Both the position numbers and the translations under genes were made by a program. This document shows positions 1 to 64,000 of a DNA stretch of 64,000 nt, one piece after another. Below the pieces are notes generated by a model. The model made no database searches, was not told where the DNA came from, and was given only the letters and a program-made list of their open reading frames with translations. The DNA lies in contig NZ_JACJRQ010000001.1 in the NCBI RefSeq assembly GCF_014697355.1, positions 310,001 to 374,000 of the forward strand, written 5' to 3'. Each line of letters opens with the position of its first letter. Within the stretch, counting starts at the first letter, position 1. This stretch comes from Nostoc calcicola FACHB-3891. GTDB lineage: Bacteria; Cyanobacteriota; Cyanobacteriia; Cyanobacteriales; Nostocaceae.

Positions 1-96
1 AGCTATTGATTATTAACCAAAGCAGTCTTTAATATTTATCCCGCAAAATTGGCTAGTAAAATTTTCAATTGTCCTCAAATTTCATTGATAATAATT

Positions 97-1515
97 TCAA
101 ACCAAACCGTGATAAATTATTTTATTTTTGAGAGTCTTTCGACTAATAACAGTTAAATTATGAGCAATAATTCCCCAGCCGACCCAACGACAAAATCCGA
201 ACTCTCCCCTATATAAGCAACGTTGTAAGCCAAAACATCGTTTCAAAAAACTGATACGTCCTTCTACTCCATTATGCCAATGACGAGCTTTTTTAAAATT
301 TCTTTTTCTTTCATGCTTGATGCGTTCTTTACTTCGATAACCACCTTTGGGTAATATGACTTCTTTGACTCCTAATAATTGTGCATAATTTTCGTTTGTT
401 TGAGAGTAAACACCTCTATCTGTAGTCACAAGTTTTGGAGATGAACCAAAGTTTTGTATATGTTGGTCAAGGCTTGGAATTAATTGTTGAGTATCGTGAG
501 GATTACCTTTGAGAATTCGATAATTGCTGACAATTCCACCATCAACTTCATCTAACCAAACTTTATGTCCAAACTCCACATCTACATTGATTTTACCTCG
601 ACATATTATATCTGTATGAGATTCAAATATACTGACAATTTTCGAGGCAGCAGGTACTTTCTCAAAATTGAAAACTCGTCTCTGAGTTTGGTCAATTACT
701 TGTAATACACGAGGGAGAAAAATTTCAACTTGTTGAAGTAGCTGATGATACTCTAGGAAATTTGAATCCTCAATAACTAACTTCACTTTTTGAGCCTGTT
801 TCCAGCTAGCTTTAGCGATCTCAATCAATTTAGAGTAGGCTTTTTCTCTTTTTTGACGACCGGATTGATTTCGCGTTTTAGATAAACTATCAATCTCTCT
901 AGAAATTCTTCTAGCTGTGCGATGACGATTCCTAAAAATACTTAAGTTAATATTTTTTGAAGTTCGCAATAAAATTTCTTTTGCTTGCGATAAAAGCCGA
1001 CTGATTACCTTGACTCCATCTACTAATAAACTGTTATCAGAGGGTAAGTGAATATTAGTAGCTACGACTGTACCATCTGTTCTTATCTTTTTACCCTGAG
1101 TTACTTGTAACTTAATTGCTATTTGAGTTAAACGTTGGTTAAATTGTAACAAGGTCTCTTGACGAATTTGATTTGACCAACGAATTAAAGTACTTTTATT
1201 GGGAAGAGGGTTAAAATAAATTCTACAAAATTTTCTTAAAACTAAACTTTCGTTAACCTTTGAAATAGTTTTTGCATAGCTCAAGCCCCGCAGGTGCTTC
1301 AGTGCTAACATTCGTAATATTACTTCAACCGGAGTTGAATTTCTCCCTGTTTTATTTGTATTGGGATAACGCTTTGATAAATCGGATTCCACTAACCGAA
1401 ACAATTCTTCATCCGAAAGTATTTTATCTATTTTAAAAATGAAATCATCCATTTCTCCAATTAACTCAATCAAAATGCTAAATTCTTTATCAAATTCATA
1501 TTTTCTACGTAACAT
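97..1515 (-). CDS. DDE transposase, ISNCY-like
   Basis: A full-length 472-residue transposase of an insertion sequence. It would catalyse DNA strand transfer through a DDE-type RNase H fold. Visible candidate catalytic positions are D147 in RTDGTVV, D366 in TTDRGVYS and E418 in NGVEGRISFLKR. The long helical Lys/Arg-rich insertion between the first two acidic residues (about 175-280), and the N-terminal region with HLRGLSYAKT, resemble ISNCY/IS1182-like transposases of cyanobacteria. No internal stop or frameshift is seen, so it could be active. I could not find convincing terminal inverted repeats within the 96 bases to the left or the roughly 100 AT-rich bases to the right, and the left end may be outside what I can delimit. 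The transposase call is firm; the family name is tentative. Confidence 0.85.
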   Translation of the reverse strand: MLRRKYEFDKEFSILIELIGEMDDFIFKIDKILSDEELFRLVESDLSKRYPNTNKTGRNSTPVEVILRMLALKHLRGLSYAKTISKVNESLVLRKFCRIYFNPLPNKSTLIRWSNQIRQETLLQFNQRLTQIAIKLQVTQGKKIRTDGTVVATNIHLPSDNSLLVDGVKVISRLLSQAKEILLRTSKNINLSIFRNRHRTARRISREIDSLSKTRNQSGRQKREKAYSKLIEIAKASWKQAQKVKLVIEDSNFLEYHQLLQQVEIFLPRVLQVIDQTQRRVFNFEKVPAASKIVSIFESHTDIICRGKINVDVEFGHKVWLDEVDGGIVSNYRILKGNPHDTQQLIPSLDQHIQNFGSSPKLVTTDRGVYSQTNENYAQLLGVKEVILPKGGYRSKERIKHERKRNFKKARHWHNGVEGRISFLKRCFGLQRCLYRGEFGFCRWVGWGIIAHNLTVISRKTLKNKIIYHGLV

Positions 1516-1854
1516 TGGATATTGGTTGAGCCTGCAATCATGTACTACTCAAAAACATACTTAAGAACGATTAACTATTAAAATTTACTCAAAAATAATT
1601 AACAAAAATTTATTTTTTCTGGAGATTTATTCATCTTTTTTATCCTCAAAGGCTCGAAGAAGAGAAAATCGCGATCGCTAATTTATTTTATAAGAGCGAA
1701 CGCCGACAAGACCCCAGAGCGATCGCATCCTTGATTGCTCTGAGGAGATATTTAGTTCAAAAGTACTATAAATTAAGAGATCAAGTTCTGGGTGGGTGCG
1801 CTTATATTTGATGTATAGCTTTTGCCATAAAGGTTTTGAGTTTCGCACCGGGAA
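1516..1854. other. intergenic, no gene seen
   Basis: AT-rich sequence between the transposase start and the small reading frame at 1855. It holds two HIP1 octamers in the 1668-1726 region. I see no start codon with a plausible reading frame and no RNA gene. The right end of the insertion sequence probably lies in here. Confidence 0.4.
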
Positions 1855-2019
1855 CTAGTCTAAACTCCAGTTAAGCAGATCCGCAAAGGGATCTGATGAG
1901 CCTGTGGAATAGTAGGTAGGGAAGGCGCTTTGCATATCTGAGCGCAAAGCCGCCCAACGTAGCGCACTGGCTTGGACGCTACCATCTTTATTCCAATAGC
2001 CTGCAAATTTAGAAACCAT
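1855..2019 (-). CDS. 54-residue protein of unknown function (possible gene tail)
   Basis: A short reading frame not previously flagged by length. It begins MVSKFAGYWNKDGSVQ and ends FADLLNWSLD. Composition is sensible (four Trp, no low complexity) and codon use resembles its neighbours. It could be a small conserved cyanobacterial protein or the tail of a larger gene. The last codons and the 3' flank lie in a 35-bp sequence (1839-1873) repeated exactly at 56790-56824. I do not recognise the family. No clear ribosome-binding site precedes the ATG. Confidence 0.4.
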   Translation of the reverse strand: MVSKFAGYWNKDGSVQASALRWAALRSDMQSAFPTYYSTGSSDPFADLLNWSLD

Positions 2020-2100
2020 TAGTTTGACTCCATTTTATTCTGGCTGAACGCTAAAGGTAGACGATCGCACATTTCACGGTGCGATCGCTTGAAATTCATT

Positions 2101-3963
2101 TCACTGAGAAAGAATCAAGACACTATAGGAACCAATGCCAACATTGGCACGGAAGGGCATACCATCGGAGTTATTGGGATTGCTGGGTTCTGCAAAGGTG
2201 TCGTAACCAGGATGGTTGCCAAAATCTGGGCTGTAGCCATTCCAGTCACTATTAAATCTCACCCACCAAGTGCCGCCGCCAGGAAAGCCCAGGCTATAGC
2301 TATCGTAGGAGCGATCGCCCATATTGACAATCACGACTACATCATCACCAGATCCCCCCTTGTCCCAACGATGGAAGGCAATAACTTTGTCGTTATTGTT
2401 GACATGATGTACATTCACATGCTGTCCCTGCAAACCTCTGGTGTTGTTATCCCAGTTGCGGCGTAAACGAATTAGCGACTGATAAAGACTCCAGATTCCC
2501 CCAAATTGATCTTTCTTGCTCCAATCTAAACTGCCAGAATCATTCCAACTTCCCCATTCCAAAAATTCCTGACCTTGAAAAATCATCGGAATTCCAGGAG
2601 ATGTAAACACCAAAGCCGCTGCTAAGGTAGAGCGTTTGCGGGCAAACCAGCTATCTGCATGACCACGCCAAATTGCTTCCGGAAGGCGGACTTTGTTGTT
2701 AATTTGAGCTACTTCATCATGGTTTTCGCTGTAGATGACTCGCTTCCAAGCATCGGTTTCAAATCTTTGCAAAATTGCGTCCCGAACGCTGTACATATTA
2801 CGCGCACTATCGCTGGGAGCCACCACTGCATTAAAAATTGAATAGTAAAAAAAGCTACCCCACTGAGAATCAAATCCTGCTCCCCCGGCTACTGTGCTAC
2901 GGTTAATCCATTCGTTATTTTGCAAGTCTTCGGCAATGGTAATTTTCCACGGTATCTTGCTATCTATTTCATTGTTAATCCATTGCATCAAACTCCAGCC
3001 TTCGGGAATATCATTTGCAGGATCGTTGTTCCTGCCCTCAATATTACGAATGTTGACTGTGGAATCAAACCGTAAACCGTCTATGTGATATTCTTCTAAC
3101 CACATCAGAGCGTTGTCACGAATATATTGGCGGACTTCACCCCGACCATAGTCTGGGCGGGGGCCAAAATCAGTATGCACGCGTCTGTCATTGTAGAAAT
3201 AGATGCCATCGCCGTTATTTTGATACCAACCATCAAACCGCCGTAGAGAATAATCTAGTTCGCGATCGCCAAAATGGTTGTACACTACATCAAGAATCAC
3301 GGCTATGCCAAGTTCATGGGCTTTTTTAACAAAGTTTTTAAACTCACCAGCCTCGCCATAATTACTTTCTATATCAAAGGGGAAAGCAGGGTTATAACCT
3401 AGAGAGTATTCGCCAGGAAAACCAAAAATTGGCATCAGTTCAATGACATTGATGCCTAAGTCTTTTAAAACAGCTAATTTATCGATAATTGAACTCAAAT
3501 CTCCAGGTTTGGCGTCGGTTCTATTAAAAGAAGCCACATGCAGTTCATAAATTACCAATTCATTCCAGGCTGGCATGTTGAAGGTATTGGTTCCCCAGTC
3601 ATATCGATCTTTGACAATTACACCAGATGCGTCGTCATTATCGAGAACATGTTTGCAATAGGGATCGGTGCGCCACCACACCGAATCAGCGGGAATGAAT
3701 TCACTTTTAATTACATAGCGGTACTTTTGACCTTCTTTAGCTTCCGAAACATCTACAGACCAGTGTCCATTATTTTCAGAGGCGAGGGGATTTGCGGTTG
3801 TAGACCATTGATTAAAATCTCCAGCTACATAAACTGCTGAAGCAAATGGCGCCCAAACCCGAAACGCTGTTCCTGTTTCGTAAGGAATAGCTCCCATTCC
3901 AGTATGGGTAGAGACTTTGGCTGGCGTATCTGAATTAACGCTTGGCTTGGTTGAAAGCACCAT
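2101..3963 (-). CDS. GH13 alpha-amylase-family enzyme with CBM48 (short glucan-branching-like)
   Basis: A 620-residue enzyme acting on alpha-1,4-glucans, most like short branching enzymes or alpha-amylases. Residues 25-115 form a CBM48/isoamylase N-domain (FRVWAPFASAVYVAGDFN, NGHWSV). The TIM barrel follows: ELHVASFN (140-147), DVVYNH (225-230), GLRFD with nucleophile D300, ITIAED with acid/base E345 and SENHDE with stabiliser D416. The C-terminal beta domain holds the Trp-rich segment after GGGTWWVRFN. All catalytic residues are present. At 620 residues it is shorter than typical GlgB, which often has an extra N-domain. The ATG follows a GGAG ribosome-binding site. A GT4 synthase-like gene lies upstream on the same strand, so both may serve glycogen or a related glucan. 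Exact specificity (branching, amylase or trehalohydrolase) cannot be read from sequence. Confidence 0.85.
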   Translation of the reverse strand: MVLSTKPSVNSDTPAKVSTHTGMGAIPYETGTAFRVWAPFASAVYVAGDFNQWSTTANPLASENNGHWSVDVSEAKEGQKYRYVIKSEFIPADSVWWRTDPYCKHVLDNDDASGVIVKDRYDWGTNTFNMPAWNELVIYELHVASFNRTDAKPGDLSSIIDKLAVLKDLGINVIELMPIFGFPGEYSLGYNPAFPFDIESNYGEAGEFKNFVKKAHELGIAVILDVVYNHFGDRELDYSLRRFDGWYQNNGDGIYFYNDRRVHTDFGPRPDYGRGEVRQYIRDNALMWLEEYHIDGLRFDSTVNIRNIEGRNNDPANDIPEGWSLMQWINNEIDSKIPWKITIAEDLQNNEWINRSTVAGGAGFDSQWGSFFYYSIFNAVVAPSDSARNMYSVRDAILQRFETDAWKRVIYSENHDEVAQINNKVRLPEAIWRGHADSWFARKRSTLAAALVFTSPGIPMIFQGQEFLEWGSWNDSGSLDWSKKDQFGGIWSLYQSLIRLRRNWDNNTRGLQGQHVNVHHVNNNDKVIAFHRWDKGGSGDDVVVIVNMGDRSYDSYSLGFPGGGTWWVRFNSDWNGYSPDFGNHPGYDTFAEPSNPNNSDGMPFRANVGIGSYSVLILSQ

Positions 3964-4229
3964 AAATTAAATTTATCTCCAAGAGATGATTTAATAGTCA
4001 TTAGTCATTTGTCGTTTGTCATTTGTCATTTATTGGTCTTTTACATAAAACTAGTGACCAATGACCAAGATTTAATTTACTCTGCTGAAAAAATTACAGC
4101 AGTGGCTGTTGTGTATTTATCAAAAGTTAATTCGGGATTTATGCAACTTTCAAGAAAGTTTACATATATTCACTGACTAAGGACAGCTAAATTTAGCTGC
4201 CCTTAATGTATAACAGCATAATTGATTGA

Positions 4230-5417
4230 TTACCAGGCAATTTGCGATCGCTCTTGCACAACTCGCTCATAAACTTCTTCAGTTTGCTTGGCTAATTGAG
4301 GCCAGCTAAACCGTTGCTCTAAATCTTCATAAGCATTATCCACCAGCCATTGCCGATAATCTGGATTTCTCAATACCTCCAAAATTCCCCAAGCTAAAGA
4401 ATCGGCGTTATTTACCCAAGTCACAATACCTGTTTTGGTATGCTGCACTACTTCCGGAAAACCGCCTGTATCCGAAACAACTACGGGTACGCGAGAAGCA
4501 AAGCTTTCTAAAGCCACAATTCCAAAGGGTTCGTAAAGACTGGGAAATACGGCACAGTCAGCAATGGTTTGAAATTTATCCAAGTATTCATCTGAGAGAA
4601 AACCAGTAAAGTAGCATTTATCCCAAATTCCCAAATCCCAGGCTTGGCGTTTGAGATGGTCAGTATTTCCACCACCAACGATGACAAACTTTACCTTACC
4701 TCCCATTTCCCAAAGAATTTTGGGTGCGGCATTCAGCAATACAGGTATACCCTTTTCATAGGTCATGCGACCCAGGTAGTAAACAATTTTTTCATCGTCA
4801 CTGGCAAATTGGCGGCGAAAATCCAGGGCATGAAAATCTTCGTGATGCCGTTTCTTTTCAGCTCGGATACCGTTATAAATGACATCGATTTTGTCCCAAG
4901 GGCTGTATAGCGCTCGTTCTACTTCCCGTCGCATATAGTCGCTACAAACAATAATCCGCCAAGCGTTGTAAGCAAGTATTGTTTCTTTACCGTTAATATA
5001 ACGTTGTGTATCGGTATGGATACCGTTATAACGCCCGTATTCCGTAGCGTGAATTGTGGCAATTAGTGGTATTTTAAAATTATGCTTGAGAGCGATCGCT
5101 GCATCTCCAACTAACCAGTCATGGGCATGAATTAAATCAAAAGTGCCTTCCTCCAGGATTAACTTACCACCGTGATCTCCCATACTTTCATTGAGATTCA
5201 CCACCCAGTGGAAAAAGTCATTACTATGTCCCACTGGCACCCGATGTATATTTACTCCCTCCACCACCTCATACATCGATGCCTGACCAAACTCCACCGT
5301 AATCAAATGGACTTCATGCCCTAGCTTGACCAGTTCCGGGTACAACTCAGCTACATGACGCGCAATTCCCCCAACTATCCTTGGTGGAAACTCCCAACTC
5401 AGTACCAGTATCTTCAT
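4230..5417 (-). CDS. GT4 glycosyltransferase (glycogen/starch-synthase-like)
   Basis: A 395-residue retaining glycosyltransferase with two Rossmann domains. The N-terminus MKILVLSWEFPPRIVGGIA is the acceptor-side loop typical of GT4 enzymes with starch-synthase similarity. HAHDWLVGDAA follows around residue 98. The donor domain has YLGRMTYEKGIP and the E-x7-E signature in EPFGIVALESF, which binds the nucleotide sugar. It likely transfers glucose or another hexose in the cytoplasm. It lies upstream of the GH13 gene on the same strand with a 266-bp gap, so a shared role in glucan metabolism is inferred. Family membership is clear; the sugar donor is not. Confidence 0.85.
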   Translation of the reverse strand: MKILVLSWEFPPRIVGGIARHVAELYPELVKLGHEVHLITVEFGQASMYEVVEGVNIHRVPVGHSNDFFHWVVNLNESMGDHGGKLILEEGTFDLIHAHDWLVGDAAIALKHNFKIPLIATIHATEYGRYNGIHTDTQRYINGKETILAYNAWRIIVCSDYMRREVERALYSPWDKIDVIYNGIRAEKKRHHEDFHALDFRRQFASDDEKIVYYLGRMTYEKGIPVLLNAAPKILWEMGGKVKFVIVGGGNTDHLKRQAWDLGIWDKCYFTGFLSDEYLDKFQTIADCAVFPSLYEPFGIVALESFASRVPVVVSDTGGFPEVVQHTKTGIVTWVNNADSLAWGILEVLRNPDYRQWLVDNAYEDLEQRFSWPQLAKQTEEVYERVVQERSQIAW

Positions 5418-5564
5418 CTGCTAGATTCCCCGAGACTTTACAAATATCTAAAAAACTAGATTTATCTAAAAATATAAGTCTGCCAATTTTATTGAGTGCA
5501 TTTACTCAAATTTTTAGATTTTTTAACAGTTATTTTGTTAAAGCTTATCAAAGGTTAGGAACTA

Positions 5565-5682
5565 TGGGGTATGGAGCATGGGGTATGGGGAGGTAGGGGA
5601 AAAGGTTAAAGGGTAAAGGGATAAATTTAACCTTTCCCCCTTACCCCTTTCCCTTTCCCCCATACCCCATGCCCCATACCCA
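5565..5682. repeat. purine/pyrimidine hairpin repeat, copy 1
   Basis: A long imperfect inverted repeat. The left arm is G-rich (GGGGTATGG, GGGGAAAAGG) and the right arm is its C-rich complement (CCCCATACCCCATG). The core from about 5589 to 5665 is nearly identical to 53231-53310, apart from about 9 bp. It lies between the GT4 start and the end of the diguanylate cyclase gene. It is either a dispersed non-coding element or a terminator-like structure. Confidence 0.7.
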
Positions 5683-5685
5683 CTA

Positions 5686-8349
5686 CTAAAGAGGTGAACA
5701 GCAAACAGCACGAACGCGATCGCGTCCTTCTTGTTTGGCTGTATAAAGTGCTTTATCGGCTGCATTAATCAAGTCTTGTGGTGACATTTCACCATTTGGC
5801 ACAGTACTGACAACGCCGAGACTGACGGTTACATAGTCACACACCCTAGATTGAGCATGGGGAATCTCTAAGTCGCGTACTGCTTGTCGAATCCCTTGAG
5901 CTAGATGAATTGCCCCTTTAATCTCTGTATTCGGCAGAATTACAGAAAATTCTTCTCCACCATAACGGGCTACTAAATCTGCTGGGCGCTTAACAATACT
6001 TAAGAGCGTATTGGCAATTCGTTGTAAACAATTATCTCCTGCTAAATGACCGTAGGTGTCATTGTAGGGTTTAAAAAAATCAACATCGAACAAAATTAAC
6101 GACAGTGGCATTTTCTCTCGTTTGAGTCGATGCCACTCAGCTTGGAGATATTCATCAAATCGGCGGCGATTGGCTATTTGAGTCAAGCCATCCAAGGTAG
6201 CCAATCTTTGTAGTTCTTCGTTGGCGGCTTGTAGCTGCTGGTAGAGTACTGATTGATGAATAGCGATCGCCACCTGAGAAGCTAATTGCTGCAACAAATT
6301 AACTTCAAATGCCTCCCAGTGACGAGGTGTGGCACACTGGTAAGTAATCAGTAAACCCCACAGATATTCGCCATTCAAAATTGGCACTACCATCGCAGCC
6401 TTTACCTGATAAAGTTGCAATAACTCAAAAACATCAGCTGAAAAATCAGACTGCTGAATATCATGCAGAATTGTGGGTAATCCCTGGTAATAGTGGCTAA
6501 AATTTCTTTTGATGCAAAATGGCAGAATTGTCTGCTTTAGTGTGTGAGGATAGCCATCAGCCAGAGATTCCGCTGCAAAATAACCACTGCCGTCAGTTGC
6601 TAACTGGTAAATAGCTACACAATCTGAACGCAAACACTCACGAATACTATTTACAGTTGTATTTAAAACCTCTTCTAAATTTAGCGATCGCCGAATCTGT
6701 TGAGTTACTTCAGTAATTAGCCTCTCTCCTGTGGCTTGTTGTCGCAGGACTTCTTCGGCTTGTTTGCGAGTGCTAATATCTTCTACTGAGCCAAGAATCT
6801 GCGTTGCAGTACCCTTAGCATCTCTGGCAAATACGACTTCTCGCGTATTCAGCCAACGCCACTCACCATTTTTGTGTCGGAATCGGTATTCGGTGGATAG
6901 AACTTCATTGTCCCTCAAGTTGACGAAGCGACTTGGTACGTCATAACACAGGTATTGGTCATCTGGATGAAAGCAATTCATCAACCATTGCGGATCTGCT
7001 TGACAAATTTCTTCTGGAGAATAGCCTAAAACTGTAACACTTTGCTGATTAAGATAAACGCTTGTTCCTTGTAACAGGTCAAATAAATATAAAATATGCG
7101 GTACAGTATTAGCAACTTTTTGTAAAAAGTCTTGACTTGAGCGCAATGCTTCTTCTGCTTTGTGGCGTTCGCGCAGGGCAGCTTGCCATTCACTAATATC
7201 TCGTCCCTCTGAAATTATGACTGTCACACGCCCTGTTTCATCAACTATGGGACGCAGTGAAAAATCAATAGTGATAACTCCATCGTCTCGGCCCAAAATA
7301 TCAACTTCATAGCGAATCAATTCACCACTAGCAGCAGCAGCGATCGCAGTTTTTAATTGTGCTTGTGTCTCTGGAGAAATTGTCCACCATTTTGCTTCCC
7401 AAAAGCATTTACCGACGACTTCTTCTCGTGTAATTCCCGCAAAATCCAGTGCTGTTTGATTGGCTTCCAACACAATTCCATTCGTCTGAAGCAATCCCAT
7501 AAACTGAATAGTTTGATTAAAAATGGCACGGAATTTTTGCTCATTTTCACTTAAGGCTTGTTCTATGCGTTTGCGGTCAGTAATATCTCGTCCCACCGAT
7601 TGCAGTTCTACAAGATTACCTCGAACGTCAAATATGCCTCGTGTAATCCACTGTGCCCAACGCACCTCTTGGCAAGCTATGACCCGATTTTCAAAGGAGA
7701 CAACGGGATTTTCTAAGCTGATAGAATTTACCAAATTAAACACATATTCCCGGTCTTCTTCAAACACAATAGGTTGGTAGTGGTGGGCGATAAATTCTTC
7801 CCGCTTCAGTCCAAAATATCGACAAAAAGCTTCGTTAACAAAGGTGACAGTGCCATCTGGTAAACCTCTAGCAATAAGTTCCGTTTGGTCTTCGAGGATG
7901 GCACGATAACGGGCTTCACTTTCTTGGAGTGCAGCTTCGACTTGTTTGCGTTCGCTGATATCAAATACTAAACCCTGAAGTACCTGAGTTTGTCCATCCA
8001 CACAGACAATGACATTGGCTTGGTTTCGGACCCAAATGATTCTGCCATCGTGCCTAATCATCCGATACTCAATACTCAAAGGTTCTCCGCTGGAAATTGT
8101 AGTATTTACAGCTTCCCAAAAGCGATCGCGATCGTCTGGATGAGTGCGATCTAACCAACTATTGAAAAAACTATGATTCCAATCTTCAGGGGCAATGCCT
8201 AATAATTGTTGCAGTTGCGGACTAATATAAGCAACTTTCCCTGTGGTATTAATCGGTGAAATATAAACAACGCCCGGAATTTGTTCTATCAGGGTGCGAT
8301 AATTTTGTTCTGCCTCAGAGACTTTATTTTGGGCTTGCTTGGGACTCAT
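5686..8349 (-). CDS. PAS-PAS-PAS-PAS-GAF-GGDEF diguanylate cyclase
   Basis: An 887-residue cytoplasmic signalling enzyme predicted to make c-di-GMP from two GTP. Four PAS/PAC modules run from about residue 15 to 530, with PAC repeats such as EYRMIRHDGR, VQWITRG-like and EYRFRHKNGEWRW. A GAF domain (about 545-700, beginning ERLITEVTQQIRRSLNLEEV) follows. The GGDEF domain (about 725-885) starts LATLDGLTQIANRRRFD. The active-site loop reads ARYGGEEF, a competent form. An RPAD motif lies five residues before GGEEF, matching the RxxD inhibitory I-site, so product feedback is likely. No membrane segment is seen. The many sensory modules suggest light, redox or small-ligand input, but no bilin-binding Cys is obvious. 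It appears monocistronic. Confidence 0.93.
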   Translation of the reverse strand: MSPKQAQNKVSEAEQNYRTLIEQIPGVVYISPINTTGKVAYISPQLQQLLGIAPEDWNHSFFNSWLDRTHPDDRDRFWEAVNTTISSGEPLSIEYRMIRHDGRIIWVRNQANVIVCVDGQTQVLQGLVFDISERKQVEAALQESEARYRAILEDQTELIARGLPDGTVTFVNEAFCRYFGLKREEFIAHHYQPIVFEEDREYVFNLVNSISLENPVVSFENRVIACQEVRWAQWITRGIFDVRGNLVELQSVGRDITDRKRIEQALSENEQKFRAIFNQTIQFMGLLQTNGIVLEANQTALDFAGITREEVVGKCFWEAKWWTISPETQAQLKTAIAAAASGELIRYEVDILGRDDGVITIDFSLRPIVDETGRVTVIISEGRDISEWQAALRERHKAEEALRSSQDFLQKVANTVPHILYLFDLLQGTSVYLNQQSVTVLGYSPEEICQADPQWLMNCFHPDDQYLCYDVPSRFVNLRDNEVLSTEYRFRHKNGEWRWLNTREVVFARDAKGTATQILGSVEDISTRKQAEEVLRQQATGERLITEVTQQIRRSLNLEEVLNTTVNSIRECLRSDCVAIYQLATDGSGYFAAESLADGYPHTLKQTILPFCIKRNFSHYYQGLPTILHDIQQSDFSADVFELLQLYQVKAAMVVPILNGEYLWGLLITYQCATPRHWEAFEVNLLQQLASQVAIAIHQSVLYQQLQAANEELQRLATLDGLTQIANRRRFDEYLQAEWHRLKREKMPLSLILFDVDFFKPYNDTYGHLAGDNCLQRIANTLLSIVKRPADLVARYGGEEFSVILPNTEIKGAIHLAQGIRQAVRDLEIPHAQSRVCDYVTVSLGVVSTVPNGEMSPQDLINAADKALYTAKQEGRDRVRAVCCSPL

Positions 8350-8973
8350 AATGTGATGAATTTCTACAATAAAGTATAATTGACGATGTTAGAAATCCTG
8401 CATTAGAAGCACATTCTTGGAACCACTGAGCGAACAGTAACTCATATCTTGCACCAGCCTCATCATCGAAAACAAAAATTACTCAGTAGTTAAGCTTTTC
8501 GCAGTCCGAATAGCTCAAGCCAGGGACTCAAAGTCCCTGTCTAATAGCTCAAGTCCTCTATAAGAGGACTGAAAATTAAATTGATTTACTGTAATAGAAA
8601 TGACATTATTTTTGTATATTCATGGTTTATGCGTAAAGGTGCAAGTTCTGAGGTAAGTCATACCATTTCTTTGTGAGGCTGCGCCAAACTCTTTTAAGTT
8701 CTTTCTTTCTTTGTGTCCTTTGCGTCCTTCTCTAACGAGACGCTGCGCGAATGCGGTTCGTTTTTTTCTTGTACTTAAATATGGTTTAGCGCATCTTCAT
8801 ACAGAACTGGTATCAGTCTCATAGTGGTAGAGTCTCTCTTCTAAAAACTCTAAATATTAAAAACAAAATCTGCCACCAACAAGCCGAAACCCCTACAGTT
8901 TAGCCTGCTGTTGGCAGAGGTTTAGATGTAGCCCCAAGCAGCTAATCATCTTTGAAGATTAAACACAATTAAA
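8350..8973. other. 624-bp intergenic stretch with small palindromes and a dispersed repeat
   Basis: I see no gene. Two perfect short hairpins are adjacent: 8521-8539 (8-bp arms CAGGGACT/AGTCCCTG) and 8552-8570 (8-bp arms AGTCCTCT/AGAGGACT). Each follows an AATAGCTCAAG direct repeat. Around 8732-8760 is a GC-rich dispersed repeat (ACGAGACGCTGCGCGAA) of the kind scattered through filamentous cyanobacteria. The region just after lepA (8905-8950) may hold its terminator, but no strong stem with a T-run is visible. Confidence 0.6.
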
Positions 8974-10785
8974 CTAGTTTTGATCCAACCGCAGTACTGC
9001 CATAAAAGCTTCCTGGGGTACATCTACAGTACCTACAGATTTCATCCGCTTTTTACCTTTTGCCTGCTTCTGTAAAAGTTTCTTCTTGCGGCTGATGTCA
9101 CCACCGTAGCACTTGGCTAACACATCTTTTCGCAAAGCAGGAATGTGTTCGCTAGCAATCACTTTACTGCCAATAGAAGCTTGAATTGGTACTTTAAATT
9201 GATGGCGGGGAATTAGTTCTTTGAGTTTTTCTGCCATCGATCGCCCGACGTTGTAAGCTTTATCTCGATGGACAATCATTGCCAAAGAATCCACAGGATC
9301 GCCGTTAATCATAATATCTAGCTTCACCAGGGGATTTTCTCGGTAGCCGATGAGATGATATTCCATGCTGGCATAACCGCGCGATCGCGATTTCATTTGG
9401 TCAAAAAAGTCCGTGACAACTTCCGCCAAGGGTAACTCATACGTAAGTGTGGTGCGTCCTTGGGTAAGATATTTCATATCTTTGAAAATGCCACGTCTGT
9501 TTTGTGACAACTCCATTAAAGTACCCACGTAGGTTTCAGGCGTAATCATTTCTACCTGAACGTAGGGTTCTTCAATTCTTTCGCGTTCATTAGGAGAAGG
9601 TAAACGGCTAGGATTATCTATGTACAGTTCCTCACCTTTGACGGTTATAACTTTATAAACCACCGAAGGCGCTGTAATAATTAAATCCAGGTTATACTCT
9701 CGCTCTAGACGTTCTTGGACAATTTCCATGTGTAACAAGCCCAAGAACCCGCAACGAAAGCCAAACCCCATAGCACTAGAAGTTTCTGGTTCGTAATGCA
9801 GTGCTGCGTCATTGAGTTCTAGCTTTTCTAAGGCTTCTCGCAAATCTTCAAATTGGTCAGCATCAATGGGGAACATGCCGCAAAAAACCATCGGGTTGGC
9901 TTCTGCGTACCCTGGTAAGGGTGACTCTGCTTTCGCCTTACTCAGGGTAATTGTGTCTCCTACCCGCGCATCAGCTACAGCTTTAATTGCCGCTCCCAAA
10001 TAGCCTACTTCCCCGGCGTGGAGTTCATCAACTTGCTTTTGAGTAGGAGAAAGAACGCCCAATTCATCAATGTCAAATTCTTTACCAGATGCCATTAAAT
10101 GGATGCGATCGCCTTTTTTCAATGTGCCATCCATCACCCGGAAATATACAATTACTCCCCGATAGCTGTCGTAATAACTATCAAAAATTAACGCCCGTAA
10201 GCGTTCATTTATGGTATTGGGCGGTGGTGGTATGCGATCGACAACTGCTTCTAAAATCTCATCGATACCAATTCCTTCTTTAGCAGAAGCCAGAATCGCA
10301 CCACTACAATCTAGACCGATAATTTCTTCAATTTCGCCAATTACCCGTTCTGGTTCAGCTCCTGGCAAATCGATTTTATTCAGAACCGGGATAATTTCCA
10401 GATTATTTTCTAACGCCAAATATACATTTGCCAAAGTTTGCGCCTCCACACCTTGGGACGCATCTACTACCAATAACGCTCCTTCACAAGCAACAAGAGA
10501 ACGCGACACCTCATAAGAGAAATCCACATGCCCTGGTGTATCAATTAAGTTCAGCACATATTGCTGACCATCTTTGGCTGTGTAATTCATCCGGGCAGCT
10601 TGCAGCTTAATGGTAATGCCGCGCTCCCGTTCTAAATCCATATTGTCGAGAAACTGTTCCTTCATCTGTCGGTCTTCAACAGTGCCAGTAGCTTGTAGCA
10701 AGCGATCGGCGAGGGTTGATTTCCCGTGGTCGATGTGAGCAATAATACAGAAATTGCGAATGCGAACTGCGGGAACGTCAGTCAT
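8974..10785 (-). CDS. lepA: elongation factor 4 (LepA), ribosome back-translocating GTPase
   Basis: A 603-residue translational GTPase, the normal LepA length. The G-domain shows [10 protein letters not shown] (P-loop), the switch segment [13 protein letters not shown] (G3) and NKIDLPGA (G4, NKID). Domain II, EF-G-like domains III and V, and the LepA-specific C-terminal domain follow, with [15 protein letters not shown] and GKKRMK near the end. LepA binds stalled or mistranslocated ribosomes and promotes back-translocation, helping translation under ionic or temperature stress. The ATG and N-terminus [19 protein letters not shown] match the family. Flanking genes are unrelated, so it is probably transcribed alone. 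Confidence 0.98.
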
Positions 10786-10890
10786 ATACTATCTTTGCCT
10801 TAGCAGCAACCAAAGTTAAAAAAGCAATTTACTTAATGTATTTTAATGCTTTCTTAGCCAAGACGCTCCTAGCTTTTTAGTGCTGAGTGA

Positions 10891-10980
10891 GGAGTTAGGA
10901 GTTGGGAGTTGGGAGTTGGGAGTTGGGAGTTAGGAGTTAGGAGTTAGGAGTTGGGAGTTAGGAGTTGGGAGTTGGGAGTT
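10891..10980. repeat. heptanucleotide STRR array, GGAGTT(G/A) x13
   Basis: Thirteen tandem 7-bp units GGAGTTG or GGAGTTA, in the region upstream of lepA. Such short tandemly repeated repetitive (STRR) sequences are known from heterocystous cyanobacteria. Related arrays occur at 13628-13680 and, on the opposite strand, 13917-13965 and 58700-58735. A C-rich tract (CCCCTGCC repeats) follows directly. Confidence 0.9.
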
Positions 10981-11401
10981 ATTAGTCTTCCTCTGCCCCC
11001 CTGCCTCCCCTGCCTCCCTGCCCCTTTGCCCCTCTTCACCTCATCTTCAACTTTGCATATAAATAGGTGGACTTTTAAGAATATTATGAAAGTCTATTTG
11101 TCGCTGTTAGTATTCATCAGCTGGAAGCGTACAATAAATGTAAATAAGTACATGTAGGGATCGTGGGCAATTGCCATCGGTAATTGTCCGGAGTCACTGA
11201 TTCATCGGCAAAACTTCTAAAAAGCTCTTGTCTAGTAAGTTATATGAAAAATGCGACTTAAAAGTTAAAGCTGTTACTTTGGTGCTATTTCGGGGAACTA
11301 TGTAACTATACCCTTGAAGATTCTTCAGTGAATTAGCCCAAATTATGAATATAACTACTTTACAAAGCTTTAAACAAAACCAATTCAGAGTATATAAACC
11401 T
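10981..11401. other. intergenic region before the RHH-like gene
   Basis: A C-rich low-complexity tract (10993-11035) is followed by AT-rich sequence. I see no supported gene. An in-frame ATG at 11345 could extend the downstream gene by 19 codons, but that extension lacks the conserved region. Promoter sequences for the 11402 gene probably lie here; no confident box is visible. Confidence 0.4.
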
Positions 11402-11638
11402 ATGAATATGCAACATAAAGCTACCGACGCGGAAAACACACGAGCCGATAAGGTAGAAATTGCCGTCCGCCTAGACTCAGAGTTACTTGAGCAAATTCAG
11501 CACCTCACTAATGACCCAAGCAAAGTGATTGAGGTGGCAATTCGTCAGTGGTTGCGCGGCGAAATACTAAGAGATGATGAACTGACTCGCACGCCTGTGC
11601 GTACTCCCGTTCCTCCTCGAGGTGAATGGAACGATTGA
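11402..11638 (+). CDS. small ribbon-helix-helix-like conserved protein
   Basis: A 78-residue protein starting MNMQHKATDA. The central stretch KVEIAVRLDSELLEQIQ followed by PSKVIEVAIRQWLRG has the strand-helix-helix pattern of MetJ/Arc/CopG DNA-binding proteins, with a polar strand and a helix ending in Arg/Trp. The C-terminus is Pro/Arg-rich (RTPVRTPVPPRGEW). It could be a transcription regulator or an antitoxin without its toxin; no toxin-like gene is adjacent. An upstream in-frame ATG at 11345 would add 19 residues. I prefer 11402 because conservation-like features begin after it. Function is inferred only from the fold pattern. Confidence 0.6.
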   Translation: MNMQHKATDAENTRADKVEIAVRLDSELLEQIQHLTNDPSKVIEVAIRQWLRGEILRDDELTRTPVRTPVPPRGEWND

Positions 11639-11811
11639 CATTATCAATCATCTGTCAATCCCACTTAACAAAAGTAAAGTTTGCCAACTTGAATTTTAGA
11701 ACATCAAGAGATACTCAATCAAAAATGCAAAAGCTGTAAAAATTTATGCCAAAATTTGAACAGCTTTGGTAAAATCCCGGTCGGATACCCTTTGTCTATC
11801 CAACTCAATTA

Positions 11812-13554
11812 ATGACTATTACTGCCAACTCCCAATTGCCGAATATTATTTCCCAAAATCTGGAATCTATTACCAGTAAAACTGATGAATCATTACCAAC
11901 TCTCGGAGCCGAGTTGGTATGCACGCAAGATGGGGCAGGGCGCTATCTGACCTTTTGTTGGCAGCACAGCGAACTCCTGGGGTTAAAAACCGAAAAAATA
12001 GTTGATGAAGTCAACCAGACTCAAACCTTTGCTCCCGTGGATAAGGTTGCTTATTTGGAACGATTACACCGAATTTTGACAAGTTTGGTGCCAGAAAGGT
12101 TTCAGTGCTGGTTTAGCTATCACCAGGAATTATTTGAGTTGGACTTAGTGATTAGTCCGATTATGCCAAGTTTGGGAACGGCTGCCACTACAGTTTTAGT
12201 GATGGGACGCTTACTGCAAGCGACACTCAACAAAAAACAAGTGTGTGTGGGAGCAAAAACGCCCACACAAATAGAGTTGGCTTTACGATCGCAGCAACAC
12301 CAAAAACTGGTAAATCGGATTACCAGGAATATTCGGCGGACATTGGATTTAGATATTATTTGGCAGCAAACAGTTGATAGTTTGGGAAAAGCACTGCGGC
12401 TAGAACGCTGCATTATCTGTCCTTATCAGCCTTGTAGTACAAAAGTAGAAGTGAAGGCTGAGTATCACCAGCCAGAACTAAGATCGATGATTGGTTCAGA
12501 AATAGATATAGCTTCTGAACCGGCCTTTACTCAGGCATTGAGAACCTTAGAACCAGTCGTCATGGACGTGTCTGGATACACTGATTCTGGGCGGCACAAA
12601 ACTTTAGTAGTTGCAACTTGCTATCAAGACCAAGCCAATGGATTGGTTGTTTTGAGTTGGCACGATGAATGCTACACATTAACAGAATCGGAACTAGAAC
12701 TAGCAAAAGAAGCAGCGGATCAATTGGGAACAGCGATCGCTCATGCTACTTTATATAAAGAATTAGAAGCAGCGCGTCAAAAAGCAGAAGACGCTTCCCG
12801 CCTCAAAAGTGAGTTTCTCGCCAATGTATCCCATGAAATTCGTACTCCCCTTAACGGGATGATTGGCTTTTTAAAGCTGATTTTGGAAGGCATGGCAGAC
12901 GATCCAGAAGAACAAAACCAGTTTTTAGAAGAAGCTCATCACTTATCAATACATTTATTAAATATTATTAATGATATTTTAGACATCGCTAAAATTGAAG
13001 CTGGCAAAATGGAACTAGCTTACGCTCCAGTCAAGCTAGGTGAACTCTTCACTGATGTAGAAAATTTCATGCGTCCTCAAGCAGAGATGAAAAACCTCAG
13101 CTTCCAGATGCAAATGCCAGCTACCTCCGATGAAATCATTGTCCAAAGTAATTACCAACGGTTGCTACAAGTCATGCTGAATTTGGTGAACAATGCCATC
13201 AAATTTACTCATGAAGGCGGCATCACCGTCAGCGCCGATTTAGTACTCAAAAAGACAAAGGCGCAATTTCAAGGTCAGCAATTTCCCGGTATGGTGAAAG
13301 TGCGTGTGGCAGACACTGGTATCGGTGTTTCCTTAGATAAACAAGATAAACTATTTCAATTATTCTCTCAGGTGGATGGCTCCCGGACTCGTCAGTACGG
13401 CGGTACAGGTTTAGGGCTGGCAATTTCCCAGAAGCTAGTGGAAGCAATGGGTGGTGAAGTCCATTTCTACAGTCTGGGCGAGGGACTTGGCTCAACAGTC
13501 ACATTCACCGTGCCCCTATATCAACAACCAGTGATCGTTTCATCTAATGATTGA
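11812..13554 (+). CDS. GAF-domain sensor histidine kinase
   Basis: A 580-residue cytoplasmic histidine kinase. Residues about 25-150 resemble a PAS-like sensor (GAGRYLTFCWQHSELLGL). A GAF domain (about 160-320) begins KLVNRITRNIRRTLDLDIIW. HisKA follows, with phosphoacceptor His in FLANVSHEIRTPLNGMIGF. The HATPase_c domain has N-box NLVNNAIKF, G1 box DTGIGV, F-box LFQLFSQVD and G2 box GTGLGLAI. No receiver, HAMP or membrane segment is present. No response regulator lies next to it, so its partner is encoded elsewhere. All catalytic boxes are intact. The signal is unknown; similar cyanobacterial proteins are often sensors of light quality or redox, but nothing here fixes that. Confidence 0.92.
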   Translation: MTITANSQLPNIISQNLESITSKTDESLPTLGAELVCTQDGAGRYLTFCWQHSELLGLKTEKIVDEVNQTQTFAPVDKVAYLERLHRILTSLVPERFQCWFSYHQELFELDLVISPIMPSLGTAATTVLVMGRLLQATLNKKQVCVGAKTPTQIELALRSQQHQKLVNRITRNIRRTLDLDIIWQQTVDSLGKALRLERCIICPYQPCSTKVEVKAEYHQPELRSMIGSEIDIASEPAFTQALRTLEPVVMDVSGYTDSGRHKTLVVATCYQDQANGLVVLSWHDECYTLTESELELAKEAADQLGTAIAHATLYKELEAARQKAEDASRLKSEFLANVSHEIRTPLNGMIGFLKLILEGMADDPEEQNQFLEEAHHLSIHLLNIINDILDIAKIEAGKMELAYAPVKLGELFTDVENFMRPQAEMKNLSFQMQMPATSDEIIVQSNYQRLLQVMLNLVNNAIKFTHEGGITVSADLVLKKTKAQFQGQQFPGMVKVRVADTGIGVSLDKQDKLFQLFSQVDGSRTRQYGGTGLGLAISQKLVEAMGGEVHFYSLGEGLGSTVTFTVPLYQQPVIVSSND

Positions 13555-13596
13555 TAGCGGTTCAACAAAAAATTCCCAGTGCTAAGAAGTGTTAAG

Positions 13597-13996
13597 TTAG
13601 GGATGGGCATTGAGAGTGTTAAAAGTGGGGTTAGGAGTTAGGAGTTAGGAGTTTGGAGTTAGGAGTTTGGAGTTTGGAGTTAAAAATTATCCTCCTTGCC
13701 CCCACCTCCCCACCTCCCTACCTCCCCATTTCCCCTTTACCAGTCATTAAAAATTGACAACTGACAATCTAGTGGCAATTAGATTTAGGATCTGTGTAAC
13801 AAACCTGAAAAATAAAATTTTGGATAATGGGTAATGAGTGACGACGCTTAACGTGCATAGACTAGGAAACAAAAGAGCAGTGGAGCAAACAGGTAAAGAA
13901 GCAAAAGAGAAAATTCCTAACTCCTAACTCCCAACTCCTAACTCCTAACTCCTAACCCCTAACTCAAGTGTCAACACTCCCAATGCCCATCCCTAA
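13597..13996. repeat. 400-bp inverted-repeat-bounded element with STRR arms
   Basis: A 24-bp inverted repeat with one mismatch bounds this block: 13597-13620 (starting TTAGGGATGGGCATTG) and its complement at 13973-13996. Just inside, heptameric GGAGTT units (13628-13680) and their complement AACTCC units (13917-13965) extend the arms imperfectly to about 75 bp. The centre (13690-13916) is unique AT-rich sequence plus a C-rich tract, with no gene. This fills the gap between the kinase and nfu. Confidence 0.75.
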
Positions 13997-14014
13997 CAGA
14001 GTAGGTCTAAAACT

Positions 14015-14245
14015 ATGGAACTAACAATTAGCAACGTTGAAACAGTCTTAGATGAAATGCGCCCTTATCTGATGTCTGATGGCGGCAATGTAGAACTTGT
14101 AGAACTCGATGGTCCCATTGTCAAACTGCGGTTGCAAGGTGCCTGTGGTTCTTGCCCAAGCTCCGCAATGACTTTGAGAATGGGTATTGAGCGCCGCCTG
14201 CGGGAAATGATTCCCGAAATTGCAGAAGTTGAACAAGTGTTGTAA
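14015..14245 (+). CDS. nfuA: NifU C-terminal-domain Fe-S scaffold protein (Nfu)
   Basis: A 76-residue protein that is just the NifU C-terminal (Nfu) domain, the usual size of cyanobacterial and chloroplast CnfU-type scaffolds. It begins [23 protein letters not shown]-like sequence. It carries the CxxC motif in GACGSCPSS, which as a dimer holds a labile [4Fe-4S] cluster for transfer to photosystem I and ferredoxin apoproteins. Length and motif are complete. It stands alone: repeats lie upstream, and a GH57 gene follows after 78 bp, possibly cotranscribed. Confidence 0.95.
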
Positions 14246-14323
14246 AAGTTAGGAGTTATGAGTTAGGAGTTATGAGTATTAAATTAACTCCTCACTCTTT
14301 ACTCCTTACTCTGGACTGTTATT

Positions 14324-16558
14324 ATGTCCCATCCCCTCTACGTCGCTTTTATCTGGCATCAACATCAGCCGCTGTACAAATCTCCTGGCAGCGGCGTTTC
14401 GCTATCTCCTAGCCAGCAGTACCGCCTTCCTTGGGTACGTTTGCATGGCACTAAAGATTATTTGGATTTGATATTAATCCTAGAACGGTATCCTAAGTTA
14501 CACCAAACGGTGAATTTAGTACCATCGCTGATATTGCAACTGGAAGATTATATTGCTGGCACTGCTTTTGACCCTTACCTCACAGCTAGTTTGACACCGG
14601 ATGACCAACTGAGTCAGCAACAGCGGGAATTCATTATTCAACACTTTTTTGATGCCAATCACCACACGCTGATCGATCCTCATCCCCGCTATGCCGAGTT
14701 GTATCATCAAAGGCAGGAAAAAGGGCAAAGTTGGTGTTTGGCAAATTGGGAATTGTCAGATTATGGTGATTTGCTGGCTTGGCACAATCTGGCTTGGATC
14801 GATCCGCTGTTTTGGGATGACCCGCAAATTGCCACTTGGTTAAAGCAGGGTCGAAATTTTACTTTAAGCGATCGCCAGCGCATTTATTCCAAACAGCGAG
14901 AAATCCTCGGTCGCATTATCCCCCAACATCGGAAAATGCAGGAGGCGGGACAGTTAGAAGTTACTACCACGCCCTACACTCACCCGATTTTACCTTTGCT
15001 AGCTGACACTAACTCTGGTCGAGTAGCTGTGCCAAATATGACACTCCCTAAGCAGCGGTTTCAGTGGGCAGAAGATATTCCGCGTCACTTGCAGAAAGCT
15101 TGGAACTTTTATAAAGACAGGTTTGGACAAATACCCCGTGGTTTATGGCCTTCAGAACAGTCAGTAAGTCCGTCAATACTTCCACATATTATTAACCAAG
15201 GATTTAAGTGGATATGCTCAGATGAAGCGGTTTTGGGATGGACGCTGAAACACTTTTTCCATCGGGATGGGGCAGGGAATGTAGAGCAACCAGAACTTCT
15301 GTACCGACCGTATCGCCTGCAAACCCCAGAGGGTGACTTGTCAATTGTATTTCGTGACCACAGATTATCAGATTTGATTGGCTTTACCTACGGCGCAATG
15401 CCAGCCAAACAGGCAGCTGCGGACTTAGTGGGACATTTGCAAGCGATCGCCAGAACCCAAAGAGACAGCCAGAGTCAACAACCTTGGCTCGTTACCATCG
15501 CTTTGGATGGTGAGAACTGCTGGGAATATTATCCCCAAGACGGTAAACCCTTCCTAGAAGCTTTATATCAAACCTTAAGTAACGAACCCCACCTCAAACT
15601 CGTCACCGTCTCCGAATTTCTCGAACAATTTCCAGCCACAGCCACCATCCCCGGACAACAACTACACAGTGGTTCTTGGGTGGATGGCAGCTTCACCACC
15701 TGGATCGGCGATCCCGCCAAAAATCGGGCTTGGGATTACCTTACAGAAGCCAGGAATTTATTAGCGAGTCATCCAGAAGCAACGGAAGAAAATAATCCAG
15801 AAGCTTGGGAAGCCTTGTATGCCGCAGAGGGTTCCGATTGGTTCTGGTGGTTTGGTGCTGGACACTCCTCAAATCAAGATGCCGTCTTCGATCAGTTGTT
15901 TCGAGAACATCTGTTTGGGATTTACAAAGCCTTAAATGAACCTGCACCGCCCTATCTCAAACAACCAGTAGAGGTTCACCAAGCACAAAGAGACCAGCGC
16001 CCGCAAAGTTTTATTCATCCAGTCATTGATGGCAAAGGAGATGAACAAGATTGGGACAAAGCTGGACGCTTAGAAATCGGCGGGGCGCGGGGAACAATGC
16101 ACAACAGCAGCCTCGTCCAGCGACTTTGGTATGGGGTGGATCACCTCAATTTCTATTTACGAGTGGACTTTAAAAGTGGGGTTGTGCCGGGGCGAGATTT
16201 GCCAACAGAGTTGAATTTGCTGTGGTACTACCCAGACAAAACAATGGTCAACAGCCCAGTTCCCTTGGCAGATGTCCCAGATACAGCCCCAGTGAATTAC
16301 CATTTTCACCATCTTCTGGAAATTAATTTGCTGACACAATCGATTTATTTTCGGGAAGCTGGAGACAATTATCAATGGCATCCCCGCACTAGTCGCGCCC
16401 AAGCAGCTTTAAATACTTGTTTAGAGTTGGCAGTACCGTGGGCAGATTTGCAAGTTCCGCCAGATTATCCCCTGCGCCTGATTTTGGTGCTTGCGGATGA
16501 AGGACGTTTTTGCAACTACTTCCCAGAAAATGCTTTGATTCCCATTGAGGTACCGTAA
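14324..16558 (+). CDS. GH57 glycoside hydrolase (alpha-glucan enzyme)
   Basis: A 744-residue protein of glycoside hydrolase family 57, a clan of alpha-amylase, 4-alpha-glucanotransferase, branching and amylopullulanase enzymes. The N-terminus IWHQHQPLY is the first GH57 signature. GLWPSEQSVSPSI carries the likely nucleophile Glu, and ALDGENCWEYYPQDG the conserved Asp region. After the (beta/alpha)7 barrel, residues about 540-744 form a beta-rich tail resembling a DOMON/CBM9-like domain (IDGKGDEQDWDKAG), which may bind polysaccharide. No signal peptide is seen, so it is cytoplasmic. It likely modifies glycogen, as the GH13 and GT4 genes 10 kb away may. Exact reaction is undetermined. Confidence 0.88.
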   Translation: MSHPLYVAFIWHQHQPLYKSPGSGVSLSPSQQYRLPWVRLHGTKDYLDLILILERYPKLHQTVNLVPSLILQLEDYIAGTAFDPYLTASLTPDDQLSQQQREFIIQHFFDANHHTLIDPHPRYAELYHQRQEKGQSWCLANWELSDYGDLLAWHNLAWIDPLFWDDPQIATWLKQGRNFTLSDRQRIYSKQREILGRIIPQHRKMQEAGQLEVTTTPYTHPILPLLADTNSGRVAVPNMTLPKQRFQWAEDIPRHLQKAWNFYKDRFGQIPRGLWPSEQSVSPSILPHIINQGFKWICSDEAVLGWTLKHFFHRDGAGNVEQPELLYRPYRLQTPEGDLSIVFRDHRLSDLIGFTYGAMPAKQAAADLVGHLQAIARTQRDSQSQQPWLVTIALDGENCWEYYPQDGKPFLEALYQTLSNEPHLKLVTVSEFLEQFPATATIPGQQLHSGSWVDGSFTTWIGDPAKNRAWDYLTEARNLLASHPEATEENNPEAWEALYAAEGSDWFWWFGAGHSSNQDAVFDQLFREHLFGIYKALNEPAPPYLKQPVEVHQAQRDQRPQSFIHPVIDGKGDEQDWDKAGRLEIGGARGTMHNSSLVQRLWYGVDHLNFYLRVDFKSGVVPGRDLPTELNLLWYYPDKTMVNSPVPLADVPDTAPVNYHFHHLLEINLLTQSIYFREAGDNYQWHPRTSRAQAALNTCLELAVPWADLQVPPDYPLRLILVLADEGRFCNYFPENALIPIEVP

Positions 16559-16582
16559 AACTTTTTTGATTTGTGCAAATTG

Positions 16583-16630
16583 CAACAACAAGATCCCCGC
16601 TTATTTAAAAAGTCGGGGATCTTGTTGTTG
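16583..16630. terminator. 17-bp perfect stem-loop between convergent genes
   Basis: A perfect 17-bp stem (left arm CAACAACAAGATCCCCG, 16583-16599) with a 14-nt AT-rich loop, 25 bp downstream of the GH57 stop and before the convergent ATPase gene. It has no long T-run, but its position suits a terminator acting on one or both genes. Confidence 0.65.
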
Positions 16631-16647
16631 AGGAATAGCACCACTAT

Positions 16648-16778
16648 CAATACTTGTCGGGTTTTGGGGAAAAGGGGAAGGGGAAAGGGGAAAGAAAAAA
16701 CCTTTAACCTTTTCCCAAAACCAAACTCCGAGTTGAAAGCGATTTACCCTTGTCTGATGCCTTAAGCGAACAGTATTG
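16648..16778. mobile_element. MITE-like element, CAATACTTGTCGG family, copy 1
   Basis: A 131-bp non-coding element. Left end CAATACTTGTCGG, right end CTTAAGCGAACAGTATTG (complementary with mismatches). The interior of G-rich then C-rich tracts (GGGGAAAAGGGGAAGGGG...ACCTTTTCCC) matches the reverse complement of the copy at 34600-34724. It abuts the stop codon of the ATPase gene at 16779. No target duplication is seen here. Confidence 0.75.
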
Positions 16779-19529
16779 TTAATTGAGCGGATCGAAACGC
16801 TGCAAGATGAGAGCTACGAACACTACCGGCAAACCTACACCCATACAAATGAGAGCTTGGGTAAATGTCAAAGGTGTTGTATCAAAGACTTGATTCATCA
16901 TGCTCCACTGACTGAACAGACATTGTAAGATCGCTACAACCACAATTCCGATCGCTGGAGCATAGGCTACGGGTGTGCGTTTACCTTGGATTCTGGCAAC
17001 TAGAGATGGTAAAAACTGGGTAATACTTAACAGGTAAAAGACCTCTGCTGCCACCAACCCATTAATCGCCATTGTGCGAGCCAAGGCTTCATTACCTGTA
17101 GTTTGAAGTATCCATTGAAATACCCCAAAAATTACCACCCAATTGAAGACAGAAATCGCTAAGATGCGCTGGAGTAAACTACCTGATAACAGCTTTTCTC
17201 TGGGGTTGCGTGGTGGTTGCTGCATCACGTGTCCAGGTTTTGGCTCAAAGGCGAGGGGAACAATCAAGCCTACTGAACTAACCATGTTCAGCCAGAGAAT
17301 TTGGATTGGTAAGATGGGAAGCACAGTTGCCAGGAGAATGGCAATTAAAATCGTCATGGATTCTCCAACGTTGATCGGCAGCAAGAAAGCGATCGCTTTT
17401 CGCAAGTTGCGGTAAACCCCACGCCCTTCCTCCACAGCAGCTTCAATTGAGGCGAAGTTATCGTCAGTTAGCAGCATATCCGCAGATTCTTTGGTAACCT
17501 CTGCCCCAGCTATACCCATCGCTACACCAATATCTGCTTGCTTGAGAGCCGGAGCATCGTTAACACCATCTCCAGTCATAGCAACAATTTCGCCGTTGAG
17601 TTGCAACGCCCTCACCAGACGCAACTTTTGTTCTGGCGCAACTCGCGCAAATACCATGCCTTGCTCAGCTGCTTGGGCGAATTTTTTTTCATCCATCTGA
17701 GTTAATTGCTGTCCGGTGAAGACTTGTGCTTCAGTGGAGCAAATACCCATTTGGCGGGCGATGGCAGCTGCCGTGAGCGCATGATCTCCAGTGATCATCT
17801 TGACTTTAATCCCAGCAGATTGACAGGCTTTGACTGCGGCGATCGCTTCTTCACGGGGCGGATCGATTATGCCTTGAAGTCCCAAAAACACCAGTCCTCC
17901 ATCGATATCATTGCGATCCAACGATCGCTTAGCCGCAACTTCTTTTCTAGCAAAAGCTAGCACTCGTAATCCTTGCTTTGCCATACCAGCAACTTCCTGC
18001 TCCACTGTGGCAGGATTAAGCGCAGCCTGTTGTCCTTGAGTGTCGAGCATGTAATCGCATCGTTGAAGAATTGCCTCCGCAGAACCTTTGAGATAAATCA
18101 CATTCAGCCCTTGCTTTGCATCTAATTCATGCAAAGTCGCCATGTATTGAAATTCGGACTCAAAGGGAATAGTATCTATTCTGGGCAATTCTTTTTCTAG
18201 ATTCTCTTGTGTCAATCCTGCTTTATTCGCAGCCGTAATCAATGCTCCCTCAGTTGGGGTTCCGACTAAGTTCCACCGTCCGTCTCGCCATTGGATGTGA
18301 GAATCATTGCACAGCAATCCCGCTTCTAAACATTCCCAAACAGCAACATGTCCATCTGCATTGAAATCAACAGGCTGCTCATTCATCAGGATTTCACCAT
18401 CTGGGGCATAACCAATACCGCTGACGGTGTAGTGTTGTCCACCCGTATAAATATTTTGAACCGTCATCTGATTTTCGGTCAACGTGCCGGTTTTGTCAGA
18501 GCAGATAACGGTGGTACTTCCCAATGTTTCCACTGCGGGTAACTTACGAATAATTGCGTTACGTCGTGCCATCCGCGAAACCCCGATCGCCAACGTGACT
18601 GTGACAATTGCAGGTAATCCTTCCGGAATCGCGCTGACGACAAGAGCCACAGCTGCTTTGAAAACATCAATCCAAGATTCATTTTGTCCTAATCCGACTG
18701 CAAATGTCAGACCAGCCAAACTCAAGATGACGTAAAGCAGGGTTTTGCTAAATTTGTCAATATTTCGCGTCAGCGGTGTTTTCAGATTTGTGCTGCTTTC
18801 AATTAACTGCGAGATCCGGCCTGTTTCAGTGGCATCTGCGATCGCAACTACAATCCCTTCTCCCTGTCCAAAGGTGACGAAACTTCCTGTATAAGCCATA
18901 TTACTGCGTTCGGCTAATGGTGTTTCGGCAGCCAACGATAAAGTTGCTTTCTCCACCGGAACAGATTCGCCTGTTAAAGCAGACTCGTCAACTTGTAACC
19001 CACGCACACTTAATAGCCGCAGATCCGCAGGTACTTTATTCCCAGATGCTAGCAGTACCAGATCGCCAACAACAAGTTCAGTGGAAGCCAGACGGGTTTT
19101 TTGACCATCCCGAATCACAGTTGCTTCGGTAGTCACAGCTTTGGATAAAGCAGCGATCGCACCTTCTGCTTTCGATTCTTGAATGTAGCTAATGATGACA
19201 TTAATCAGGGTGACACCAAAAATTACTCCCGCATCTATCCAATCTCGCAGCAGCAGCGTAACTACTCCCGCCGTCAGCAAAATATATAGTAGTGGTTGAT
19301 TAAATTGCTCTAAAAATTTTAGCCAAGGACTTTTGCCACCTTTAGTAGTTAGTTGATTTGCACCCATCTGTTGATGCCGCGTGGTAGCTTCTTTATGGGT
19401 CAAACCTGCTTCTGGATGACTGGCTAAGGTTTGCAGAACTTTTTGTTCCGCCAGAGTATGCCACTCATAGTTGAGTAAATCTTTTGTGGAATCAGCAAAA
19501 GTATTTGTTGCGATCGTATCTGCTGTCAT
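16779..19529 (-). CDS. P2-type cation-transporting ATPase
   Basis: A 916-residue inner-membrane pump. Order: N-terminal cation-ATPase domain, two membrane helices, actuator domain with LTGES, M3-M4 with AIPEGLPA, P-domain with phosphorylated Asp in CSDKTGTLTENQ, N-domain, hinge GDGVNDAPALKQADIGVAMG, and a C-terminal membrane block. It resembles PacL/PMR1-type Ca2+ pumps. However M6 reads LNMVSSVG, whereas SERCA-type calcium sites have N-x-x-T-D; Thr and Asp are both Ser here. M5 retains N and E (NVGES). The transported ion is therefore uncertain and may not be Ca2+. The ATG at 19529 is chosen because GGAG lies 8 bp upstream; a TTG four codons earlier is less likely. It lies next to stress genes and a two-component system. 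Confidence 0.9.
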   Translation of the reverse strand: MTADTIATNTFADSTKDLLNYEWHTLAEQKVLQTLASHPEAGLTHKEATTRHQQMGANQLTTKGGKSPWLKFLEQFNQPLLYILLTAGVVTLLLRDWIDAGVIFGVTLINVIISYIQESKAEGAIAALSKAVTTEATVIRDGQKTRLASTELVVGDLVLLASGNKVPADLRLLSVRGLQVDESALTGESVPVEKATLSLAAETPLAERSNMAYTGSFVTFGQGEGIVVAIADATETGRISQLIESSTNLKTPLTRNIDKFSKTLLYVILSLAGLTFAVGLGQNESWIDVFKAAVALVVSAIPEGLPAIVTVTLAIGVSRMARRNAIIRKLPAVETLGSTTVICSDKTGTLTENQMTVQNIYTGGQHYTVSGIGYAPDGEILMNEQPVDFNADGHVAVWECLEAGLLCNDSHIQWRDGRWNLVGTPTEGALITAANKAGLTQENLEKELPRIDTIPFESEFQYMATLHELDAKQGLNVIYLKGSAEAILQRCDYMLDTQGQQAALNPATVEQEVAGMAKQGLRVLAFARKEVAAKRSLDRNDIDGGLVFLGLQGIIDPPREEAIAAVKACQSAGIKVKMITGDHALTAAAIARQMGICSTEAQVFTGQQLTQMDEKKFAQAAEQGMVFARVAPEQKLRLVRALQLNGEIVAMTGDGVNDAPALKQADIGVAMGIAGAEVTKESADMLLTDDNFASIEAAVEEGRGVYRNLRKAIAFLLPINVGESMTILIAILLATVLPILPIQILWLNMVSSVGLIVPLAFEPKPGHVMQQPPRNPREKLLSGSLLQRILAISVFNWVVIFGVFQWILQTTGNEALARTMAINGLVAAEVFYLLSITQFLPSLVARIQGKRTPVAYAPAIGIVVVAILQCLFSQWSMMNQVFDTTPLTFTQALICMGVGLPVVFVALILQRFDPLN

Positions 19530-19720
19530 CTCTATCTCCAAATTGAAGTAACCGTTAAACTAATTCGTAATTCGTAATTCGCAATTAAGAATCATCAGAT
19601 AAACTAATTTGTAATGGGCTACGCCCCGCTACGCTAACGTAATTCGTAATTAAGAATCGTCAGATTTAATCTGAATTTTTATGTTTGAATTTGTACCTTT
19701 CATTTTTAAAATTGGTTTTA

Positions 19721-20263
19721 TTACGAGAATCTTTTGCTAAGTTCATAAACATGCCACTCTCGCACACCCCAGTAACGGAGAATCGATTCTGCTTGCCATA
19801 TTTCATCTGCTGTTCCCTCTACCTTCACCAAAAATTCTTCTTGAAAGGTACTTGGTTGAGAGAGTCTAGCTTGCCTTTCAGGAGCAAACCAACCTTGAAA
19901 TGCACCATACACACTGCCAAAAATCGCACTCGCTCCACCCGCTAGCAGGGTACCCAGCACAGATTCAACAGCTAATGCCGGCCCAAAACCGGGAATAACT
20001 AATACGCCAAGTCCGGCTGTGAGTGCCAGGAAGCCCGCGGCTGTTCCTCCTGTAATTGCGCCTGCTTTAGCACCTTCGAGCGGAGTTATGGTATGTTTAC
20101 CCGCATTAGCATCCTCGTGCAAATTTTCGTGTCCAGAGTCTAAAGCAAACACAGAAATTTTATGCATGGGAAAGTCAATCGCTGTGAGTTCATCAAGTAC
20201 CTGAGTTGCAGCTTTCCGGGTAGAAATGATGCCCACTGCATTTTTAACTGGATGGAAATTCAT
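19721..20263 (-). CDS. GSP17M/YflT-like stress protein with glycine-zipper membrane segment
   Basis: A 180-residue protein. Residues 1-50 (NAVGIISTRKAATQVLDEL then KISVFALD) resemble the general stress protein 17M/YflT fold. The middle (about 70-130) is a Gly/Ala-rich helical hairpin (GAKAGAITGGTAAGFLALTAG, ALAVESVLGTLLAGGASAIFG) like glycine-zipper membrane segments. The C-terminus (EFLVKVEGTADEIWQAESIL) looks like a second copy of the alpha/beta half, with the conserved E-IL-RYWGV pattern. The start at 20263 is set by GGAG seven bases before ATG; a longer frame from 20320 has no such site. It is divergent from the UspA gene, with an operator-like repeat between. A membrane stress role is inferred. 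Confidence 0.72.
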   Translation of the reverse strand: MNFHPVKNAVGIISTRKAATQVLDELTAIDFPMHKISVFALDSGHENLHEDANAGKHTITPLEGAKAGAITGGTAAGFLALTAGLGVLVIPGFGPALAVESVLGTLLAGGASAIFGSVYGAFQGWFAPERQARLSQPSTFQEEFLVKVEGTADEIWQAESILRYWGVREWHVYELSKRFS

Positions 20264-20435
20264 AACAACATCTCCTATAAAAATTAAGTAAGTTGAAAAC
20301 AAAGCTTGATTAATATCCAAATAGTAAAAAACTATAGTTTTGTAGTGCGATCTAGAGCCGTATTGGATCGGGTATTAGTTTTATGGCTTAGTTAGCTTAG
20401 TTTCGCTTATGTGCTTCTATTTCAGGATTACTGAT

Positions 20436-20498
20436 AAATGTGAACGAAAAGTGAATAAGTCGTTTACCCTACTCATATTTCACTTTTGAATCACATTT
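20436..20498. promoter_or_regulatory. operator-like inverted repeat between divergent stress genes
   Basis: Two 20-bp arms in inverted orientation: 20436-20455 (AAATGTGAACGAAAAGTGAA) and 20479-20498, matching with three differences. Each arm contains two GTGA(A/T) half-sites spaced 11 bp apart, the spacing preferred by OmpR-family regulators. It sits between the GSP17M-like gene (minus) and uspA (plus), so it could control both. The nearby OmpR-type regulator at 22112 is a candidate binder, by inference only. Confidence 0.6.
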
Positions 20499-20557
20499 AT
20501 GCCTCAAGGTAAAAGACAACAGAATGTGAATGAAGTAATTGATTATTGGATTTGTAT

Positions 20558-20983
20558 ATGAGCTTTAAGAAGATTTTGGTGGCGATCGATGATTCACCTG
20601 CTACTGCAACAGTATTCACCAAAGCGCTTGAATTAGCCCAAAAAGACGCTGCTCAGTTAATGATTAGTCACACCATTGAGCTAGCAGTTTCTAGTCAAGC
20701 CACTATGAACTTAGTAGAACTGGAAATAGAAACAGAACAGGCACAGGGTTTACTGCGGTTTTACTATCAGAAAGCAAAAGCACAAGGTATTCTGGCAGAA
20801 TTCAGTTATCAAACAGGAGATCCTGGGACTAACATCTGTGATTTAGCCCGAAGTTGGGGAGCAGATTTGATTGTGCTTGGTCGAAGAGGACTTAAAGGAT
20901 TTGCCGAATTTTTAGCAGGAAGCGTGAGCAATCATGTCGTTCATCACGCTCCATGTTGCGTTCTGGTTGTTCAAGGTCAGTAG
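20558..20983 (+). CDS. universal stress protein, UspA family
   Basis: A 141-residue single Usp domain, the standard length. It begins MSFKKILVAIDDSPAT. The ATP-binding motif G-x2-G-x9-G-(S/T) appears as GRRGLKGFAEFLAGSVSNHV near the C-terminus, so it is likely of the nucleotide-binding (MJ0577-like) class. The start at 20558 is an ATG; the upstream in-frame TTG has no ribosome-binding site. It neighbours the GSP17M-like gene and the SRPBCC gene, suggesting a stress-response group. It probably works as a cytoplasmic homodimer. Confidence 0.93.
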   Translation: MSFKKILVAIDDSPATATVFTKALELAQKDAAQLMISHTIELAVSSQATMNLVELEIETEQAQGLLRFYYQKAKAQGILAEFSYQTGDPGTNICDLARSWGADLIVLGRRGLKGFAEFLAGSVSNHVVHHAPCCVLVVQGQ

Positions 20984-21089
20984 TTTTCTCACAGACTCTT
21001 TGCTGACTGAATATGAATCCGACAATACATCGGGTTATTGTTAGCAGGAACAACCGCTTTAATTCTGCTTTTTCTCTCAACTCACACCC

Positions 21090-21569
21090 ATGAAAATATA
21101 CACTGAAATCGAAATTCGGGCATCCGATAAGCAAGTCTGGAAACTACTCACTGATTTTGCTAGTTTTCCACATTGGAATTTGTTTATCCGTCAAATTAGT
21201 GGCTCACTGAGTGAAGGGTCACAGCTAACCGTTCATTTCCAGCCTCCGGGTAGAGATATTGTGACCTTTCGACCTACTGTTCTGACGGTAGAACCTAATC
21301 GCAAATTGCGCTGGTTAGGACATTTTTTGATCCCAGGTTTATTTGACGGGGAACATAGCTTTATCATTGAGCCATTAGCAAGTGATGTCTCCGACGGGCT
21401 ACGCCCACGCGTTTTGTTCATTCAACAAGAATCTTTCCACGGCTTACTAGTACCTCTGTTAGCTCGTCGATTAAATATCGACGTTCGCCAAGGGTTTGAA
21501 GCCATGAACCAAACATTGAAAACTAAGGCAGAACGCATTGAACTAGGGACTGGGGATTGGGGACTCTAA
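21090..21569 (+). CDS. SRPBCC (START/polyketide-cyclase-like) protein
   Basis: A 159-residue helix-grip fold protein binding a hydrophobic ligand in a deep cavity. It begins MKIYTEIEIRASDKQVWKLL with the typical FASFPHWN after it, then beta strands SQLTVHF, VLTVEPNRKLRW and a C-terminal helix GFEAMNQTLKTKAERIE. It matches SRPBCC-domain proteins (polyketide cyclase/dehydrase type) of unknown substrate. Residues about 99-107 (DVSDGLRPR) come from a 27-bp dispersed repeat inserted in frame at about 21384-21410, in a loop between two strands. Removing it would restore a normal turn. The fold is likely tolerant, but function could be altered. Confidence 0.85.
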   Translation: MKIYTEIEIRASDKQVWKLLTDFASFPHWNLFIRQISGSLSEGSQLTVHFQPPGRDIVTFRPTVLTVEPNRKLRWLGHFLIPGLFDGEHSFIIEPLASDVSDGLRPRVLFIQQESFHGLLVPLLARRLNIDVRQGFEAMNQTLKTKAERIELGTGDWGL

Positions 21570-21584
21570 AGATTTCGGATAAGT

Positions 21585-22004
21585 CTATTCCACAATCTCA
21601 TAGCGGACTAACTTTCTAATATCCTCACGGGGTAGACCTAGTTCTTGGGCAATTGTCGCTTCTATTTGGCTGAATTTTATTGTTGGAAGTTCTAATTCAA
21701 GTCGCTTCAAGATGGGGTCTGCTGTTTCCACTTCTACCTGGGTCATTCTCTTAGTTCGGTTGACAGCGGCATTAATCAGCAACACATTGACTGATATCCG
21801 TGCTTCGAGTTGGGTATCTGACTGAAGTTTATTTTGCGTGGAATTGGGTCGGCTTAACTCTTGGGCAGCTAGGAAACTACAGCCAAACCAAAACGCAACC
21901 GCTACCAGTGGTAGAGGCAACCAAAACTCTAATCCCAGGCCTTGCAGCCAATTTTTACTAATACGCCACACACGACACCTACTTCTGATTTTGCTAGGCC
22001 ACAC
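21585..22004 (-). CDS. single-pass membrane protein of unknown function
   Basis: A 139-residue reading frame with a GTG start; no ATG is available near the front. Residues 25-48 (FWLPLPLVAVAFWFGCSFLA) form one membrane segment. The rest is hydrophilic and Leu/Glu-rich (DPILKRLELELPTIKFSQIE, LGLPREDIRKLVRYEIVE), with helix-like periodicity. It is divergent from the RppA-like regulator gene with a gap of about 100 bp. Small membrane genes often flank such regulator pairs, so it could be a target or an accessory sensor. I do not recognise the family. A start further downstream would remove the membrane helix. Confidence 0.6.
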   Translation of the reverse strand: MWPSKIRSRCRVWRISKNWLQGLGLEFWLPLPLVAVAFWFGCSFLAAQELSRPNSTQNKLQSDTQLEARISVNVLLINAAVNRTKRMTQVEVETADPILKRLELELPTIKFSQIEATIAQELGLPREDIRKLVRYEIVE

Positions 22005-22111
22005 TTGATATATATCCGAATAGGATAGACAATCCTCTCAAATGTGACTAATGAAAGACGTTGAAATTGCTTCAATGGATTATTCTAAACAAGCACAAAT
22101 TTATAACGGTG

Positions 22112-22792
22112 ATGAAAATCTTACTGGTGGAGGACGATCCAAAACAATTAATGCCACTGCACATGGTTCTCTCTCAGGCCGGACACAGCGTCGATGGTGT
22201 CAAGGATGGTGAAACCGCTCAATGGCTGTTGGCTGAAAAAGAATATGACCTGCTGATTTTGGATTGGATGTTACCTCGAATTAGTGGGGTGAGTTTGTGT
22301 CAACAGTATCGGGCGGTGGGAAAAACAGCTCCTATATTAATGATCACGGCAAAAGATACCACACCTGATAAAGTCATCGGCTTAGATGCAGGAGCAGATG
22401 ATTACCTAGTCAAACCAATTGATATTATAGAGTTCATGGCGCGGGTGCGGGCATTGAGGAGGCGATCGCCCCTTTGGCAAGGAGACACCCTCTGCTTGGC
22501 AGACCTCGAACTTCATCTCGATAGACTAACTTTGGAGCGACAAGGGGCGATCGTCTCCCTTTCCACCCAAGAATTTCAGTTACTGGAGTATTTCATGCGT
22601 CATCCCCGACAAGTACTCACTCGTAACCAAATTGAGCAAGCCGTATGGGAGTGGGGTAGTGAACCAGAAAGCAATGCAATCACCGTTTTAGTTCGTAAAC
22701 TTCGCCAACGTTTGCAAACATTAGCAGCAGGGGATTGGATTGAAACTGTCTATGGTATGGGCTATCGCCTCAACCCTCCAGAACCAACTTGA
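22112..22792 (+). CDS. OmpR-family response regulator (RppA/NrsR-like)
   Basis: A 226-residue two-domain regulator. The receiver has acidic residues in LVEDD, phosphoacceptor Asp in LLILDWMLPRISG, Thr/Ser in MITAKDTT and Lys in DYLVKP. The C-terminal winged helix (about 130-226) ends IETVYGMGYRLNPP, the classic OmpR/PhoB recognition wing. The start at 22112 (ATG) is preferred over a TTG 17 codons upstream. The kinase gene follows after 95 bp and the pair resembles cyanobacterial RppA/RppB or NrsR/NrsS, which respond to redox or nickel. The location beside a P-type ATPase fits metal or ion sensing, but that is inference. Confidence 0.92.
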   Translation: MKILLVEDDPKQLMPLHMVLSQAGHSVDGVKDGETAQWLLAEKEYDLLILDWMLPRISGVSLCQQYRAVGKTAPILMITAKDTTPDKVIGLDAGADDYLVKPIDIIEFMARVRALRRRSPLWQGDTLCLADLELHLDRLTLERQGAIVSLSTQEFQLLEYFMRHPRQVLTRNQIEQAVWEWGSEPESNAITVLVRKLRQRLQTLAAGDWIETVYGMGYRLNPPEPT

Positions 22793-22887
22793 GATTTAAT
22801 TTCAGAGTCTACAATCAAGTGGAATGCTACTCCGATCTAATTACATCTTGAATTCTGACTTCTGAATTCTGAATTCTTCTTATATTT

Positions 22888-24171
22888 GTGTTTAACCGCA
22901 GTCGTCGTAACTTAGCTCGTTGGTTTACCCTTTCGATGGGGTCTATTCTCGTTCTGTTTGCTGGGGTAATTTATAACATTGAGGTCAAAGACAAACTCAA
23001 CGCATTAGATCAACTGGTTTATAAAAGAGCAGAGTTAATGGCAGCCAGTTCGCAGTATCGGCTGTATCAAGGAAAAAAACAAGTCGATCTGAGCAATATA
23101 CCGCTATTGGGTAGTGGTTCTCACCCTGCTGACATTGAACTGGTCTATGTTCGTTGGTATGACCCGAATGGCAGACTCAAGCGGTTTTTTGGGACTCCAC
23201 CTCTAGAGCAGTTACAAACATCATCTGGGTTTCTTACGATTAAGTCCGTCGATCCGTTCACACGTGAGGCGCTTTGGCTTCGTCAAGTTACGCTACCTGT
23301 TGAAGGAGGAAATTCGGTCATCGGCTATCTTCAAGTTGCTATTCCGCTGACAGAGACTCAAAAAGATCTCAGAGAATTTCAGTTAATGTTGACGCTGGCT
23401 GTACCTGTAGCACTGGGGTTAATTGGACTTACAGGTTGGGTACTCGGTGGCATAGCTATGCAACCTGTCCAGGAAGCCTATAACCAACTGCAACGCTTTA
23501 CATCAGATGCTTCTCATGAATTGCGATCGCCCCTTTCTGCAATTTTGACCAATGCCCAAGTCGGGTTACTGATAGCGGCAGATTATCCCCAAATCCACCC
23601 TTCAGTGCAGAACATCATCGATAGCGCCAAGTCGATGAGTAACTTGGTCAATAATCTACTGCTGTTGGCTCGACATCAGGGACAATTGACTCCTGAATCT
23701 CTCAAAAAGGTTAATCTTAATAGTTTGTTAGAGAATTTAGCCGTTCACTATACTAATGTTGCTGCTAAAGCGTCCATCGAGTTGATCGGCAACTTCCCAG
23801 AACAACCCATTAACTTGTGGGCTGACCGTGATTTGCTGCGCCTAGCTGTGGAAAACTTGCTCGATAATGCTTGCAAATACACTCCATCTGGTGGAACGGT
23901 ATGGTTACGCTTAGAACCTCACTCAGATCGGGCAGTGATTCAGGTAATCGATACCGGGATTGGAATTCCAGGGGCAGATTTACCTTACATTTTCGATCGC
24001 TTTTATCGGGTTGACACAGAACGGGCACGAGAAAGCGGCGGATTTGGGTTAGGATTAGCGATCGCTCAACAAATTGTCCAGGCTCACGGCGGTCACATCC
24101 ATGTAATGAGTTATGAGGGTAAAGGCTCGACGTTCCAAATCAAATTACCGTTATTGAATTTTGCTTTTTGA
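22888..24171 (+). CDS. membrane sensor histidine kinase (RppB/NrsS-like)
   Basis: A 427-residue kinase with a GTG start, partner of the regulator at 22112. TM1 lies at about 13-33 ([18 protein letters not shown]), a periplasmic sensor at about 34-165, and TM2 at about 168-195. HisKA has [16 protein letters not shown] with phospho-His. HATPase_c shows [31 protein letters not shown] and GFGLGLAI. No HAMP is obvious between TM2 and HisKA; a short linker [12 protein letters not shown] connects them, as in RppB-like kinases. All catalytic boxes are intact. Its stop is near the left end of an IS605-type element (about 20 bp). Confidence 0.92.
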
Positions 24172-24267
24172 ACAAAAGATGTTTCGCGCAGTCCCCACCT
24201 AAAAATACTATAAAAATATCTACATTTTAGGTGGGGTAAGCTACACATGTATAAAGCGTAGCAACAA

Positions 24268-24693
24268 CTATTCCGGTTTTTCTTGATTCTGTACATATTC
24301 GATTAGCCGTGACAGTGGTGCTTGTGCGCCAACACTGATAATTGCGTAAGAACTAGACCAAAACTGTGGTTTAGTTCCCCAGTAAAATTTAGACAAATGA
24401 TCGCTATACTCAGAGCGCAATCGACGCGATGTAACTGTTTTAATATTATTCACTAATTTTGATAGGTCAACAGACGGGTGAGTTTCGAGCAGTGTGTGGA
24501 TACGATCAGCCTCTCCACCAAATTCGATTAACTCACACTCCCACTTATTTAAAAGCTCTTTGATAATGATATTTATCCTATCCAACATCTCAGCAGTTAG
24601 AGACGTTCTCCGAAATTTAGTTACTAGAACCAAGTGGTAAATAAGTCTGAATGCACTGTTACTGCGGGTTTTTAATGCCTGTTTGTTTTCCAT
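24268..24693 (-). CDS. tnpA: IS200/IS605 Y1 transposase TnpA with altered HUH motif
   Basis: A 141-residue Y1 (HUH-type) transposase, normal in length. It cuts and rejoins single-stranded element ends through a tyrosine. The fold signatures are present: FRLIYHLVLVTKFRR, SKLVNNIKTVTSRRLR, FWSSSYAIIS and catalytic Tyr Y133 in LIEYVQNQ. The metal-binding motif, normally D-H-U-H-L-L, reads DRIHTLL here: R64 replaces the first His (codon CGT at 24502-24504; CAT would need one base change) and Thr follows the second. Metal binding, and hence activity, is probably lost or reduced unless this is a frame error. It is read away from tnpB. Confidence 0.85.
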   Translation of the reverse strand: MENKQALKTRSNSAFRLIYHLVLVTKFRRTSLTAEMLDRINIIIKELLNKWECELIEFGGEADRIHTLLETHPSVDLSKLVNNIKTVTSRRLRSEYSDHLSKFYWGTKPQFWSSSYAIISVGAQAPLSRLIEYVQNQEKPE

Positions 24694-24772
24694 TAACTAA
24701 CCTTTATAACTAAATTGAAAACTATAAATAGTATCTGATACTATAATCTAAGTCAAGGTCGAGGCTAAATTC

Positions 24773-26176
24773 ATGAGTAAGAAAAAAACTAAGCGGCATA
24801 AACCTAAAAAGCCACTAGAACTAATTAGAACTGAAGTTTGGGATTTGGTAACTCTGAAATCTGAGAAAGAACAAATGCTTTTAACGATTGAGGAGTATCG
24901 TAAATACCTTTTACCATTGGTAATAATAGTAAATGCTCAATGGCTTAACCTATCCGATCTAACTGCAAAAGATAGGGTAAATGCTGTTGAGAAAATGATT
25001 CATAAAACAGCAGATAACCCCAACCCAAAGCATAAATATTTTCAATCAATCATTAAAACTCATCCATCGCATCGCAAGTTTCCCAGTTATTTAAGACGGG
25101 CTGCAATTGCGGATGCAATGGGGATTGTCTCAAGTTTTCAAACTCGTTATAGAGAGTGGCAGAGTGGAGTTAGAGCTAGAAAGGATGCGAAGCCACCACG
25201 CTTAACTACTTTTGTTCATACCTACCCAGCATTGTACAAAGGTCAACAGATTCGCTACAACCTAAATTATCAAAGCTGTGATATTAAGGTTTGGAGTGGG
25301 ACTGACTGGGTATGGCTTAGTGGAATTAAGGTAAAACGTCATGGACTTAATCGGCATTTAACAGATGGTAATGAAATCTGTTCACCTGCATTAGTAGTAA
25401 ACAAAAATAAATGCCAACTATCAATGCCAGTAAAAATTGAGAAAAAAAACCTTGAGGATTCTGATTATGTAGTGAGTGTTGACCTGGGTATTAACAACGC
25501 AGCCACCTGCGCGGTAGTAGGAAAGGACGGTACTGTAAAGGCACGGAAATTTATTAATTCGGCTAGAGACATAGACCGTCGTAATCAACGCCGAATGATG
25601 ATTGCCAGAAAGTCTAGGCAGACTCAAAATATTACGAAGACTAAACGCGAAAAAGGTTTCTGCAAGGGACTTTACCGCAAGTCTTCGCACATAAACTTAG
25701 AAATCTCCCGCAAAGTAGCAACTTGTATTGTTGAGTTCGCTCATAGTCAAAGCGTCAAAGTAATTGTGATTGAGAGCTTGGCTGGCTGGAAGGCGAAAGC
25801 TGGTAAGAAAGGATCTCTCTTAAAACAGAAATTTCATCTGTGGTGTCACGCCAAGATCGTTGAGATAATCACAGATAGATGGGCTGAGTTAGGGGGACAA
25901 GTTCAAGCTATTAATCCTAAATATACCAGTGCTTACGCTTTTGACGGAAGCGGTAAAGTTAAGCGAAATAAAAATAATTATTCTCTCGCCGTTTTCAAAA
26001 GCGGTAAACAATATAACTGTGATTTGTCTGCATCCTACAATATAGGTGCTAGATATTGGTATTGCCTAATTCAAGGTGATAAAACCTTTTCTAGAGTGTT
26101 CGTAAGCAAAAGTTCTAACGACACACTGAGGACGCCAGTAACTCTGGGAACGCTGCGTAGTCTAAAAGCTGCATAG
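24773..26176 (+). CDS. tnpB: TnpB-like RNA-guided nuclease lacking the zinc finger
   Basis: A 467-residue TnpB (OrfB of IS605), related to Cas12 ancestors. TnpB uses a guide RNA from the element's right end to cut target DNA next to a short motif. RuvC residues are intact: D237 in VSVDLGINN, E334 in VIVIESLAGW and D417 in NCDLSASYNIG. The zinc ribbon between RuvC-II and RuvC-III, normally CxxC...CxxC, is replaced by TSAYAFDGSGKVKR and a Lys/Asn-rich stretch with only one Cys. This zinc-finger-less form is common in cyanobacterial TnpBs, the group thought to be close to Cas12k. N-terminal Lys/Arg-rich helices probably bind RNA. It is complete and could be active. Confidence 0.88.
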   Translation: MSKKKTKRHKPKKPLELIRTEVWDLVTLKSEKEQMLLTIEEYRKYLLPLVIIVNAQWLNLSDLTAKDRVNAVEKMIHKTADNPNPKHKYFQSIIKTHPSHRKFPSYLRRAAIADAMGIVSSFQTRYREWQSGVRARKDAKPPRLTTFVHTYPALYKGQQIRYNLNYQSCDIKVWSGTDWVWLSGIKVKRHGLNRHLTDGNEICSPALVVNKNKCQLSMPVKIEKKNLEDSDYVVSVDLGINNAATCAVVGKDGTVKARKFINSARDIDRRNQRRMMIARKSRQTQNITKTKREKGFCKGLYRKSSHINLEISRKVATCIVEFAHSQSVKVIVIESLAGWKAKAGKKGSLLKQKFHLWCHAKIVEIITDRWAELGGQVQAINPKYTSAYAFDGSGKVKRNKNNYSLAVFKSGKQYNCDLSASYNIGARYWYCLIQGDKTFSRVFVSKSSNDTLRTPVTLGTLRSLKAA

Positions 26177-26337
26177 CGCACGAATCCCCATCTATAATCT
26201 CTGATTTAGATGGGGTGCGTTCAATTGCTATTACTTTATAAAGTAGTAATGATTTGGCAAAGATTCAGTAATGCTACTGTTGTCAGTGAAGATTCGTCGT
26301 AGAATCAAAGACACTTCAGAGTTGATATTCTCCACTA

Positions 26338-27438
26338 ATGAATCGCTTTTCTCAAAAAAATACGGGTTTTTACGGTAGCACTTCACAACAGATTGAGATG
26401 AACCAGGTATCTGGTTGCAAGCAACTACTTCGCGATCGCTATAAAATACTTCAAGTTCTGGGTAGAGGTGGTTTTGGTATCACGTTTTTAGCCAAAAATG
26501 CCCTATTACCAGCGAATCCCTTCTGTGTCATCAAACAGCTATCGCCAAAAGTGACTAGTCCTCAAAGCTGGCAAAGGGCATGTACGCGCTTTGAAAAAGA
26601 AGCACAAACCTTGGCTCTACTTGGTAGCCATTCTCAAATTCCCATGTTATTGGACTACTTTCAAGTAAATAGGGAGTTTTATTTAGTTCAAGAATACATA
26701 CCCGGTTTGACTTTGGCACGAGAAGTGCGGCGAACTGGACCTAAAAGTGAAGCTTCAGTTAAACAATTTTTACAGGAATTCTTGCCAGTATTACAGTATC
26801 TTCATAAAAATGGTGTGATTCATCGGGATATTAAGCCCCAAAATTTATTGCGGCGTGAACATGACAAACGAATAGTACTAATCGATTTTGGTGCAGTGAA
26901 AGAACAATTAATTGATGCTTGTGAAAACTCAATTAATTTATCTGCAAAGACCAGTTTTGTTGGGACTATGGGATTTGCACCACCAGAACAGTTTTCTTTA
27001 CGTCCAGTTTATGCCAGTGATATTTATGCGCTCGGTGTTACTTGTATTTATATGTTGACTGGCAAAAGTCCTTCAGAATTTGACCAAGATCCGATTACTG
27101 GTGAAATTTCTTGGCAAAAAGAGGTAAACATCAGCGAAGATTTTGCTCAGGTTTTAGGAAAAATGGTGAAATTTTCTTTACACGATCGCTTTAAAACTAC
27201 GGATGAAGTCATAAAAGCTTTAGGTAAGGAAAACTTTTTGCCTAACTTCGCAAGCTGCCTAACCAACCAAACATTGAAAAAGAAAAGTATTACACATCAC
27301 GAAATTACAAATTGCGAAATTACAGATTGCCAAGTTAAACATCCCCAAATTACACAACAGGAAAATTCTGATGTCTACGTCCCACCTGTAGTCAGAACTG
27401 CTACCGCCATTCGCAGATGGAGAGCAAGACAAAATTAA
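26338..27438 (+). CDS. Ser/Thr protein kinase (Hanks type)
   Basis: A 366-residue cytoplasmic kinase. The glycine loop is LGRGGFGITF; the Lys of subdomain II is in CVIKQL; the catalytic loop is HRDIKPQN with Asp; DFG is in LIDFGAVK; and the APE-like segment is FAPPEQF. The kinase domain spans about 35-300. The tail (310-366) has no recognised domain, but contains a degenerate repeat with HHEITNCEITDCQ resembling a repeated EIT(N/D)C unit, then ends in Arg residues. There is no membrane helix. It is followed by a second kinase gene after about 680 bp and by a hairpin. Substrates are unknown. Confidence 0.93.
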   Translation: MNRFSQKNTGFYGSTSQQIEMNQVSGCKQLLRDRYKILQVLGRGGFGITFLAKNALLPANPFCVIKQLSPKVTSPQSWQRACTRFEKEAQTLALLGSHSQIPMLLDYFQVNREFYLVQEYIPGLTLAREVRRTGPKSEASVKQFLQEFLPVLQYLHKNGVIHRDIKPQNLLRREHDKRIVLIDFGAVKEQLIDACENSINLSAKTSFVGTMGFAPPEQFSLRPVYASDIYALGVTCIYMLTGKSPSEFDQDPITGEISWQKEVNISEDFAQVLGKMVKFSLHDRFKTTDEVIKALGKENFLPNFASCLTNQTLKKKSITHHEITNCEITDCQVKHPQITQQENSDVYVPPVVRTATAIRRWRARQN

Positions 27439-27484
27439 CAATTCAAAATTCACGCATTCACGCATTCAAAATTAAAGACAGTTG

Positions 27485-27509
27485 GAGTTGGGGATTTAAA
27501 CCCCAACTC
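27485..27509. terminator. stem-loop downstream of the Ser/Thr kinase
   Basis: Perfect 9-bp inverted repeat GAGTTGGGG/CCCCAACTC with a 7-nt loop, 46 bp past the kinase stop codon. No clear T-run follows, so it could be a terminator or a dispersed palindrome. Confidence 0.5.
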
Positions 27510-28120
27510 AACTGATACTAAGTGTTTTGGTTGGGGTCTTAAACCCTTGATGTTACGATAAACAAGGTCTCACAGTTGAGTTAAGCAAGTATAAAATGAA
27601 TAATTCATCATGGAAAATAGAAAATATCAAAAACAAAGTTAGTAAGTATTTTGACTACATTCGAGAGCAGCAATAATTAACAAATAAGGGTTAGTCTTTA
27701 ATACTTAGTCACTTATTGGTTGCGAATATACAAGAGAAAGTACTAAAGCTAATAGTTCCAAATTTTTTTTTATTCAGATTATTATATAATCGGAAGAATA
27801 ATTAATCCTATGGCTCTCGTAGTTTTCCACAAATCAGGAAGACTGACTAAGCTAATGCGCTTGAAAATAGCATAAATTTGTATTGGGCATGGGGCATTGG
27901 TTAATCACAAATGACAAATGACAAATGACTAATAACTAAATGACTAAATATGTTATTTCAATGCGCTACAGCTTACTATTTACAAACGCTAACCATATAA
28001 GTAATTCCCCAATCCCGAAAACAGGGTTTTTCTACCACAAGTCAGCGAGAGTCAATTCTTTTAAGGGTAAATACGGGGCAAGCTTAGCTGAAGTTGTCAT
28101 GCAGTCGCGCCTGTCAGATC
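27510..28120. other. intergenic, no supported gene
   Basis: AT-rich sequence upstream of the second kinase. A short frame from 27940 to 28254 overlaps the kinase start in another frame and has no family resemblance. An octamer-like tandem (CAAATGACAAATGACAAATGAC) lies near 27906-27930. I see no RNA gene or clear promoter. Confidence 0.4.
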
Positions 28121-30199
28121 ATGATCTGCTGCTTAAATCCCGATTGCCCAAACCCCCTGAATCCCAATGGAAAGAAGTTTTGCCAAAGTTGTGGCACCCC
28201 CTTGGTGTCGCTTTTGAGAAATCGCTTCCGTGTTATCCGAGTCCTTTCAGATGAGGGGGGATTTGGCAGAACTTATCTATCAGAAGACATAGATAAACTC
28301 AATGAACGCTGTGTTGTCAAGCAATTAGCTCCAAAATTCCAAGGAACTTGGTCGCAAAAAAAGGCGATGGAGTTGTTTGCCCAAGAAGCACAGCGACTAC
28401 AAGAACTCGGAGAACATCCGCAAATTCCGACTTTGTTGGCTTACTTTGAGCAAGATGGCTGCTTGTATTTAGTGCAGCAGTTTATCAATGGGGAAAATTT
28501 GTTAAAGGAGTTGCAACAGCGCAAGAAGGGGTATACTGCTAGGGAAATTCAAGCTATTTTGCTGGATTTATTGCCTGTACTCAAGTTTATCCACGATCGC
28601 AATGTCATTCATCGAGATCTCAAGCCAGAAAATATTATCCGGCATAAAAGCGATGGACGATTAAGCTTGATTGATTTTGGCTCCTCAAAGCAATTCACAG
28701 CCAAAGTTCAAAATAAATCTGGCACATCCATTGGTTCGCATGGTTATTCTCCCCTAGAACAAATTAGAGATGGCAAAGCTTTCGCTGCGAGTGATTTGTT
28801 CGGTTTAGGGGCTACCTGCTTTCACCTGTTAACGGGAACTTCTCCCTTTCAATTGTGGATGGAATGTGGGTATGCCTGGGTGAGTAATTGGCGGCAATAT
28901 TTACGGACTCCATTAAATGCTGAATTGGATTTGGTAATCGACAAACTTTTGAAAAAAGACATCCAACAACGTTACCAGTCAGTTGATGAAGTCCTCAGAG
29001 ACTTGGTGCAAAAACAACCACTGGCATTGCCACCAGCCGGCAAATCAAGTGGTACAATCCCGGTAACTAAAGCATCACATTTACCAAAAAGTTATAGCTT
29101 ACTGAGAATTTTAATCTTGGTAAGTGCTTTTATTATGTTGTTTGGATTCGGCGAATCTTGGTATAAACATTTCCGCCAGATTCAAACTAGTTTGTCTTCT
29201 CGGCTAATTCAGAATAATCCGAGCAAAAATAACCCGCTTCTCGGTCAACCGCCAACAATTACCTTGGGCAAAGTTTCCTTAGTTAACTCCTTCCAAGGAC
29301 ACGAAAACTCAGTTTTATCCGTTGCCATTAGCCCCGATGGCAAAACCATCGTCAGCAGTGGCGACGATGCCTACGGCGGGCTACGCCTACGCAAAATTAA
29401 ACTTTGGAATCTAGCAACAGGAAAACAAATTTCTTCACTCAACACCTATTCTGGGCAAGTGAATGTCGTAGTTATTAGCCCAGATGGCAAAACTTTGGTG
29501 AGTGGTAATGATGACAGCACCATCAAAATCTGGAATCTGGTAACAGGAAGGCAAATTCGCACTCTTACAGGGCATTCCGACTCAGTTCATACCCTAGCCA
29601 TTAGTGCTGATAGCCAGACCCTAATTAGCGGTAGTGATGACAACACCATCAAAATCTGGGATTTAGCAACTGGAGAGCAAATTAAGACACTGAGAGGGCA
29701 TACATTTTGGGTGCGATCGGTAGCCATCAGCCCTAATGGCGTGATTCTTGCCAGTGGCAGTTTTGACAAGACCATCAAAATCTGGAATCTGGCAAAAGGA
29801 TACTCCATCCGCACACTAGCGGGAAATTCTCAAACAGTAACCAACGTCGCCATTAGCCCAGATGGTAAAACTTTAGCCACTGCTAGCCGCGATGTCTACG
29901 ACGGGCTACGCCTACGCACCATCAAACTTTGGAATATCACCACCGGAAAAGAAATTCGCACACTGGTGGGGCATGATAACACAGTCACAACCCTAGCCTT
30001 CAGTGCCGATGGTCGAATTCTTGCTAGTGGTAGCCGCGATCGCACCATTAAACTCTGGAATATCGCCACAGGAGAAGAAATTCTCACATTGGCTGCCCAC
30101 ACCAACACTGTCACATCTGTTACCTTCAGCCCTGATAGCAAAACCCTTGTCAGCGGTAGCGATGACAATACTATTAAGATTTGGCGGTTGGTTGAGTGA
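28121..30199 (+). CDS. Ser/Thr kinase with zinc ribbon, TM and seven-blade WD40 propeller
   Basis: A 692-residue protein. It starts MICCLNPDCPNPLNPNG, a four-Cys ribbon (CCLNPDCP...FCQSCG). The kinase domain follows (about 45-310) with DEGGFG loop, CVVKQL, HRDLKPEN and DFGSSK. A TM segment (RILILVSAFIMLFGF) lies near residue 335. Seven WD40 repeats (about 395-692) form a full propeller, each ending IK(L/I)WN. Blades 1 and 5 carry an extra DAYGGLRLR or DVYDGLRLR loop from an in-frame 27-bp dispersed repeat. The start at 28121 is set by the paralogue at 45198, which begins MLCCVNPDCQNPLNP. The kinase is likely anchored with the propeller outside or inside; topology is unknown. Confidence 0.9.
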   Translation: MICCLNPDCPNPLNPNGKKFCQSCGTPLVSLLRNRFRVIRVLSDEGGFGRTYLSEDIDKLNERCVVKQLAPKFQGTWSQKKAMELFAQEAQRLQELGEHPQIPTLLAYFEQDGCLYLVQQFINGENLLKELQQRKKGYTAREIQAILLDLLPVLKFIHDRNVIHRDLKPENIIRHKSDGRLSLIDFGSSKQFTAKVQNKSGTSIGSHGYSPLEQIRDGKAFAASDLFGLGATCFHLLTGTSPFQLWMECGYAWVSNWRQYLRTPLNAELDLVIDKLLKKDIQQRYQSVDEVLRDLVQKQPLALPPAGKSSGTIPVTKASHLPKSYSLLRILILVSAFIMLFGFGESWYKHFRQIQTSLSSRLIQNNPSKNNPLLGQPPTITLGKVSLVNSFQGHENSVLSVAISPDGKTIVSSGDDAYGGLRLRKIKLWNLATGKQISSLNTYSGQVNVVVISPDGKTLVSGNDDSTIKIWNLVTGRQIRTLTGHSDSVHTLAISADSQTLISGSDDNTIKIWDLATGEQIKTLRGHTFWVRSVAISPNGVILASGSFDKTIKIWNLAKGYSIRTLAGNSQTVTNVAISPDGKTLATASRDVYDGLRLRTIKLWNITTGKEIRTLVGHDNTVTTLAFSADGRILASGSRDRTIKLWNIATGEEILTLAAHTNTVTSVTFSPDSKTLVSGSDDNTIKIWRLVE

Positions 30200-30200
30200 A

Positions 30201-30238
30201 GGGGGATGAGGGGGATGAGGGGGATGAGGGGGATGGGG
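30201..30238. repeat. GATGAGGGGG tandem array
   Basis: About four 10-bp units of GATGAGGGGG directly after the kinase-WD40 stop. Similar G-rich runs occur at 53210-53235. Low-complexity repeat, no gene. Confidence 0.75.
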
Positions 30239-30246
30239 GAGAGTTA

Positions 30247-30367
30247 GGGACTTCCAAGGAAAAAAATATTCCATCCCTGCTGGACGCTTTGCGAACGTAG
30301 GGTAGCACAGCTGTGCTACCCGAAAAATGTAGAAATAATTTGGGATAATTTATTTTCTGGAAGTCCC
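30247..30367. mobile_element. MITE-like element with GGGACTTCCA ends, copy 1
   Basis: A 121-bp element with 10-bp perfect terminal inverted repeats GGGACTTCCA/TGGAAGTCCC. It holds a 20-bp perfect palindrome GGTAGCACAGCTGTGCTACC at 30301-30320. Its right two-thirds are almost identical to 63668-63767. A 16-bp extra block (TGGACGCTTTGCGAAC) distinguishes it from copy 2. Confidence 0.8.
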
Positions 30368-30385
30368 TTAGAGCAATTTGCAGTT

Positions 30386-30411
30386 TACGGTAGCACAGCT
30401 GTGCTACCGTA
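30386..30411. repeat. 26-bp perfect palindrome
   Basis: A perfect palindrome built around GGTAGCACAGCTGTGCTACC, extended to 26 bp by TAC/GTA. The same 20-bp core occurs at 30301, 62995 and 63701. Confidence 0.8.
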
Positions 30412-30484
30412 CAATAGTTTAATTTTCAAAGGGTGTATTCCATTCAATTGAAAACCGCTGTAGAATTTGATTCGTCCATTTCAG

Positions 30485-30547
30485 ATACTCATTAATCCAC
30501 CTCAAATACTCATTAATCCACCTCAAATACTCATTAATCCACCTCAA
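30485..30547. repeat. three tandem 21-bp repeats
   Basis: Three identical 21-bp units (ATACTCATTAATCCACCTCAA) upstream of the kinase at 30610. 21 bp is two DNA turns, so it could be a regulator-binding array for the two-component pair; alternatively a simple tandem expansion. Confidence 0.8.
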
Positions 30548-30609
30548 ACCACTCCCTATCCCCCCATCTCCCCATCTCCCCACTCCTCACTCCTCACCGA
30601 TCGCATTGA

Positions 30610-32142
30610 ATGAAACTACCAAAGCTGTTTTTCACTTGGCAGCAATTATTTGGAGAAGCACGTACCCGAATTTTGTTCTGGTATTTGCTGATTTTGGCGA
30701 TCGCATTTCTCATTGCTATTCCGGCTTTTCGCTATCATCTCTACCAGCGCATTGATGAACGCGTTCGTCAAGATATGTTGGAAGATATGGCGGCTTTTAA
30801 TGGGTTGATTAAAGGTGAAACCTTCGCTCCAGATGAGGATCTGAGTGAGGATGACCCAGAAAATATAGCGATCGGACCAGAACAATTAAAATGGTTGCTC
30901 GACGGCAAAAAACAAATTGCTCCTCCAGCTTCCAAAGAAGATTTAATTAAGCTTTTCAGAGCTTATCTGTTATATCGATTACCAGAGGATGACTCTTACT
31001 TCATCACCTTTGTTGATGGTAAATTTTATAAATCTAGTCCGAGAGCGCGTCCTAAACCGCTTGCCAAGGAATCACCACTGATGCAGCGGTGGGCAAAACA
31101 AACCAAACCAGAGCAGGGAGAAAAAGAATTTTCTGACCCGGATGTTAGTAAGATTCTTTACATGGTGGAACCCATTAAAATTAATGGACAAATCCACGGT
31201 GTTTTTGTGGTTGCCCATAATACAACTGGTCAGCGGGGAGAGACTTTAGAAGCAGTTTCCGTAATTATTGAAGTTTCTAGTTTAGTGTTTGTGGTGTCGT
31301 TAATTCTGGCTTGGTTTGCGGCGGGAGGGGTGCTAGCTCCTCTACGAACAATTACCAGCACCGCCCACGCAATTAGTGAGTCAGATTTAACTCAGCGTTT
31401 ACCTGTACAAGGTAAGGGAGAACTGGCAAAACTAGCAACAACATTCAACGAAATGATGGACAGACTAGAGTCAGCTTTTGCCACCCAGCGGGAATTTGTC
31501 AACGATGCTGGGCATGAAATTCGGACTCCCATTACCATCATCCGCGGACATCTCGAACTGATGGGAAATGACCCCCAAGAGCAACAAGAAACCTTGGCAC
31601 TGGTGATGGGAGAACTAGACCGGATGAGCCGTCTAGTGGATGATATGATTTTGTTGGCAAAGGCAGAACGCTTAGATTTTTTGCAGTTGGCAACGGTGAA
31701 TGTGGCAGAGTTGACCCAAGAGTTATTTGTCAAAGCTCAGGCATTAGGAGAGCGTGACTGGCAAATAGATGCCGTGGCCAAAGGTCAAATTATAGTCGAT
31801 CGCCAAAGAATTACTGAGGCGATCATGAATTTAGCGCAAAATGCGACTCAGCACACGATAAAGAGTGATACTATTTCCATAGGTTCTGCGATCGCCAAAG
31901 GAAAAGTACGTTTCTGGGTACGCGATACAGGCGAAGGCATTCCCCTTGTAGATCACAAACGAATTTTTGAACGTTTTGCTCGGATTTCTAAAAGTCGTCG
32001 TCGTTCTGAGGGCGCTGGATTGGGGCTGTCAATTGTGCGAGCGATCGCTGAGGCACACGACGGACAAGTATTGCTGCGGAGTCAGCTAGGAAAAGGTTCG
32101 ATGTTTACCATCGTTTTACCCCTCGATCCTCTGAAAATATAA
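30610..32142 (+). CDS. HAMP-containing sensor histidine kinase
   Basis: A 510-residue membrane kinase. TM1 is at about 20-42 (ILFWYLLILAIAFLIAIPAF), the periplasmic sensor at 43-215, and TM2 at about 218-245 (VIIEVSSLVFVVSLILAW). HAMP (about 245-300: GGVLAPLRTITSTAHAISES, GELAKLATTFNEMMDRLE) is followed by HisKA with FVNDAGHEIRTPITII (phospho-His) and HATPase_c with IMNLAQNATQHT, DTGEGIPLV and GAGLGLSIV. The N-box retains Asn. It forms an operon with the regulator at 32273 after a 130-bp spacer made of dispersed repeats. Stimulus is unknown. Confidence 0.92.
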   Translation: MKLPKLFFTWQQLFGEARTRILFWYLLILAIAFLIAIPAFRYHLYQRIDERVRQDMLEDMAAFNGLIKGETFAPDEDLSEDDPENIAIGPEQLKWLLDGKKQIAPPASKEDLIKLFRAYLLYRLPEDDSYFITFVDGKFYKSSPRARPKPLAKESPLMQRWAKQTKPEQGEKEFSDPDVSKILYMVEPIKINGQIHGVFVVAHNTTGQRGETLEAVSVIIEVSSLVFVVSLILAWFAAGGVLAPLRTITSTAHAISESDLTQRLPVQGKGELAKLATTFNEMMDRLESAFATQREFVNDAGHEIRTPITIIRGHLELMGNDPQEQQETLALVMGELDRMSRLVDDMILLAKAERLDFLQLATVNVAELTQELFVKAQALGERDWQIDAVAKGQIIVDRQRITEAIMNLAQNATQHTIKSDTISIGSAIAKGKVRFWVRDTGEGIPLVDHKRIFERFARISKSRRRSEGAGLGLSIVRAIAEAHDGQVLLRSQLGKGSMFTIVLPLDPLKI

Positions 32143-32272
32143 AATCAGAATTCAGAATTCAGAATTCAGGAGTCAGAAGTCAGAATTCAGAAGTCAGAAG
32201 TCAGAACTCCCTCATCTCCCTCATCTCCCTCATCTCCCTCATCTCCCCAGTTCCCAGTCCCCAATCCCCACT

Positions 32273-32941
32273 ATGCCTCACATTCTCATCGCTGAAGATG
32301 AACCGCGGATTGCTTCATTTATTGAAAAAGGATTGCGATCGCAAGGATTTACAACCACAACAGTTGCCGATGGACTGTATGTGGTGGATGTTGTACACAG
32401 TGGGGCTTTTGATTTACTAATTTTGGATCTGGGATTGCCAGGAAAAGATGGATTTCAGGTATTGGAAGAACTGCGCGGACAGGGAGAAGATTTGCCTGTA
32501 GTTATTCTCTCGGCTCGGAGTGACATTCATGATAAAGTCGCAGGGTTAGAAGGAGGTGCAGATGATTATGTCACCAAACCTTTTCGATTTGAAGAACTTC
32601 TGGCACGGGTAAAGTTGCGTTTGCGAACTGCTAAACCGGTGAGAGATGCCCAAGAGTTTATGCTCACAGCGGGTAATGTGGTACTTGATTTGCGGACTCG
32701 ACAAGTGAAAGTAGGCGATCGCTTTGTAGAATTACCTGCTCGTGAATTTACAATGGCAGAAATGTTTTGCCGTCATCCCGGACAAGTTATTAGTCGAGAA
32801 CAACTCTTAGATTACGTTTGGGGTTATGACTATAATCCAGGTTCTAATATTGTCGATGTCTATGTTGGTTACCTCCGCAAGAAACTAGGCAGCGATATCA
32901 TTGAAACAGTTAGAGGGATGGGTTATCGCTTGCGGATATAA
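32273..32941 (+). CDS. OmpR-family response regulator
   Basis: A 222-residue regulator, partner of the kinase ending 130 bp upstream. The receiver shows IAEDEP, phospho-Asp in LLILDLGLPGKDG, Ser in ILSARSD and Lys in DYVTKPF. The winged helix starts about residue 125 and ends IETVRGMGYRLRI. Length is standard. Spacer 32143-32272 holds CAGAATT and CTCCCTCAT tandem repeats, so kinase and regulator might be transcribed separately. Confidence 0.93.
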   Translation: MPHILIAEDEPRIASFIEKGLRSQGFTTTTVADGLYVVDVVHSGAFDLLILDLGLPGKDGFQVLEELRGQGEDLPVVILSARSDIHDKVAGLEGGADDYVTKPFRFEELLARVKLRLRTAKPVRDAQEFMLTAGNVVLDLRTRQVKVGDRFVELPAREFTMAEMFCRHPGQVISREQLLDYVWGYDYNPGSNIVDVYVGYLRKKLGSDIIETVRGMGYRLRI

Positions 32942-33313
32942 TACGAAGAATTCAGAATTTCGTAATCTTTATAGTAGGGGATTCGATTAAGTTAATATTA
33001 AAGTGCCATGCCTACAGAAATATTTCAAAATAAGCTGGATTTTGATGTCATAAAAGTATTTTTTCAAAAATAAAATCGGATAACTAAGATTCTTATTTCT
33101 AAACCTACAGATAGACAATTATGCGTTGAGAGGAAAGACCAAATATGAATTATTTGAAAAACCACATCTGTCGTAGGGGCACAGCAATGCTGTGCCCCTA
33201 CAGCGCAGGTCTATCTACCATCAAAGAATGATTAATAAAAGCCTAAAACGACCTCTGCATGATAAATGGATACGATGATTAACTCAAGTTGCTAGTAATA
33301 GTTGTGGATGGTT
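32942..33313. other. intergenic with dispersed palindrome
   Basis: No gene seen. 33173-33201 is a perfect 14+1+14 palindrome (GTAGGGGCACAGCA arms). With its flank (33156-33201) it is repeated in inverted orientation at 39073-39118. The rest is AT-rich. Confidence 0.6.
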
Positions 33314-33484
33314 GGAGAATTTCGTAGACAGAGACAGACGCTACCCATTATTATCATCACAGCCCGTAAAGAGGATCGTAAAGGAGCGATCGCGTTTAAT
33401 AATGGGGCAAATGAGTAGATCGCCAAGCTATTTCGCTTCAGTGATTTGGTGGAACGGATTCAAACCCATTTAAGTCGTGATTGA
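33314..33484 (+). pseudogene. C-terminal fragment of a response-regulator receiver domain
   Basis: Reading 57 codons from 33314 gives GEFRRQRQTLPIIIITARKED, then FNNGANE, an in-frame TAG, and IAKLFRFSDLVERIQTHLSRD ending at 33484. PIIIITARKED and KxFRFSDLVERI are the conserved second half of a receiver (the Thr/Ser and Lys switch positions; Lys-Pro has become Lys-Leu). No start codon or first half with the phospho-Asp is visible upstream. It ends 2 bp before the ATG of the truncated kinase at 33487, so it was probably the regulator of that operon. Confidence 0.75.
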
Positions 33485-33486
33485 GT

Positions 33487-34590
33487 ATGAAACAGCACAA
33501 GAACTTCGATAAACTGGCTTGTGGGTGGTCAAGTAGTCGCGTCCAACCATCAAACAACTCTGGGTATTGGTTCAGTCATCTGAAAGTTGGTCAAAAAATA
33601 GGTGTTGGATATGCACTGCTTGTAAGCATCGCTGTGCTGGGAACTACTATGGGTTTTTTGATTGCAGATCGTTACAAGCAGAAGGCGCACAAACGAGAGG
33701 AAGCAGCATTTGAAGAATTATATCAGGCATCTCAATTGAAAACGAGTGTGTTTTATGTACGCACCACTCAACATCAATTGATTCTCTACATGGATAGACC
33801 AAAACTATGGAAAAAAAATTATACTCAATTATTGGAGTATGTTGCCCAAGCCCGACAACTTTGGTCTGAATTAACGGCGAATTACAGCATTCAGAAGCCT
33901 ACTAAATATGATGCTATAAATGAGCAAAAAGCATTCTACCTTTTGTTGCAGAACTATAAAGGTTTTAGTGCTTATTTACAGCGAACCGAAGCTTTTTTTC
34001 AGGATAATAATCCCAATAAATTATCACCAGATGAAATTAAGATAGCCCAAGCTCAACTATTCAATTTCATGCATGGTTCTCCAGTGTTTTTGATGGATGA
34101 CTTTCTTGATGACATCACAAACCTTGTGGAAGTTACAGGCAAAGAGTATGAGCAAGCAAAACAGGAACTACAAACGGCGGAAAAATTACGCTTATATATT
34201 ATCATCGGTAGTTTGTCACTATCAATTGCGATCGCCACATTACTAGCAATTTACACCAGTCGCGCCATTGCCCGTCCTATTCAAGCAGTTACCCATATTG
34301 CCCAACAGGTTACCGAAGAATCTAACTTCGATTTACAAGCACCCGTCACAACTAATGATGAAGTTGGCATCTTAGCGACTTCTCTCAATCGTCTTATCCA
34401 GGAAGTTCAGCAACTCATCAAAGCCCAAAAGGATGCTAACGAACAGCTAGAAGTATACAGCCAGGTGCTAGAAAAGAAGGTACGCGAACGGACGCAGGAG
34501 TTAGATGAGAAGAATCGCTGTTTAGAATTGGCGTTAGAAGAATTACGTTCCACCCAAGCAAATCTCGTGCAAAATGAGTGCGGGGAGTAG
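33487..34590 (+). CDS. truncated sensor histidine kinase lacking the catalytic half
   Basis: A 367-residue membrane protein. TM1 is at about 37-60 (GVGYALLVSIAVLGTTMGFL), a periplasmic helical sensor at 61-240 and TM2 at about 243-262 (LYIIIGSLSLSIAIATLLAIY). HAMP (ARPIQAVTHIAQQVTEES, NDEVGILATSLNRLI) and a coiled coil follow, ending TQANLVQNECGE. In related cyanobacterial kinases that coiled coil runs into EKMSSLGQLVAGIAHEINNP. HisKA and HATPase_c are missing here. The frame stops within the flank of a MITE whose 10-bp target duplication starts at the stop. It is a decaying gene or a kinase-dead membrane sensor. Its start is the ATG at 33487, two codons after a TTG. Confidence 0.8.
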   Translation: MKQHKNFDKLACGWSSSRVQPSNNSGYWFSHLKVGQKIGVGYALLVSIAVLGTTMGFLIADRYKQKAHKREEAAFEELYQASQLKTSVFYVRTTQHQLILYMDRPKLWKKNYTQLLEYVAQARQLWSELTANYSIQKPTKYDAINEQKAFYLLLQNYKGFSAYLQRTEAFFQDNNPNKLSPDEIKIAQAQLFNFMHGSPVFLMDDFLDDITNLVEVTGKEYEQAKQELQTAEKLRLYIIIGSLSLSIAIATLLAIYTSRAIARPIQAVTHIAQQVTEESNFDLQAPVTTNDEVGILATSLNRLIQEVQQLIKAQKDANEQLEVYSQVLEKKVRERTQELDEKNRCLELALEELRSTQANLVQNECGE

Positions 34591-34599
34591 GAGGAATAC

Positions 34600-34724
34600 C
34601 AATACTGCTCGGTTAAGCATTTTTAACTCGGAATTGGGTTTGGGGAAAAGGTTAAAGGGTAAAGGTTAAAGGTTTTTTCTTTCCCCTTTCCCCTTCCCCT
34701 TTTCCCCTTAACCGACAAGTATTG
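34600..34724. mobile_element. MITE with 18-bp TIRs and 10-bp target duplication, CAATACT family, copy 2
   Basis: A 125-bp non-coding element. Left end CAATACTGCTCGGTTAAG (34600-34617), right end CTTAACCGACAAGTATTG (34707-34724), complementary at 16 of 18 positions. The 10-bp direct repeat GGAGGAATAC flanks it exactly (34590-34599 and 34725-34734), the mark of transposition. The interior matches the reverse complement of 16648-16778. The kinase stop codon falls at the left flank. Confidence 0.88.
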
Positions 34725-34736
34725 GGAGGAATACGC

Positions 34737-34775
34737 TTGTTACAAAAAACTAGGGAATTTGGGCGATCGCATTTT
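34737..34775. repeat. direct repeat left of the CRISPR locus
   Basis: A 39-bp sequence starting TTGTTACAAAAAACTAGG and including a HIP1 octamer, matched (about 35 of 39) at 35741-35779 in the same orientation. The two copies bracket the CRISPR array and its leader. Confidence 0.7.
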
Positions 34776-34866
34776 CAGACTAAGTTAGGAGAGCGATCGC
34801 ATGAGTGGCAATGGTTGCAAAATTGCGATCGCCTAACTTCATTTAAGTAAGTATTGCCCTATCAAA

Positions 34867-34901
34867 TTTTCCATCCCCGTGAGGGGAAAGAGATTTAAAA
34901 C
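34867..34901 (-). repeat. divergent CRISPR-like repeat at the distal end
   Basis: A 35-bp sequence TTTCCATCCCCGTGAGGGG plus AAGAGATTTAAAAC. It shares the TTTCCATCCCC-loop-GGGG hairpin with the array's repeats, but differs in the loop and the second half. It is separated from the first array repeat by 39 bp, a spacer length. It is either a degenerate terminal repeat or a remnant of a second array type. Confidence 0.6.
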
Positions 34902-34940
34902 TAAGAGATTTTCGCTAATCATTGCGAAAGTTTCAGCATT

Positions 34941-35484
34941 GTTTCCATACCGTTTCGGGGCAATGCGATCGGAAAGTAAATGCTGCTTTGCCGACAAACG
35001 CTAAAGCTCAAGAAGTTTCCATCCCCTTTCGGGGCGATGCGATCGTAAAGTGTTCAATAGTTTAGAAATTTTGGATGAAAGGATAATGACGTTTCCATCC
35101 CCTTTCGGGGCGATGTGATCGTAAAGCCGACAGTTTGCTATACCCATTGCAGAAGGACAACAAGTTTCCATCCCCTTTCGGGGCGATGCGATCGTAAAGC
35201 TTCAAAGAGATGGTGAACTTGCCTCAAAAGAGCGTTTCCATCCCCTTTCGGGGCGATGTGATCGTAAAGCTTCAAAGAGATGGTGAACTTGCCTCAAAAG
35301 AGCGTTTCCATCCCCTTTCGGGGCGATGTGATCGTAAAGTTTTGCGAACATAAATGAAGTCGGCATGGCTTTTATCGTTTCCATCCCCTTTCGGGGCGAT
35401 GTGATCGTAAAGCCTGGACACATGCTGTTTGAATTGTGTAATCATGAAGTTTCCATCCCCTTTCGGGGCGATGTGATCGTAAAG
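34941..35484 (-). CRISPR. CRISPR array, eight 36-bp repeats, seven spacers
   Basis: Repeats (+ strand) begin GTTTCCATCCCCTTTCGGGG and end GATCGTAAAG, at 34941 (degenerate), 35015, 35091, 35164, 35234, 35304, 35377 and 35449. Spacers are 34-40 bp. The C/T polymorphism within the repeat (GATGCGATC or GATGTGATC) varies. Spacers 4 and 5 (35200-35233, 35270-35303) are identical. Read on the minus strand the repeat ends GATGGAAAC, the usual 3' handle, and forms a CCCC-GAAA-GGGG hairpin. The degenerate repeat at the left is then the distal end and the leader is on the right. No cas genes lie in the window. Confidence 0.96.
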
Positions 35485-35740
35485 AGTTCACTTTTGGAAG
35501 CCTTGCCAGGAGCGGGTTTGAGACCCCCTAATCGACACCACTTTTTTTAGTGTCAATAACTCCCAAAATATTGTCAATAACCGATGCATTTTACAGCTTG
35601 AAAGCCTTGCTGTGTAAGCAATCGACACCAGTCAACGAAGTTATTAGGTTTTCAAGGTTCGGGCGAGTGGTGTCGATGAACGACATACGTTGTTTCCAAA
35701 CTAAAACTTTTTCGCCTTTTTTGTCAAATCTATTACACAA
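35485..35740 (-). promoter_or_regulatory. putative CRISPR leader
   Basis: AT-rich sequence next to the leader-proximal repeat (35449), with T-runs at 35544-35550 and CGACACCA motifs at 35533 and 35620, inverted as TGGTGTCG near 35668. Its side relative to the degenerate repeat and repeat orientation supports a leader. Exact promoter not identified. Confidence 0.5.
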
Positions 35741-35779
35741 TTGTTACAAAATACTAGAAAATTTGGGCGATCGCATTTC
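35741..35779. repeat. direct repeat right of the CRISPR locus
   Basis: Second copy of the 39-bp sequence at 34737-34775, same orientation, beginning TTGTTACAAAATACTAG. Confidence 0.7.
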
Positions 35780-35839
35780 CACGCCCAGAATTTACCTATA
35801 CTGCCACTAGTCACATCTTGCACCTAGCCCTAGCGATTA

Positions 35840-35940
35840 GAAATCGCGGCTATACAAACTCTCGTCCGCCTGGGCGGACTAACGGCAAATCAAGGTTTTT
35901 AAGCCGCGTAGGCGGGTTTTGCCTGTGTAGCCGCGACTTC
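35840..35940. mobile_element. MITE-like palindromic element
   Basis: A 101-bp element. Ends GAAATCGCGGCTATACAAAC and GCCTGTGTAGCCGCGACTTC are imperfect inverted repeats. A perfect inner hairpin GTCCGCC-TG-GGCGGAC lies at 35864-35879. This shape matches dispersed elements frequent in Nostoc genomes. No coding capacity. Confidence 0.7.
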
Positions 35941-36134
35941 CAGTGCAAGAGTGCAAGATATGAGACTACGCAATCGCAATTGAAGAAGAATGCAGAAGTC
36001 AGAATTTTTCTTCAATTTTGACAAAGAATGATGAGAATTTTCTCATAGAAGTTTCATAAAAGACTCATATAACCTTGGGAAGGTACTTAATGAGTACGGC
36101 AACCATTCACTGAATAACTTAGGGACATTTAACC

Positions 36135-37355
36135 ATGAGACTGATGGTATATTCTCACGATGGCTTCGGTCTCGGTAATATTCGCAGAATGCTTTTAATC
36201 TGTACTCACTTGCTAGATTCAATTGAAAAACTTTCAATTTTAGTAGTTTCTGGTTCGCCGGTGCTGCACAGTTTTCGTTTGCCAAAAAGACTGGATTATA
36301 TTAAGTTACCCTGCTTAAATCGGGGCACATCTGGTGAAATATCTGTCAAGTATCTGGGGATAGAAATTGATGAAACAGTGAAATTGCGCTCAGATTTAAT
36401 TTTATCTGCGATCGCTAATTTTAAACCCGATGTATTTCTAGTAGATAAAAAGCCCTATGGTATTCGCAATGAATTAAAACCGGCCGTTGAATATCTCAAA
36501 GCCAAATTACCAGAAACTCCGCTAATTTTAATACTGCGGGACATTTTAGATTGTCCAGATGCGATTATCCAAGAATGGCAAAAGTACAGTTACTACGAAG
36601 CGATTGAGAAATTTTACCACCGGGTGCTTGTTGTTGGGACTCCGGAAATTTTTGACATCCGTCAAGAATATCAACTACCGTCAATGGTTGCCCAAAAGGT
36701 ACAATTTTGTGGCTATATCCGTCAACAACTGGGGCGTAAAAGTCCAAATCTTATTCGCAGTGAGTTACAACTTGGCAAAGAAGAACAACTCATTTTAATT
36801 ACGCCTGGTGGTGGCGAAGATGGTTACAGTTTAATTGACACCTATCTTTCGAGTTTGGCATTATTGCCTACATATTATAAACTGCGAAGTCTAATTATAT
36901 GTGGCCCCGAAATGCCACTAGAACATCAAGCAGCACTAAAACAAAAAGCAGCTGCATATCCCCAGGTACAGATAAGCGAGTTTACCGATGATTTGATGAG
37001 TTACATCGCCGCCGCAGATGCAGTAGTAGCAATGGGTGGTTACAACACAACTTGTGAAATTCTTTCAGCGGGTAAGCCAGCAGTCATAGTGCCCAGAATT
37101 AAGCCATCGCAAGAACAGTGCATTCGGGCAGAACACTTAGCAATACTGGGTGTTTTGGCGGCTATTCATCCAAACGATCTGACTCCAGATATATTACTGC
37201 GATCGCTGTTACAAAAACTGCATACTCCCCAGATTTCCGTTCCAGAAATTAATCTCAATGCCTTACCCCAAATTACTGAATACATCTCCACCCTACTTGC
37301 TGCAAAAAAACAGCTTGATTTTATGTTGCTATCAACCAACAAGAAAATTACTTAG
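36135..37355 (+). CDS. MurG-like predicted glycosyltransferase, first of tandem pair
   Basis: A 406-residue GT-B enzyme of the COG4671 type (GT28-like C-domain). It starts MRLMVYSHDGFGLGNIRRM, the HGFGLGH-like acceptor loop, and has ITPGGGEDG in the C-domain, followed by the donor-binding region EFTDDLMSYIAAADAVVAMGGYNTTCEIL with the conserved GGYNT. It probably transfers a sugar to a lipid or polysaccharide precursor at the cytoplasmic side of the membrane. It is followed by a related gene after 196 bp and begins the exopolysaccharide locus. The exact sugar and acceptor are unknown. ATG with no strong ribosome-binding site. Confidence 0.82.
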   Translation: MRLMVYSHDGFGLGNIRRMLLICTHLLDSIEKLSILVVSGSPVLHSFRLPKRLDYIKLPCLNRGTSGEISVKYLGIEIDETVKLRSDLILSAIANFKPDVFLVDKKPYGIRNELKPAVEYLKAKLPETPLILILRDILDCPDAIIQEWQKYSYYEAIEKFYHRVLVVGTPEIFDIRQEYQLPSMVAQKVQFCGYIRQQLGRKSPNLIRSELQLGKEEQLILITPGGGEDGYSLIDTYLSSLALLPTYYKLRSLIICGPEMPLEHQAALKQKAAAYPQVQISEFTDDLMSYIAAADAVVAMGGYNTTCEILSAGKPAVIVPRIKPSQEQCIRAEHLAILGVLAAIHPNDLTPDILLRSLLQKLHTPQISVPEINLNALPQITEYISTLLAAKKQLDFMLLSTNKKIT

Positions 37356-37551
37356 TCCGACGATAAATTTAAGTCAAAATAACTACTAAATCATCTTTGA
37401 TTTTGCCTTTTAAACTTTGTTTTTTGTGAATGCAAACTTATGCCAATCTTAAGAATCATTGCGACTGATAGAGTAATCAAAACAATTATCAGTAATTATT
37501 TGATAATCCAAAAACCAAAATCAAAAATTGTATTACAGGGGTAACATAGTC

Positions 37552-38793
37552 ATGAAACGTCTTATGTTCTACTGCCAACATATTTTAGGTATGGGGCATC
37601 TGGTTCGCAGCAGGGAAATTGTGCGCGGTTTAACCAAAGACTTTCAAATTTGTTTTATTAATGGCGGTGAAATCATCCAAGGATTTGAAATTCCTCCTGG
37701 TGTGGAAGTCATCAACCTACCTGCAATTAAAACTGATGCTGAATTTACAGAACTGCAAGTAGTGAATGATGCATTTAGCCTTAACGAAGTCAAAGAAATC
37801 AGAAAAAATAAACTTTTGGAAATCTTTAACGAATTCCAGCCTGATATTTTAATGATTGAATTATTTCCTTTTGGCAGAAAACGCTTTTCTTTTGAATTAA
37901 TTCCCTTACTAGAATTGGCGAAGTCAAATAAGAATTCCACAAAAATCATTTCTAGTCTGCGAGATATTGTAGTTACTAAACAAGAGAAACAGGCAAAGCA
38001 CGAGGAGAAAGTCTGTAACTTAATCAACAAATATTTTGATATGTTGTTGGTTCATAGTGACCCTAATTTTGTCCCCCTAGAAGAAACTTTTTCTAGAGTG
38101 AATGACCTCAAATGTGAACTGTATTACACCGGATATGTAGTACAAGAACCACCAAATAATCCTACTTTCACTGATGAAGACCGAGAAATTATTAAATCGG
38201 ACAAACCTCTGATTGTAGCCAGCGTAGGAGGTGGCAGATTTGGTCATGAATTACTTGATTGTGTAGTGAGAACAGCACCTTTGTTAGAGAACAGATTGCC
38301 ACACAATATCCAGGTTTTCACCGGCCCATTCATCCCAGATTCAAAGTTTAATCAACTGCAAGCACTCGCACGAGATAGCAAAAATATCCACATTCGACGC
38401 TATACTCCTTACTTGCTAAATTATATGAAAAAAGCAGAACTCTCGATAAATATGTCTGGCTATAACACCACAATGAATATTTTAACCACAGGTGTACGAG
38501 CGATGATTCTTCCCTTTACAGGTAACGAAGATCGAGAACAAACTATGAGAGCCGAAAAACTCAGTGATTTAGGAATCATCAAACTTCTCAGTCCTCATGA
38601 ATTGCAACCCGATTACTTGGCTATAAAAATTATCAATTACCTCAAGGAGAAACCTAATAAAATTAGTGTCGATTTCGCCGGAGTTGAAACAACTGCAAAC
38701 CTGTTGAAGAAGAATTCAGAAGTCAGAAGTCAGAATTCTGAATCGATTCGTGGCGGATACCGTGTGGGAAGCAAGCTACAGAAGCGCCACTAA
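37552..38793 (+). CDS. MurG-like predicted glycosyltransferase, second of tandem pair
   Basis: A 413-residue COG4671-type enzyme related to the previous gene. It starts MKRLMFYCQHILGMGHLVRS and has VASVGGGRFGHELLD and the donor segment YMKKAELSINMSGYNTTMNIL. The start at 37552 is an ATG; the preceding in-frame TTG has no ribosome-binding site. The last about 25 residues (after NLLKKNSEVRSQ) read through a dispersed repeat (CAGAAGTCAGAAGTCAGAATTC), so the native C-terminus was probably replaced. Likely acts in the same glycan pathway as 36135. Confidence 0.8.
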   Translation: MKRLMFYCQHILGMGHLVRSREIVRGLTKDFQICFINGGEIIQGFEIPPGVEVINLPAIKTDAEFTELQVVNDAFSLNEVKEIRKNKLLEIFNEFQPDILMIELFPFGRKRFSFELIPLLELAKSNKNSTKIISSLRDIVVTKQEKQAKHEEKVCNLINKYFDMLLVHSDPNFVPLEETFSRVNDLKCELYYTGYVVQEPPNNPTFTDEDREIIKSDKPLIVASVGGGRFGHELLDCVVRTAPLLENRLPHNIQVFTGPFIPDSKFNQLQALARDSKNIHIRRYTPYLLNYMKKAELSINMSGYNTTMNILTTGVRAMILPFTGNEDREQTMRAEKLSDLGIIKLLSPHELQPDYLAIKIINYLKEKPNKISVDFAGVETTANLLKKNSEVRSQNSESIRGGYRVGSKLQKRH

Positions 38794-38830
38794 TTGGTTT
38801 GCATCAAATTTATTATTTGCTGGGGGTTTT

Positions 38831-38994
38831 AGAGGTTGTTTGAAAAGTGGTAGGCTGTATTTTTGCAGTTATCGATCCCCCCTAGCCCCCCTTAAAAAGG
38901 GGGGAAACGGAAATCAAAGTCCCCCTTTTTAAGGGTAATTGAGGGAGATATGAAAGTATTTGATACATCACCAATGACTTTTCAAACATCATCT
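38831..38994. mobile_element. MITE-like element, AGAGG(T/G)TGTTT family, copy 1
   Basis: A 164-bp element with 18-bp imperfect terminal inverted repeats (AGAGGTTGTTTGAAAAGT and its complement with 2 mismatches). The interior has a CCCCCCTT/AAGGGGGG-type hairpin. The same plan is seen at 50042-50208. No coding capacity. The rest of 38794-39181 holds the palindrome at 39073. Confidence 0.72.
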
Positions 38995-39072
38995 GAAAGC
39001 CATTTCTTCAGACGTTCGCAGACTCATTATCCGCAACTCGTTACAGCTATTTTCAGATAAATAGACCATGCG

Positions 39073-39118
39073 GTAAGGGCACAGCATTGCTGTGCCCCTA
39101 CGACAGATGTGGTTTAAA
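39073..39118. repeat. 45-bp dispersed palindromic repeat
   Basis: A near-perfect palindrome (GGGCACAGCATTGCTGTGCCC core) plus a flank CGACAGATGTGG. It matches 33156-33201 in inverted orientation with one or two differences. Confidence 0.75.
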
Positions 39119-39181
39119 TACATGAAAACTGCTGTAAATTCTGAATTCTGACTCCTCTTTCGATAAATTCACATAAAAATC

Positions 39182-40438
39182 ATGGATAAAACTAAAATTT
39201 GCATTACGACACTTGAATATCCCCCTGATATTGGCGGGGTTGGTGAATCAGTGCATCGCATTGCTCAGATGCTAATTCACAGCGGTTATGAAGTTCACGT
39301 TGCAATTTTTCGCTCGAAACAACGCTTGGTTTCTGATGGAACTCGCAGACGCCCAAGTTGCACAACAACGCTTGAGGATGGCGTATTTGTGCATCGCATT
39401 CAGTCAGCGGTTCGCAATAATGTCACGGAAGTCCAAGACTTTTTTAGCGAAATTTATTTACAACTCAAATATCTACATCAAAAGCATAGCTTTAATTTGT
39501 TTCACGCTTTTTTTCTCAATGAAACAGGTTATGTAACAACACTTTTAGCCAAAGAAAATGATATCCCGGTAATCAATAGCGTTCGCGGTAACGATTTGCA
39601 TAAGCATATTTTTCATCCTAAGAATCATGCTCAAATAGCATGGATTTTAGAGAATTCTGATTGGGTGACATTTGTTAGTCGTGACTTGCTCAAAAGAGCT
39701 AGTGTCATCACTCCAAGTGTAAAGTTAAAATCATCAGCTTTTTGGAATTCCATTGCACCCATCAACTTTGAGCAACTCCCCACTTCATCTTTAGTTAAAG
39801 AATTGCCAGGTATTGTTATCGGTTCGTCGGGTAGGTTTCGAGACAAAAAGGGAATTGAATTTCTCCTCGATGCCTGTGCCGAGTTGGGTAAAGAGATAGA
39901 TTTAACGCTTTTATTAATAGGTGATTTTATTGAAAAAGAGCGAGAATATTGGCAGCAACAAGTACAGCAAAGTGAAATCGGCCATCGCTTGCGTATCACT
40001 GGAATTACTAGCCGCCAAGAAGCTTTAGCTTATCTGCCACATCTGGATATTTTTGCAATTCCTTCGGTGCATGACGGTTGCCCGAATACTCTGTTGGAAG
40101 CGATGTCAGCAAGTCGAGCGATAATTGGTAGTCGTGTAGATGCGATCGCTGAAATTATAGAACACGGCGTAGACGGTTTGCTAGTCAACCCCGGCAATAC
40201 AGAAGAATTAACTGCCGCACTGCGACATTTAGCAACTCAACCGCAACTGCGGCAAAAGTTGGGCGCAGCAGCCAAGATTAAAGTAACTCAACAGCTTGCG
40301 CCATCAGTAGAATACCAAAACTGGATGAGTGTTTACCAACAGACCTCTTGCATAAATATTTTTTTGTCTCACGCAGAGGCGCAGAGGCGCAGAGAAGAGA
40401 ACGCAAAGAAAGACTTGTGCAAGAAGTCTATTGATTAG
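39182..40438 (+). CDS. GT4 glycosyltransferase with repeat-derived tail
   Basis: A 418-residue GT4-family enzyme. It begins MDKTKICITTLEYPPDIGGVG, followed by FHAFFLNETGYV and GSSGRFRDKKGIEFLL in the donor domain. The E-x7-E region is HDGCPNTLLEAMSASR. It retains the usual GT4 fold length of about 385 residues. The last about 28 residues (NIFLSHAEAQRRREEN) come from a dispersed repeat (ACGCAGAGGCGCAGAGGCGCAG), an extension beyond the normal end. It is in the polysaccharide locus, probably adding a mannose- or glucose-type sugar. Specificity is unknown. Confidence 0.83.
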   Translation: MDKTKICITTLEYPPDIGGVGESVHRIAQMLIHSGYEVHVAIFRSKQRLVSDGTRRRPSCTTTLEDGVFVHRIQSAVRNNVTEVQDFFSEIYLQLKYLHQKHSFNLFHAFFLNETGYVTTLLAKENDIPVINSVRGNDLHKHIFHPKNHAQIAWILENSDWVTFVSRDLLKRASVITPSVKLKSSAFWNSIAPINFEQLPTSSLVKELPGIVIGSSGRFRDKKGIEFLLDACAELGKEIDLTLLLIGDFIEKEREYWQQQVQQSEIGHRLRITGITSRQEALAYLPHLDIFAIPSVHDGCPNTLLEAMSASRAIIGSRVDAIAEIIEHGVDGLLVNPGNTEELTAALRHLATQPQLRQKLGAAAKIKVTQQLAPSVEYQNWMSVYQQTSCINIFLSHAEAQRRREENAKKDLCKKSID

Positions 40439-40455
40439 CCCAACTTGATTTTAGA

Positions 40456-40602
40456 CCTGCACCTTTGATGCATTGCCCTGCACCTTTGATGCATCGCCCT
40501 GCACCTTTGATGCATTGGCTTGCACCTTTGTTGCATCGCCCTGCACCTTTGATGCATCGCCCTGCACGTTTGATGCATTGACATGCGCCTTTGTTGCATC
40601 GA
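40456..40602. repeat. seven tandem 21-bp repeats
   Basis: Seven units of CCTGCACCTTTGATGCATCGC with small changes, between two glycosyltransferase genes. The + strand frame reads CTFDASP-type heptapeptides but starts after a stop codon and has no start codon. 21 bp is two turns of DNA. It is probably non-coding. Confidence 0.85.
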
Positions 40603-40645
40603 CTTGAAAATTTACAGCAGTAGGCAGCAACTCTAAATTTTAACT

Positions 40646-41692
40646 ATGAACAAACCACAAATCACTATAATTGTTTCCCAGCGTGAGCGATTCAGTTACA
40701 CCCGCGAATCGTTAGAAAGCATTTACCAATACACTCAACTACCTTTTTCTCTAATTTATGTAGACGGCGGTTCGCCCCGACATATCCACCGCTACCTCAA
40801 ACAACAAGCCCAAGAAAAAGGATTCCAATTAATCCGCACAGAACATTACCTTTCACCCAACCAAGCCCGTAACCTGGGTTTACAACAAGTTGATAGCGAG
40901 TATTTAGTATTTATTGACAACGATGTAATTGTCAGCCCAGGTTGGCTAGACTCGTTACTGGAATGTGTCCAAGAAACAACAGCTACTGTAGTGTGTCCGC
41001 TGACTTGTATTGGCAAACCTTTGGGGGAAACTGTACATCTAGCGGGTGGCGAAGCTCATATTGTTGTGGAAGCAAAGGAGACTAAAGTTAAGCGACGCGT
41101 ACATGAAAAACATTACTTTGTTAATCGGAAAGTTGCTGAGGTACGGGATGAACTTCACCGCCAACAATGCGAGTTTGCTGAGTTTCATTGTATGTTAGTT
41201 CGCACTGAGATTTTTCGCCGAATCGGACTGTTAGATGAAAGATTGCTCAGTACGCGGGAACACATCGATTTTTGTTTGACGGTGGCTGAGGCTGGAGGTA
41301 CTTTTTACTGTGAACCCGCTTCGGTAGTTACCTATGTGCCAGGGCTGAAATTTGAATTGCCAGAACTCGCATTTTTTATGTTGCGTTGGAGTAATGCTTG
41401 GGAAATTGCCAGTTTGGAACACTTCGCCCAAAAGTGGCATTTGACGATGAATGACAAGTATTTCAACAAGCGGTATCAGCGGATGGGGCATCGTCGCCAT
41501 CAGGGATTTTTGAAGCCGTTGTTAAATCGCCTCACTTTTGGAAAGAATCCCCTGTGGTTGGAGAAAATAGCGATCGCTCTCGAAAGAAAACTAAACTATT
41601 ATATTAGCGATCGCTACACTCCAAACCAAGCGACAACCAAACCCGTCCGTGAGTTAGTCTCTCTCGTTCATTCGTTGGAGGGAGATAAATAA
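40646..41692 (+). CDS. GT2 glycosyltransferase
   Basis: A 348-residue GT-A enzyme of family 2. It starts ITIIVSQRERFSYTRESLESI with the usual NDP-sugar entry, then IYVDGGSPRH, and the DxD-like metal site FIDNDVIVSPGWL. LLDERLLSTREHIDFCLTVAEAG corresponds to the later ED motif region. No membrane segment is seen. It lies two bases upstream of the ABC exporter gene, so these two form an operon, and the product is likely exported or used in envelope glycan assembly. Sugar and acceptor are unknown. Confidence 0.85.
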   Translation: MNKPQITIIVSQRERFSYTRESLESIYQYTQLPFSLIYVDGGSPRHIHRYLKQQAQEKGFQLIRTEHYLSPNQARNLGLQQVDSEYLVFIDNDVIVSPGWLDSLLECVQETTATVVCPLTCIGKPLGETVHLAGGEAHIVVEAKETKVKRRVHEKHYFVNRKVAEVRDELHRQQCEFAEFHCMLVRTEIFRRIGLLDERLLSTREHIDFCLTVAEAGGTFYCEPASVVTYVPGLKFELPELAFFMLRWSNAWEIASLEHFAQKWHLTMNDKYFNKRYQRMGHRRHQGFLKPLLNRLTFGKNPLWLEKIAIALERKLNYYISDRYTPNQATTKPVRELVSLVHSLEGDK

Positions 41693-41694
41693 TA

Positions 41695-43515
41695 ATGCCG
41701 GCTAAAGATACCAAGAGTCTGAGGGCGGCTTTACCAGGAATTGTCCGGATTTTGCGGCGATTTTCACCGCAATTAAGCAAACAAAAGACGCTGCTGATTG
41801 TTTCTTTTGCGGCACTAATGGCTGAGATTTTTTTACATTTGCTCGAACCTTGGCCGCTAAAGTTTATTTTTGATTACATGCTTGTGCCTGGTTTTCGGCC
41901 TCAGTCTTGGGAAATTCCTTTCTTATCAGGACTGGGACAGTTTGGCCTATTAACAGTTTTAACATTAGGGTTAGTAGCGATCGCTTTACTTCGGGCTACT
42001 GCTGCTTACTTTAGTGTAGTGGGTATGGCGCTGGCAGCTAGCAATGTGTTGACTGAAATTCGCTCTCAACTTTACAGTCATCTGCAAAACCTCTCGCTAT
42101 CATTTCACCACAAAGCCAAGACCGGCGATTTAATTACCCGCGTTACCTCCGACATTGAACGACTGCGGGAGGTGACGGTGATGGCAGTATTACCCTTGAT
42201 TGCCCATTCCCTCACCTTATTCGGGATGATTTTCGTGATGTTTTGGCTGAATTGGGAACTAGCACTGATAGCGGTCGGTGTATTTCCCTTGTTTGTTTTT
42301 TTCACCATACGGTTGACAAAACGCATTAGACAGGTAGTGCGATCGCAACGTCAACGCGAAGGTGCAATGGCAGCAACAGCAGCGGAATCCATCGGGGCAA
42401 TCAAAGTTGTGCAAGCCCTGTCCCTGCAACATATCCTGGAGAATAGTTTTTCTCGTCAGAACCGCCAAAGTTTAAAAGAAAGTGCCAAAGCCCAAAAACT
42501 AGCAGCCGGATTAGAACGGATAGTAGAACTACTAGTAGGCATTGCCACTGCCTTGGTGTTATGGCGGGGTGTGCAGCTGGTATTGAGGCAAGCAATCACA
42601 CCAGGGGATTTGCTCGTATTTGTCAACTATCTCCGCATTGCTTTTAAGCCGATGCGCCAACTTGCCAAATATACCGGACAAATCGCTAAAGCTACCGCCT
42701 CCGGCGAACGCATCTTAGATGTGCTAGATACCGTACCCGACATCCGCGATGCGCGGGGAGCAATGGACGCACCACCTTTGCGGGGAAGTGTGCGTTTTGA
42801 AAATGTCAGCTTTGCCTACGAACCGACAAAGAGAATCTTACACAACATCAGTTTTGAAGTGCAACCCGGTCAACGGGTTGCTTTGGTGGGGCCATCCGGT
42901 GGCGGTAAGTCCACCTTAGTAAGTTTGCTGTTACGCCTTTATGACCCATTGTCAGGGCAAATTTTAATTGATGGTCACGACCTGCGGCAATACAAACTGC
43001 AATCTATCCGTCAGCAAATTAGTGTGGTGCTACAAGATACAATTTTATTTGCTGCCAGCGTCAGAGATAACATAGCCTACGGTTGTTTGGGGGCTTCTGA
43101 CCAGGCAATTGAACAAGCTGCGCGTCTGGCAAATGCCCACGATTTTATCATGGCGCTACCTGAAGGCTACGAGACAATTTTAGGTGAAAGAGGGGCGACA
43201 CTTTCCGGAGGACAACGGCAGAGAATTGCCATTGCTCGTGCTGCCATTCGTCAAGCTGCCTACATTATTTTAGATGAGCCGACCACTGGCTTAGACAACG
43301 AAAACGAACGCGCCGTCAATGAAGCACTCGATCGCTTAACTCAGAAATGCACCACCTTTGTAGTGTCTCATAACCTGAGAGCGATCGAACAAGCCGATGT
43401 AATTTTTTACATCGAACACGGTGAGATTTTAGAACAAGGTACCCACAACCAATTGCTGCGCCTGGGTGGACGATACGCCGCCATGTATAGCTTGCAGTCT
43501 GCCGTAAATTTTTAG
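41695..43515 (+). CDS. ABC exporter, fused permease-ATPase (MsbA-like)
   Basis: A 606-residue half-transporter acting as a homodimer in the inner membrane. Six membrane helices occupy about 30-310 (TLLIVSFAALMAEIFLHLL, VLTLGLVAIALLRATAAYF and others). The ATPase domain has Walker A GPSGGGKST, Q-loop VVLQDT, signature LSGGQRQR, Walker B YIILDEPTTGLD and H-loop VVSHNLRA. It is intact. It follows the GT2 gene after two bases and likely flips a lipid-linked glycan or lipid for the surface polysaccharide pathway. Alternatively it may export another lipid-like compound. Confidence 0.93.
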   Translation: MPAKDTKSLRAALPGIVRILRRFSPQLSKQKTLLIVSFAALMAEIFLHLLEPWPLKFIFDYMLVPGFRPQSWEIPFLSGLGQFGLLTVLTLGLVAIALLRATAAYFSVVGMALAASNVLTEIRSQLYSHLQNLSLSFHHKAKTGDLITRVTSDIERLREVTVMAVLPLIAHSLTLFGMIFVMFWLNWELALIAVGVFPLFVFFTIRLTKRIRQVVRSQRQREGAMAATAAESIGAIKVVQALSLQHILENSFSRQNRQSLKESAKAQKLAAGLERIVELLVGIATALVLWRGVQLVLRQAITPGDLLVFVNYLRIAFKPMRQLAKYTGQIAKATASGERILDVLDTVPDIRDARGAMDAPPLRGSVRFENVSFAYEPTKRILHNISFEVQPGQRVALVGPSGGGKSTLVSLLLRLYDPLSGQILIDGHDLRQYKLQSIRQQISVVLQDTILFAASVRDNIAYGCLGASDQAIEQAARLANAHDFIMALPEGYETILGERGATLSGGQRQRIAIARAAIRQAAYIILDEPTTGLDNENERAVNEALDRLTQKCTTFVVSHNLRAIEQADVIFYIEHGEILEQGTHNQLLRLGGRYAAMYSLQSAVNF

Positions 43516-43574
43516 AAAGCAGTAAATCTTTCCCCCCATCCCCCCATCCCCCCATCCTCTTCCCAATGCCTAAT

Positions 43575-44798
43575 TTAGAAAATAGTCAATCTATATTTAC
43601 CGCGTTCCTGTGGATTCTTGGAAGTCACAACAATATAGTAAGTATCATCCTCAGGTAACCTAGCTCGGTCTATTAAAGCAGTATACACGCCGCCTTTGTC
43701 TTTGTTTTGATCTATGGCGATCGCTTGTCCTTTAGAATTGAGCAAAGTTACATAAGGAGAAAACTCTTCATCAACACTATCTACACGAATACTTATTAGC
43801 TGATTTTTTCTCCCTTGAAAATTAGAAACATTGTAAGCTCCTCCATTTTGTTTCAAGGTTGAACTATTAGCACTTAGCTGACCTGATTCATCTAAAGTAT
43901 AGCTAGCTCTATCATTCCTCAAAGCCAAACTATAGCGGCCTACCTCTCCGGGATCTTGGCTAGTAACTGCAATTTTGTAAGTGCCATTCACAGGCAATCG
44001 TGCAAAAATGAATGCATCATCGCCACCACTACTTTTGTCTAAAGAACCTTTTTTGACGATAATATTATTATCAGGATCGTGCAAAAACAATAACGGTTTT
44101 AAACTCAAGTTATTCGTTCTGCGGTTATCATTGCTGCCAACAAGTCTAATTTGAACTAGTTGATTTTCTCTACCTTCAAACTCATAAAAATGAAAATATC
44201 TACCTTGGGATTGAAAGTCATTTCTATCCAAAATACCCAACGCGACATCTACAAAGTTAATCTCCTTGTAAGTAGGTGTCGGTGAATCTTCCAGATTTTG
44301 ATTGTTAACTGTAGCTACATTAGAACTTGGCTTGCGAACTCTTCCTGAGCCACCATTAACACGATTCGCATTTGAGTTAGCAACTCTACGTCCAGACGAT
44401 CTAGAACCAGAGCTATTACTGGCACGATTAGTATTTGAATTAGCAGTTCTACGTCCAGACGATCTAGAACCAGAGCTATTATTTGCAGTGCTAGAAGAGC
44501 GCCGGGAATTTTCTGTATTAGACGATACACGACGAGTCTGCTGTACTGGTGATTCAACAGATTGTTTGCGTCTTGAAGATATTGATGCACTAGAAACAGG
44601 AATTTGCTCAATTCCTTTTTTTACCGCTTCTGGTTGTCTCTCATCTGGAGATTTGGCAATTAAAAAATCTTGAGAATTTTGAGGTTTTCCCAAAGCACTG
44701 ATAGGCAGCCCATTACTTGCAATTAACAAACTACTACTCAAGCAACAAATTAAAACGTGATTGAATTTGCGACGATAGTTTTTGTTTTCTAATAACAT
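43575..44798 (-). CDS. secreted protein with two PPC domains and duplicated Ser/Arg-rich linker
   Basis: A 407-residue protein. A long N-terminal signal (about 1-37, hydrophobic core LICCLSSSLLIAS) predicts export. Residues about 55-165 are low-complexity Ser/Asn/Arg with a roughly 22-residue unit (SSGSRSSGRR core) present twice. Two pre-peptidase C-terminal (PPC)-type beta domains follow (about 185-290 and 300-407), each with an F-x-G-x-x-(N)QL-x-x-x-R-like strand (FEGRENQLVQIRL, FQGRKNQLISIRV) and ending in TYKIAV or TYYIVV plus GRYSL/GKYRL. PPC domains usually sit on secreted proteases, but no protease domain is here. It may bind a surface structure. It is convergent with the ABC gene. Confidence 0.82.
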   Translation of the reverse strand: MLLENKNYRRKFNHVLICCLSSSLLIASNGLPISALGKPQNSQDFLIAKSPDERQPEAVKKGIEQIPVSSASISSRRKQSVESPVQQTRRVSSNTENSRRSSSTANNSSGSRSSGRRTANSNTNRASNSSGSRSSGRRVANSNANRVNGGSGRVRKPSSNVATVNNQNLEDSPTPTYKEINFVDVALGILDRNDFQSQGRYFHFYEFEGRENQLVQIRLVGSNDNRRTNNLSLKPLLFLHDPDNNIIVKKGSLDKSSGGDDAFIFARLPVNGTYKIAVTSQDPGEVGRYSLALRNDRASYTLDESGQLSANSSTLKQNGGAYNVSNFQGRKNQLISIRVDSVDEEFSPYVTLLNSKGQAIAIDQNKDKGGVYTALIDRARLPEDDTYYIVVTSKNPQERGKYRLTIF

Positions 44799-45197
44799 GA
44801 TTACGCTCCTAATTTTGCTGAAAATTTTGGATTTAGGGGATGAACTTCATGTTTGCTGTTTTTACTCCAAGCAAATCAATTTGATATTTTATATAGACTA
44901 AATTCAAATTTACTATAGGACTCATATTTGATTGGGTGAAAAAACTCAGTACACCCCTAAATCCCTTTTTTCCTGTTCCCCGTTCCCTGTTCCCCATTCC
45001 CTCTCTACGCAAATATGTTCATTAATCAAATCGGATTCCTATATCTTGATTTTTTAACTATCCTGAGTTCTCAATTCTCATCTCAAGTTGTAAGTATATA
45101 CCGAGCTACAAACTGAAACTACTGGTTTTCGGATTTTTCTCGAGATATTTTTGACTTAAGATGAATATATACCTCAATACGGAAATGGATTCCCAGT
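44799..45197. other. intergenic, no gene seen
   Basis: Between the PPC gene and the divergent kinase-WD40 gene. It contains a C-rich STRR-like tract (CTGTTCCCCGTTCCC) at about 44970-45002. The promoters of both genes should lie here; none is recognised. Confidence 0.4.
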
Positions 45198-47264
45198 ATG
45201 CTTTGTTGTGTGAATCCCGACTGCCAAAACCCCCTAAATCCTGATAACAACAAGTATTGTCACAATTGTCGAGCGGAATTGATATCCCTACTGGGAGGTC
45301 GCTATCGTCCCACTCAGGTATTATCAGATGAAGGGGGATTTGGCAGAACCTATCTAGCGGAAGATGTACACAAGCTCAATGAATGCTGTGTTGTCAAACA
45401 ATTTGCACCAAAACTTCAGGGAACCGGGCCGCTAACAAAGGCTGTTGAACTATTTAAACAAGAAGCCAGCCGACTTCAAGAATTAGCAGAACATCCGCAA
45501 ATTCCAACTTTATTGGCTTATTTTGAGCAAAATGGCTATTTATTTTTAGTGCAGCAATTTATTGATGGACAAAACTTGCTCAAGGAATGGGAGACACGGG
45601 GAAACTACAACGAAATAGAGATTCGGGAACTTTTGCTAGATTTACTGCCCGTGCTGAAGTTTATTCATGTACTGGGAGTAATTCACCGCGATATCAAGCC
45701 ACAAAATATTATTCGCCGTCAAAGTGACGGGCGATTAGTGTTAATCGATTTTGGAGCTTCCAAGCAGCTAACAGCAACGGTGCAGACTAAAATTGGCACT
45801 GTCATTGGCTCCCACGGCTACACAGCACTGGAACAAATGCAAGATGGCAAAGTTTACCCAGCCAGTGATTTATTCAGTTTGGGAGCGACTTGTTTTCATC
45901 TACTGACTGGGGTTCGCCCGTCTCAATTGTGGATGCAGCAGGGTTATGGTTGGATTGCATCGTGGCGACAATATTTGAACACTCCAGGTAGAGACGGCAT
46001 TTCTATATCTCTAGAGTTGGCTGAAGTTTTGGATAAGCTGTTGCAACTAGACATCCAAAAGCGTTATCAATCGGCTGATGAAGTCATTACTGACTTAACA
46101 CCCCGGCTACCTCCACCATTATCATCAGTCCCCCCAACTATACTGACACCAACATTCACAACTACTTCAGCAAACACAGCGCCAATTTCACCAAAACCAA
46201 ATAACAACCTCAAAAGTCAACTGCTCTTAGCTAGTAGCATTTTGGTGTTGGGATTGGGGGGAGTTTGGTATTTCCAAACTCGTACCGATGAAATCAGCGA
46301 GCCTCCTCAACCGATTTCTCAGCCTGTCAATTCCCCAGCACAAAACATCTTGGAAGTTCCCTATCTAGCCAAATCTCTCAAAGGACATTCCAGCGATGTG
46401 AATTCTGTAGCCTTCAGTCCTGATGGCAAAACCCTTGGTAGTGCTAGTGATGACAAGACAATTAAGCTATGGAATCTCGCAACCAAAGAACAAATCCGCA
46501 CTCTCGAAGGACATTCCGATTGGATTTGGACTATAGCCTTTAGCCCTGACAGCAAAACTCTCGCCAGTGGAAGTGCAGACACAAAAATTAAACTGTGGAA
46601 TTTGGAGACAGGAAAGTTAATCCGCACTCTCCAAGGACATGGTGACGGAGTTACTTCGGTGAGCTTCAGTCCTAACGGCAAAATTCTCGCCAGTGGTAGT
46701 GCTAGTAAGGATACGAAAATCAAACTCTGGAACTTGGAGACAGGAGAGTTAATCCGCACTCTCGAAGGACATACCAATGGTGTTCAATCTGTAGTCTTCA
46801 GTCCTGATGGCAAAACCCTCGCCAGTGGTAGTTGGGATAAAACAATTAAACTGTGGAATCTGGAGACAGGAAAGTTAATCCGCACCTTAGAGGGAAATGG
46901 TGGGTCGATTCTTTCAGTTGCTTTTTCTCCCGATGGCAAAACCCTTGCCAGTGGCAGCAATGACAAAACAATTAAATTGTGGAATCTGGAAACCGGAAAG
47001 TTAATACATACCTTAAAAGGACATAATGATAAGATTAACTCCGTCGCCTTTTTGCCAAGTACACCTTTAAATAATATCACCCTTGTCAGTGGCAGCAGCG
47101 ACAAGACTATCAAACTATGGAATCCGGTAACAGGAGAAAAAATCCGCACTTTAGAGACGGGTTCCGGATATATTTATGCAGTTGCCATCAGCCCAGATGG
47201 ACAAACTATTGCCGGCGGTGGAAGTGGTGAAAACATTTTGAAAATTTGGCAGACAATTCACTAA
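45198..47264 (+). CDS. Ser/Thr kinase with zinc ribbon, TM and WD40 propeller (paralogue of 28121)
   Basis: A 688-residue paralogue of 28121-30199. Cys-rich start MLCCVNPDCQNPLNP with YCHNCR; kinase domain about 35-310 with DEGGFGRTYL, CVVKQF, HRDIKPQN and DFGASK; a Pro/Thr linker; TM at about 345-360 (LLLASSILVLGLGGVWYF); then seven WD40 blades (about 390-688), each ending IKLWN or IWQ. Blades 3 and 6 have insertions (ASK, STPLNNI), but no 27-bp dispersed repeat. Catalytic residues are intact. It sits inside the polysaccharide locus; a role in regulating surface glycan synthesis is possible but unproven. Confidence 0.92.
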   Translation: MLCCVNPDCQNPLNPDNNKYCHNCRAELISLLGGRYRPTQVLSDEGGFGRTYLAEDVHKLNECCVVKQFAPKLQGTGPLTKAVELFKQEASRLQELAEHPQIPTLLAYFEQNGYLFLVQQFIDGQNLLKEWETRGNYNEIEIRELLLDLLPVLKFIHVLGVIHRDIKPQNIIRRQSDGRLVLIDFGASKQLTATVQTKIGTVIGSHGYTALEQMQDGKVYPASDLFSLGATCFHLLTGVRPSQLWMQQGYGWIASWRQYLNTPGRDGISISLELAEVLDKLLQLDIQKRYQSADEVITDLTPRLPPPLSSVPPTILTPTFTTTSANTAPISPKPNNNLKSQLLLASSILVLGLGGVWYFQTRTDEISEPPQPISQPVNSPAQNILEVPYLAKSLKGHSSDVNSVAFSPDGKTLGSASDDKTIKLWNLATKEQIRTLEGHSDWIWTIAFSPDSKTLASGSADTKIKLWNLETGKLIRTLQGHGDGVTSVSFSPNGKILASGSASKDTKIKLWNLETGELIRTLEGHTNGVQSVVFSPDGKTLASGSWDKTIKLWNLETGKLIRTLEGNGGSILSVAFSPDGKTLASGSNDKTIKLWNLETGKLIHTLKGHNDKINSVAFLPSTPLNNITLVSGSSDKTIKLWNPVTGEKIRTLETGSGYIYAVAISPDGQTIAGGGSGENILKIWQTIH

Positions 47265-47544
47265 AAAACTTCTGAGAATAAATTAATTGCAAACTTGATA
47301 TCCGTGGGGTGCTGTATTGTGATAATATCCTCCACAGGATTGAAAACTTAGCGTTGCTAAATCATCGAATGAAATCTCAAACTCCTCATTCTCTCTGCGA
47401 CTCTGCGTGATAGAAATCATCCCACAATTATGCAACACCAAAAACTTTAACTCGAAAAAATACAAAAATTTCTGTCTCAGCCTATAAGCATGGATTTTAA
47501 GCTATGTTTTATGTTGCCCAAAAATTATCTAAAATTAAAAAATA

Positions 47545-48798
47545 ATGAATAATATATTTTTCATGCTCATACTATTTTCTTCGCTTTTAGGGCGAGTTAA
47601 ATTTCCTGGACTCAATATTGGTATTCATTATTTATTACTTCCTGCCTTTAGCTTTGGTATAATTAGTTTATCTTTAAAAGATACAAGAGAAGTTATTAAA
47701 AAAAATAAAATTATTTTGATATCTTTGGGTCTATTATATTTATGGATGTGGGTGTCTTCATTACTTAGTCAATTTCCCACTACAGCAATTACTTATAGTC
47801 TGAAATATTCTAGTTATTTTATATTATTGTTTGCTTTTCTAGTCTTAACTTTTCAAAAGCTCAAAACATCATCTTTAACATTTTACTATCGTTCTATATT
47901 GTACTTACTACAAATAATTGCAATTTTTGGTTTTTTAGAAGCTTTAGTTCCCAATCACTGGATTTTTGAATTATTAAAATTTCCCAGCTTTTATCCCCAG
48001 ATTGGTTCAATAATGCAAAATCCTAATCAGTTTGGAGTAATAATGGGTATTGGTTTATGTTTAAGTCTGATTCTAGAAAAACAAAACAAGATTTCTCAAA
48101 TTGAATTATATATAAGTGAATTTCTTTTTTTGATTTCCCTAGCGTTTTCTGCAAGCAGAAATGCTTGGATAATTTTTATTTTTGGCATAATTCTTTTATT
48201 GATATATAAAATTATTAATTTCAGAAAAATGATTGCGATCGTGAGCCTATGGTTATTTTGTATTTTATCTATACCAGTATCTACATATAGAATTGGTTTG
48301 GGAGATAGTAAAATATTTCCATTAATTAATTTGTTTTTAGCAAATCCGAGTGAAATAGTACTTCCTAGTCCTGTAGGAACAGCGTTGTCAAGATTTGCTC
48401 TTTGGCAAGCAGCCCTTAGTGAAACCATTAAAAGACCAGTTACCGGTATAGGTATAGGAGTTTTTGCAGAATATATCGGAGTGAAAGTTTTTGGTGCTAA
48501 AGGTTTTCACGCACATAACATATTTTTAAATGTGTTAGTAGAACAAGGAGTTACTGGATTATTAATTTTTAGTAACTTTTTAGTAAAAATAGCATCGAAA
48601 GTTAGATATGCTAATCCCGTGGCGATCGTTCCAATTATGATGTTTTTAGCTTCTCAAATACCAGATTTTTTTGCTGAAGATTATACCTTTACAACTATTG
48701 AGTTTTATTTTATAGCAGCAGCTATTAATTCTCGCAAATTTGTGTCTGAAAATTCTGAAATTCAGCCTCTGGCTCCACTGCTGGGGACTGAAAGTTAA
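47545..48798 (+). CDS. O-antigen ligase/polymerase-like membrane protein
   Basis: A 417-residue polytopic protein with about ten to twelve hydrophobic segments (FMLILFSSLLGRV, HYLLLPAFSFGIISLSL, ILLFAFLVLTF, IFIFGIILLLIYKII). A long loop around residues 265-330 contains RFALWQAALSETIKRPVTGIG and HAHNIFLNVLVEQG, the Arg- and His-containing periplasmic loop typical of Wzy/WaaL (O-antigen ligase) proteins. It likely polymerises or ligates glycan repeat units outside the membrane. The GT4 gene follows after 29 bp, suggesting an operon. Base composition is more AT-rich than its neighbours (long A/T runs), which could indicate transfer. Confidence 0.85.
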   Translation: MNNIFFMLILFSSLLGRVKFPGLNIGIHYLLLPAFSFGIISLSLKDTREVIKKNKIILISLGLLYLWMWVSSLLSQFPTTAITYSLKYSSYFILLFAFLVLTFQKLKTSSLTFYYRSILYLLQIIAIFGFLEALVPNHWIFELLKFPSFYPQIGSIMQNPNQFGVIMGIGLCLSLILEKQNKISQIELYISEFLFLISLAFSASRNAWIIFIFGIILLLIYKIINFRKMIAIVSLWLFCILSIPVSTYRIGLGDSKIFPLINLFLANPSEIVLPSPVGTALSRFALWQAALSETIKRPVTGIGIGVFAEYIGVKVFGAKGFHAHNIFLNVLVEQGVTGLLIFSNFLVKIASKVRYANPVAIVPIMMFLASQIPDFFAEDYTFTTIEFYFIAAAINSRKFVSENSEIQPLAPLLGTES

Positions 48799-48827
48799 TA
48801 ATTTTGTCATGCAATTAAGAAGTTAAA

Positions 48828-50021
48828 ATGTTTAAAGAACACAAGATAAATCAGCCTCATTTTCACTTAATATTTCCCAATATATTTGGTTTTAAGGGAG
48901 GTATTCAAGTTTATTCAATATTTTTGCTGAAAGCATTACAAGATTTATATCCTGAAGCTAATTATGATGTGTTTCTCAAGTATGACAAACACAATTCAAA
49001 ACAGCAGCTAAACTTGCAATTTCTCACTTCAACAAGATTCCATTATTTTGGACATTTTCCAAGATTATTGCAAACTATTTTATTTGCGATCGAGATAATT
49101 ATTTTGGCTATTTTCCAACGTCCTAATATAGTCATATCAACCCATGTTAACTATGCCACAGCTTGTTATGTTCTCAAACTGATAACCGGGATTCCTTACT
49201 GGGTAGTTGCTCATGGCTTAGAAGTTTGGGATATTGAGAGCAAGATGACAAAATTAGCATTACAAAAAGCAGATAAAGTTATTAGTGTTAGTAATTACAC
49301 TCGCCAGCGCTTGCTTGAAGAAACAGATATTGATCCAGAGAAAATAGTGGTTTTGCCTAATACGTTTGATGCTAAGCAATTTCAACTCAAGCCTAAGCCT
49401 AACTATTTACTCGAACGATATAATTTAAGAGATGAACAGCCTGTAATTCTGACAGTAACCCGCCTGGGACGCATGGCAAAATATAAGGGTTATGACAAAA
49501 TTATTCATGCTTTAGTTAAAGTGCGATCGCACATACCTAATGTTCACTTTATTCTTGTAGGTAAAGGGGATGATATACCTCGAATTAAAACTTTAGTTAA
49601 CAGCTTAAATCTGCAAGATTCTATTACTATAGCGGGATTTGTACCAGATGAAGAATTGTGCGCTCATTACAATCTCTGCGATGTTTTTGCTATGCCTAGT
49701 AAAGGAGAAGGATTTGGTATTGTTTATTTAGAAGCCTTAGCTTGTGGTAAACCTGTGTTAGCAGGTAATCAAGATGGTTCTATAGACCCATTGGCTGAGG
49801 GGAAATTGGGATGTTTAGTTGACCCTGATAGTGTTGAAGAAATTGCCGATAATCTCATTCAAATCTTGCAAGGTGAATTCTCTAATCCAGTAATTTATCA
49901 ACCAGAATACTTGCAACAAAAAACTATTGAGGCTTATGAATTTAGACAGTTTCGTGCAACATTGGCAAAGTTGTTTGGCTTAGTAGGGAACAGGGAACAG
50001 GTAATAGGTAATAGGAAATAA
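48828..50021 (+). CDS. GT4 glycosyltransferase
   Basis: A 397-residue GT4 enzyme. The acceptor side has FPNIFGFKGGIQVYS; the donor domain begins LTVTRLGRMAKYKGYDKII and carries KGEGFGIVYLEALACGKP, the E-x7-E signature. A Rossmann domain ending with LLEETDIDPEKI precedes it. It is 29 bp downstream of the polymerase gene, suggesting it adds a sugar to the same polymer. The last residues (GNREQVIGNRK) run into a GGGAACAGG/TAATAGG tandem repeat, so the true C-terminus may be shorter. Composition is AT-rich like the polymerase gene. Confidence 0.85.
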   Translation: MFKEHKINQPHFHLIFPNIFGFKGGIQVYSIFLLKALQDLYPEANYDVFLKYDKHNSKQQLNLQFLTSTRFHYFGHFPRLLQTILFAIEIIILAIFQRPNIVISTHVNYATACYVLKLITGIPYWVVAHGLEVWDIESKMTKLALQKADKVISVSNYTRQRLLEETDIDPEKIVVLPNTFDAKQFQLKPKPNYLLERYNLRDEQPVILTVTRLGRMAKYKGYDKIIHALVKVRSHIPNVHFILVGKGDDIPRIKTLVNSLNLQDSITIAGFVPDEELCAHYNLCDVFAMPSKGEGFGIVYLEALACGKPVLAGNQDGSIDPLAEGKLGCLVDPDSVEEIADNLIQILQGEFSNPVIYQPEYLQQKTIEAYEFRQFRATLAKLFGLVGNREQVIGNRK

Positions 50022-50041
50022 GCCTTTTTGAGTTCTATCTT

Positions 50042-50208
50042 AGAGGGTGTTTTAAAAGTCATGATTGATGTATTAAATATTTTTTACCCCACCCTAACCC
50101 TCCCCTTATCAAGGGGAGGGAACTAGATTATTTTCCGGTTTGCCCCCAATACATTGGGGGGTAATCATTCTCTTAAAATCATAGCTAACTACTTTTAAAA
50201 TATCCTCT
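50042..50208. mobile_element. MITE-like element, AGAGG(T/G)TGTTT family, copy 2
   Basis: A 167-bp element with 18-bp terminal inverted repeats (AGAGGGTGTTTTAAAAGT, 2 mismatches to the other end at 50191-50208). A central hairpin CCCTCCCCTT-ATC-AAGGGGAGGG lies at 50098-50120. Same family as 38831-38994. Confidence 0.75.
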
Positions 50209-50287
50209 AACTTCAAAAAAATCAAATACGAGTCCTATATTAGTTACATCAGTTAGAATGTATAAAACTAATTCACTCATGTGAAAA

Positions 50288-50479
50288 ATGGAAGATTCAG
50301 TGTTTGTGATATTTCTTGGTTTTGGATGTATTTGGATTTTGATGGGAGTTGTAGGTTGGATTGCGTTTTTAAAATCTGAAGGTGAGGATATTAAGTTTGG
50401 TAAGTGGGGACTTGTAGTTACTATTCCAATTTTAATACCAATAATTTTTACTCTGATTATTGGTGTCTTTTATCACTGA
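50288..50479 (+). CDS. 63-residue two-helix membrane protein, unknown function
   Basis: A small reading frame with an ATG start. It has two hydrophobic segments (VIFLGFGCIWILMGVVGWIAF and LVVTIPILIPIIFTLIIGVFY) around a charged loop KSEGEDIKFGKWG. Coding potential is plausible from the clean hydropathy pattern, but I recognise no family and see no strong ribosome-binding site. It precedes a convergent ClC gene. Could be a small membrane-stress peptide; function unknown. Confidence 0.5.
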   Translation: MEDSVFVIFLGFGCIWILMGVVGWIAFLKSEGEDIKFGKWGLVVTIPILIPIIFTLIIGVFYH

Positions 50480-50510
50480 GTTAACCAATTTCATAAGTAT
50501 TTTGTAATCT

Positions 50511-53174
50511 TTAATTATTAATCGCACTCTTAACCAGAATTACTGTACTTTCTACACCAGATGCGATCGCTTCTGGAATATTACCTTGAATCGCCTGCTG
50601 CAACAATCCCTCACGGGAAGCGCCCAAAACTACAACATCATAACCTTCAGTTTTCACTAATTTAATCACACCTTCGGCAACTGAATCAGCTTGTACTGGA
50701 AGAGCAACAACGGTACTAGACAATTGACGGCGACGCATTAACTGACGGATAGCATTTTCTAAAACTGTCATGTTTGGCTGCAACTCAGATGGCTTAAACA
50801 CCTGTGTCAGGCGAATTTGTGCTTCATTCCCCAAGGTGACTAAAGCCGGAAGCAATTTAATAGCTACTACTGAATTGGGACCACCAGCCATAGGGACTAG
50901 CCAGCGGTTGAAGTGGGGAGTGGAGGGAGACGCGGAAAATTGTTTCCCCGTGTCGCCGCGTCCCCGTGTCCCCGCGTCTTCCTGAGTTTTGCCTAACTTT
51001 ACTAAAACTACTTCGCAGGTGGCTTGGCGAATTATGGTGTCTACAACGTTGCCAAAAATCCGACCTGGGGTAGATGTGCTACCTTTCCATCCCATTAGAA
51101 TCAGGTCGATGTGTCCTTCGTTGACTGTCTCCAAAATTGCTTGGGCGACATCGTGGGTAACTCGAATTTGTGTATGCAGAGGAATTTGCCACTTTTTGGC
51201 TAAAACTTCTGCTTGTCGGAGCAAACGGCGGCTTTTTGCTGTTCTTACCTGTGTTTCAGATGGGGAACTGTGGCGTGACACCAGCATTACTTGGATACAC
51301 TCTATTTCATAATGGCGATCGCGGGCAATAGCTGCTGCCATTTGCAATAATATAGCCGCCGTTTCTGGGTTAGCTACTGGCACTAATAATCTACCTCTAC
51401 CGATACTGGGCGATCGCGTTTGGTAAACTACATAAGAGGGTTCTGGTCGCAGTTTGGGTTTCCTGTCATCACCATTAAGATGGTCTGCTTCCGCCCGAAT
51501 AATATCTGCACGGGTAATAATTCCAATCAGTTTTCGTCCCTGCACTACTGGTAAGCGACTGATTTGATAGCGGTCAAGTAAATACAGTACATTGCTCAAG
51601 GTGTGGATTGGTGTTACTGTCATAGGGACAGCCGTCATCACTTCTTTTAAAGAAATATCATTGGCTAAATTGCGTTCGCGGATTTTCAACAAATCTGATT
51701 GCGTGATAATTCCTACCAATTTACTATCTTCTACTACGGGAAAACCCCGATGATGGGAACGAGCAAAAGCTTGCATTGCTTCTTCCAAACTCATCTCTGC
51801 ATCGAGAGTTTCCACTCGTTCTTGCATCACATCTTTGGCGGTTAACTTAGTTAATGCTCCCTCCACAGCAACTTCTGTGGTGAGAGTAATACCTTTCAAT
51901 TCCAAAAGTTTCTCATAAAGCGAACCAGGCACCGCCTTCTCAGCAACCAAGTAAGCTGCTACAGAAACAATCATTAAAGGTAGCACCAGATTGAAATCTG
52001 TAGTCATCTCAAACACAATCACAATTGCCGTGATTGGCACCTTGGAGACGGCGCTAAAAAATCCACCCATACCCGCTAGGGCATAAGTAGTGGGCGAACC
52101 AACTCCTGTGACGTGGAACTCAAATACGCCGATGATATGTCCTAAACAAGAACCCAAAATCAAACTAGGAGCGAATAAACCCCCTGGCGCTCCGGAACCA
52201 AATGCTACCAGTGTGAGGATGAACTGTGCCCCAAAGGCGATCGCTGCCACAGTCGGATGGGCTACTCCAGTAATTACATACTCTCTCAACCCAGTATTAT
52301 CACGGAAAGATGCGGGGAGCATTGCCACGACAACACCAGACATAAATCCTGCCAAAGCCACCCGCAGCGGTAAGCTGATGTGTAATTGTTGATAGCATTT
52401 AATACTAAATATTATTCCCCGATTAAATAATGCACCCAGTAAACCTGCCAAAATACCCAATACCAGGAAAAAGGGAATTTCGGGGATCGAGAATTGGCTG
52501 GAAGATTGCACCAATTGCAGATTCAAGTCTAAGCTGCCACCACCTAAAAGCCGGGATATCACCCCACCAATAAACGAAGCGATAATGGCAGTTCCCAAAG
52601 TCAGCCCCGATAAATCGTGGAGTAACTCTTCCACGATAAATAATACACCTGCTATGGGGGCATTGAAAGCAGCTGCCAAACCTGCACCCGCGCCCGCTGC
52701 AATCATTTGCCGCCGATGATCCGGGGAAGTGGGAACCCAGCGACTCAAACCTGCTGCTAAACCTGCCCCCACTTGGACAGTAGGGCCTTGGCGTCCCAGC
52801 GTCATACCCGAACCGATGGCGATCGCAGCACTGAGTAACTTCACACCAGCCACGCGCCAAGATAACCTGATGGGTACATTAGCTAAAGTTGCTTTAACTT
52901 GGGGAATACCGCTACCAGCAGCCTCTGGTGCCAACCTTTCCACCAACCAACCAGCCACAAACCCCAGAACAAGACCAACTATCGGTAGTGCCAGCCACAC
53001 AGGTAAAAGCCTAGTACTGTGGACTCGCCAAGTCCCCAGCCATCCCGAACCCACTTTCAGCAACACCGCAGATAAGGCAGCAACCAAACCGATAATACAA
53101 GCTTCGGCGATCGCTAAACCTCTTCTAGGCTGCCACCAAGTGCGAAAGCGCTGATTCAGAACAGGAAGAGACAT
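50511..53174 (-). CDS. ClC chloride channel/transporter with CBS pair and two Usp domains
   Basis: An 887-residue fusion. The ClC membrane core (about 20-430) has GSGIP at the selectivity filter, GRQGP at the second signature, and the GGLFAPS loop. The usual motif is G(K/R)EGP; here the gating Glu is Gln (Q129; codon CAA at 52788-52790, one base from GAA). CBS1 and CBS2 (about 447-565) follow, then Usp domains at about 595-720 and 760-885. A linker (EDAGTRGRGDTGK, about residues 725-737) comes from a GGGGACGCGG-type dispersed repeat read in frame. Adenine-nucleotide binding by CBS or Usp domains could regulate ion flux. If Gln is real, the gate or H+ coupling is changed. Confidence 0.9.
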   Translation of the reverse strand: MSLPVLNQRFRTWWQPRRGLAIAEACIIGLVAALSAVLLKVGSGWLGTWRVHSTRLLPVWLALPIVGLVLGFVAGWLVERLAPEAAGSGIPQVKATLANVPIRLSWRVAGVKLLSAAIAIGSGMTLGRQGPTVQVGAGLAAGLSRWVPTSPDHRRQMIAAGAGAGLAAAFNAPIAGVLFIVEELLHDLSGLTLGTAIIASFIGGVISRLLGGGSLDLNLQLVQSSSQFSIPEIPFFLVLGILAGLLGALFNRGIIFSIKCYQQLHISLPLRVALAGFMSGVVVAMLPASFRDNTGLREYVITGVAHPTVAAIAFGAQFILTLVAFGSGAPGGLFAPSLILGSCLGHIIGVFEFHVTGVGSPTTYALAGMGGFFSAVSKVPITAIVIVFEMTTDFNLVLPLMIVSVAAYLVAEKAVPGSLYEKLLELKGITLTTEVAVEGALTKLTAKDVMQERVETLDAEMSLEEAMQAFARSHHRGFPVVEDSKLVGIITQSDLLKIRERNLANDISLKEVMTAVPMTVTPIHTLSNVLYLLDRYQISRLPVVQGRKLIGIITRADIIRAEADHLNGDDRKPKLRPEPSYVVYQTRSPSIGRGRLLVPVANPETAAILLQMAAAIARDRHYEIECIQVMLVSRHSSPSETQVRTAKSRRLLRQAEVLAKKWQIPLHTQIRVTHDVAQAILETVNEGHIDLILMGWKGSTSTPGRIFGNVVDTIIRQATCEVVLVKLGKTQEDAGTRGRGDTGKQFSASPSTPHFNRWLVPMAGGPNSVVAIKLLPALVTLGNEAQIRLTQVFKPSELQPNMTVLENAIRQLMRRRQLSSTVVALPVQADSVAEGVIKLVKTEGYDVVVLGASREGLLQQAIQGNIPEAIASGVESTVILVKSAINN

Positions 53175-53189
53175 AGAGTATTTGAGAGT

Positions 53190-53315
53190 GGGGAGTGGGG
53201 AGTGGAGAAGATGAGGGGGATGAGGGGGATGGGGAGGTAGGGGAAAAGGTTAAAGGGTAAAGGGTAAAGGGATAAATTTAACCTTTCCCCCTTACCCTTT
53301 TCCCTTTCCCCCTTC
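53190..53315. repeat. purine/pyrimidine hairpin repeat, copy 2
   Basis: Upstream of the ClC gene. GATGAGGGGG units lead into a G-rich/C-rich inverted repeat (GGGGAAAAGGTTAAAGGG / CCTTTCCCCC). Nearly identical to 5589-5665 plus one extra 9-bp unit. Confidence 0.75.
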
Positions 53316-53354
53316 CTAATGCCCAATGCCCAATCCCCAATTTCCCATGCCGAC

Positions 53355-54701
53355 TTAATTACTTCTCCCGGTCGTGGATAGTCCTTCCACTATAAGAGAT
53401 GGAGTATAACAGGAACCATTCCAATCGGCATCGTTGCCGAGTGTAACTAATTGCTTGAGGGCTGCGTAGACATTACCTGCAACCATAGTATCCTTAACGC
53501 GTCCAATTACCTGACCATTTTGGACGCGGTAGCCTAAATCAACGTTGATCGAAAAATCTCCAGAAATACTGCCGCCATTACCCAGCATTTGATCGACAAT
53601 TAAGCCATCATCCAGTTGTTCAATCAACTCTTGTAGAGATAACGCTCCTGGCTGGATGAGAAAATTAAATAAACCAGGGGTGGGATAACTGCCTAAACTA
53701 GGGCGAAAACCATTTCCAGTGGTGTGAGTAGCCAGTTGTGCGCCGGTGGTGCGATCGCCATAGAAATGCTCTAAGGTTCCGTTTTGGACAAATACTAAAA
53801 ATTGGGTAGGAGTGCCTTCATCATCAAAAGGGCAACTGTAAGGGCCGGCTTCGGGATCTTGGTAGAGAGTGAGGCTAGGTGCCATGATTGGGCTACCCAG
53901 ACGTTCTGCCCACGGCGAAGCAGCTTCTAAAACTCGCTTGCCATTCAAAGCTGCTTGTACAGTACCCCATAGCATATCGGCGGCTTTAGAAGTAAACAAA
54001 ACTGGGACGCGGCCATTGGGAGATGAAACATTTTCTCTTGCCCAAATTAACCGCTGTAAAATTTGGTTAGCTAATTTGTCTGGGTGGAGTTCGCCCCGCT
54101 TGGTTTGACCATCGGAAACACTCAAAAAATCATCACCGCGCACCAATTCTGCCGATATGTAGCAGCTGAGGGTAGTATCAGTGTAGTGACAATCTAAACC
54201 TTTAGTGTTCACTAGCCTAGTGGTTTCCACATCACATTCCCAGTCGCCGTTGCAGACAACATCAGGATAAGCATCGCGGATAAGTGCGATCGCTTCCTTG
54301 CCCCAGTCTACCAAAACCTCTATCGACACACTTGTTCCTAAATCTGGGTAAGATGGCTGAAAATTAGAGCCTAATTCCACTAGTTCCGGTTGATTAAGTT
54401 GACTCAAAGCCAAAGCTTTTTCCACCATCACCTGGGCTGGGACAGAACCATAAGCCACCGTCAGTCCTGGACGCCCATTTCGCCAAAGCCGCAGCGCTGT
54501 ACCTTCAGATTGGCTGGTTTCTAGCTGCTTGAGTCGGTTTGCCTCAAAAAAAACTGGACGAGAAAGCGAGTGCGACTGATACACCTCAGCTGCTTCTGCT
54601 CCAGATTTGATCGCTAGTTCCAGCAGTTCTTCTGCTAGTGTATCTTTTGACAAATTTTCAGAACCCATGACCGTTAGTGAATTGTGGATTTTGAACCCCA
54701 T
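53355..54701 (-). CDS. pmbA: TldD/PmbA-family protein (PmbA/TldE-like)
   Basis: A 448-residue member of the TldD/PmbA family, whose heterodimer is a metalloprotease degrading unfolded peptides and processing natural-product precursors. The core has GAEAAEVYQSHS near the N-terminus, PVLFTSKAADML mid-protein, and SISGDFSINVDLGYRVQNGQ then DTMVAGNVYAAL near the end. The TldD HExxxH zinc motif is absent, which fits the PmbA/TldE partner. The partner TldD is not in the window. Two ATG candidates (54701, 54668); the second starts MGSENLSKD. Neither has a clear ribosome-binding site. Confidence 0.85.
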   Translation of the reverse strand: MGFKIHNSLTVMGSENLSKDTLAEELLELAIKSGAEAAEVYQSHSLSRPVFFEANRLKQLETSQSEGTALRLWRNGRPGLTVAYGSVPAQVMVEKALALSQLNQPELVELGSNFQPSYPDLGTSVSIEVLVDWGKEAIALIRDAYPDVVCNGDWECDVETTRLVNTKGLDCHYTDTTLSCYISAELVRGDDFLSVSDGQTKRGELHPDKLANQILQRLIWARENVSSPNGRVPVLFTSKAADMLWGTVQAALNGKRVLEAASPWAERLGSPIMAPSLTLYQDPEAGPYSCPFDDEGTPTQFLVFVQNGTLEHFYGDRTTGAQLATHTTGNGFRPSLGSYPTPGLFNFLIQPGALSLQELIEQLDDGLIVDQMLGNGGSISGDFSINVDLGYRVQNGQVIGRVKDTMVAGNVYAALKQLVTLGNDADWNGSCYTPSLIVEGLSTTGRSN

Positions 54702-55176
54702 ATCAACGCCAACAGACGCAGATAATTATCCAAAAAACCATCAGCGCATCTTTGCAGCTGCAATTTTCAACAACAGATCAACACTGATGGACGCAGATAA
54801 TTATCCCAAATCATTGTCATGTCTCAACGTTTCTCAGGCGATCGCAATTTTCGGTCATTAGTCATTAGGAAGGGGGAAAGGGGAAGGGGTAAGGGGGAAA
54901 GGTTAAATTTATCCCTTTACCGACCTTCGGTCGAGGGAATAGGGAACAGGCAACAGGCAACAGTAAAGATTTTTGGTGAGACGCGGAAATTGTTGCCTGT
55001 TTCCTCGACCAACAATCAAAGGTCAAAAGCCCTGCCTCCAAGTTGAGATTGCGTGGGGCGGGGTTTAAATCCCCGTTCCACACCAACACTTATGCCTGTT
55101 GCCTGTTGCCTTTAACCTTTACCCTTTACCCTTTAACCTTTTCCCCTACCTCCCCATCCCCCTCATCTCCCCATTT
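54702..55176. other. 475-bp repeat-rich intergenic region
   Basis: No gene is supported. Two 19-bp copies of GACGCAGATAATTATCC-type sequence occur at about 54715-54740 and 54790-54810. A G-rich/C-rich tract lies at 54869-54930. A hairpin (GGCGGGGTTTAAATCCCCG) lies at about 55056-55074. A C-rich tract similar to the hairpin repeats runs to 55150. The tract continues toward the Tab2-like gene end. Confidence 0.55.
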
Positions 55177-56037
55177 TCAAAGATTAACCTCTTGCAACAG
55201 CCAAAAACCAGCAAATGATTCCGCTTTCGGATCGGACTGTACACCTAGAAAATGCACTCCATTAGCTTTTTGCTTAGCTTCTTCAAAACCTTTGGCCTCT
55301 GCTAAAGTTTGAGATTTTTTGATATTTGCCACAATCCAGCTTTCAGTAACACCAGTTTCTAAAAGCAATTTCGCCTCTTCGCTAGTATCAACTTTCAAAA
55401 AAGCCAACTCCAAACCAGACATCCAGCCCGCCAAAGGCAACGCTCTAGGTGAGAAAATCAAAACACCAGGAATACGGGTTTCGGGTGATACTCGCGCCAA
55501 CTCTAGCGGGAAAGCTTCACCAAAGCCAATTTCCCACTCTGACATCTCTGCTAAATCCTCGGCTGCTAAGCTCACAAATACCCACTGCTGCCCTTCCAAA
55601 GCATCTGGTAAACGTTGCGGCAAAGGTTTCTCCAACCTGACTGATGGATTAGTTCCCCCTTGATATCCCGATTCTTGAGGATACACTTCCTGCATCCGCT
55701 GTTCTAACCATTGGTTGAGAATCAAAGTGCGGCGGCTAGGTTGGGCGGGAATCCCCAAGTCTTGGCAAGCTTTCGTAATCATATTGTTCATTTGGCGGCG
55801 GAAAAAGCGAATTTTAATTGGCGCTTTTCCAGCTTTGTCAATAGCCTCTTGCAATGCTGTCCGCAACCAGCCCGAATTTACCTGGGTACTGGGGCAATAT
55901 TGAGCATAGCGAAACAAAGAATCTGCTTTTGTATTGGTATCCAAGGGACTTTCACAGACTAAGACTTCCCAAACTTTTTTTTGATTGGCGTCCAAAATCG
56001 GACGAGAGTAAAAATCGACTTCCCAAATACTGCCCAT
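55177..56037 (-). CDS. Tab2/Atab2-family RNA-binding protein (DUF1092)
   Basis: A 286-residue protein of the Tab2/Atab2 (DUF1092) family of cyanobacteria and chloroplasts. It starts MGSIWEVDFYSRPILDANQK, characteristic of this family. KVWEVLVCESP and the basic stretch KIRFFRRQMNNMITKACQ follow. The C-terminal half (WVFVSLAAEDLAEMSEWEIG, ARALPLAGWMSG-like) has the conserved domain. In algae Tab2 binds psaB mRNA and is needed for photosystem I translation; a related role in cyanobacteria is inferred. Length is normal. Confidence 0.9.
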   Translation of the reverse strand: MGSIWEVDFYSRPILDANQKKVWEVLVCESPLDTNTKADSLFRYAQYCPSTQVNSGWLRTALQEAIDKAGKAPIKIRFFRRQMNNMITKACQDLGIPAQPSRRTLILNQWLEQRMQEVYPQESGYQGGTNPSVRLEKPLPQRLPDALEGQQWVFVSLAAEDLAEMSEWEIGFGEAFPLELARVSPETRIPGVLIFSPRALPLAGWMSGLELAFLKVDTSEEAKLLLETGVTESWIVANIKKSQTLAEAKGFEEAKQKANGVHFLGVQSDPKAESFAGFWLLQEVNL

Positions 56038-56267
56038 GTTTTACGGTAAAAATTTGGCTGTTATATTTTCCTGATATCTCGATCATACGAGTGTTCGGGC
56101 AGCATGGGGAATAAGGGAGTGGGGATTGGGGAGATGAGGGGGATGAGGGGGATAAGGGAGATGAGAATCAAACTTTTGAACCTCTGAGCTTCGTCGTTGA
56201 ACCTTTGAGCTTCGTCCCTGAACCTTTGAATTACGATAATGGTAAAAGACCCCACGGAGGTAAATGA

Positions 56268-56600
56268 ATGCAACTAGAAGATTATTTTGAGTTTTTAGAC
56301 CCAGATGACATCCGTATCAAAGGCCATCGCATTGGTATTGATAACGTGATTCAATATTACCTGCAAGGATATTCACCAGAGCAAATTCTAGAGGAATTAC
56401 CTTCCCTGAATTTAGAGAAAATTTACGCAACGCTTACTTACTACCTACATAATCGTCTTGAAATAGATGCTTATATGTTGCGGTTAGCAAAGTGGCGAGA
56501 ACAGCGCTATCAAGAATCATCAGCTAATCCTTCACCTTTAATGCAACGTTTAAGAGCATTAAAAGCGCAACGTGACCAAGAGTTACTAAACCGTTTGTGA
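56268..56600 (+). CDS. DUF433 antitoxin
   Basis: A 110-residue protein with a DUF433 helix-turn-helix domain: RIKGHRIGIDNVIQYYLQGYSP then EQILEELPSLNLEKIYATLTYYL, the pattern of antitoxins in DUF433-DUF5615 modules. GGAGG eight bases upstream of the ATG (56268) is a strong ribosome-binding site. It overlaps the toxin start by four bases (translational coupling). It should bind its operator and neutralise the toxin. With the toxin truncated, its function is in doubt. Confidence 0.88.
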   Translation: MQLEDYFEFLDPDDIRIKGHRIGIDNVIQYYLQGYSPEQILEELPSLNLEKIYATLTYYLHNRLEIDAYMLRLAKWREQRYQESSANPSPLMQRLRALKAQRDQELLNRL

Positions 56601-56791
56601 AAGTACGTTTTCTGCTGGATGAAAATTTGTCACCTAAGCTGAAGACAGCTGTTTTGCGCTTCAATCCAGCAATAGATATTTTGCGTGTAGGTGATGCCGA
56701 AGCACCGCCATTAGGTACGCTTGACCCAGAGATCCTGCGCTACCTGGAATTATCCCAACGAATATTGGTTACAGACAACCGCAGTCTCTAG
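56597..56791 (+). pseudogene. truncated DUF5615 PIN-like toxin
   Basis: A 64-residue frame with a GTG start. It begins VRFLLDENLSPKLK, where the family has its first acidic residues (DEN). It ends LRYLELSQRILVTDNRSL, then stops at 56789-56791. Full-length DUF5615 proteins are typically near 110 residues and continue after TDNR with a second half carrying further conserved residues. The stop coincides with the first bases of a 35-bp repeat (56790-56824) also found at 1839-1873. The nuclease half is missing, so the toxin is probably inactive. Confidence 0.8.
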
Positions 56792-56824
56792 TTTCGCACC
56801 GGGAACTAGTCTAAACTCCAGTTA
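56790..56824. repeat. 35-bp dispersed repeat, copy 2
   Basis: Exact copy of 1839-1873, starting AGTTTCGCACCGGGAACTAG. Here it truncates the DUF5615 gene. The complement encodes ...NWSLD followed by a stop, like the end of the small frame at 1855-2019. Confidence 0.85.
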
Positions 56825-56903
56825 TCCGCAATGCTTAACTGGATAGCTGTTCAGATGCCGTGATGAGTATCGAAGAGATCGATGTCATGATCCTAACTAT
56901 TTA

Positions 56904-57896
56904 TTAACGCCTCAATTGGTACTCTTGAATAGTCTGTTGTCTAAAAAGTGAATAAAGTGTCAACCCACCAATTATGGTTCCTAAAGGAAATCCAAATAAT
57001 AACCATAAACTTACTAAGACTGAAAAGATCCAAAGCTTGCGACGTAAAATCAATATGCCAGATGCTGCAATCATACAAGCCAGAAAAAATACTAAAAAAT
57101 GTAGAAACAAAAAAGAAATATCATTACTACTTTTCACTCCGTATATCACATCTAATTGTTCTAATTTTATTCTTGAAATATTCAGAGACAATGTATTGTC
57201 ATAAGCCTTAAAAACACCGTATGCAATATTAGTAAATGCGACTAAAGTAACTATATCAATATTTCCTTGAATAGGATTAGATCTATTTTTCGCCAATGCA
57301 ATTCTTAAATAATTTTTCGCTGCATTAATGTTTTTTTTTATTATCGGTACAAGATATTCTGGAAGATTTTCTAATTGAATTGCATTACGCCCAAAATTAT
57401 ACGCAGTCTCAACGGATCGCCCTGCGCCTAGAGCATCGTAAAAACCTACGGAGAATTTAACTGCTGCCTTATCTCCAATTAACTCACTCATACCAATGAC
57501 GTAACCGATGTGTTGGACAATAGCATTAGCTTGCTTCTCTGAATAGCAAGCATTGAGCACAACACATTCGACATGCTCCTTACACAACTCAAATAAATCT
57601 GCCAATGCTTCTGTACTTACTACCTTTTCACGACCAGTCTCTTTATCTTCTAGAACAAGCCCTTCTGTCCCGGAACCATGACCGCAGAAGTGAACAATAT
57701 GTGGTTCAAAGTCTAGCAAAGCACGGCGTAGTTCATCCGTGCCTACAGCCCATTTTTGTTCGAGTTTGAAATAGTCTCGATGCTTTGAGCGTCGTAATCC
57801 CTCATCAATCTCACGTACTTCTAAATCCAAACGCAGCCTTTTTTGGTTAATAGGGTTTGCAGCTAAAACAAGAATCGTCCTGACTGTATTGCTCAT
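56904..57896 (-). CDS. membrane-anchored CHAT (caspase-like) protease
   Basis: A 330-residue protein. Residues 1-175 form a CHAT domain (caspase HetF-associated with TPRs): it begins VRTILVLAANP and has H73 in CGHGSG and C117 in LNACYS, the His-Cys dyad. The tail has about three membrane segments (about 205-225, 255-285, 290-320: FLFLHFLVFFLACMIAASGI, LWIFSVLVSLWLLFGFPLG) and ends with a charged cytoplasmic tail. CHAT proteases in bacteria are effectors in anti-phage or cell-death systems, often with a sensor gene. No sensor is adjacent; a damaged toxin-antitoxin pair lies downstream. The start at 57896 is the second ATG, chosen because family-like sequence begins there. Confidence 0.78.
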   Translation of the reverse strand: MSNTVRTILVLAANPINQKRLRLDLEVREIDEGLRRSKHRDYFKLEQKWAVGTDELRRALLDFEPHIVHFCGHGSGTEGLVLEDKETGREKVVSTEALADLFELCKEHVECVVLNACYSEKQANAIVQHIGYVIGMSELIGDKAAVKFSVGFYDALGAGRSVETAYNFGRNAIQLENLPEYLVPIIKKNINAAKNYLRIALAKNRSNPIQGNIDIVTLVAFTNIAYGVFKAYDNTLSLNISRIKLEQLDVIYGVKSSNDISFLFLHFLVFFLACMIAASGILILRRKLWIFSVLVSLWLLFGFPLGTIIGGLTLYSLFRQQTIQEYQLRR

Positions 57897-57960
57897 GAAA
57901 ATATAAAACAAATATTTTGATGTAGGAAGGTAGATAGGTAATAGTCTAAAGTTCTCTCAA

Positions 57961-58608
57961 TCATTTCTCACGATTAATCCAAACGGCTCTCAAGCCAGCT
58001 GCTTTGGCTCCGTAATAATCTTCCACAATACTATCGCCAACATGCCATGCTGCTTCGGGGGAACATTTATGTTTTTTTAAAGCAATGGCAAAAATTTCAG
58101 GATCTGGTTTAGCTGCACGTACCTGGGTAGAAATGGTAACAGAACTAAAAAACTCTCTCAATCCCAAACTTTGCAATACTGAGTAAATCCGAGAATCAAA
58201 ATTAGACAGCACCCCCAAAGTAACCCCCAACCGTCGCCAGTTAATTAAAGCTGGTACGACATCAGGATAGACAAACCACGGTTCACCAGTACCAAAGTGA
58301 ATATAAAGTTCGCTAAAAAAAGCCGAAAAATCAGAAAATTGCTTGAGAACACCTGCACTTTCAAAAGTGTTCAGGGCAATTATCCGCCACCAATCAAACT
58401 CACGCTGGGGAATATCTTGCAGTTCTGCATCTGGAAATATGGGTGGCGGTGCTGTTTTAAAGCTTTGGATGAAACTTGTATTTAATGTCTCGGCGGAAAC
58501 TGTAACGCCGAATTCCTGGGCTACCTGACTATAAACTTCACCCACACTGCCTTTAACATCGAAGAGTGTGCCCACAGCATCTAAAAAAATAACTTTCGGT
58601 TGTTCCAT
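57961..58608 (-). CDS. HAD-superfamily hydrolase (HAD-IA, HDHD3-like)
   Basis: A 215-residue HAD phosphatase with a helical cap after the first motif. It begins PKVIFLDAVGTLFD: motif I, with nucleophile Asp but Val in place of the second acidic Asp (DxVGT instead of DxDGT), a known trait of HDHD3-like members that may lower phosphatase activity. LGVLSNFD (motif II), RAAKPDPEIFAIALKK (motif III Lys) and HVGDSIVEDYYGAKAAG (motif IV Asp pair) follow. The start at 58608 is preferred; the upstream in-frame ATG lies in a low-complexity tract (GGCATTGGGCAT). Substrate unknown. Confidence 0.85.
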   Translation of the reverse strand: MEQPKVIFLDAVGTLFDVKGSVGEVYSQVAQEFGVTVSAETLNTSFIQSFKTAPPPIFPDAELQDIPQREFDWWRIIALNTFESAGVLKQFSDFSAFFSELYIHFGTGEPWFVYPDVVPALINWRRLGVTLGVLSNFDSRIYSVLQSLGLREFFSSVTISTQVRAAKPDPEIFAIALKKHKCSPEAAWHVGDSIVEDYYGAKAAGLRAVWINREK

Positions 58609-58753
58609 AATGGGGACTGGGGAATGGGGCATGGGGCATTGGGCATGAGGGCATGGGATGAGGGAGATGAGGGAGCAGGGGGAGAATAACTTTTACTCTA
58701 AATTCCTAACTCCTAACTCCTAACTCCTAACTCAGGACTCCCAATACCCAATC

Positions 58754-59947
58754 TTACTTAGAAAGTGTTTCTATAATAGGACGGACTAGCCAATTAAAAC
58801 CAACTTTGAGCTGATGGTCTAAAGTTGGCAATCTGTATAAATAAGCAAGACGACGACCGATATATGCTAAAGGCCCTTCTAGTTTGATTCCTAAACCAGC
58901 GAGGGTGGCGTTGTCTTTCCCCAATGCCATCATTTCCCCTAAGTGTTGATAGCGGAAGGGAAGTAGGGGACGATTGGTAAGAGAAGCCCAGATGTTCCAA
59001 GCGGCGTAATCGGCTTGTTGGAAAGCGGCTTGGGCGGTTGCAGGGACTTGTTGTCCTTCTGCATCATGAGAATCAGCTAAATCTCCCAAAGCAAAGATTT
59101 CTGGATGCTCAAAGACTTGTAGGTTGGATGTGGTGCTGATTTGACCGCGCTGATTTTGCTTGAGGGGAAGGGATTTCACCACTGGTGCAACTCGCGTTCC
59201 CACTGTCCAAATGACTAATTCGACGGGAATTGTGTCTACTTGATTTTTATATTCTAGGGAAATTGTATCTTGACCGATTGATTCAACTTTGGTTTCTAAA
59301 TCAAGAAACACGCCACGGGCTTCTATTGCTTTTTTGGCTGCTTCACGGTTAAATTCTGGGGAAGTTCGCAAGATTTGGTCGGCGATTTCAACGAGCCGAA
59401 AGCGTCCTCTTTCACCTAGTCGATCGGCTAGCTTACAAGCTAACTCTACACCACTATAGCCAGCCCCAACGATCGCCACTCGAATTTTATCAGCATCGGA
59501 TTCTTCCAAAAATCGCAGGCGTTCTTCTAAACGATAGGCGTCGGAGATTGTCCGGAATGGGTAGGCGTGGGCTGCTGCACCAGGTACTAAATCTAGCGGT
59601 GTCTCTCCTCCTAAGGCCAGCACCAATCGATCGTAAGGAATTTCTAATCCTTCATGTAAGTTTACCCGTTGCTGGTCGATGTCAATTCCAGATACCACTC
59701 CTTGATAAAAACGTACCCCTGTACCTTGTAAAAGTTCTTCAAATGGTGGGGCGATTTCCCAGGTTTGCAGTTCGCCAGTGAGTAATTCGTAAAGAAAGGG
59801 GGAAAATAGAAAGCGATCGCTTTGATCTACCAAAACAATTTCGGGTTTTTGCGTAGATTCCCAAGGTAACTGGCTTAAACCCAGGGCTGTGTAGAGACCA
59901 CCAAAGCCTCCACCAAGGATGCAGATTCTAGAAGTTTGTTGAGTCAT
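58754..59947 (-). CDS. ndbB: type II NAD(P)H dehydrogenase / demethylphylloquinone reductase-like (NdbB)
   Basis: A 397-residue FAD flavoenzyme. The FAD-binding GxGxxG is GGGFGGLYTA at the N-terminus; a second Rossmann site VAIVGAGYSGVELA binds NAD(P)H; HPEIFALGDLAD completes FAD binding. It resembles type II NADH dehydrogenases (NDH-2), which pass electrons to quinone without pumping protons. Length and the TWEIAPPFEELL segment are like NdbB (slr1743), the demethylphylloquinone reductase of vitamin K1 synthesis. That assignment is from memory of the family and is less certain than the NDH-2 call. No C-terminal amphipathic extension is obvious. Confidence 0.82.
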   Translation of the reverse strand: MTQQTSRICILGGGFGGLYTALGLSQLPWESTQKPEIVLVDQSDRFLFSPFLYELLTGELQTWEIAPPFEELLQGTGVRFYQGVVSGIDIDQQRVNLHEGLEIPYDRLVLALGGETPLDLVPGAAAHAYPFRTISDAYRLEERLRFLEESDADKIRVAIVGAGYSGVELACKLADRLGERGRFRLVEIADQILRTSPEFNREAAKKAIEARGVFLDLETKVESIGQDTISLEYKNQVDTIPVELVIWTVGTRVAPVVKSLPLKQNQRGQISTTSNLQVFEHPEIFALGDLADSHDAEGQQVPATAQAAFQQADYAAWNIWASLTNRPLLPFRYQHLGEMMALGKDNATLAGLGIKLEGPLAYIGRRLAYLYRLPTLDHQLKVGFNWLVRPIIETLSK

Positions 59948-60295
59948 CGATTCTATGGGACGGTCAATACTAGCAGGGCAACTAATTCAAGTGTAATGAT
60001 TTCTTTCGAGCTATGTTCATGCCTCTTGAGATACGGATGATTTTAGCCCCTCTATGTCGGCAACTGCTACCCACCCAGGTTGTTGAATTTCTGTGTTTGC
60101 AAGGGGCTATTAGGATAACAAGAAAGCTTGGTGAGAATGGGGAGTGTCTATTCCATACCGCTCAAATAGCGGCAATAATTAATGCTAGTGTAGCTTGCAT
60201 ATTGTTGCAGGTAGAAAAAGATTTGCATTCCATTACACCTGCGGGCAGATGCTGACCATTCAAAGTAGTGCTATTGCTAACAAGACAAAAATGTT
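59948..60295. other. intergenic; small doubtful frame
   Basis: A frame of 80 codons (60013-60255) exists but has no recognisable domain, so I treat it as unsupported. The region should hold the promoter of the regulator at 60296. Nothing else seen. Confidence 0.4.
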
Positions 60296-60973
60296 ATGAA
60301 AATTCTTTTAGTTGAAGATGAATATCGTATTGCCAAAGCACTTGCAGAAGTACTGATCGATCAAAATTATGTTGTTGATATTGCCAGCGACGGTCAAGCA
60401 GGATGGGAGTTTGCTAAAGCCTTTCCTTATAACTTAATAGTGTTAGATTTAATGCTACCAAAGTTGGATGGTATCACTTTGTGTCGGCAACTACGGCGAG
60501 AGGGCTACTCGACACCTATTCTGTTGCTAACTGCAAAAGATACTAGCACAGACAAAGTAATCGGTTTAGATGCAGGAGCTGATGATTATGTTGTCAAACC
60601 CTTTGATTTGCAAGAACTAATGGCTCGCATTCGGGCTTTACTCAGGCGGGGAATTACTATTTTACCGCCTGTGTTTGAGTGGGAAAAATTGCGTCTAGAT
60701 CCCAGTAATTGCGAAGTAATATATAATGAACAATTAGTACATCTAACTCCCAAAGAATATCGAATTTTAGAATTATTTTTACGTCATAGCCATCAAGTGT
60801 TGAGTCGCGGCGAAATTCTCAAACATCTCTGGTCTTTTGAAGAACCACCAGGAGAAGAAACAATCAAAGTTCACATTCGGAGTTTAAGACAAAAATTAAA
60901 AATTGCTGGAGCTAGTGTAGATTTCATTGAAACTGTATACGGTTTAGGTTATCGACTCAAACAAACTTTTTAA
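60296..60973 (+). CDS. OmpR-family response regulator (RppA-like)
   Basis: A 225-residue regulator, standard length. Receiver: LVEDEYR, phospho-Asp in LIVLDLMLPKLDG, Thr in LLTAKDTS, Lys in DYVVKPFD. Winged helix: LTPKEYRILELFLRHSHQVLSR and IETVYGLGYRLKQ at the end. The kinase at 61125 follows after about 150 bp with a dispersed repeat between. It is similar in layout to the 22112/22888 pair. Confidence 0.93.
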   Translation: MKILLVEDEYRIAKALAEVLIDQNYVVDIASDGQAGWEFAKAFPYNLIVLDLMLPKLDGITLCRQLRREGYSTPILLLTAKDTSTDKVIGLDAGADDYVVKPFDLQELMARIRALLRRGITILPPVFEWEKLRLDPSNCEVIYNEQLVHLTPKEYRILELFLRHSHQVLSRGEILKHLWSFEEPPGEETIKVHIRSLRQKLKIAGASVDFIETVYGLGYRLKQTF

Positions 60974-61124
60974 AAAATTCTGTGGGTTTAAGTCACCCGC
61001 TTCTATCAAGCGCCAAGTTTTGCAGTGTGGTTAAAATCTTCATTACAAAACTTAATTACTAATTACGTTAGCGCAGCGTTAGCGACGCAGGAGCGTCATT
61101 ACGAATTACGAATTATTTAAATTC

Positions 61125-62417
61125 ATGTTTCAGGCTTTAGGCAGGCGGCTTTTATTTTCATATTTAGGTGTAATGGTAACAATTTGGGGAACTTCTACCA
61201 CAGTTGTTTATCATTTTTTATCTTATAATCTTTATGAAAAATTAGATAGTGAAATTATAAATTTAGCAAATGCAGCTTCTCACAATTTAATAGCGGCTAA
61301 AGTAGACAAGCAAGCAATTAATACTCAAATTCCGCGAGTTTTAGATAATGATGATGATGGCGATCTAGATATTCCTTGGCAAGATTTGCGTGAAAATCAT
61401 CAAGGAGTAGAATGGTTTGATGTTAATGGAATACTATTAGCAAAAGCCGGAAATTCTCTGCCGCAGAACTCATTTATTGCTAATTTTAACGTTATCCAAC
61501 ACAAAAAAAATCGCAGCATTACTATTCCTATTTATCTGCATGGTTTGAATGGTGGAGAAAAAAAGCTTCAAGGTTATGTGCGGGTGAGTGAATCTACAGA
61601 AGAATTACAAGAAGAACTAGACAGAATTTTATGGGGATTTGAGTTAGGAGGACTGATTGTCATAATTCTTAGCGGGTTGGGTGGTTGGTGGCTAACAAGA
61701 CAATCTTTGCAGCCAATTGAGCAAAGTTTCCAGCAGTTAAAGCAGTTTACTGCTGATGCTTCCCACGAGTTGCGTAGCCCTTTAACAATAGTTAAAACCT
61801 CAGTTGAGGTAATCATGAATTATCCAGAGAGAATTCATCCAGCTAATGTGAATAAGTTGGAAGCAATATCATCTGCAACTAATCAAATGACTCAATTAGT
61901 GGAAGATTTACTTTTATTGGCTCGAACTGATGCACTAACAAATACTCAAGTGATTGAATGGATAACTATTCCCTTAGATGAATTATTAGAGGATTTAGTA
62001 GAATTTTTAGAACCGCAAGCAGTATCTCAGGAAATTACTCTCAAGTCAGAAATATCGACCGAAGTTTTTATTAAAGGTGAAGCTATTCAACTCAAGCGAT
62101 TATTTTCTAATTTGTTGCAAAATGCCTTGCATTATACACCTAAAGGAGGAACTGTTATGGTTTCTCTTGTAAAACTTGAGCGACTGGTAGCAATAAATGT
62201 TCAAGATACTGGTATCGGAATTGCTCCAGAACACATTGGGCTAGTTTTTAATCGTTTTTGGAGGGCAGATCAAGCTAGAAGCCAGCGAGAGGGAGGCTTA
62301 GGTTTGGGATTAGCTATTGCCGATGCGATCGCCAGAACTCATGGCGGAGATATTACTGTCACCAGTGAAATCGGTGTTGGTAGTTGCTTTCAGGTACGTT
62401 TACCCTTAGCTTCTTAG
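61125..62417 (+). CDS. membrane sensor histidine kinase (RppB-like)
   Basis: A 430-residue kinase, partner of the regulator at 60296. TM1 is about 10-30 (LLFSYLGVMVTIWGTSTTVVY), the sensor domain 31-180 and TM2 about 182-203 (GGLIVIILSGLGGWWLT). HisKA has [16 protein letters not shown] with phospho-His. HATPase_c has LLQNALHYT, DTGIGIAPEHIGLVFNRFWRAD and GLGLGLAI. All boxes intact. The stop is one base from the convergent PepSY-like gene's stop, so the pair end back to back. Confidence 0.92.
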   Translation: MFQALGRRLLFSYLGVMVTIWGTSTTVVYHFLSYNLYEKLDSEIINLANAASHNLIAAKVDKQAINTQIPRVLDNDDDGDLDIPWQDLRENHQGVEWFDVNGILLAKAGNSLPQNSFIANFNVIQHKKNRSITIPIYLHGLNGGEKKLQGYVRVSESTEELQEELDRILWGFELGGLIVIILSGLGGWWLTRQSLQPIEQSFQQLKQFTADASHELRSPLTIVKTSVEVIMNYPERIHPANVNKLEAISSATNQMTQLVEDLLLLARTDALTNTQVIEWITIPLDELLEDLVEFLEPQAVSQEITLKSEISTEVFIKGEAIQLKRLFSNLLQNALHYTPKGGTVMVSLVKLERLVAINVQDTGIGIAPEHIGLVFNRFWRADQARSQREGGLGLGLAIADAIARTHGGDITVTSEIGVGSCFQVRLPLAS

Positions 62418-62418
62418 T

Positions 62419-62703
62419 TTAATTTTTAGGGCTTTGCCGAGTCTTTTTACCAAATAAACCAGACATACTTAATCCTGTCACCAACAATCCCAGAAGCCCT
62501 AATCCGTTCAAAATTGGATAGATTCCCTCAAGATGAAAAATTTCCCCCGTATGAATACTCAAGAGGAAGCTAGCAGGAACTCCTATACTAATAGACCACT
62601 CCCGGACAAATGTTGTTAACATCCCAGTCACTATGGTTAAAACAAGTGGCAGAGATACGATGATACCAAAGATACGATGATACTTACGAAATGAACGTTT
62701 CAT
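62419..62703 (-). CDS. small PepSY-associated membrane protein
   Basis: A 94-residue membrane protein. It starts MKRSFRKYHRIFGIIVSLPLVL, the basic-then-hydrophobic opening common in PepSY_TM/iron-uptake membrane proteins. Two or three hydrophobic segments follow (FLLSIHTGEIFHLEG between, then GLGLLGLLVTGLSMSGLF). GGAG before the ATG at 62703 supports this start over the upstream ATG (62736). It is convergent with the kinase gene. It may help metal or respiration-related membrane processes; function not established. Confidence 0.68.
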   Translation of the reverse strand: MKRSFRKYHRIFGIIVSLPLVLTIVTGMLTTFVREWSISIGVPASFLLSIHTGEIFHLEGIYPILNGLGLLGLLVTGLSMSGLFGKKTRQSPKN

Positions 62704-63167
62704 AGTAGTTCTCCAATCAGTAGAAGCTTTTTCCAATTCAATGTAGGCTCAAGTTCGCCTGAAATGCAAGTTAGATGAGAAAAATCGAGCCTTGCCAGAC
62801 AAGACTCGAAGTCAGTAATTGGTGTGAGGAGTGTTTATACACTCTGTTCTTAAGGTAAAGCACAGCAGGTAAAAAACTCGGAAAGAGAAAATATCAGTTC
62901 TTTCCGAGTTTTTTACCTTGATACCTTTAATATGTTAATGACAGAAATATCACTTACAGCAGATTGCAAGTTGGTGAGGTACGGATAATCGTAGGGTAGC
63001 ACAGCTGTGCTACCTTACCGATGTACATCATTTACCTGAAATACGCTGTAATATTTTTGTTCATAATACACGCGATACCTGAACACTAGTTGTTTTCTAG
63101 ATCGCCATTCTCAAAAGCTTTGAGAAGATAATAGGTTACAAAAACGAGTTTTGTTGAGGAGTTTGTC
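62704..63167. other. divergent intergenic region with palindromes
   Basis: 62868-62917 is a perfect 19-bp stem (GGTAAAAAACTCGGAAAGA arm) with a 12-nt loop. 62995-63014 is the 20-bp palindrome GGTAGCACAGCTGTGCTACC also found at 30301, 30389 and 63701. Promoters for the PepSY-like and lipoprotein genes must lie here. No gene seen. Confidence 0.6.
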
Positions 63168-63656
63168 ATGAACCGTTTTAATCCAGTACTGATAGTGGCT
63201 GTAATTAGCCTGATGGCTTTGGTTGGATGCAACAATAGCGAAGAATCTGCTACACAGACATCACCTCCTGCGAGTTCTACCTCGGAAACAGCTGCTACAC
63301 CCGCTGCAACAACCAACCCAACGGCTGCTACACCCGCTGCAACAACCAACCCAACAGCTGGTACTCCCGCTGCAACAACCGAATTTGCTGGTTTACAGGG
63401 TGTTGTTAGCAATACGAAGACGGCAGTTGATGCGGGAAATTTTGCCAAAGCTAAAGAGGAATTTGACAAATTTGAGGATTTCTGGTCAAAAGTTGAGGAT
63501 GGAGTAAAAGCTAAATCTGCCAAAACCTACAAAGAAATTGAAGATAAAGAAGATGAGATCAAAGCAGGACTTAAAGCCTCTGCACCAAATAAACAGAAGT
63601 TATTAACAGCCTTAGAGTCCCTTAACAAGGATGTCACTAGTGTTGCTAAGCCTTAA
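63168..63656 (+). CDS. lipoprotein with Thr/Pro/Ala repeat linker
   Basis: A 162-residue predicted lipoprotein. The signal ends in lipobox LVGC with Cys21. A linker (about 25-75) has a tandem 11-residue unit (AATPAATTNPT) present about 2.5 times, encoded by 33-bp repeats. Residues 76-162 are helical and charged (KAKEEFDKFEDFWSKVED, YKEIEDKEDEI), resembling periplasmic helical-bundle proteins. GAGGAG seven bases before the ATG is a good ribosome-binding site. It is probably anchored to the outer leaflet or periplasmic face. Family unknown. Confidence 0.85.
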   Translation: MNRFNPVLIVAVISLMALVGCNNSEESATQTSPPASSTSETAATPAATTNPTAATPAATTNPTAGTPAATTEFAGLQGVVSNTKTAVDAGNFAKAKEEFDKFEDFWSKVEDGVKAKSAKTYKEIEDKEDEIKAGLKASAPNKQKLLTALESLNKDVTSVAKP

Positions 63657-63667
63657 GTGATTTCCAT

Positions 63668-63767
63668 AGGACTTCCAATTAAAAAAACATCCCACCGTAG
63701 GGTAGCACAGCTGTGCTACCCGAAAAATGTAAAAATAATTTGGGATAATTTATTTTTTGGAAGTCCC
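63668..63767. mobile_element. MITE-like element with GGACTTCCA ends, copy 2
   Basis: A 100-bp element, copy of 30247-30367. Ends are GGACTTCCA and TGGAAGTCCC. The right 70 bp, including GGTAGCACAGCTGTGCTACC (63701-63720), differ from copy 1 at about two positions. Its last base overlaps the stop codon of the DUF1345 gene. Confidence 0.8.
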
Positions 63768-64000
63768 TAAATCAACGACGCAATAATATTAATACTCATA
63801 GCTAGAATGGTGGTATTGAAAAAGAAGGATAATATGCCGTGTAGCAAAGTCAAGCGCCTCATATTTTTTGATGTTGTCTGTACATCTGAAACTTGGCTAG
63901 TCATGCCAATGACAAAAGAATAATATAAAAATTCCCAGTAGTCTGGATATTTATTATTCGGAAAATCTAAACCTCCAGTGATTTCTTGTTTATTATTGCG
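63767..64000 (-). CDS. DUF1345-family membrane protein, 3' part only
   Basis: An open frame of 77 codons to the window edge, ending in TAG at 63767-63769; the start is outside. It reads [20 protein letters not shown] then [20 protein letters not shown] and [20 protein letters not shown], the C-terminal region of DUF1345 (COG4291) inner-membrane proteins. This part has one clear membrane segment and one likely. Function of the family is unknown. The stop codon's last base is the terminal C:G of the adjacent MITE. Confidence 0.78.

Follow-up and report, generated by a model that had tools for sequence, protein, structure and literature searches.

We found that a gene in the 64,000-nucleotide stretch of DNA analysed here (the window) encodes a CHAT (caspase-like) cysteine protease that runs on into a C-terminal membrane tail. 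The gene is a singleton: of the genomes searched, a single one carries it. The reading that we favour, to which we give an even chance, is that its product is a lineage-specific, membrane-tethered effector without its sensor, possibly functional. If so, the locus documents, with flanks and relatives at hand, how a caspase-like effector module can come free of an NLR-like sensor and gain a membrane anchor, and the apparent route to the anchor fusion is a mobile-element-linked rearrangement.

A CHAT protease gene with an intact dyad

The gene, its CHAT domain and the dyad codons are located as follows.

56904..57896, minus strand: gene for the CHAT protease, 330 codons and a stop (ORF, Pfam, PADLOC, solved-structure match)
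57327..57896, minus strand: CHAT domain (residues 1-190), modelled with a caspase fold (Pfam, structure model, fold search)
57678..57680, minus strand: codon of the catalytic-type His73 (sequence; conserved in both alignments)
57546..57548, minus strand: codon of the catalytic-type Cys117 (sequence; conserved in both alignments)

The frame is open throughout, from the ATG at 57896 to the stop at 56904. Pfam model PF12770 (CHAT) matched residues 26-165 of the product (E 1.5e-10, 41.4 bits, cut-off 24), and the PADLOC model 'chat' matched at 4.3e-17, covering profile positions 310-451 of 498 only. The top solved-structure match was SAVED-CHAT 8tl0 (1.5e-15), the best in both sequence and fold, with which the protein has the CHAT fold and the dyad in common; the structure model and the fold search revealed a caspase-like fold. 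In contrast to SAVED-CHAT, no SAVED domain appeared in the Pfam scan of the window protein, which has a membrane tail in place of that sensor. CHAT was the sole Pfam domain recognised, with no sensor or adaptor domain in the 330 residues.

His73 lies within HFCGHGSG and Cys117 within LNACYSE. With the window copy included, the histidine was present in 61/64 and the cysteine in 64/64 of the aligned proteins, and the two were retained in 136 and 139, respectively, of the 140 domains of a non-redundant set. Three sequences were kept out of alignment A4, namely L112, which is gapped at His73, and L101 and one copy of L080, in both of which this histidine is missing. The original prediction of a CHAT protease was upheld by Pfam, PADLOC and the structure model, and its His/Cys dyad by the alignments.

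Two other near-invariant positions differ in the window copy, R52 being replaced by G (R in 130/140 domains) and D55 by E (D in 133/140), and among the 140 domains both are altered only here and in L067. Because both residues are near-invariant, relaxed constraint on this CHAT domain is possible. The RxxD motif of the subfamily to which they belong (window 57732-57743, residues 52-55) reads GTDE in the window and is partly altered in some other members. Scored against a codon table built from 13 window genes, whose own scores were 0.192-0.301, the CHAT part gave 0.126, positive in its own frame only and under all 13. No promoter-like site was found directly 5' of the start, and the region had 3 such sites, fewer than the shuffle mean of 5.3.

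The C-terminal membrane tail

The remainder of the protein consists of the following parts.

56907..57326, minus strand: C-terminal tail, residues 191-330, in which a basic linker precedes about three membrane helices (hydropathy, codon score, model)
57186..57254, minus strand: membrane helix 1 (residues 215-237), of borderline hydropathy (Kyte-Doolittle, AlphaFold2 model)
57048..57128, minus strand: membrane helix 2, residues 257-283 (Kyte-Doolittle, AlphaFold2 model)
56910..57032, minus strand: membrane helix 3 (model helix 289-329), with a FPLGTI-G--T motif common with small membrane proteins (alignment, model)

In the Kyte-Doolittle analysis two segments stood out clearly, peaking near 260 and near 290, and a third, at 213-231, was borderline (1.42); the AlphaFold2 model placed helices at 215-237, 257-283 and 289-329 with low to fair confidence, in agreement with the about three membrane helices first proposed. 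The structure used was the 47-row AlphaFold2 model, a poor single-sequence model (mean pLDDT 46.1) having been set aside; the fold search barely probed the fold of the tail. In the CHAT frame the tail had a codon score of 0.233, inside the range of the 13 genes, and its other five frames were negative. The GC content was 30.5% in the tail versus 41.4% in the CHAT part, a drop as in a mosaic gene.

No Pfam model exceeded its cut-off on the tail. Its last ~60 residues resemble small membrane proteins of ~150 aa from other members of the order (hhalign 92.7% with a four-row profile; E 8.7e-4), a weak lead towards kinship with that family. A profile of the family built without the window tail (A3) matched the last 67 residues, and among 52 genomes of the genus it matched only the window's own. 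Across 340 genomes of the order it matched in 16, and besides the window all matches lay in frames of 60-199 aa, so that no further CHAT fusion to such a tail was seen. When the tail alone was searched against 388 genomes of the order, besides itself only matches of E 2.6e-4 to 0.0094 were returned. Exact-peptide-pattern scans, which reach near relatives only, gave no relative of the tail in genome contigs and no viral match to the whole protein. L044 looked like a tail homologue by eye, but its frame is interrupted by stop codons and coincides in part with an opposite-strand ORF, and the likeness was taken as chance.

A probable recent insertion at a conserved locus

The CHAT gene lies within a segment that interrupts an older order of housekeeping genes.

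56268..56600, plus strand: DUF433 protein, ancestral locus, outside the CHAT system (Pfam 4.8e-12, synteny)
56597..56791, plus strand: DUF5615 protein, cut short, 64 aa; match to relatives ends at 56783 (Pfam, synteny)
56784..57954, no strand: segment missing from the compared relatives, an insertion or a substitution that separates DUF5615 from the HAD gene; its right border falls at about 57955-57961
56790..56815, plus strand: orphan insertion-sequence/MITE end at the left junction, 26-bp core, up to 35 bp matching a copy at window 1839-1873
57961..58632, minus strand: HAD hydrolase, conserved flank, on the same strand as and upstream of CHAT (Pfam, synteny)

The order conserved in the genus is Tab2, the DUF433-DUF5615 pair, HAD and a FAD oxidoreductase, with the pair missing or partial in some genomes. 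DNA matching the segment was found in 0/20 relative loci fetched, and the whole segment in 0/52 other genomes of the genus, with the best 8 candidates per genome scored. At the same depth, a comparison with 53 genus genomes (window included) revealed matches elsewhere only to the CHAT part (64-74%) and to a ~30-45 bp repeat. The match to the pair ended exactly at 56783 in L150-L153 and L155, five loci in all. Three of them, L151-L153, have a DUF5615 frame that continues ~57 aa past the point at which the window match stops, confirming that the module is truncated in the window, as had been noticed from the sequence. In L154 and L155 a stop interrupts this frame, and the pair has therefore decayed in some relatives too.

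The 26-bp repeat starts six bases past the break at 56783; it also flanks a DDE/DUF772 transposase (window 97-1515) and is found at other sites in the genus. This insertion-sequence/MITE end is dispersed in the genus as single copies, and inverted pairs ~150 bp across occur in L192 and L193. A 14-nt repeat at the right border was considered as a second insertion-sequence end and dropped, since an equally good match was obtained with 17% of 900 other 60-bp stretches taken from the window.

The simplest account of these junctions is a mobile-element-linked rearrangement that would have introduced the CHAT segment and truncated DUF5615. The 'damaged toxin-antitoxin pair' described beside CHAT in the original prediction is, on the synteny evidence, an insertion scar and no partner of CHAT. 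If the segment arrived in this way, the closeness of CHAT and DUF433-DUF5615 is therefore accidental.

Relatives of the CHAT domain

The CHAT module was detected in 42/59 genomes, own genome included, at E 1e-10; the window's own 9-Mb genome had 49 PF12770 matches, of which contig C22 alone carries six. Among 64 proteins we recorded CHAT in 62, AAA_35 in 9, TIR_2 in 9, EAD10 in 4 and EAD1 in 3, and SAVED, NB-ARC and WD40 domains were seen in CHAT proteins inspected singly. CHAT stood first in 44, last in 29, alone in 9 and in the middle in 7 of 89 matches in 80 named loci (the best 80 of 541 relatives). The cyanobacterial CHAT module is a familiar, much-shuffled protease family, fused to TIR, STAND/AAA, SAVED, WD40, EAD and membrane parts. 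CHAT joined to a three-helix tail of the present kind had no second case among 152 matches (63 including the window, plus the 89), the collection part being the best 80 of 541.

Removal of short, shifted and >97%-identical domains reduced these matches to the 140 used for the tree, in which, as in the architecture counts, the collection part is limited to the best 80 out of 541 relatives that were confirmed. A clade of 10 domains, with a support of 0.845, unites the window CHAT, L206 and eight C-terminal CHATs; the node joining the window CHAT to those eight without L206 had a support of only 0.462. Six of the eight lie in frames of 1,056-1,425 aa, with weak STAND/P-loop matches where scanned, and a ~160-aa protein is encoded upstream in four. 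The nearest CHATs among the matches listed, 66-72% identical, belong to Nostocales STAND-like NTPase-CHAT proteins of ~1,400 aa (L054, L056, L057, L207, L208). In these the CHAT domain is C-terminal and the N-terminus NTPase-like, neither of which applies to the window protein. The tree supports the view that, among the matches listed, the window CHAT is nearest to C-terminal CHATs, mostly of STAND-like NTPases.

Chains with at least two Kyte-Doolittle segments outside CHAT accounted for 12/140 domains, window included. They were scattered over the tree with 9 parsimony changes, a pattern suggesting that CHAT became tethered to membranes several times anew, and their scatter makes the function of membrane-linked CHAT worth testing. 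Such chains include pentapeptide-membrane-CHAT proteins, CHAT-NACHT-like-membrane (L236) and CHAT-membrane-CarboxypepD_reg (L261). The contig of L261, whose CHAT is 57% identical to that of the window, was binned as candidate division KSB1, reflecting either horizontal transfer or a binning error. Multi-helix proteins of ~750-820 aa (L226, L229, L235, L243, L265, L275, L280) combine the same CHAT subfamily with 4-7 hydrophobic segments, but with the membrane part N-terminal and CHAT last, the reverse of the window order. Pentapeptide repeats were found in all four that were scanned (L226, L235, L243, L265), and in L229 the dyad histidine is replaced.

Membrane-linked proteins of described systems were also compared. 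HetF of Anabaena is, like the window protein, a membrane-anchored cyanobacterial CHAT protein; unlike it, HetF is described as having TPRs, one predicted membrane segment and a role in development and division. EACC1-system caspase proteins have TM helices in at least 33% of cases (PMC7159879), EACC2 tails include multi-TM domains (PMC8195603), and both systems place a caspase domain before a variable C-terminus, as in the window protein. However, each of them comprises several genes, among them a constant partner, and no such partner was recognised at the window locus; the window protein scored 16.5 bits against a cut-off of 140 with NF047832, caspase (EACC1-associated). TM helices are likewise reported for 67/473 cyanobacterial orthocaspases (PMC8283722). 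CalpL is a CRISPR-linked Lon protease with SAVED and a parallel only to the window CHAT. DdvA (8rw5, 8rot), a transmembrane anti-sigma factor by title, is much larger, and the matched stretch is chain residues 800-991. No description of CHAT with a three-helix tail was found in the open-licence literature searched. Membrane-linked CHAT/caspase proteins such as HetF and EACC1/EACC2 are nonetheless a described kind, and the window gene alone is no new system; for this reason, calling it the best candidate for undescribed biology was too strong.

Neighbouring genes

On window 41,695-63,656 there are 14 ORFs of at least 150 aa, all scanned by Pfam along with a minority of the ORFs <150 aa. CHAT apart, they encode an ABC transporter, a PPC-domain protein, a kinase-WD40 protein, an O-antigen ligase-like protein, a glycosyltransferase, a CLC channel, TldD/PmbA, Tab2, HAD, an oxidoreductase, a response regulator and a histidine kinase, together with a 162-aa frame at 63168 that had no Pfam match. 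Among these 14 ORFs Pfam recognised no gasdermin-like partner, and the description of CHAT as standing alone held at this size limit. No STAND/NLR-type sensor NTPase was found by Pfam in the window protein or the neighbouring ORFs scanned, nor was a sigma factor or divisome gene recognised in the latter. A PADLOC scan of the transposase and of seven neighbours, all from 50.5 kb rightwards, returned receiver/kinase matches only (SduA 2.9e-6, PDC-M60B 0.0027, PDC-M60C 0.0055, PDC-M43B 7.1e-6).

When 141 loci were compared, CHAT alone was common to ORFs of at least 80 aa on window 52,001-62,500 and the CHAT sister loci; the histidine kinase matched 2 other loci. The original prediction had been staked on conserved neighbours, a conserved dyad and sound membrane prediction: the homologues proved to be scattered without conserved neighbours, whereas the dyad is conserved and the membrane helices are predicted.

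Proposed function and alternatives

For the favoured effector without its sensor, we infer that the effector module of an NLR-like system parted from its NTPase sensor and acquired a tail resembling a small membrane protein. The protease would face the cytosol, because the linker before helix 1 is basic and an RRK loop lies between helices 2 and 3 (the positive-inside rule). Held at the membrane, it might be activated by clustering, or in trans by a partner encoded elsewhere, and would then cleave a membrane-near protein or itself. The clustering step is suggested by the filament form of 8tl0 (from its title) and by the EACC1/EACC2 caspase proposals, in which such proteins sit close to the membrane and autoproteolysis is suggested (PMC7159879, PMC8195603). 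An improbable variant is a one-protein death switch, in which clustered CHAT would cut itself and free a membrane-damaging three-helix part, with no separate sensor or gasdermin.

The chief alternative, which we hold possible but less probable than a sensorless effector, is a stranded fragment that no longer has a function, the effector domain having been left behind by a mobile-element rearrangement with its decay still to come. Its restriction to a single genome of those searched, the orphan insertion-sequence end at the segment border, the lack of a recognised sensor or adaptor domain, R52G and D55E, the low codon score obtained for CHAT and the scarcity of promoter-like sites are all consistent with such a remnant. 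However, the frame is fully open, the dyad is intact and each half is coding-like in one frame only. A regulator in the manner of HetF or the anti-sigma factor DdvA, using CHAT for regulated signalling or cell division and not for killing, is unlikely: the NCBIfam HetF model NF045509, whose cut-off is 1200 bits, gave 20.7, no sigma factor or divisome gene was recognised among the scanned neighbours, and the gene is not conserved in the genus, unlike a core regulator.

Bacterial gasdermin loci pair a protease with a pore-forming partner. Although a protease for such a partner would fit this logic, as the original prediction had proposed, we regard it as very improbable, given that Pfam offered no candidate among the 14 ORFs and that the insertion is unique, so that there is no conserved neighbour. 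Least probable of all is a three-gene toxin-antitoxin-protease unit with DUF433-DUF5615, for which adjacency alone speaks. The pair occupies the locus without CHAT in relatives and the CHAT segment begins where the pair breaks; the pair is ancestral and CHAT came later, and synteny refuted the unit as an ancestral arrangement.

A recurring CHAT pair in Nostocales

Four loci (L054:361-5564, L056:422-5561, L208:1521-6564 and L212:1559-6561) carry a recurring Nostocales pair, a gene for the ~160-aa protein followed by one for a STAND-like C-terminal-CHAT protein of ~1,400 aa, which is split in L212; the window CHAT has no such upstream neighbour. The ~160-aa protein of L054 had no Pfam or PADLOC match, and PADLOC, run on two of the four pairs, recognised the CHAT part only. 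This pair is a candidate immune-type system.
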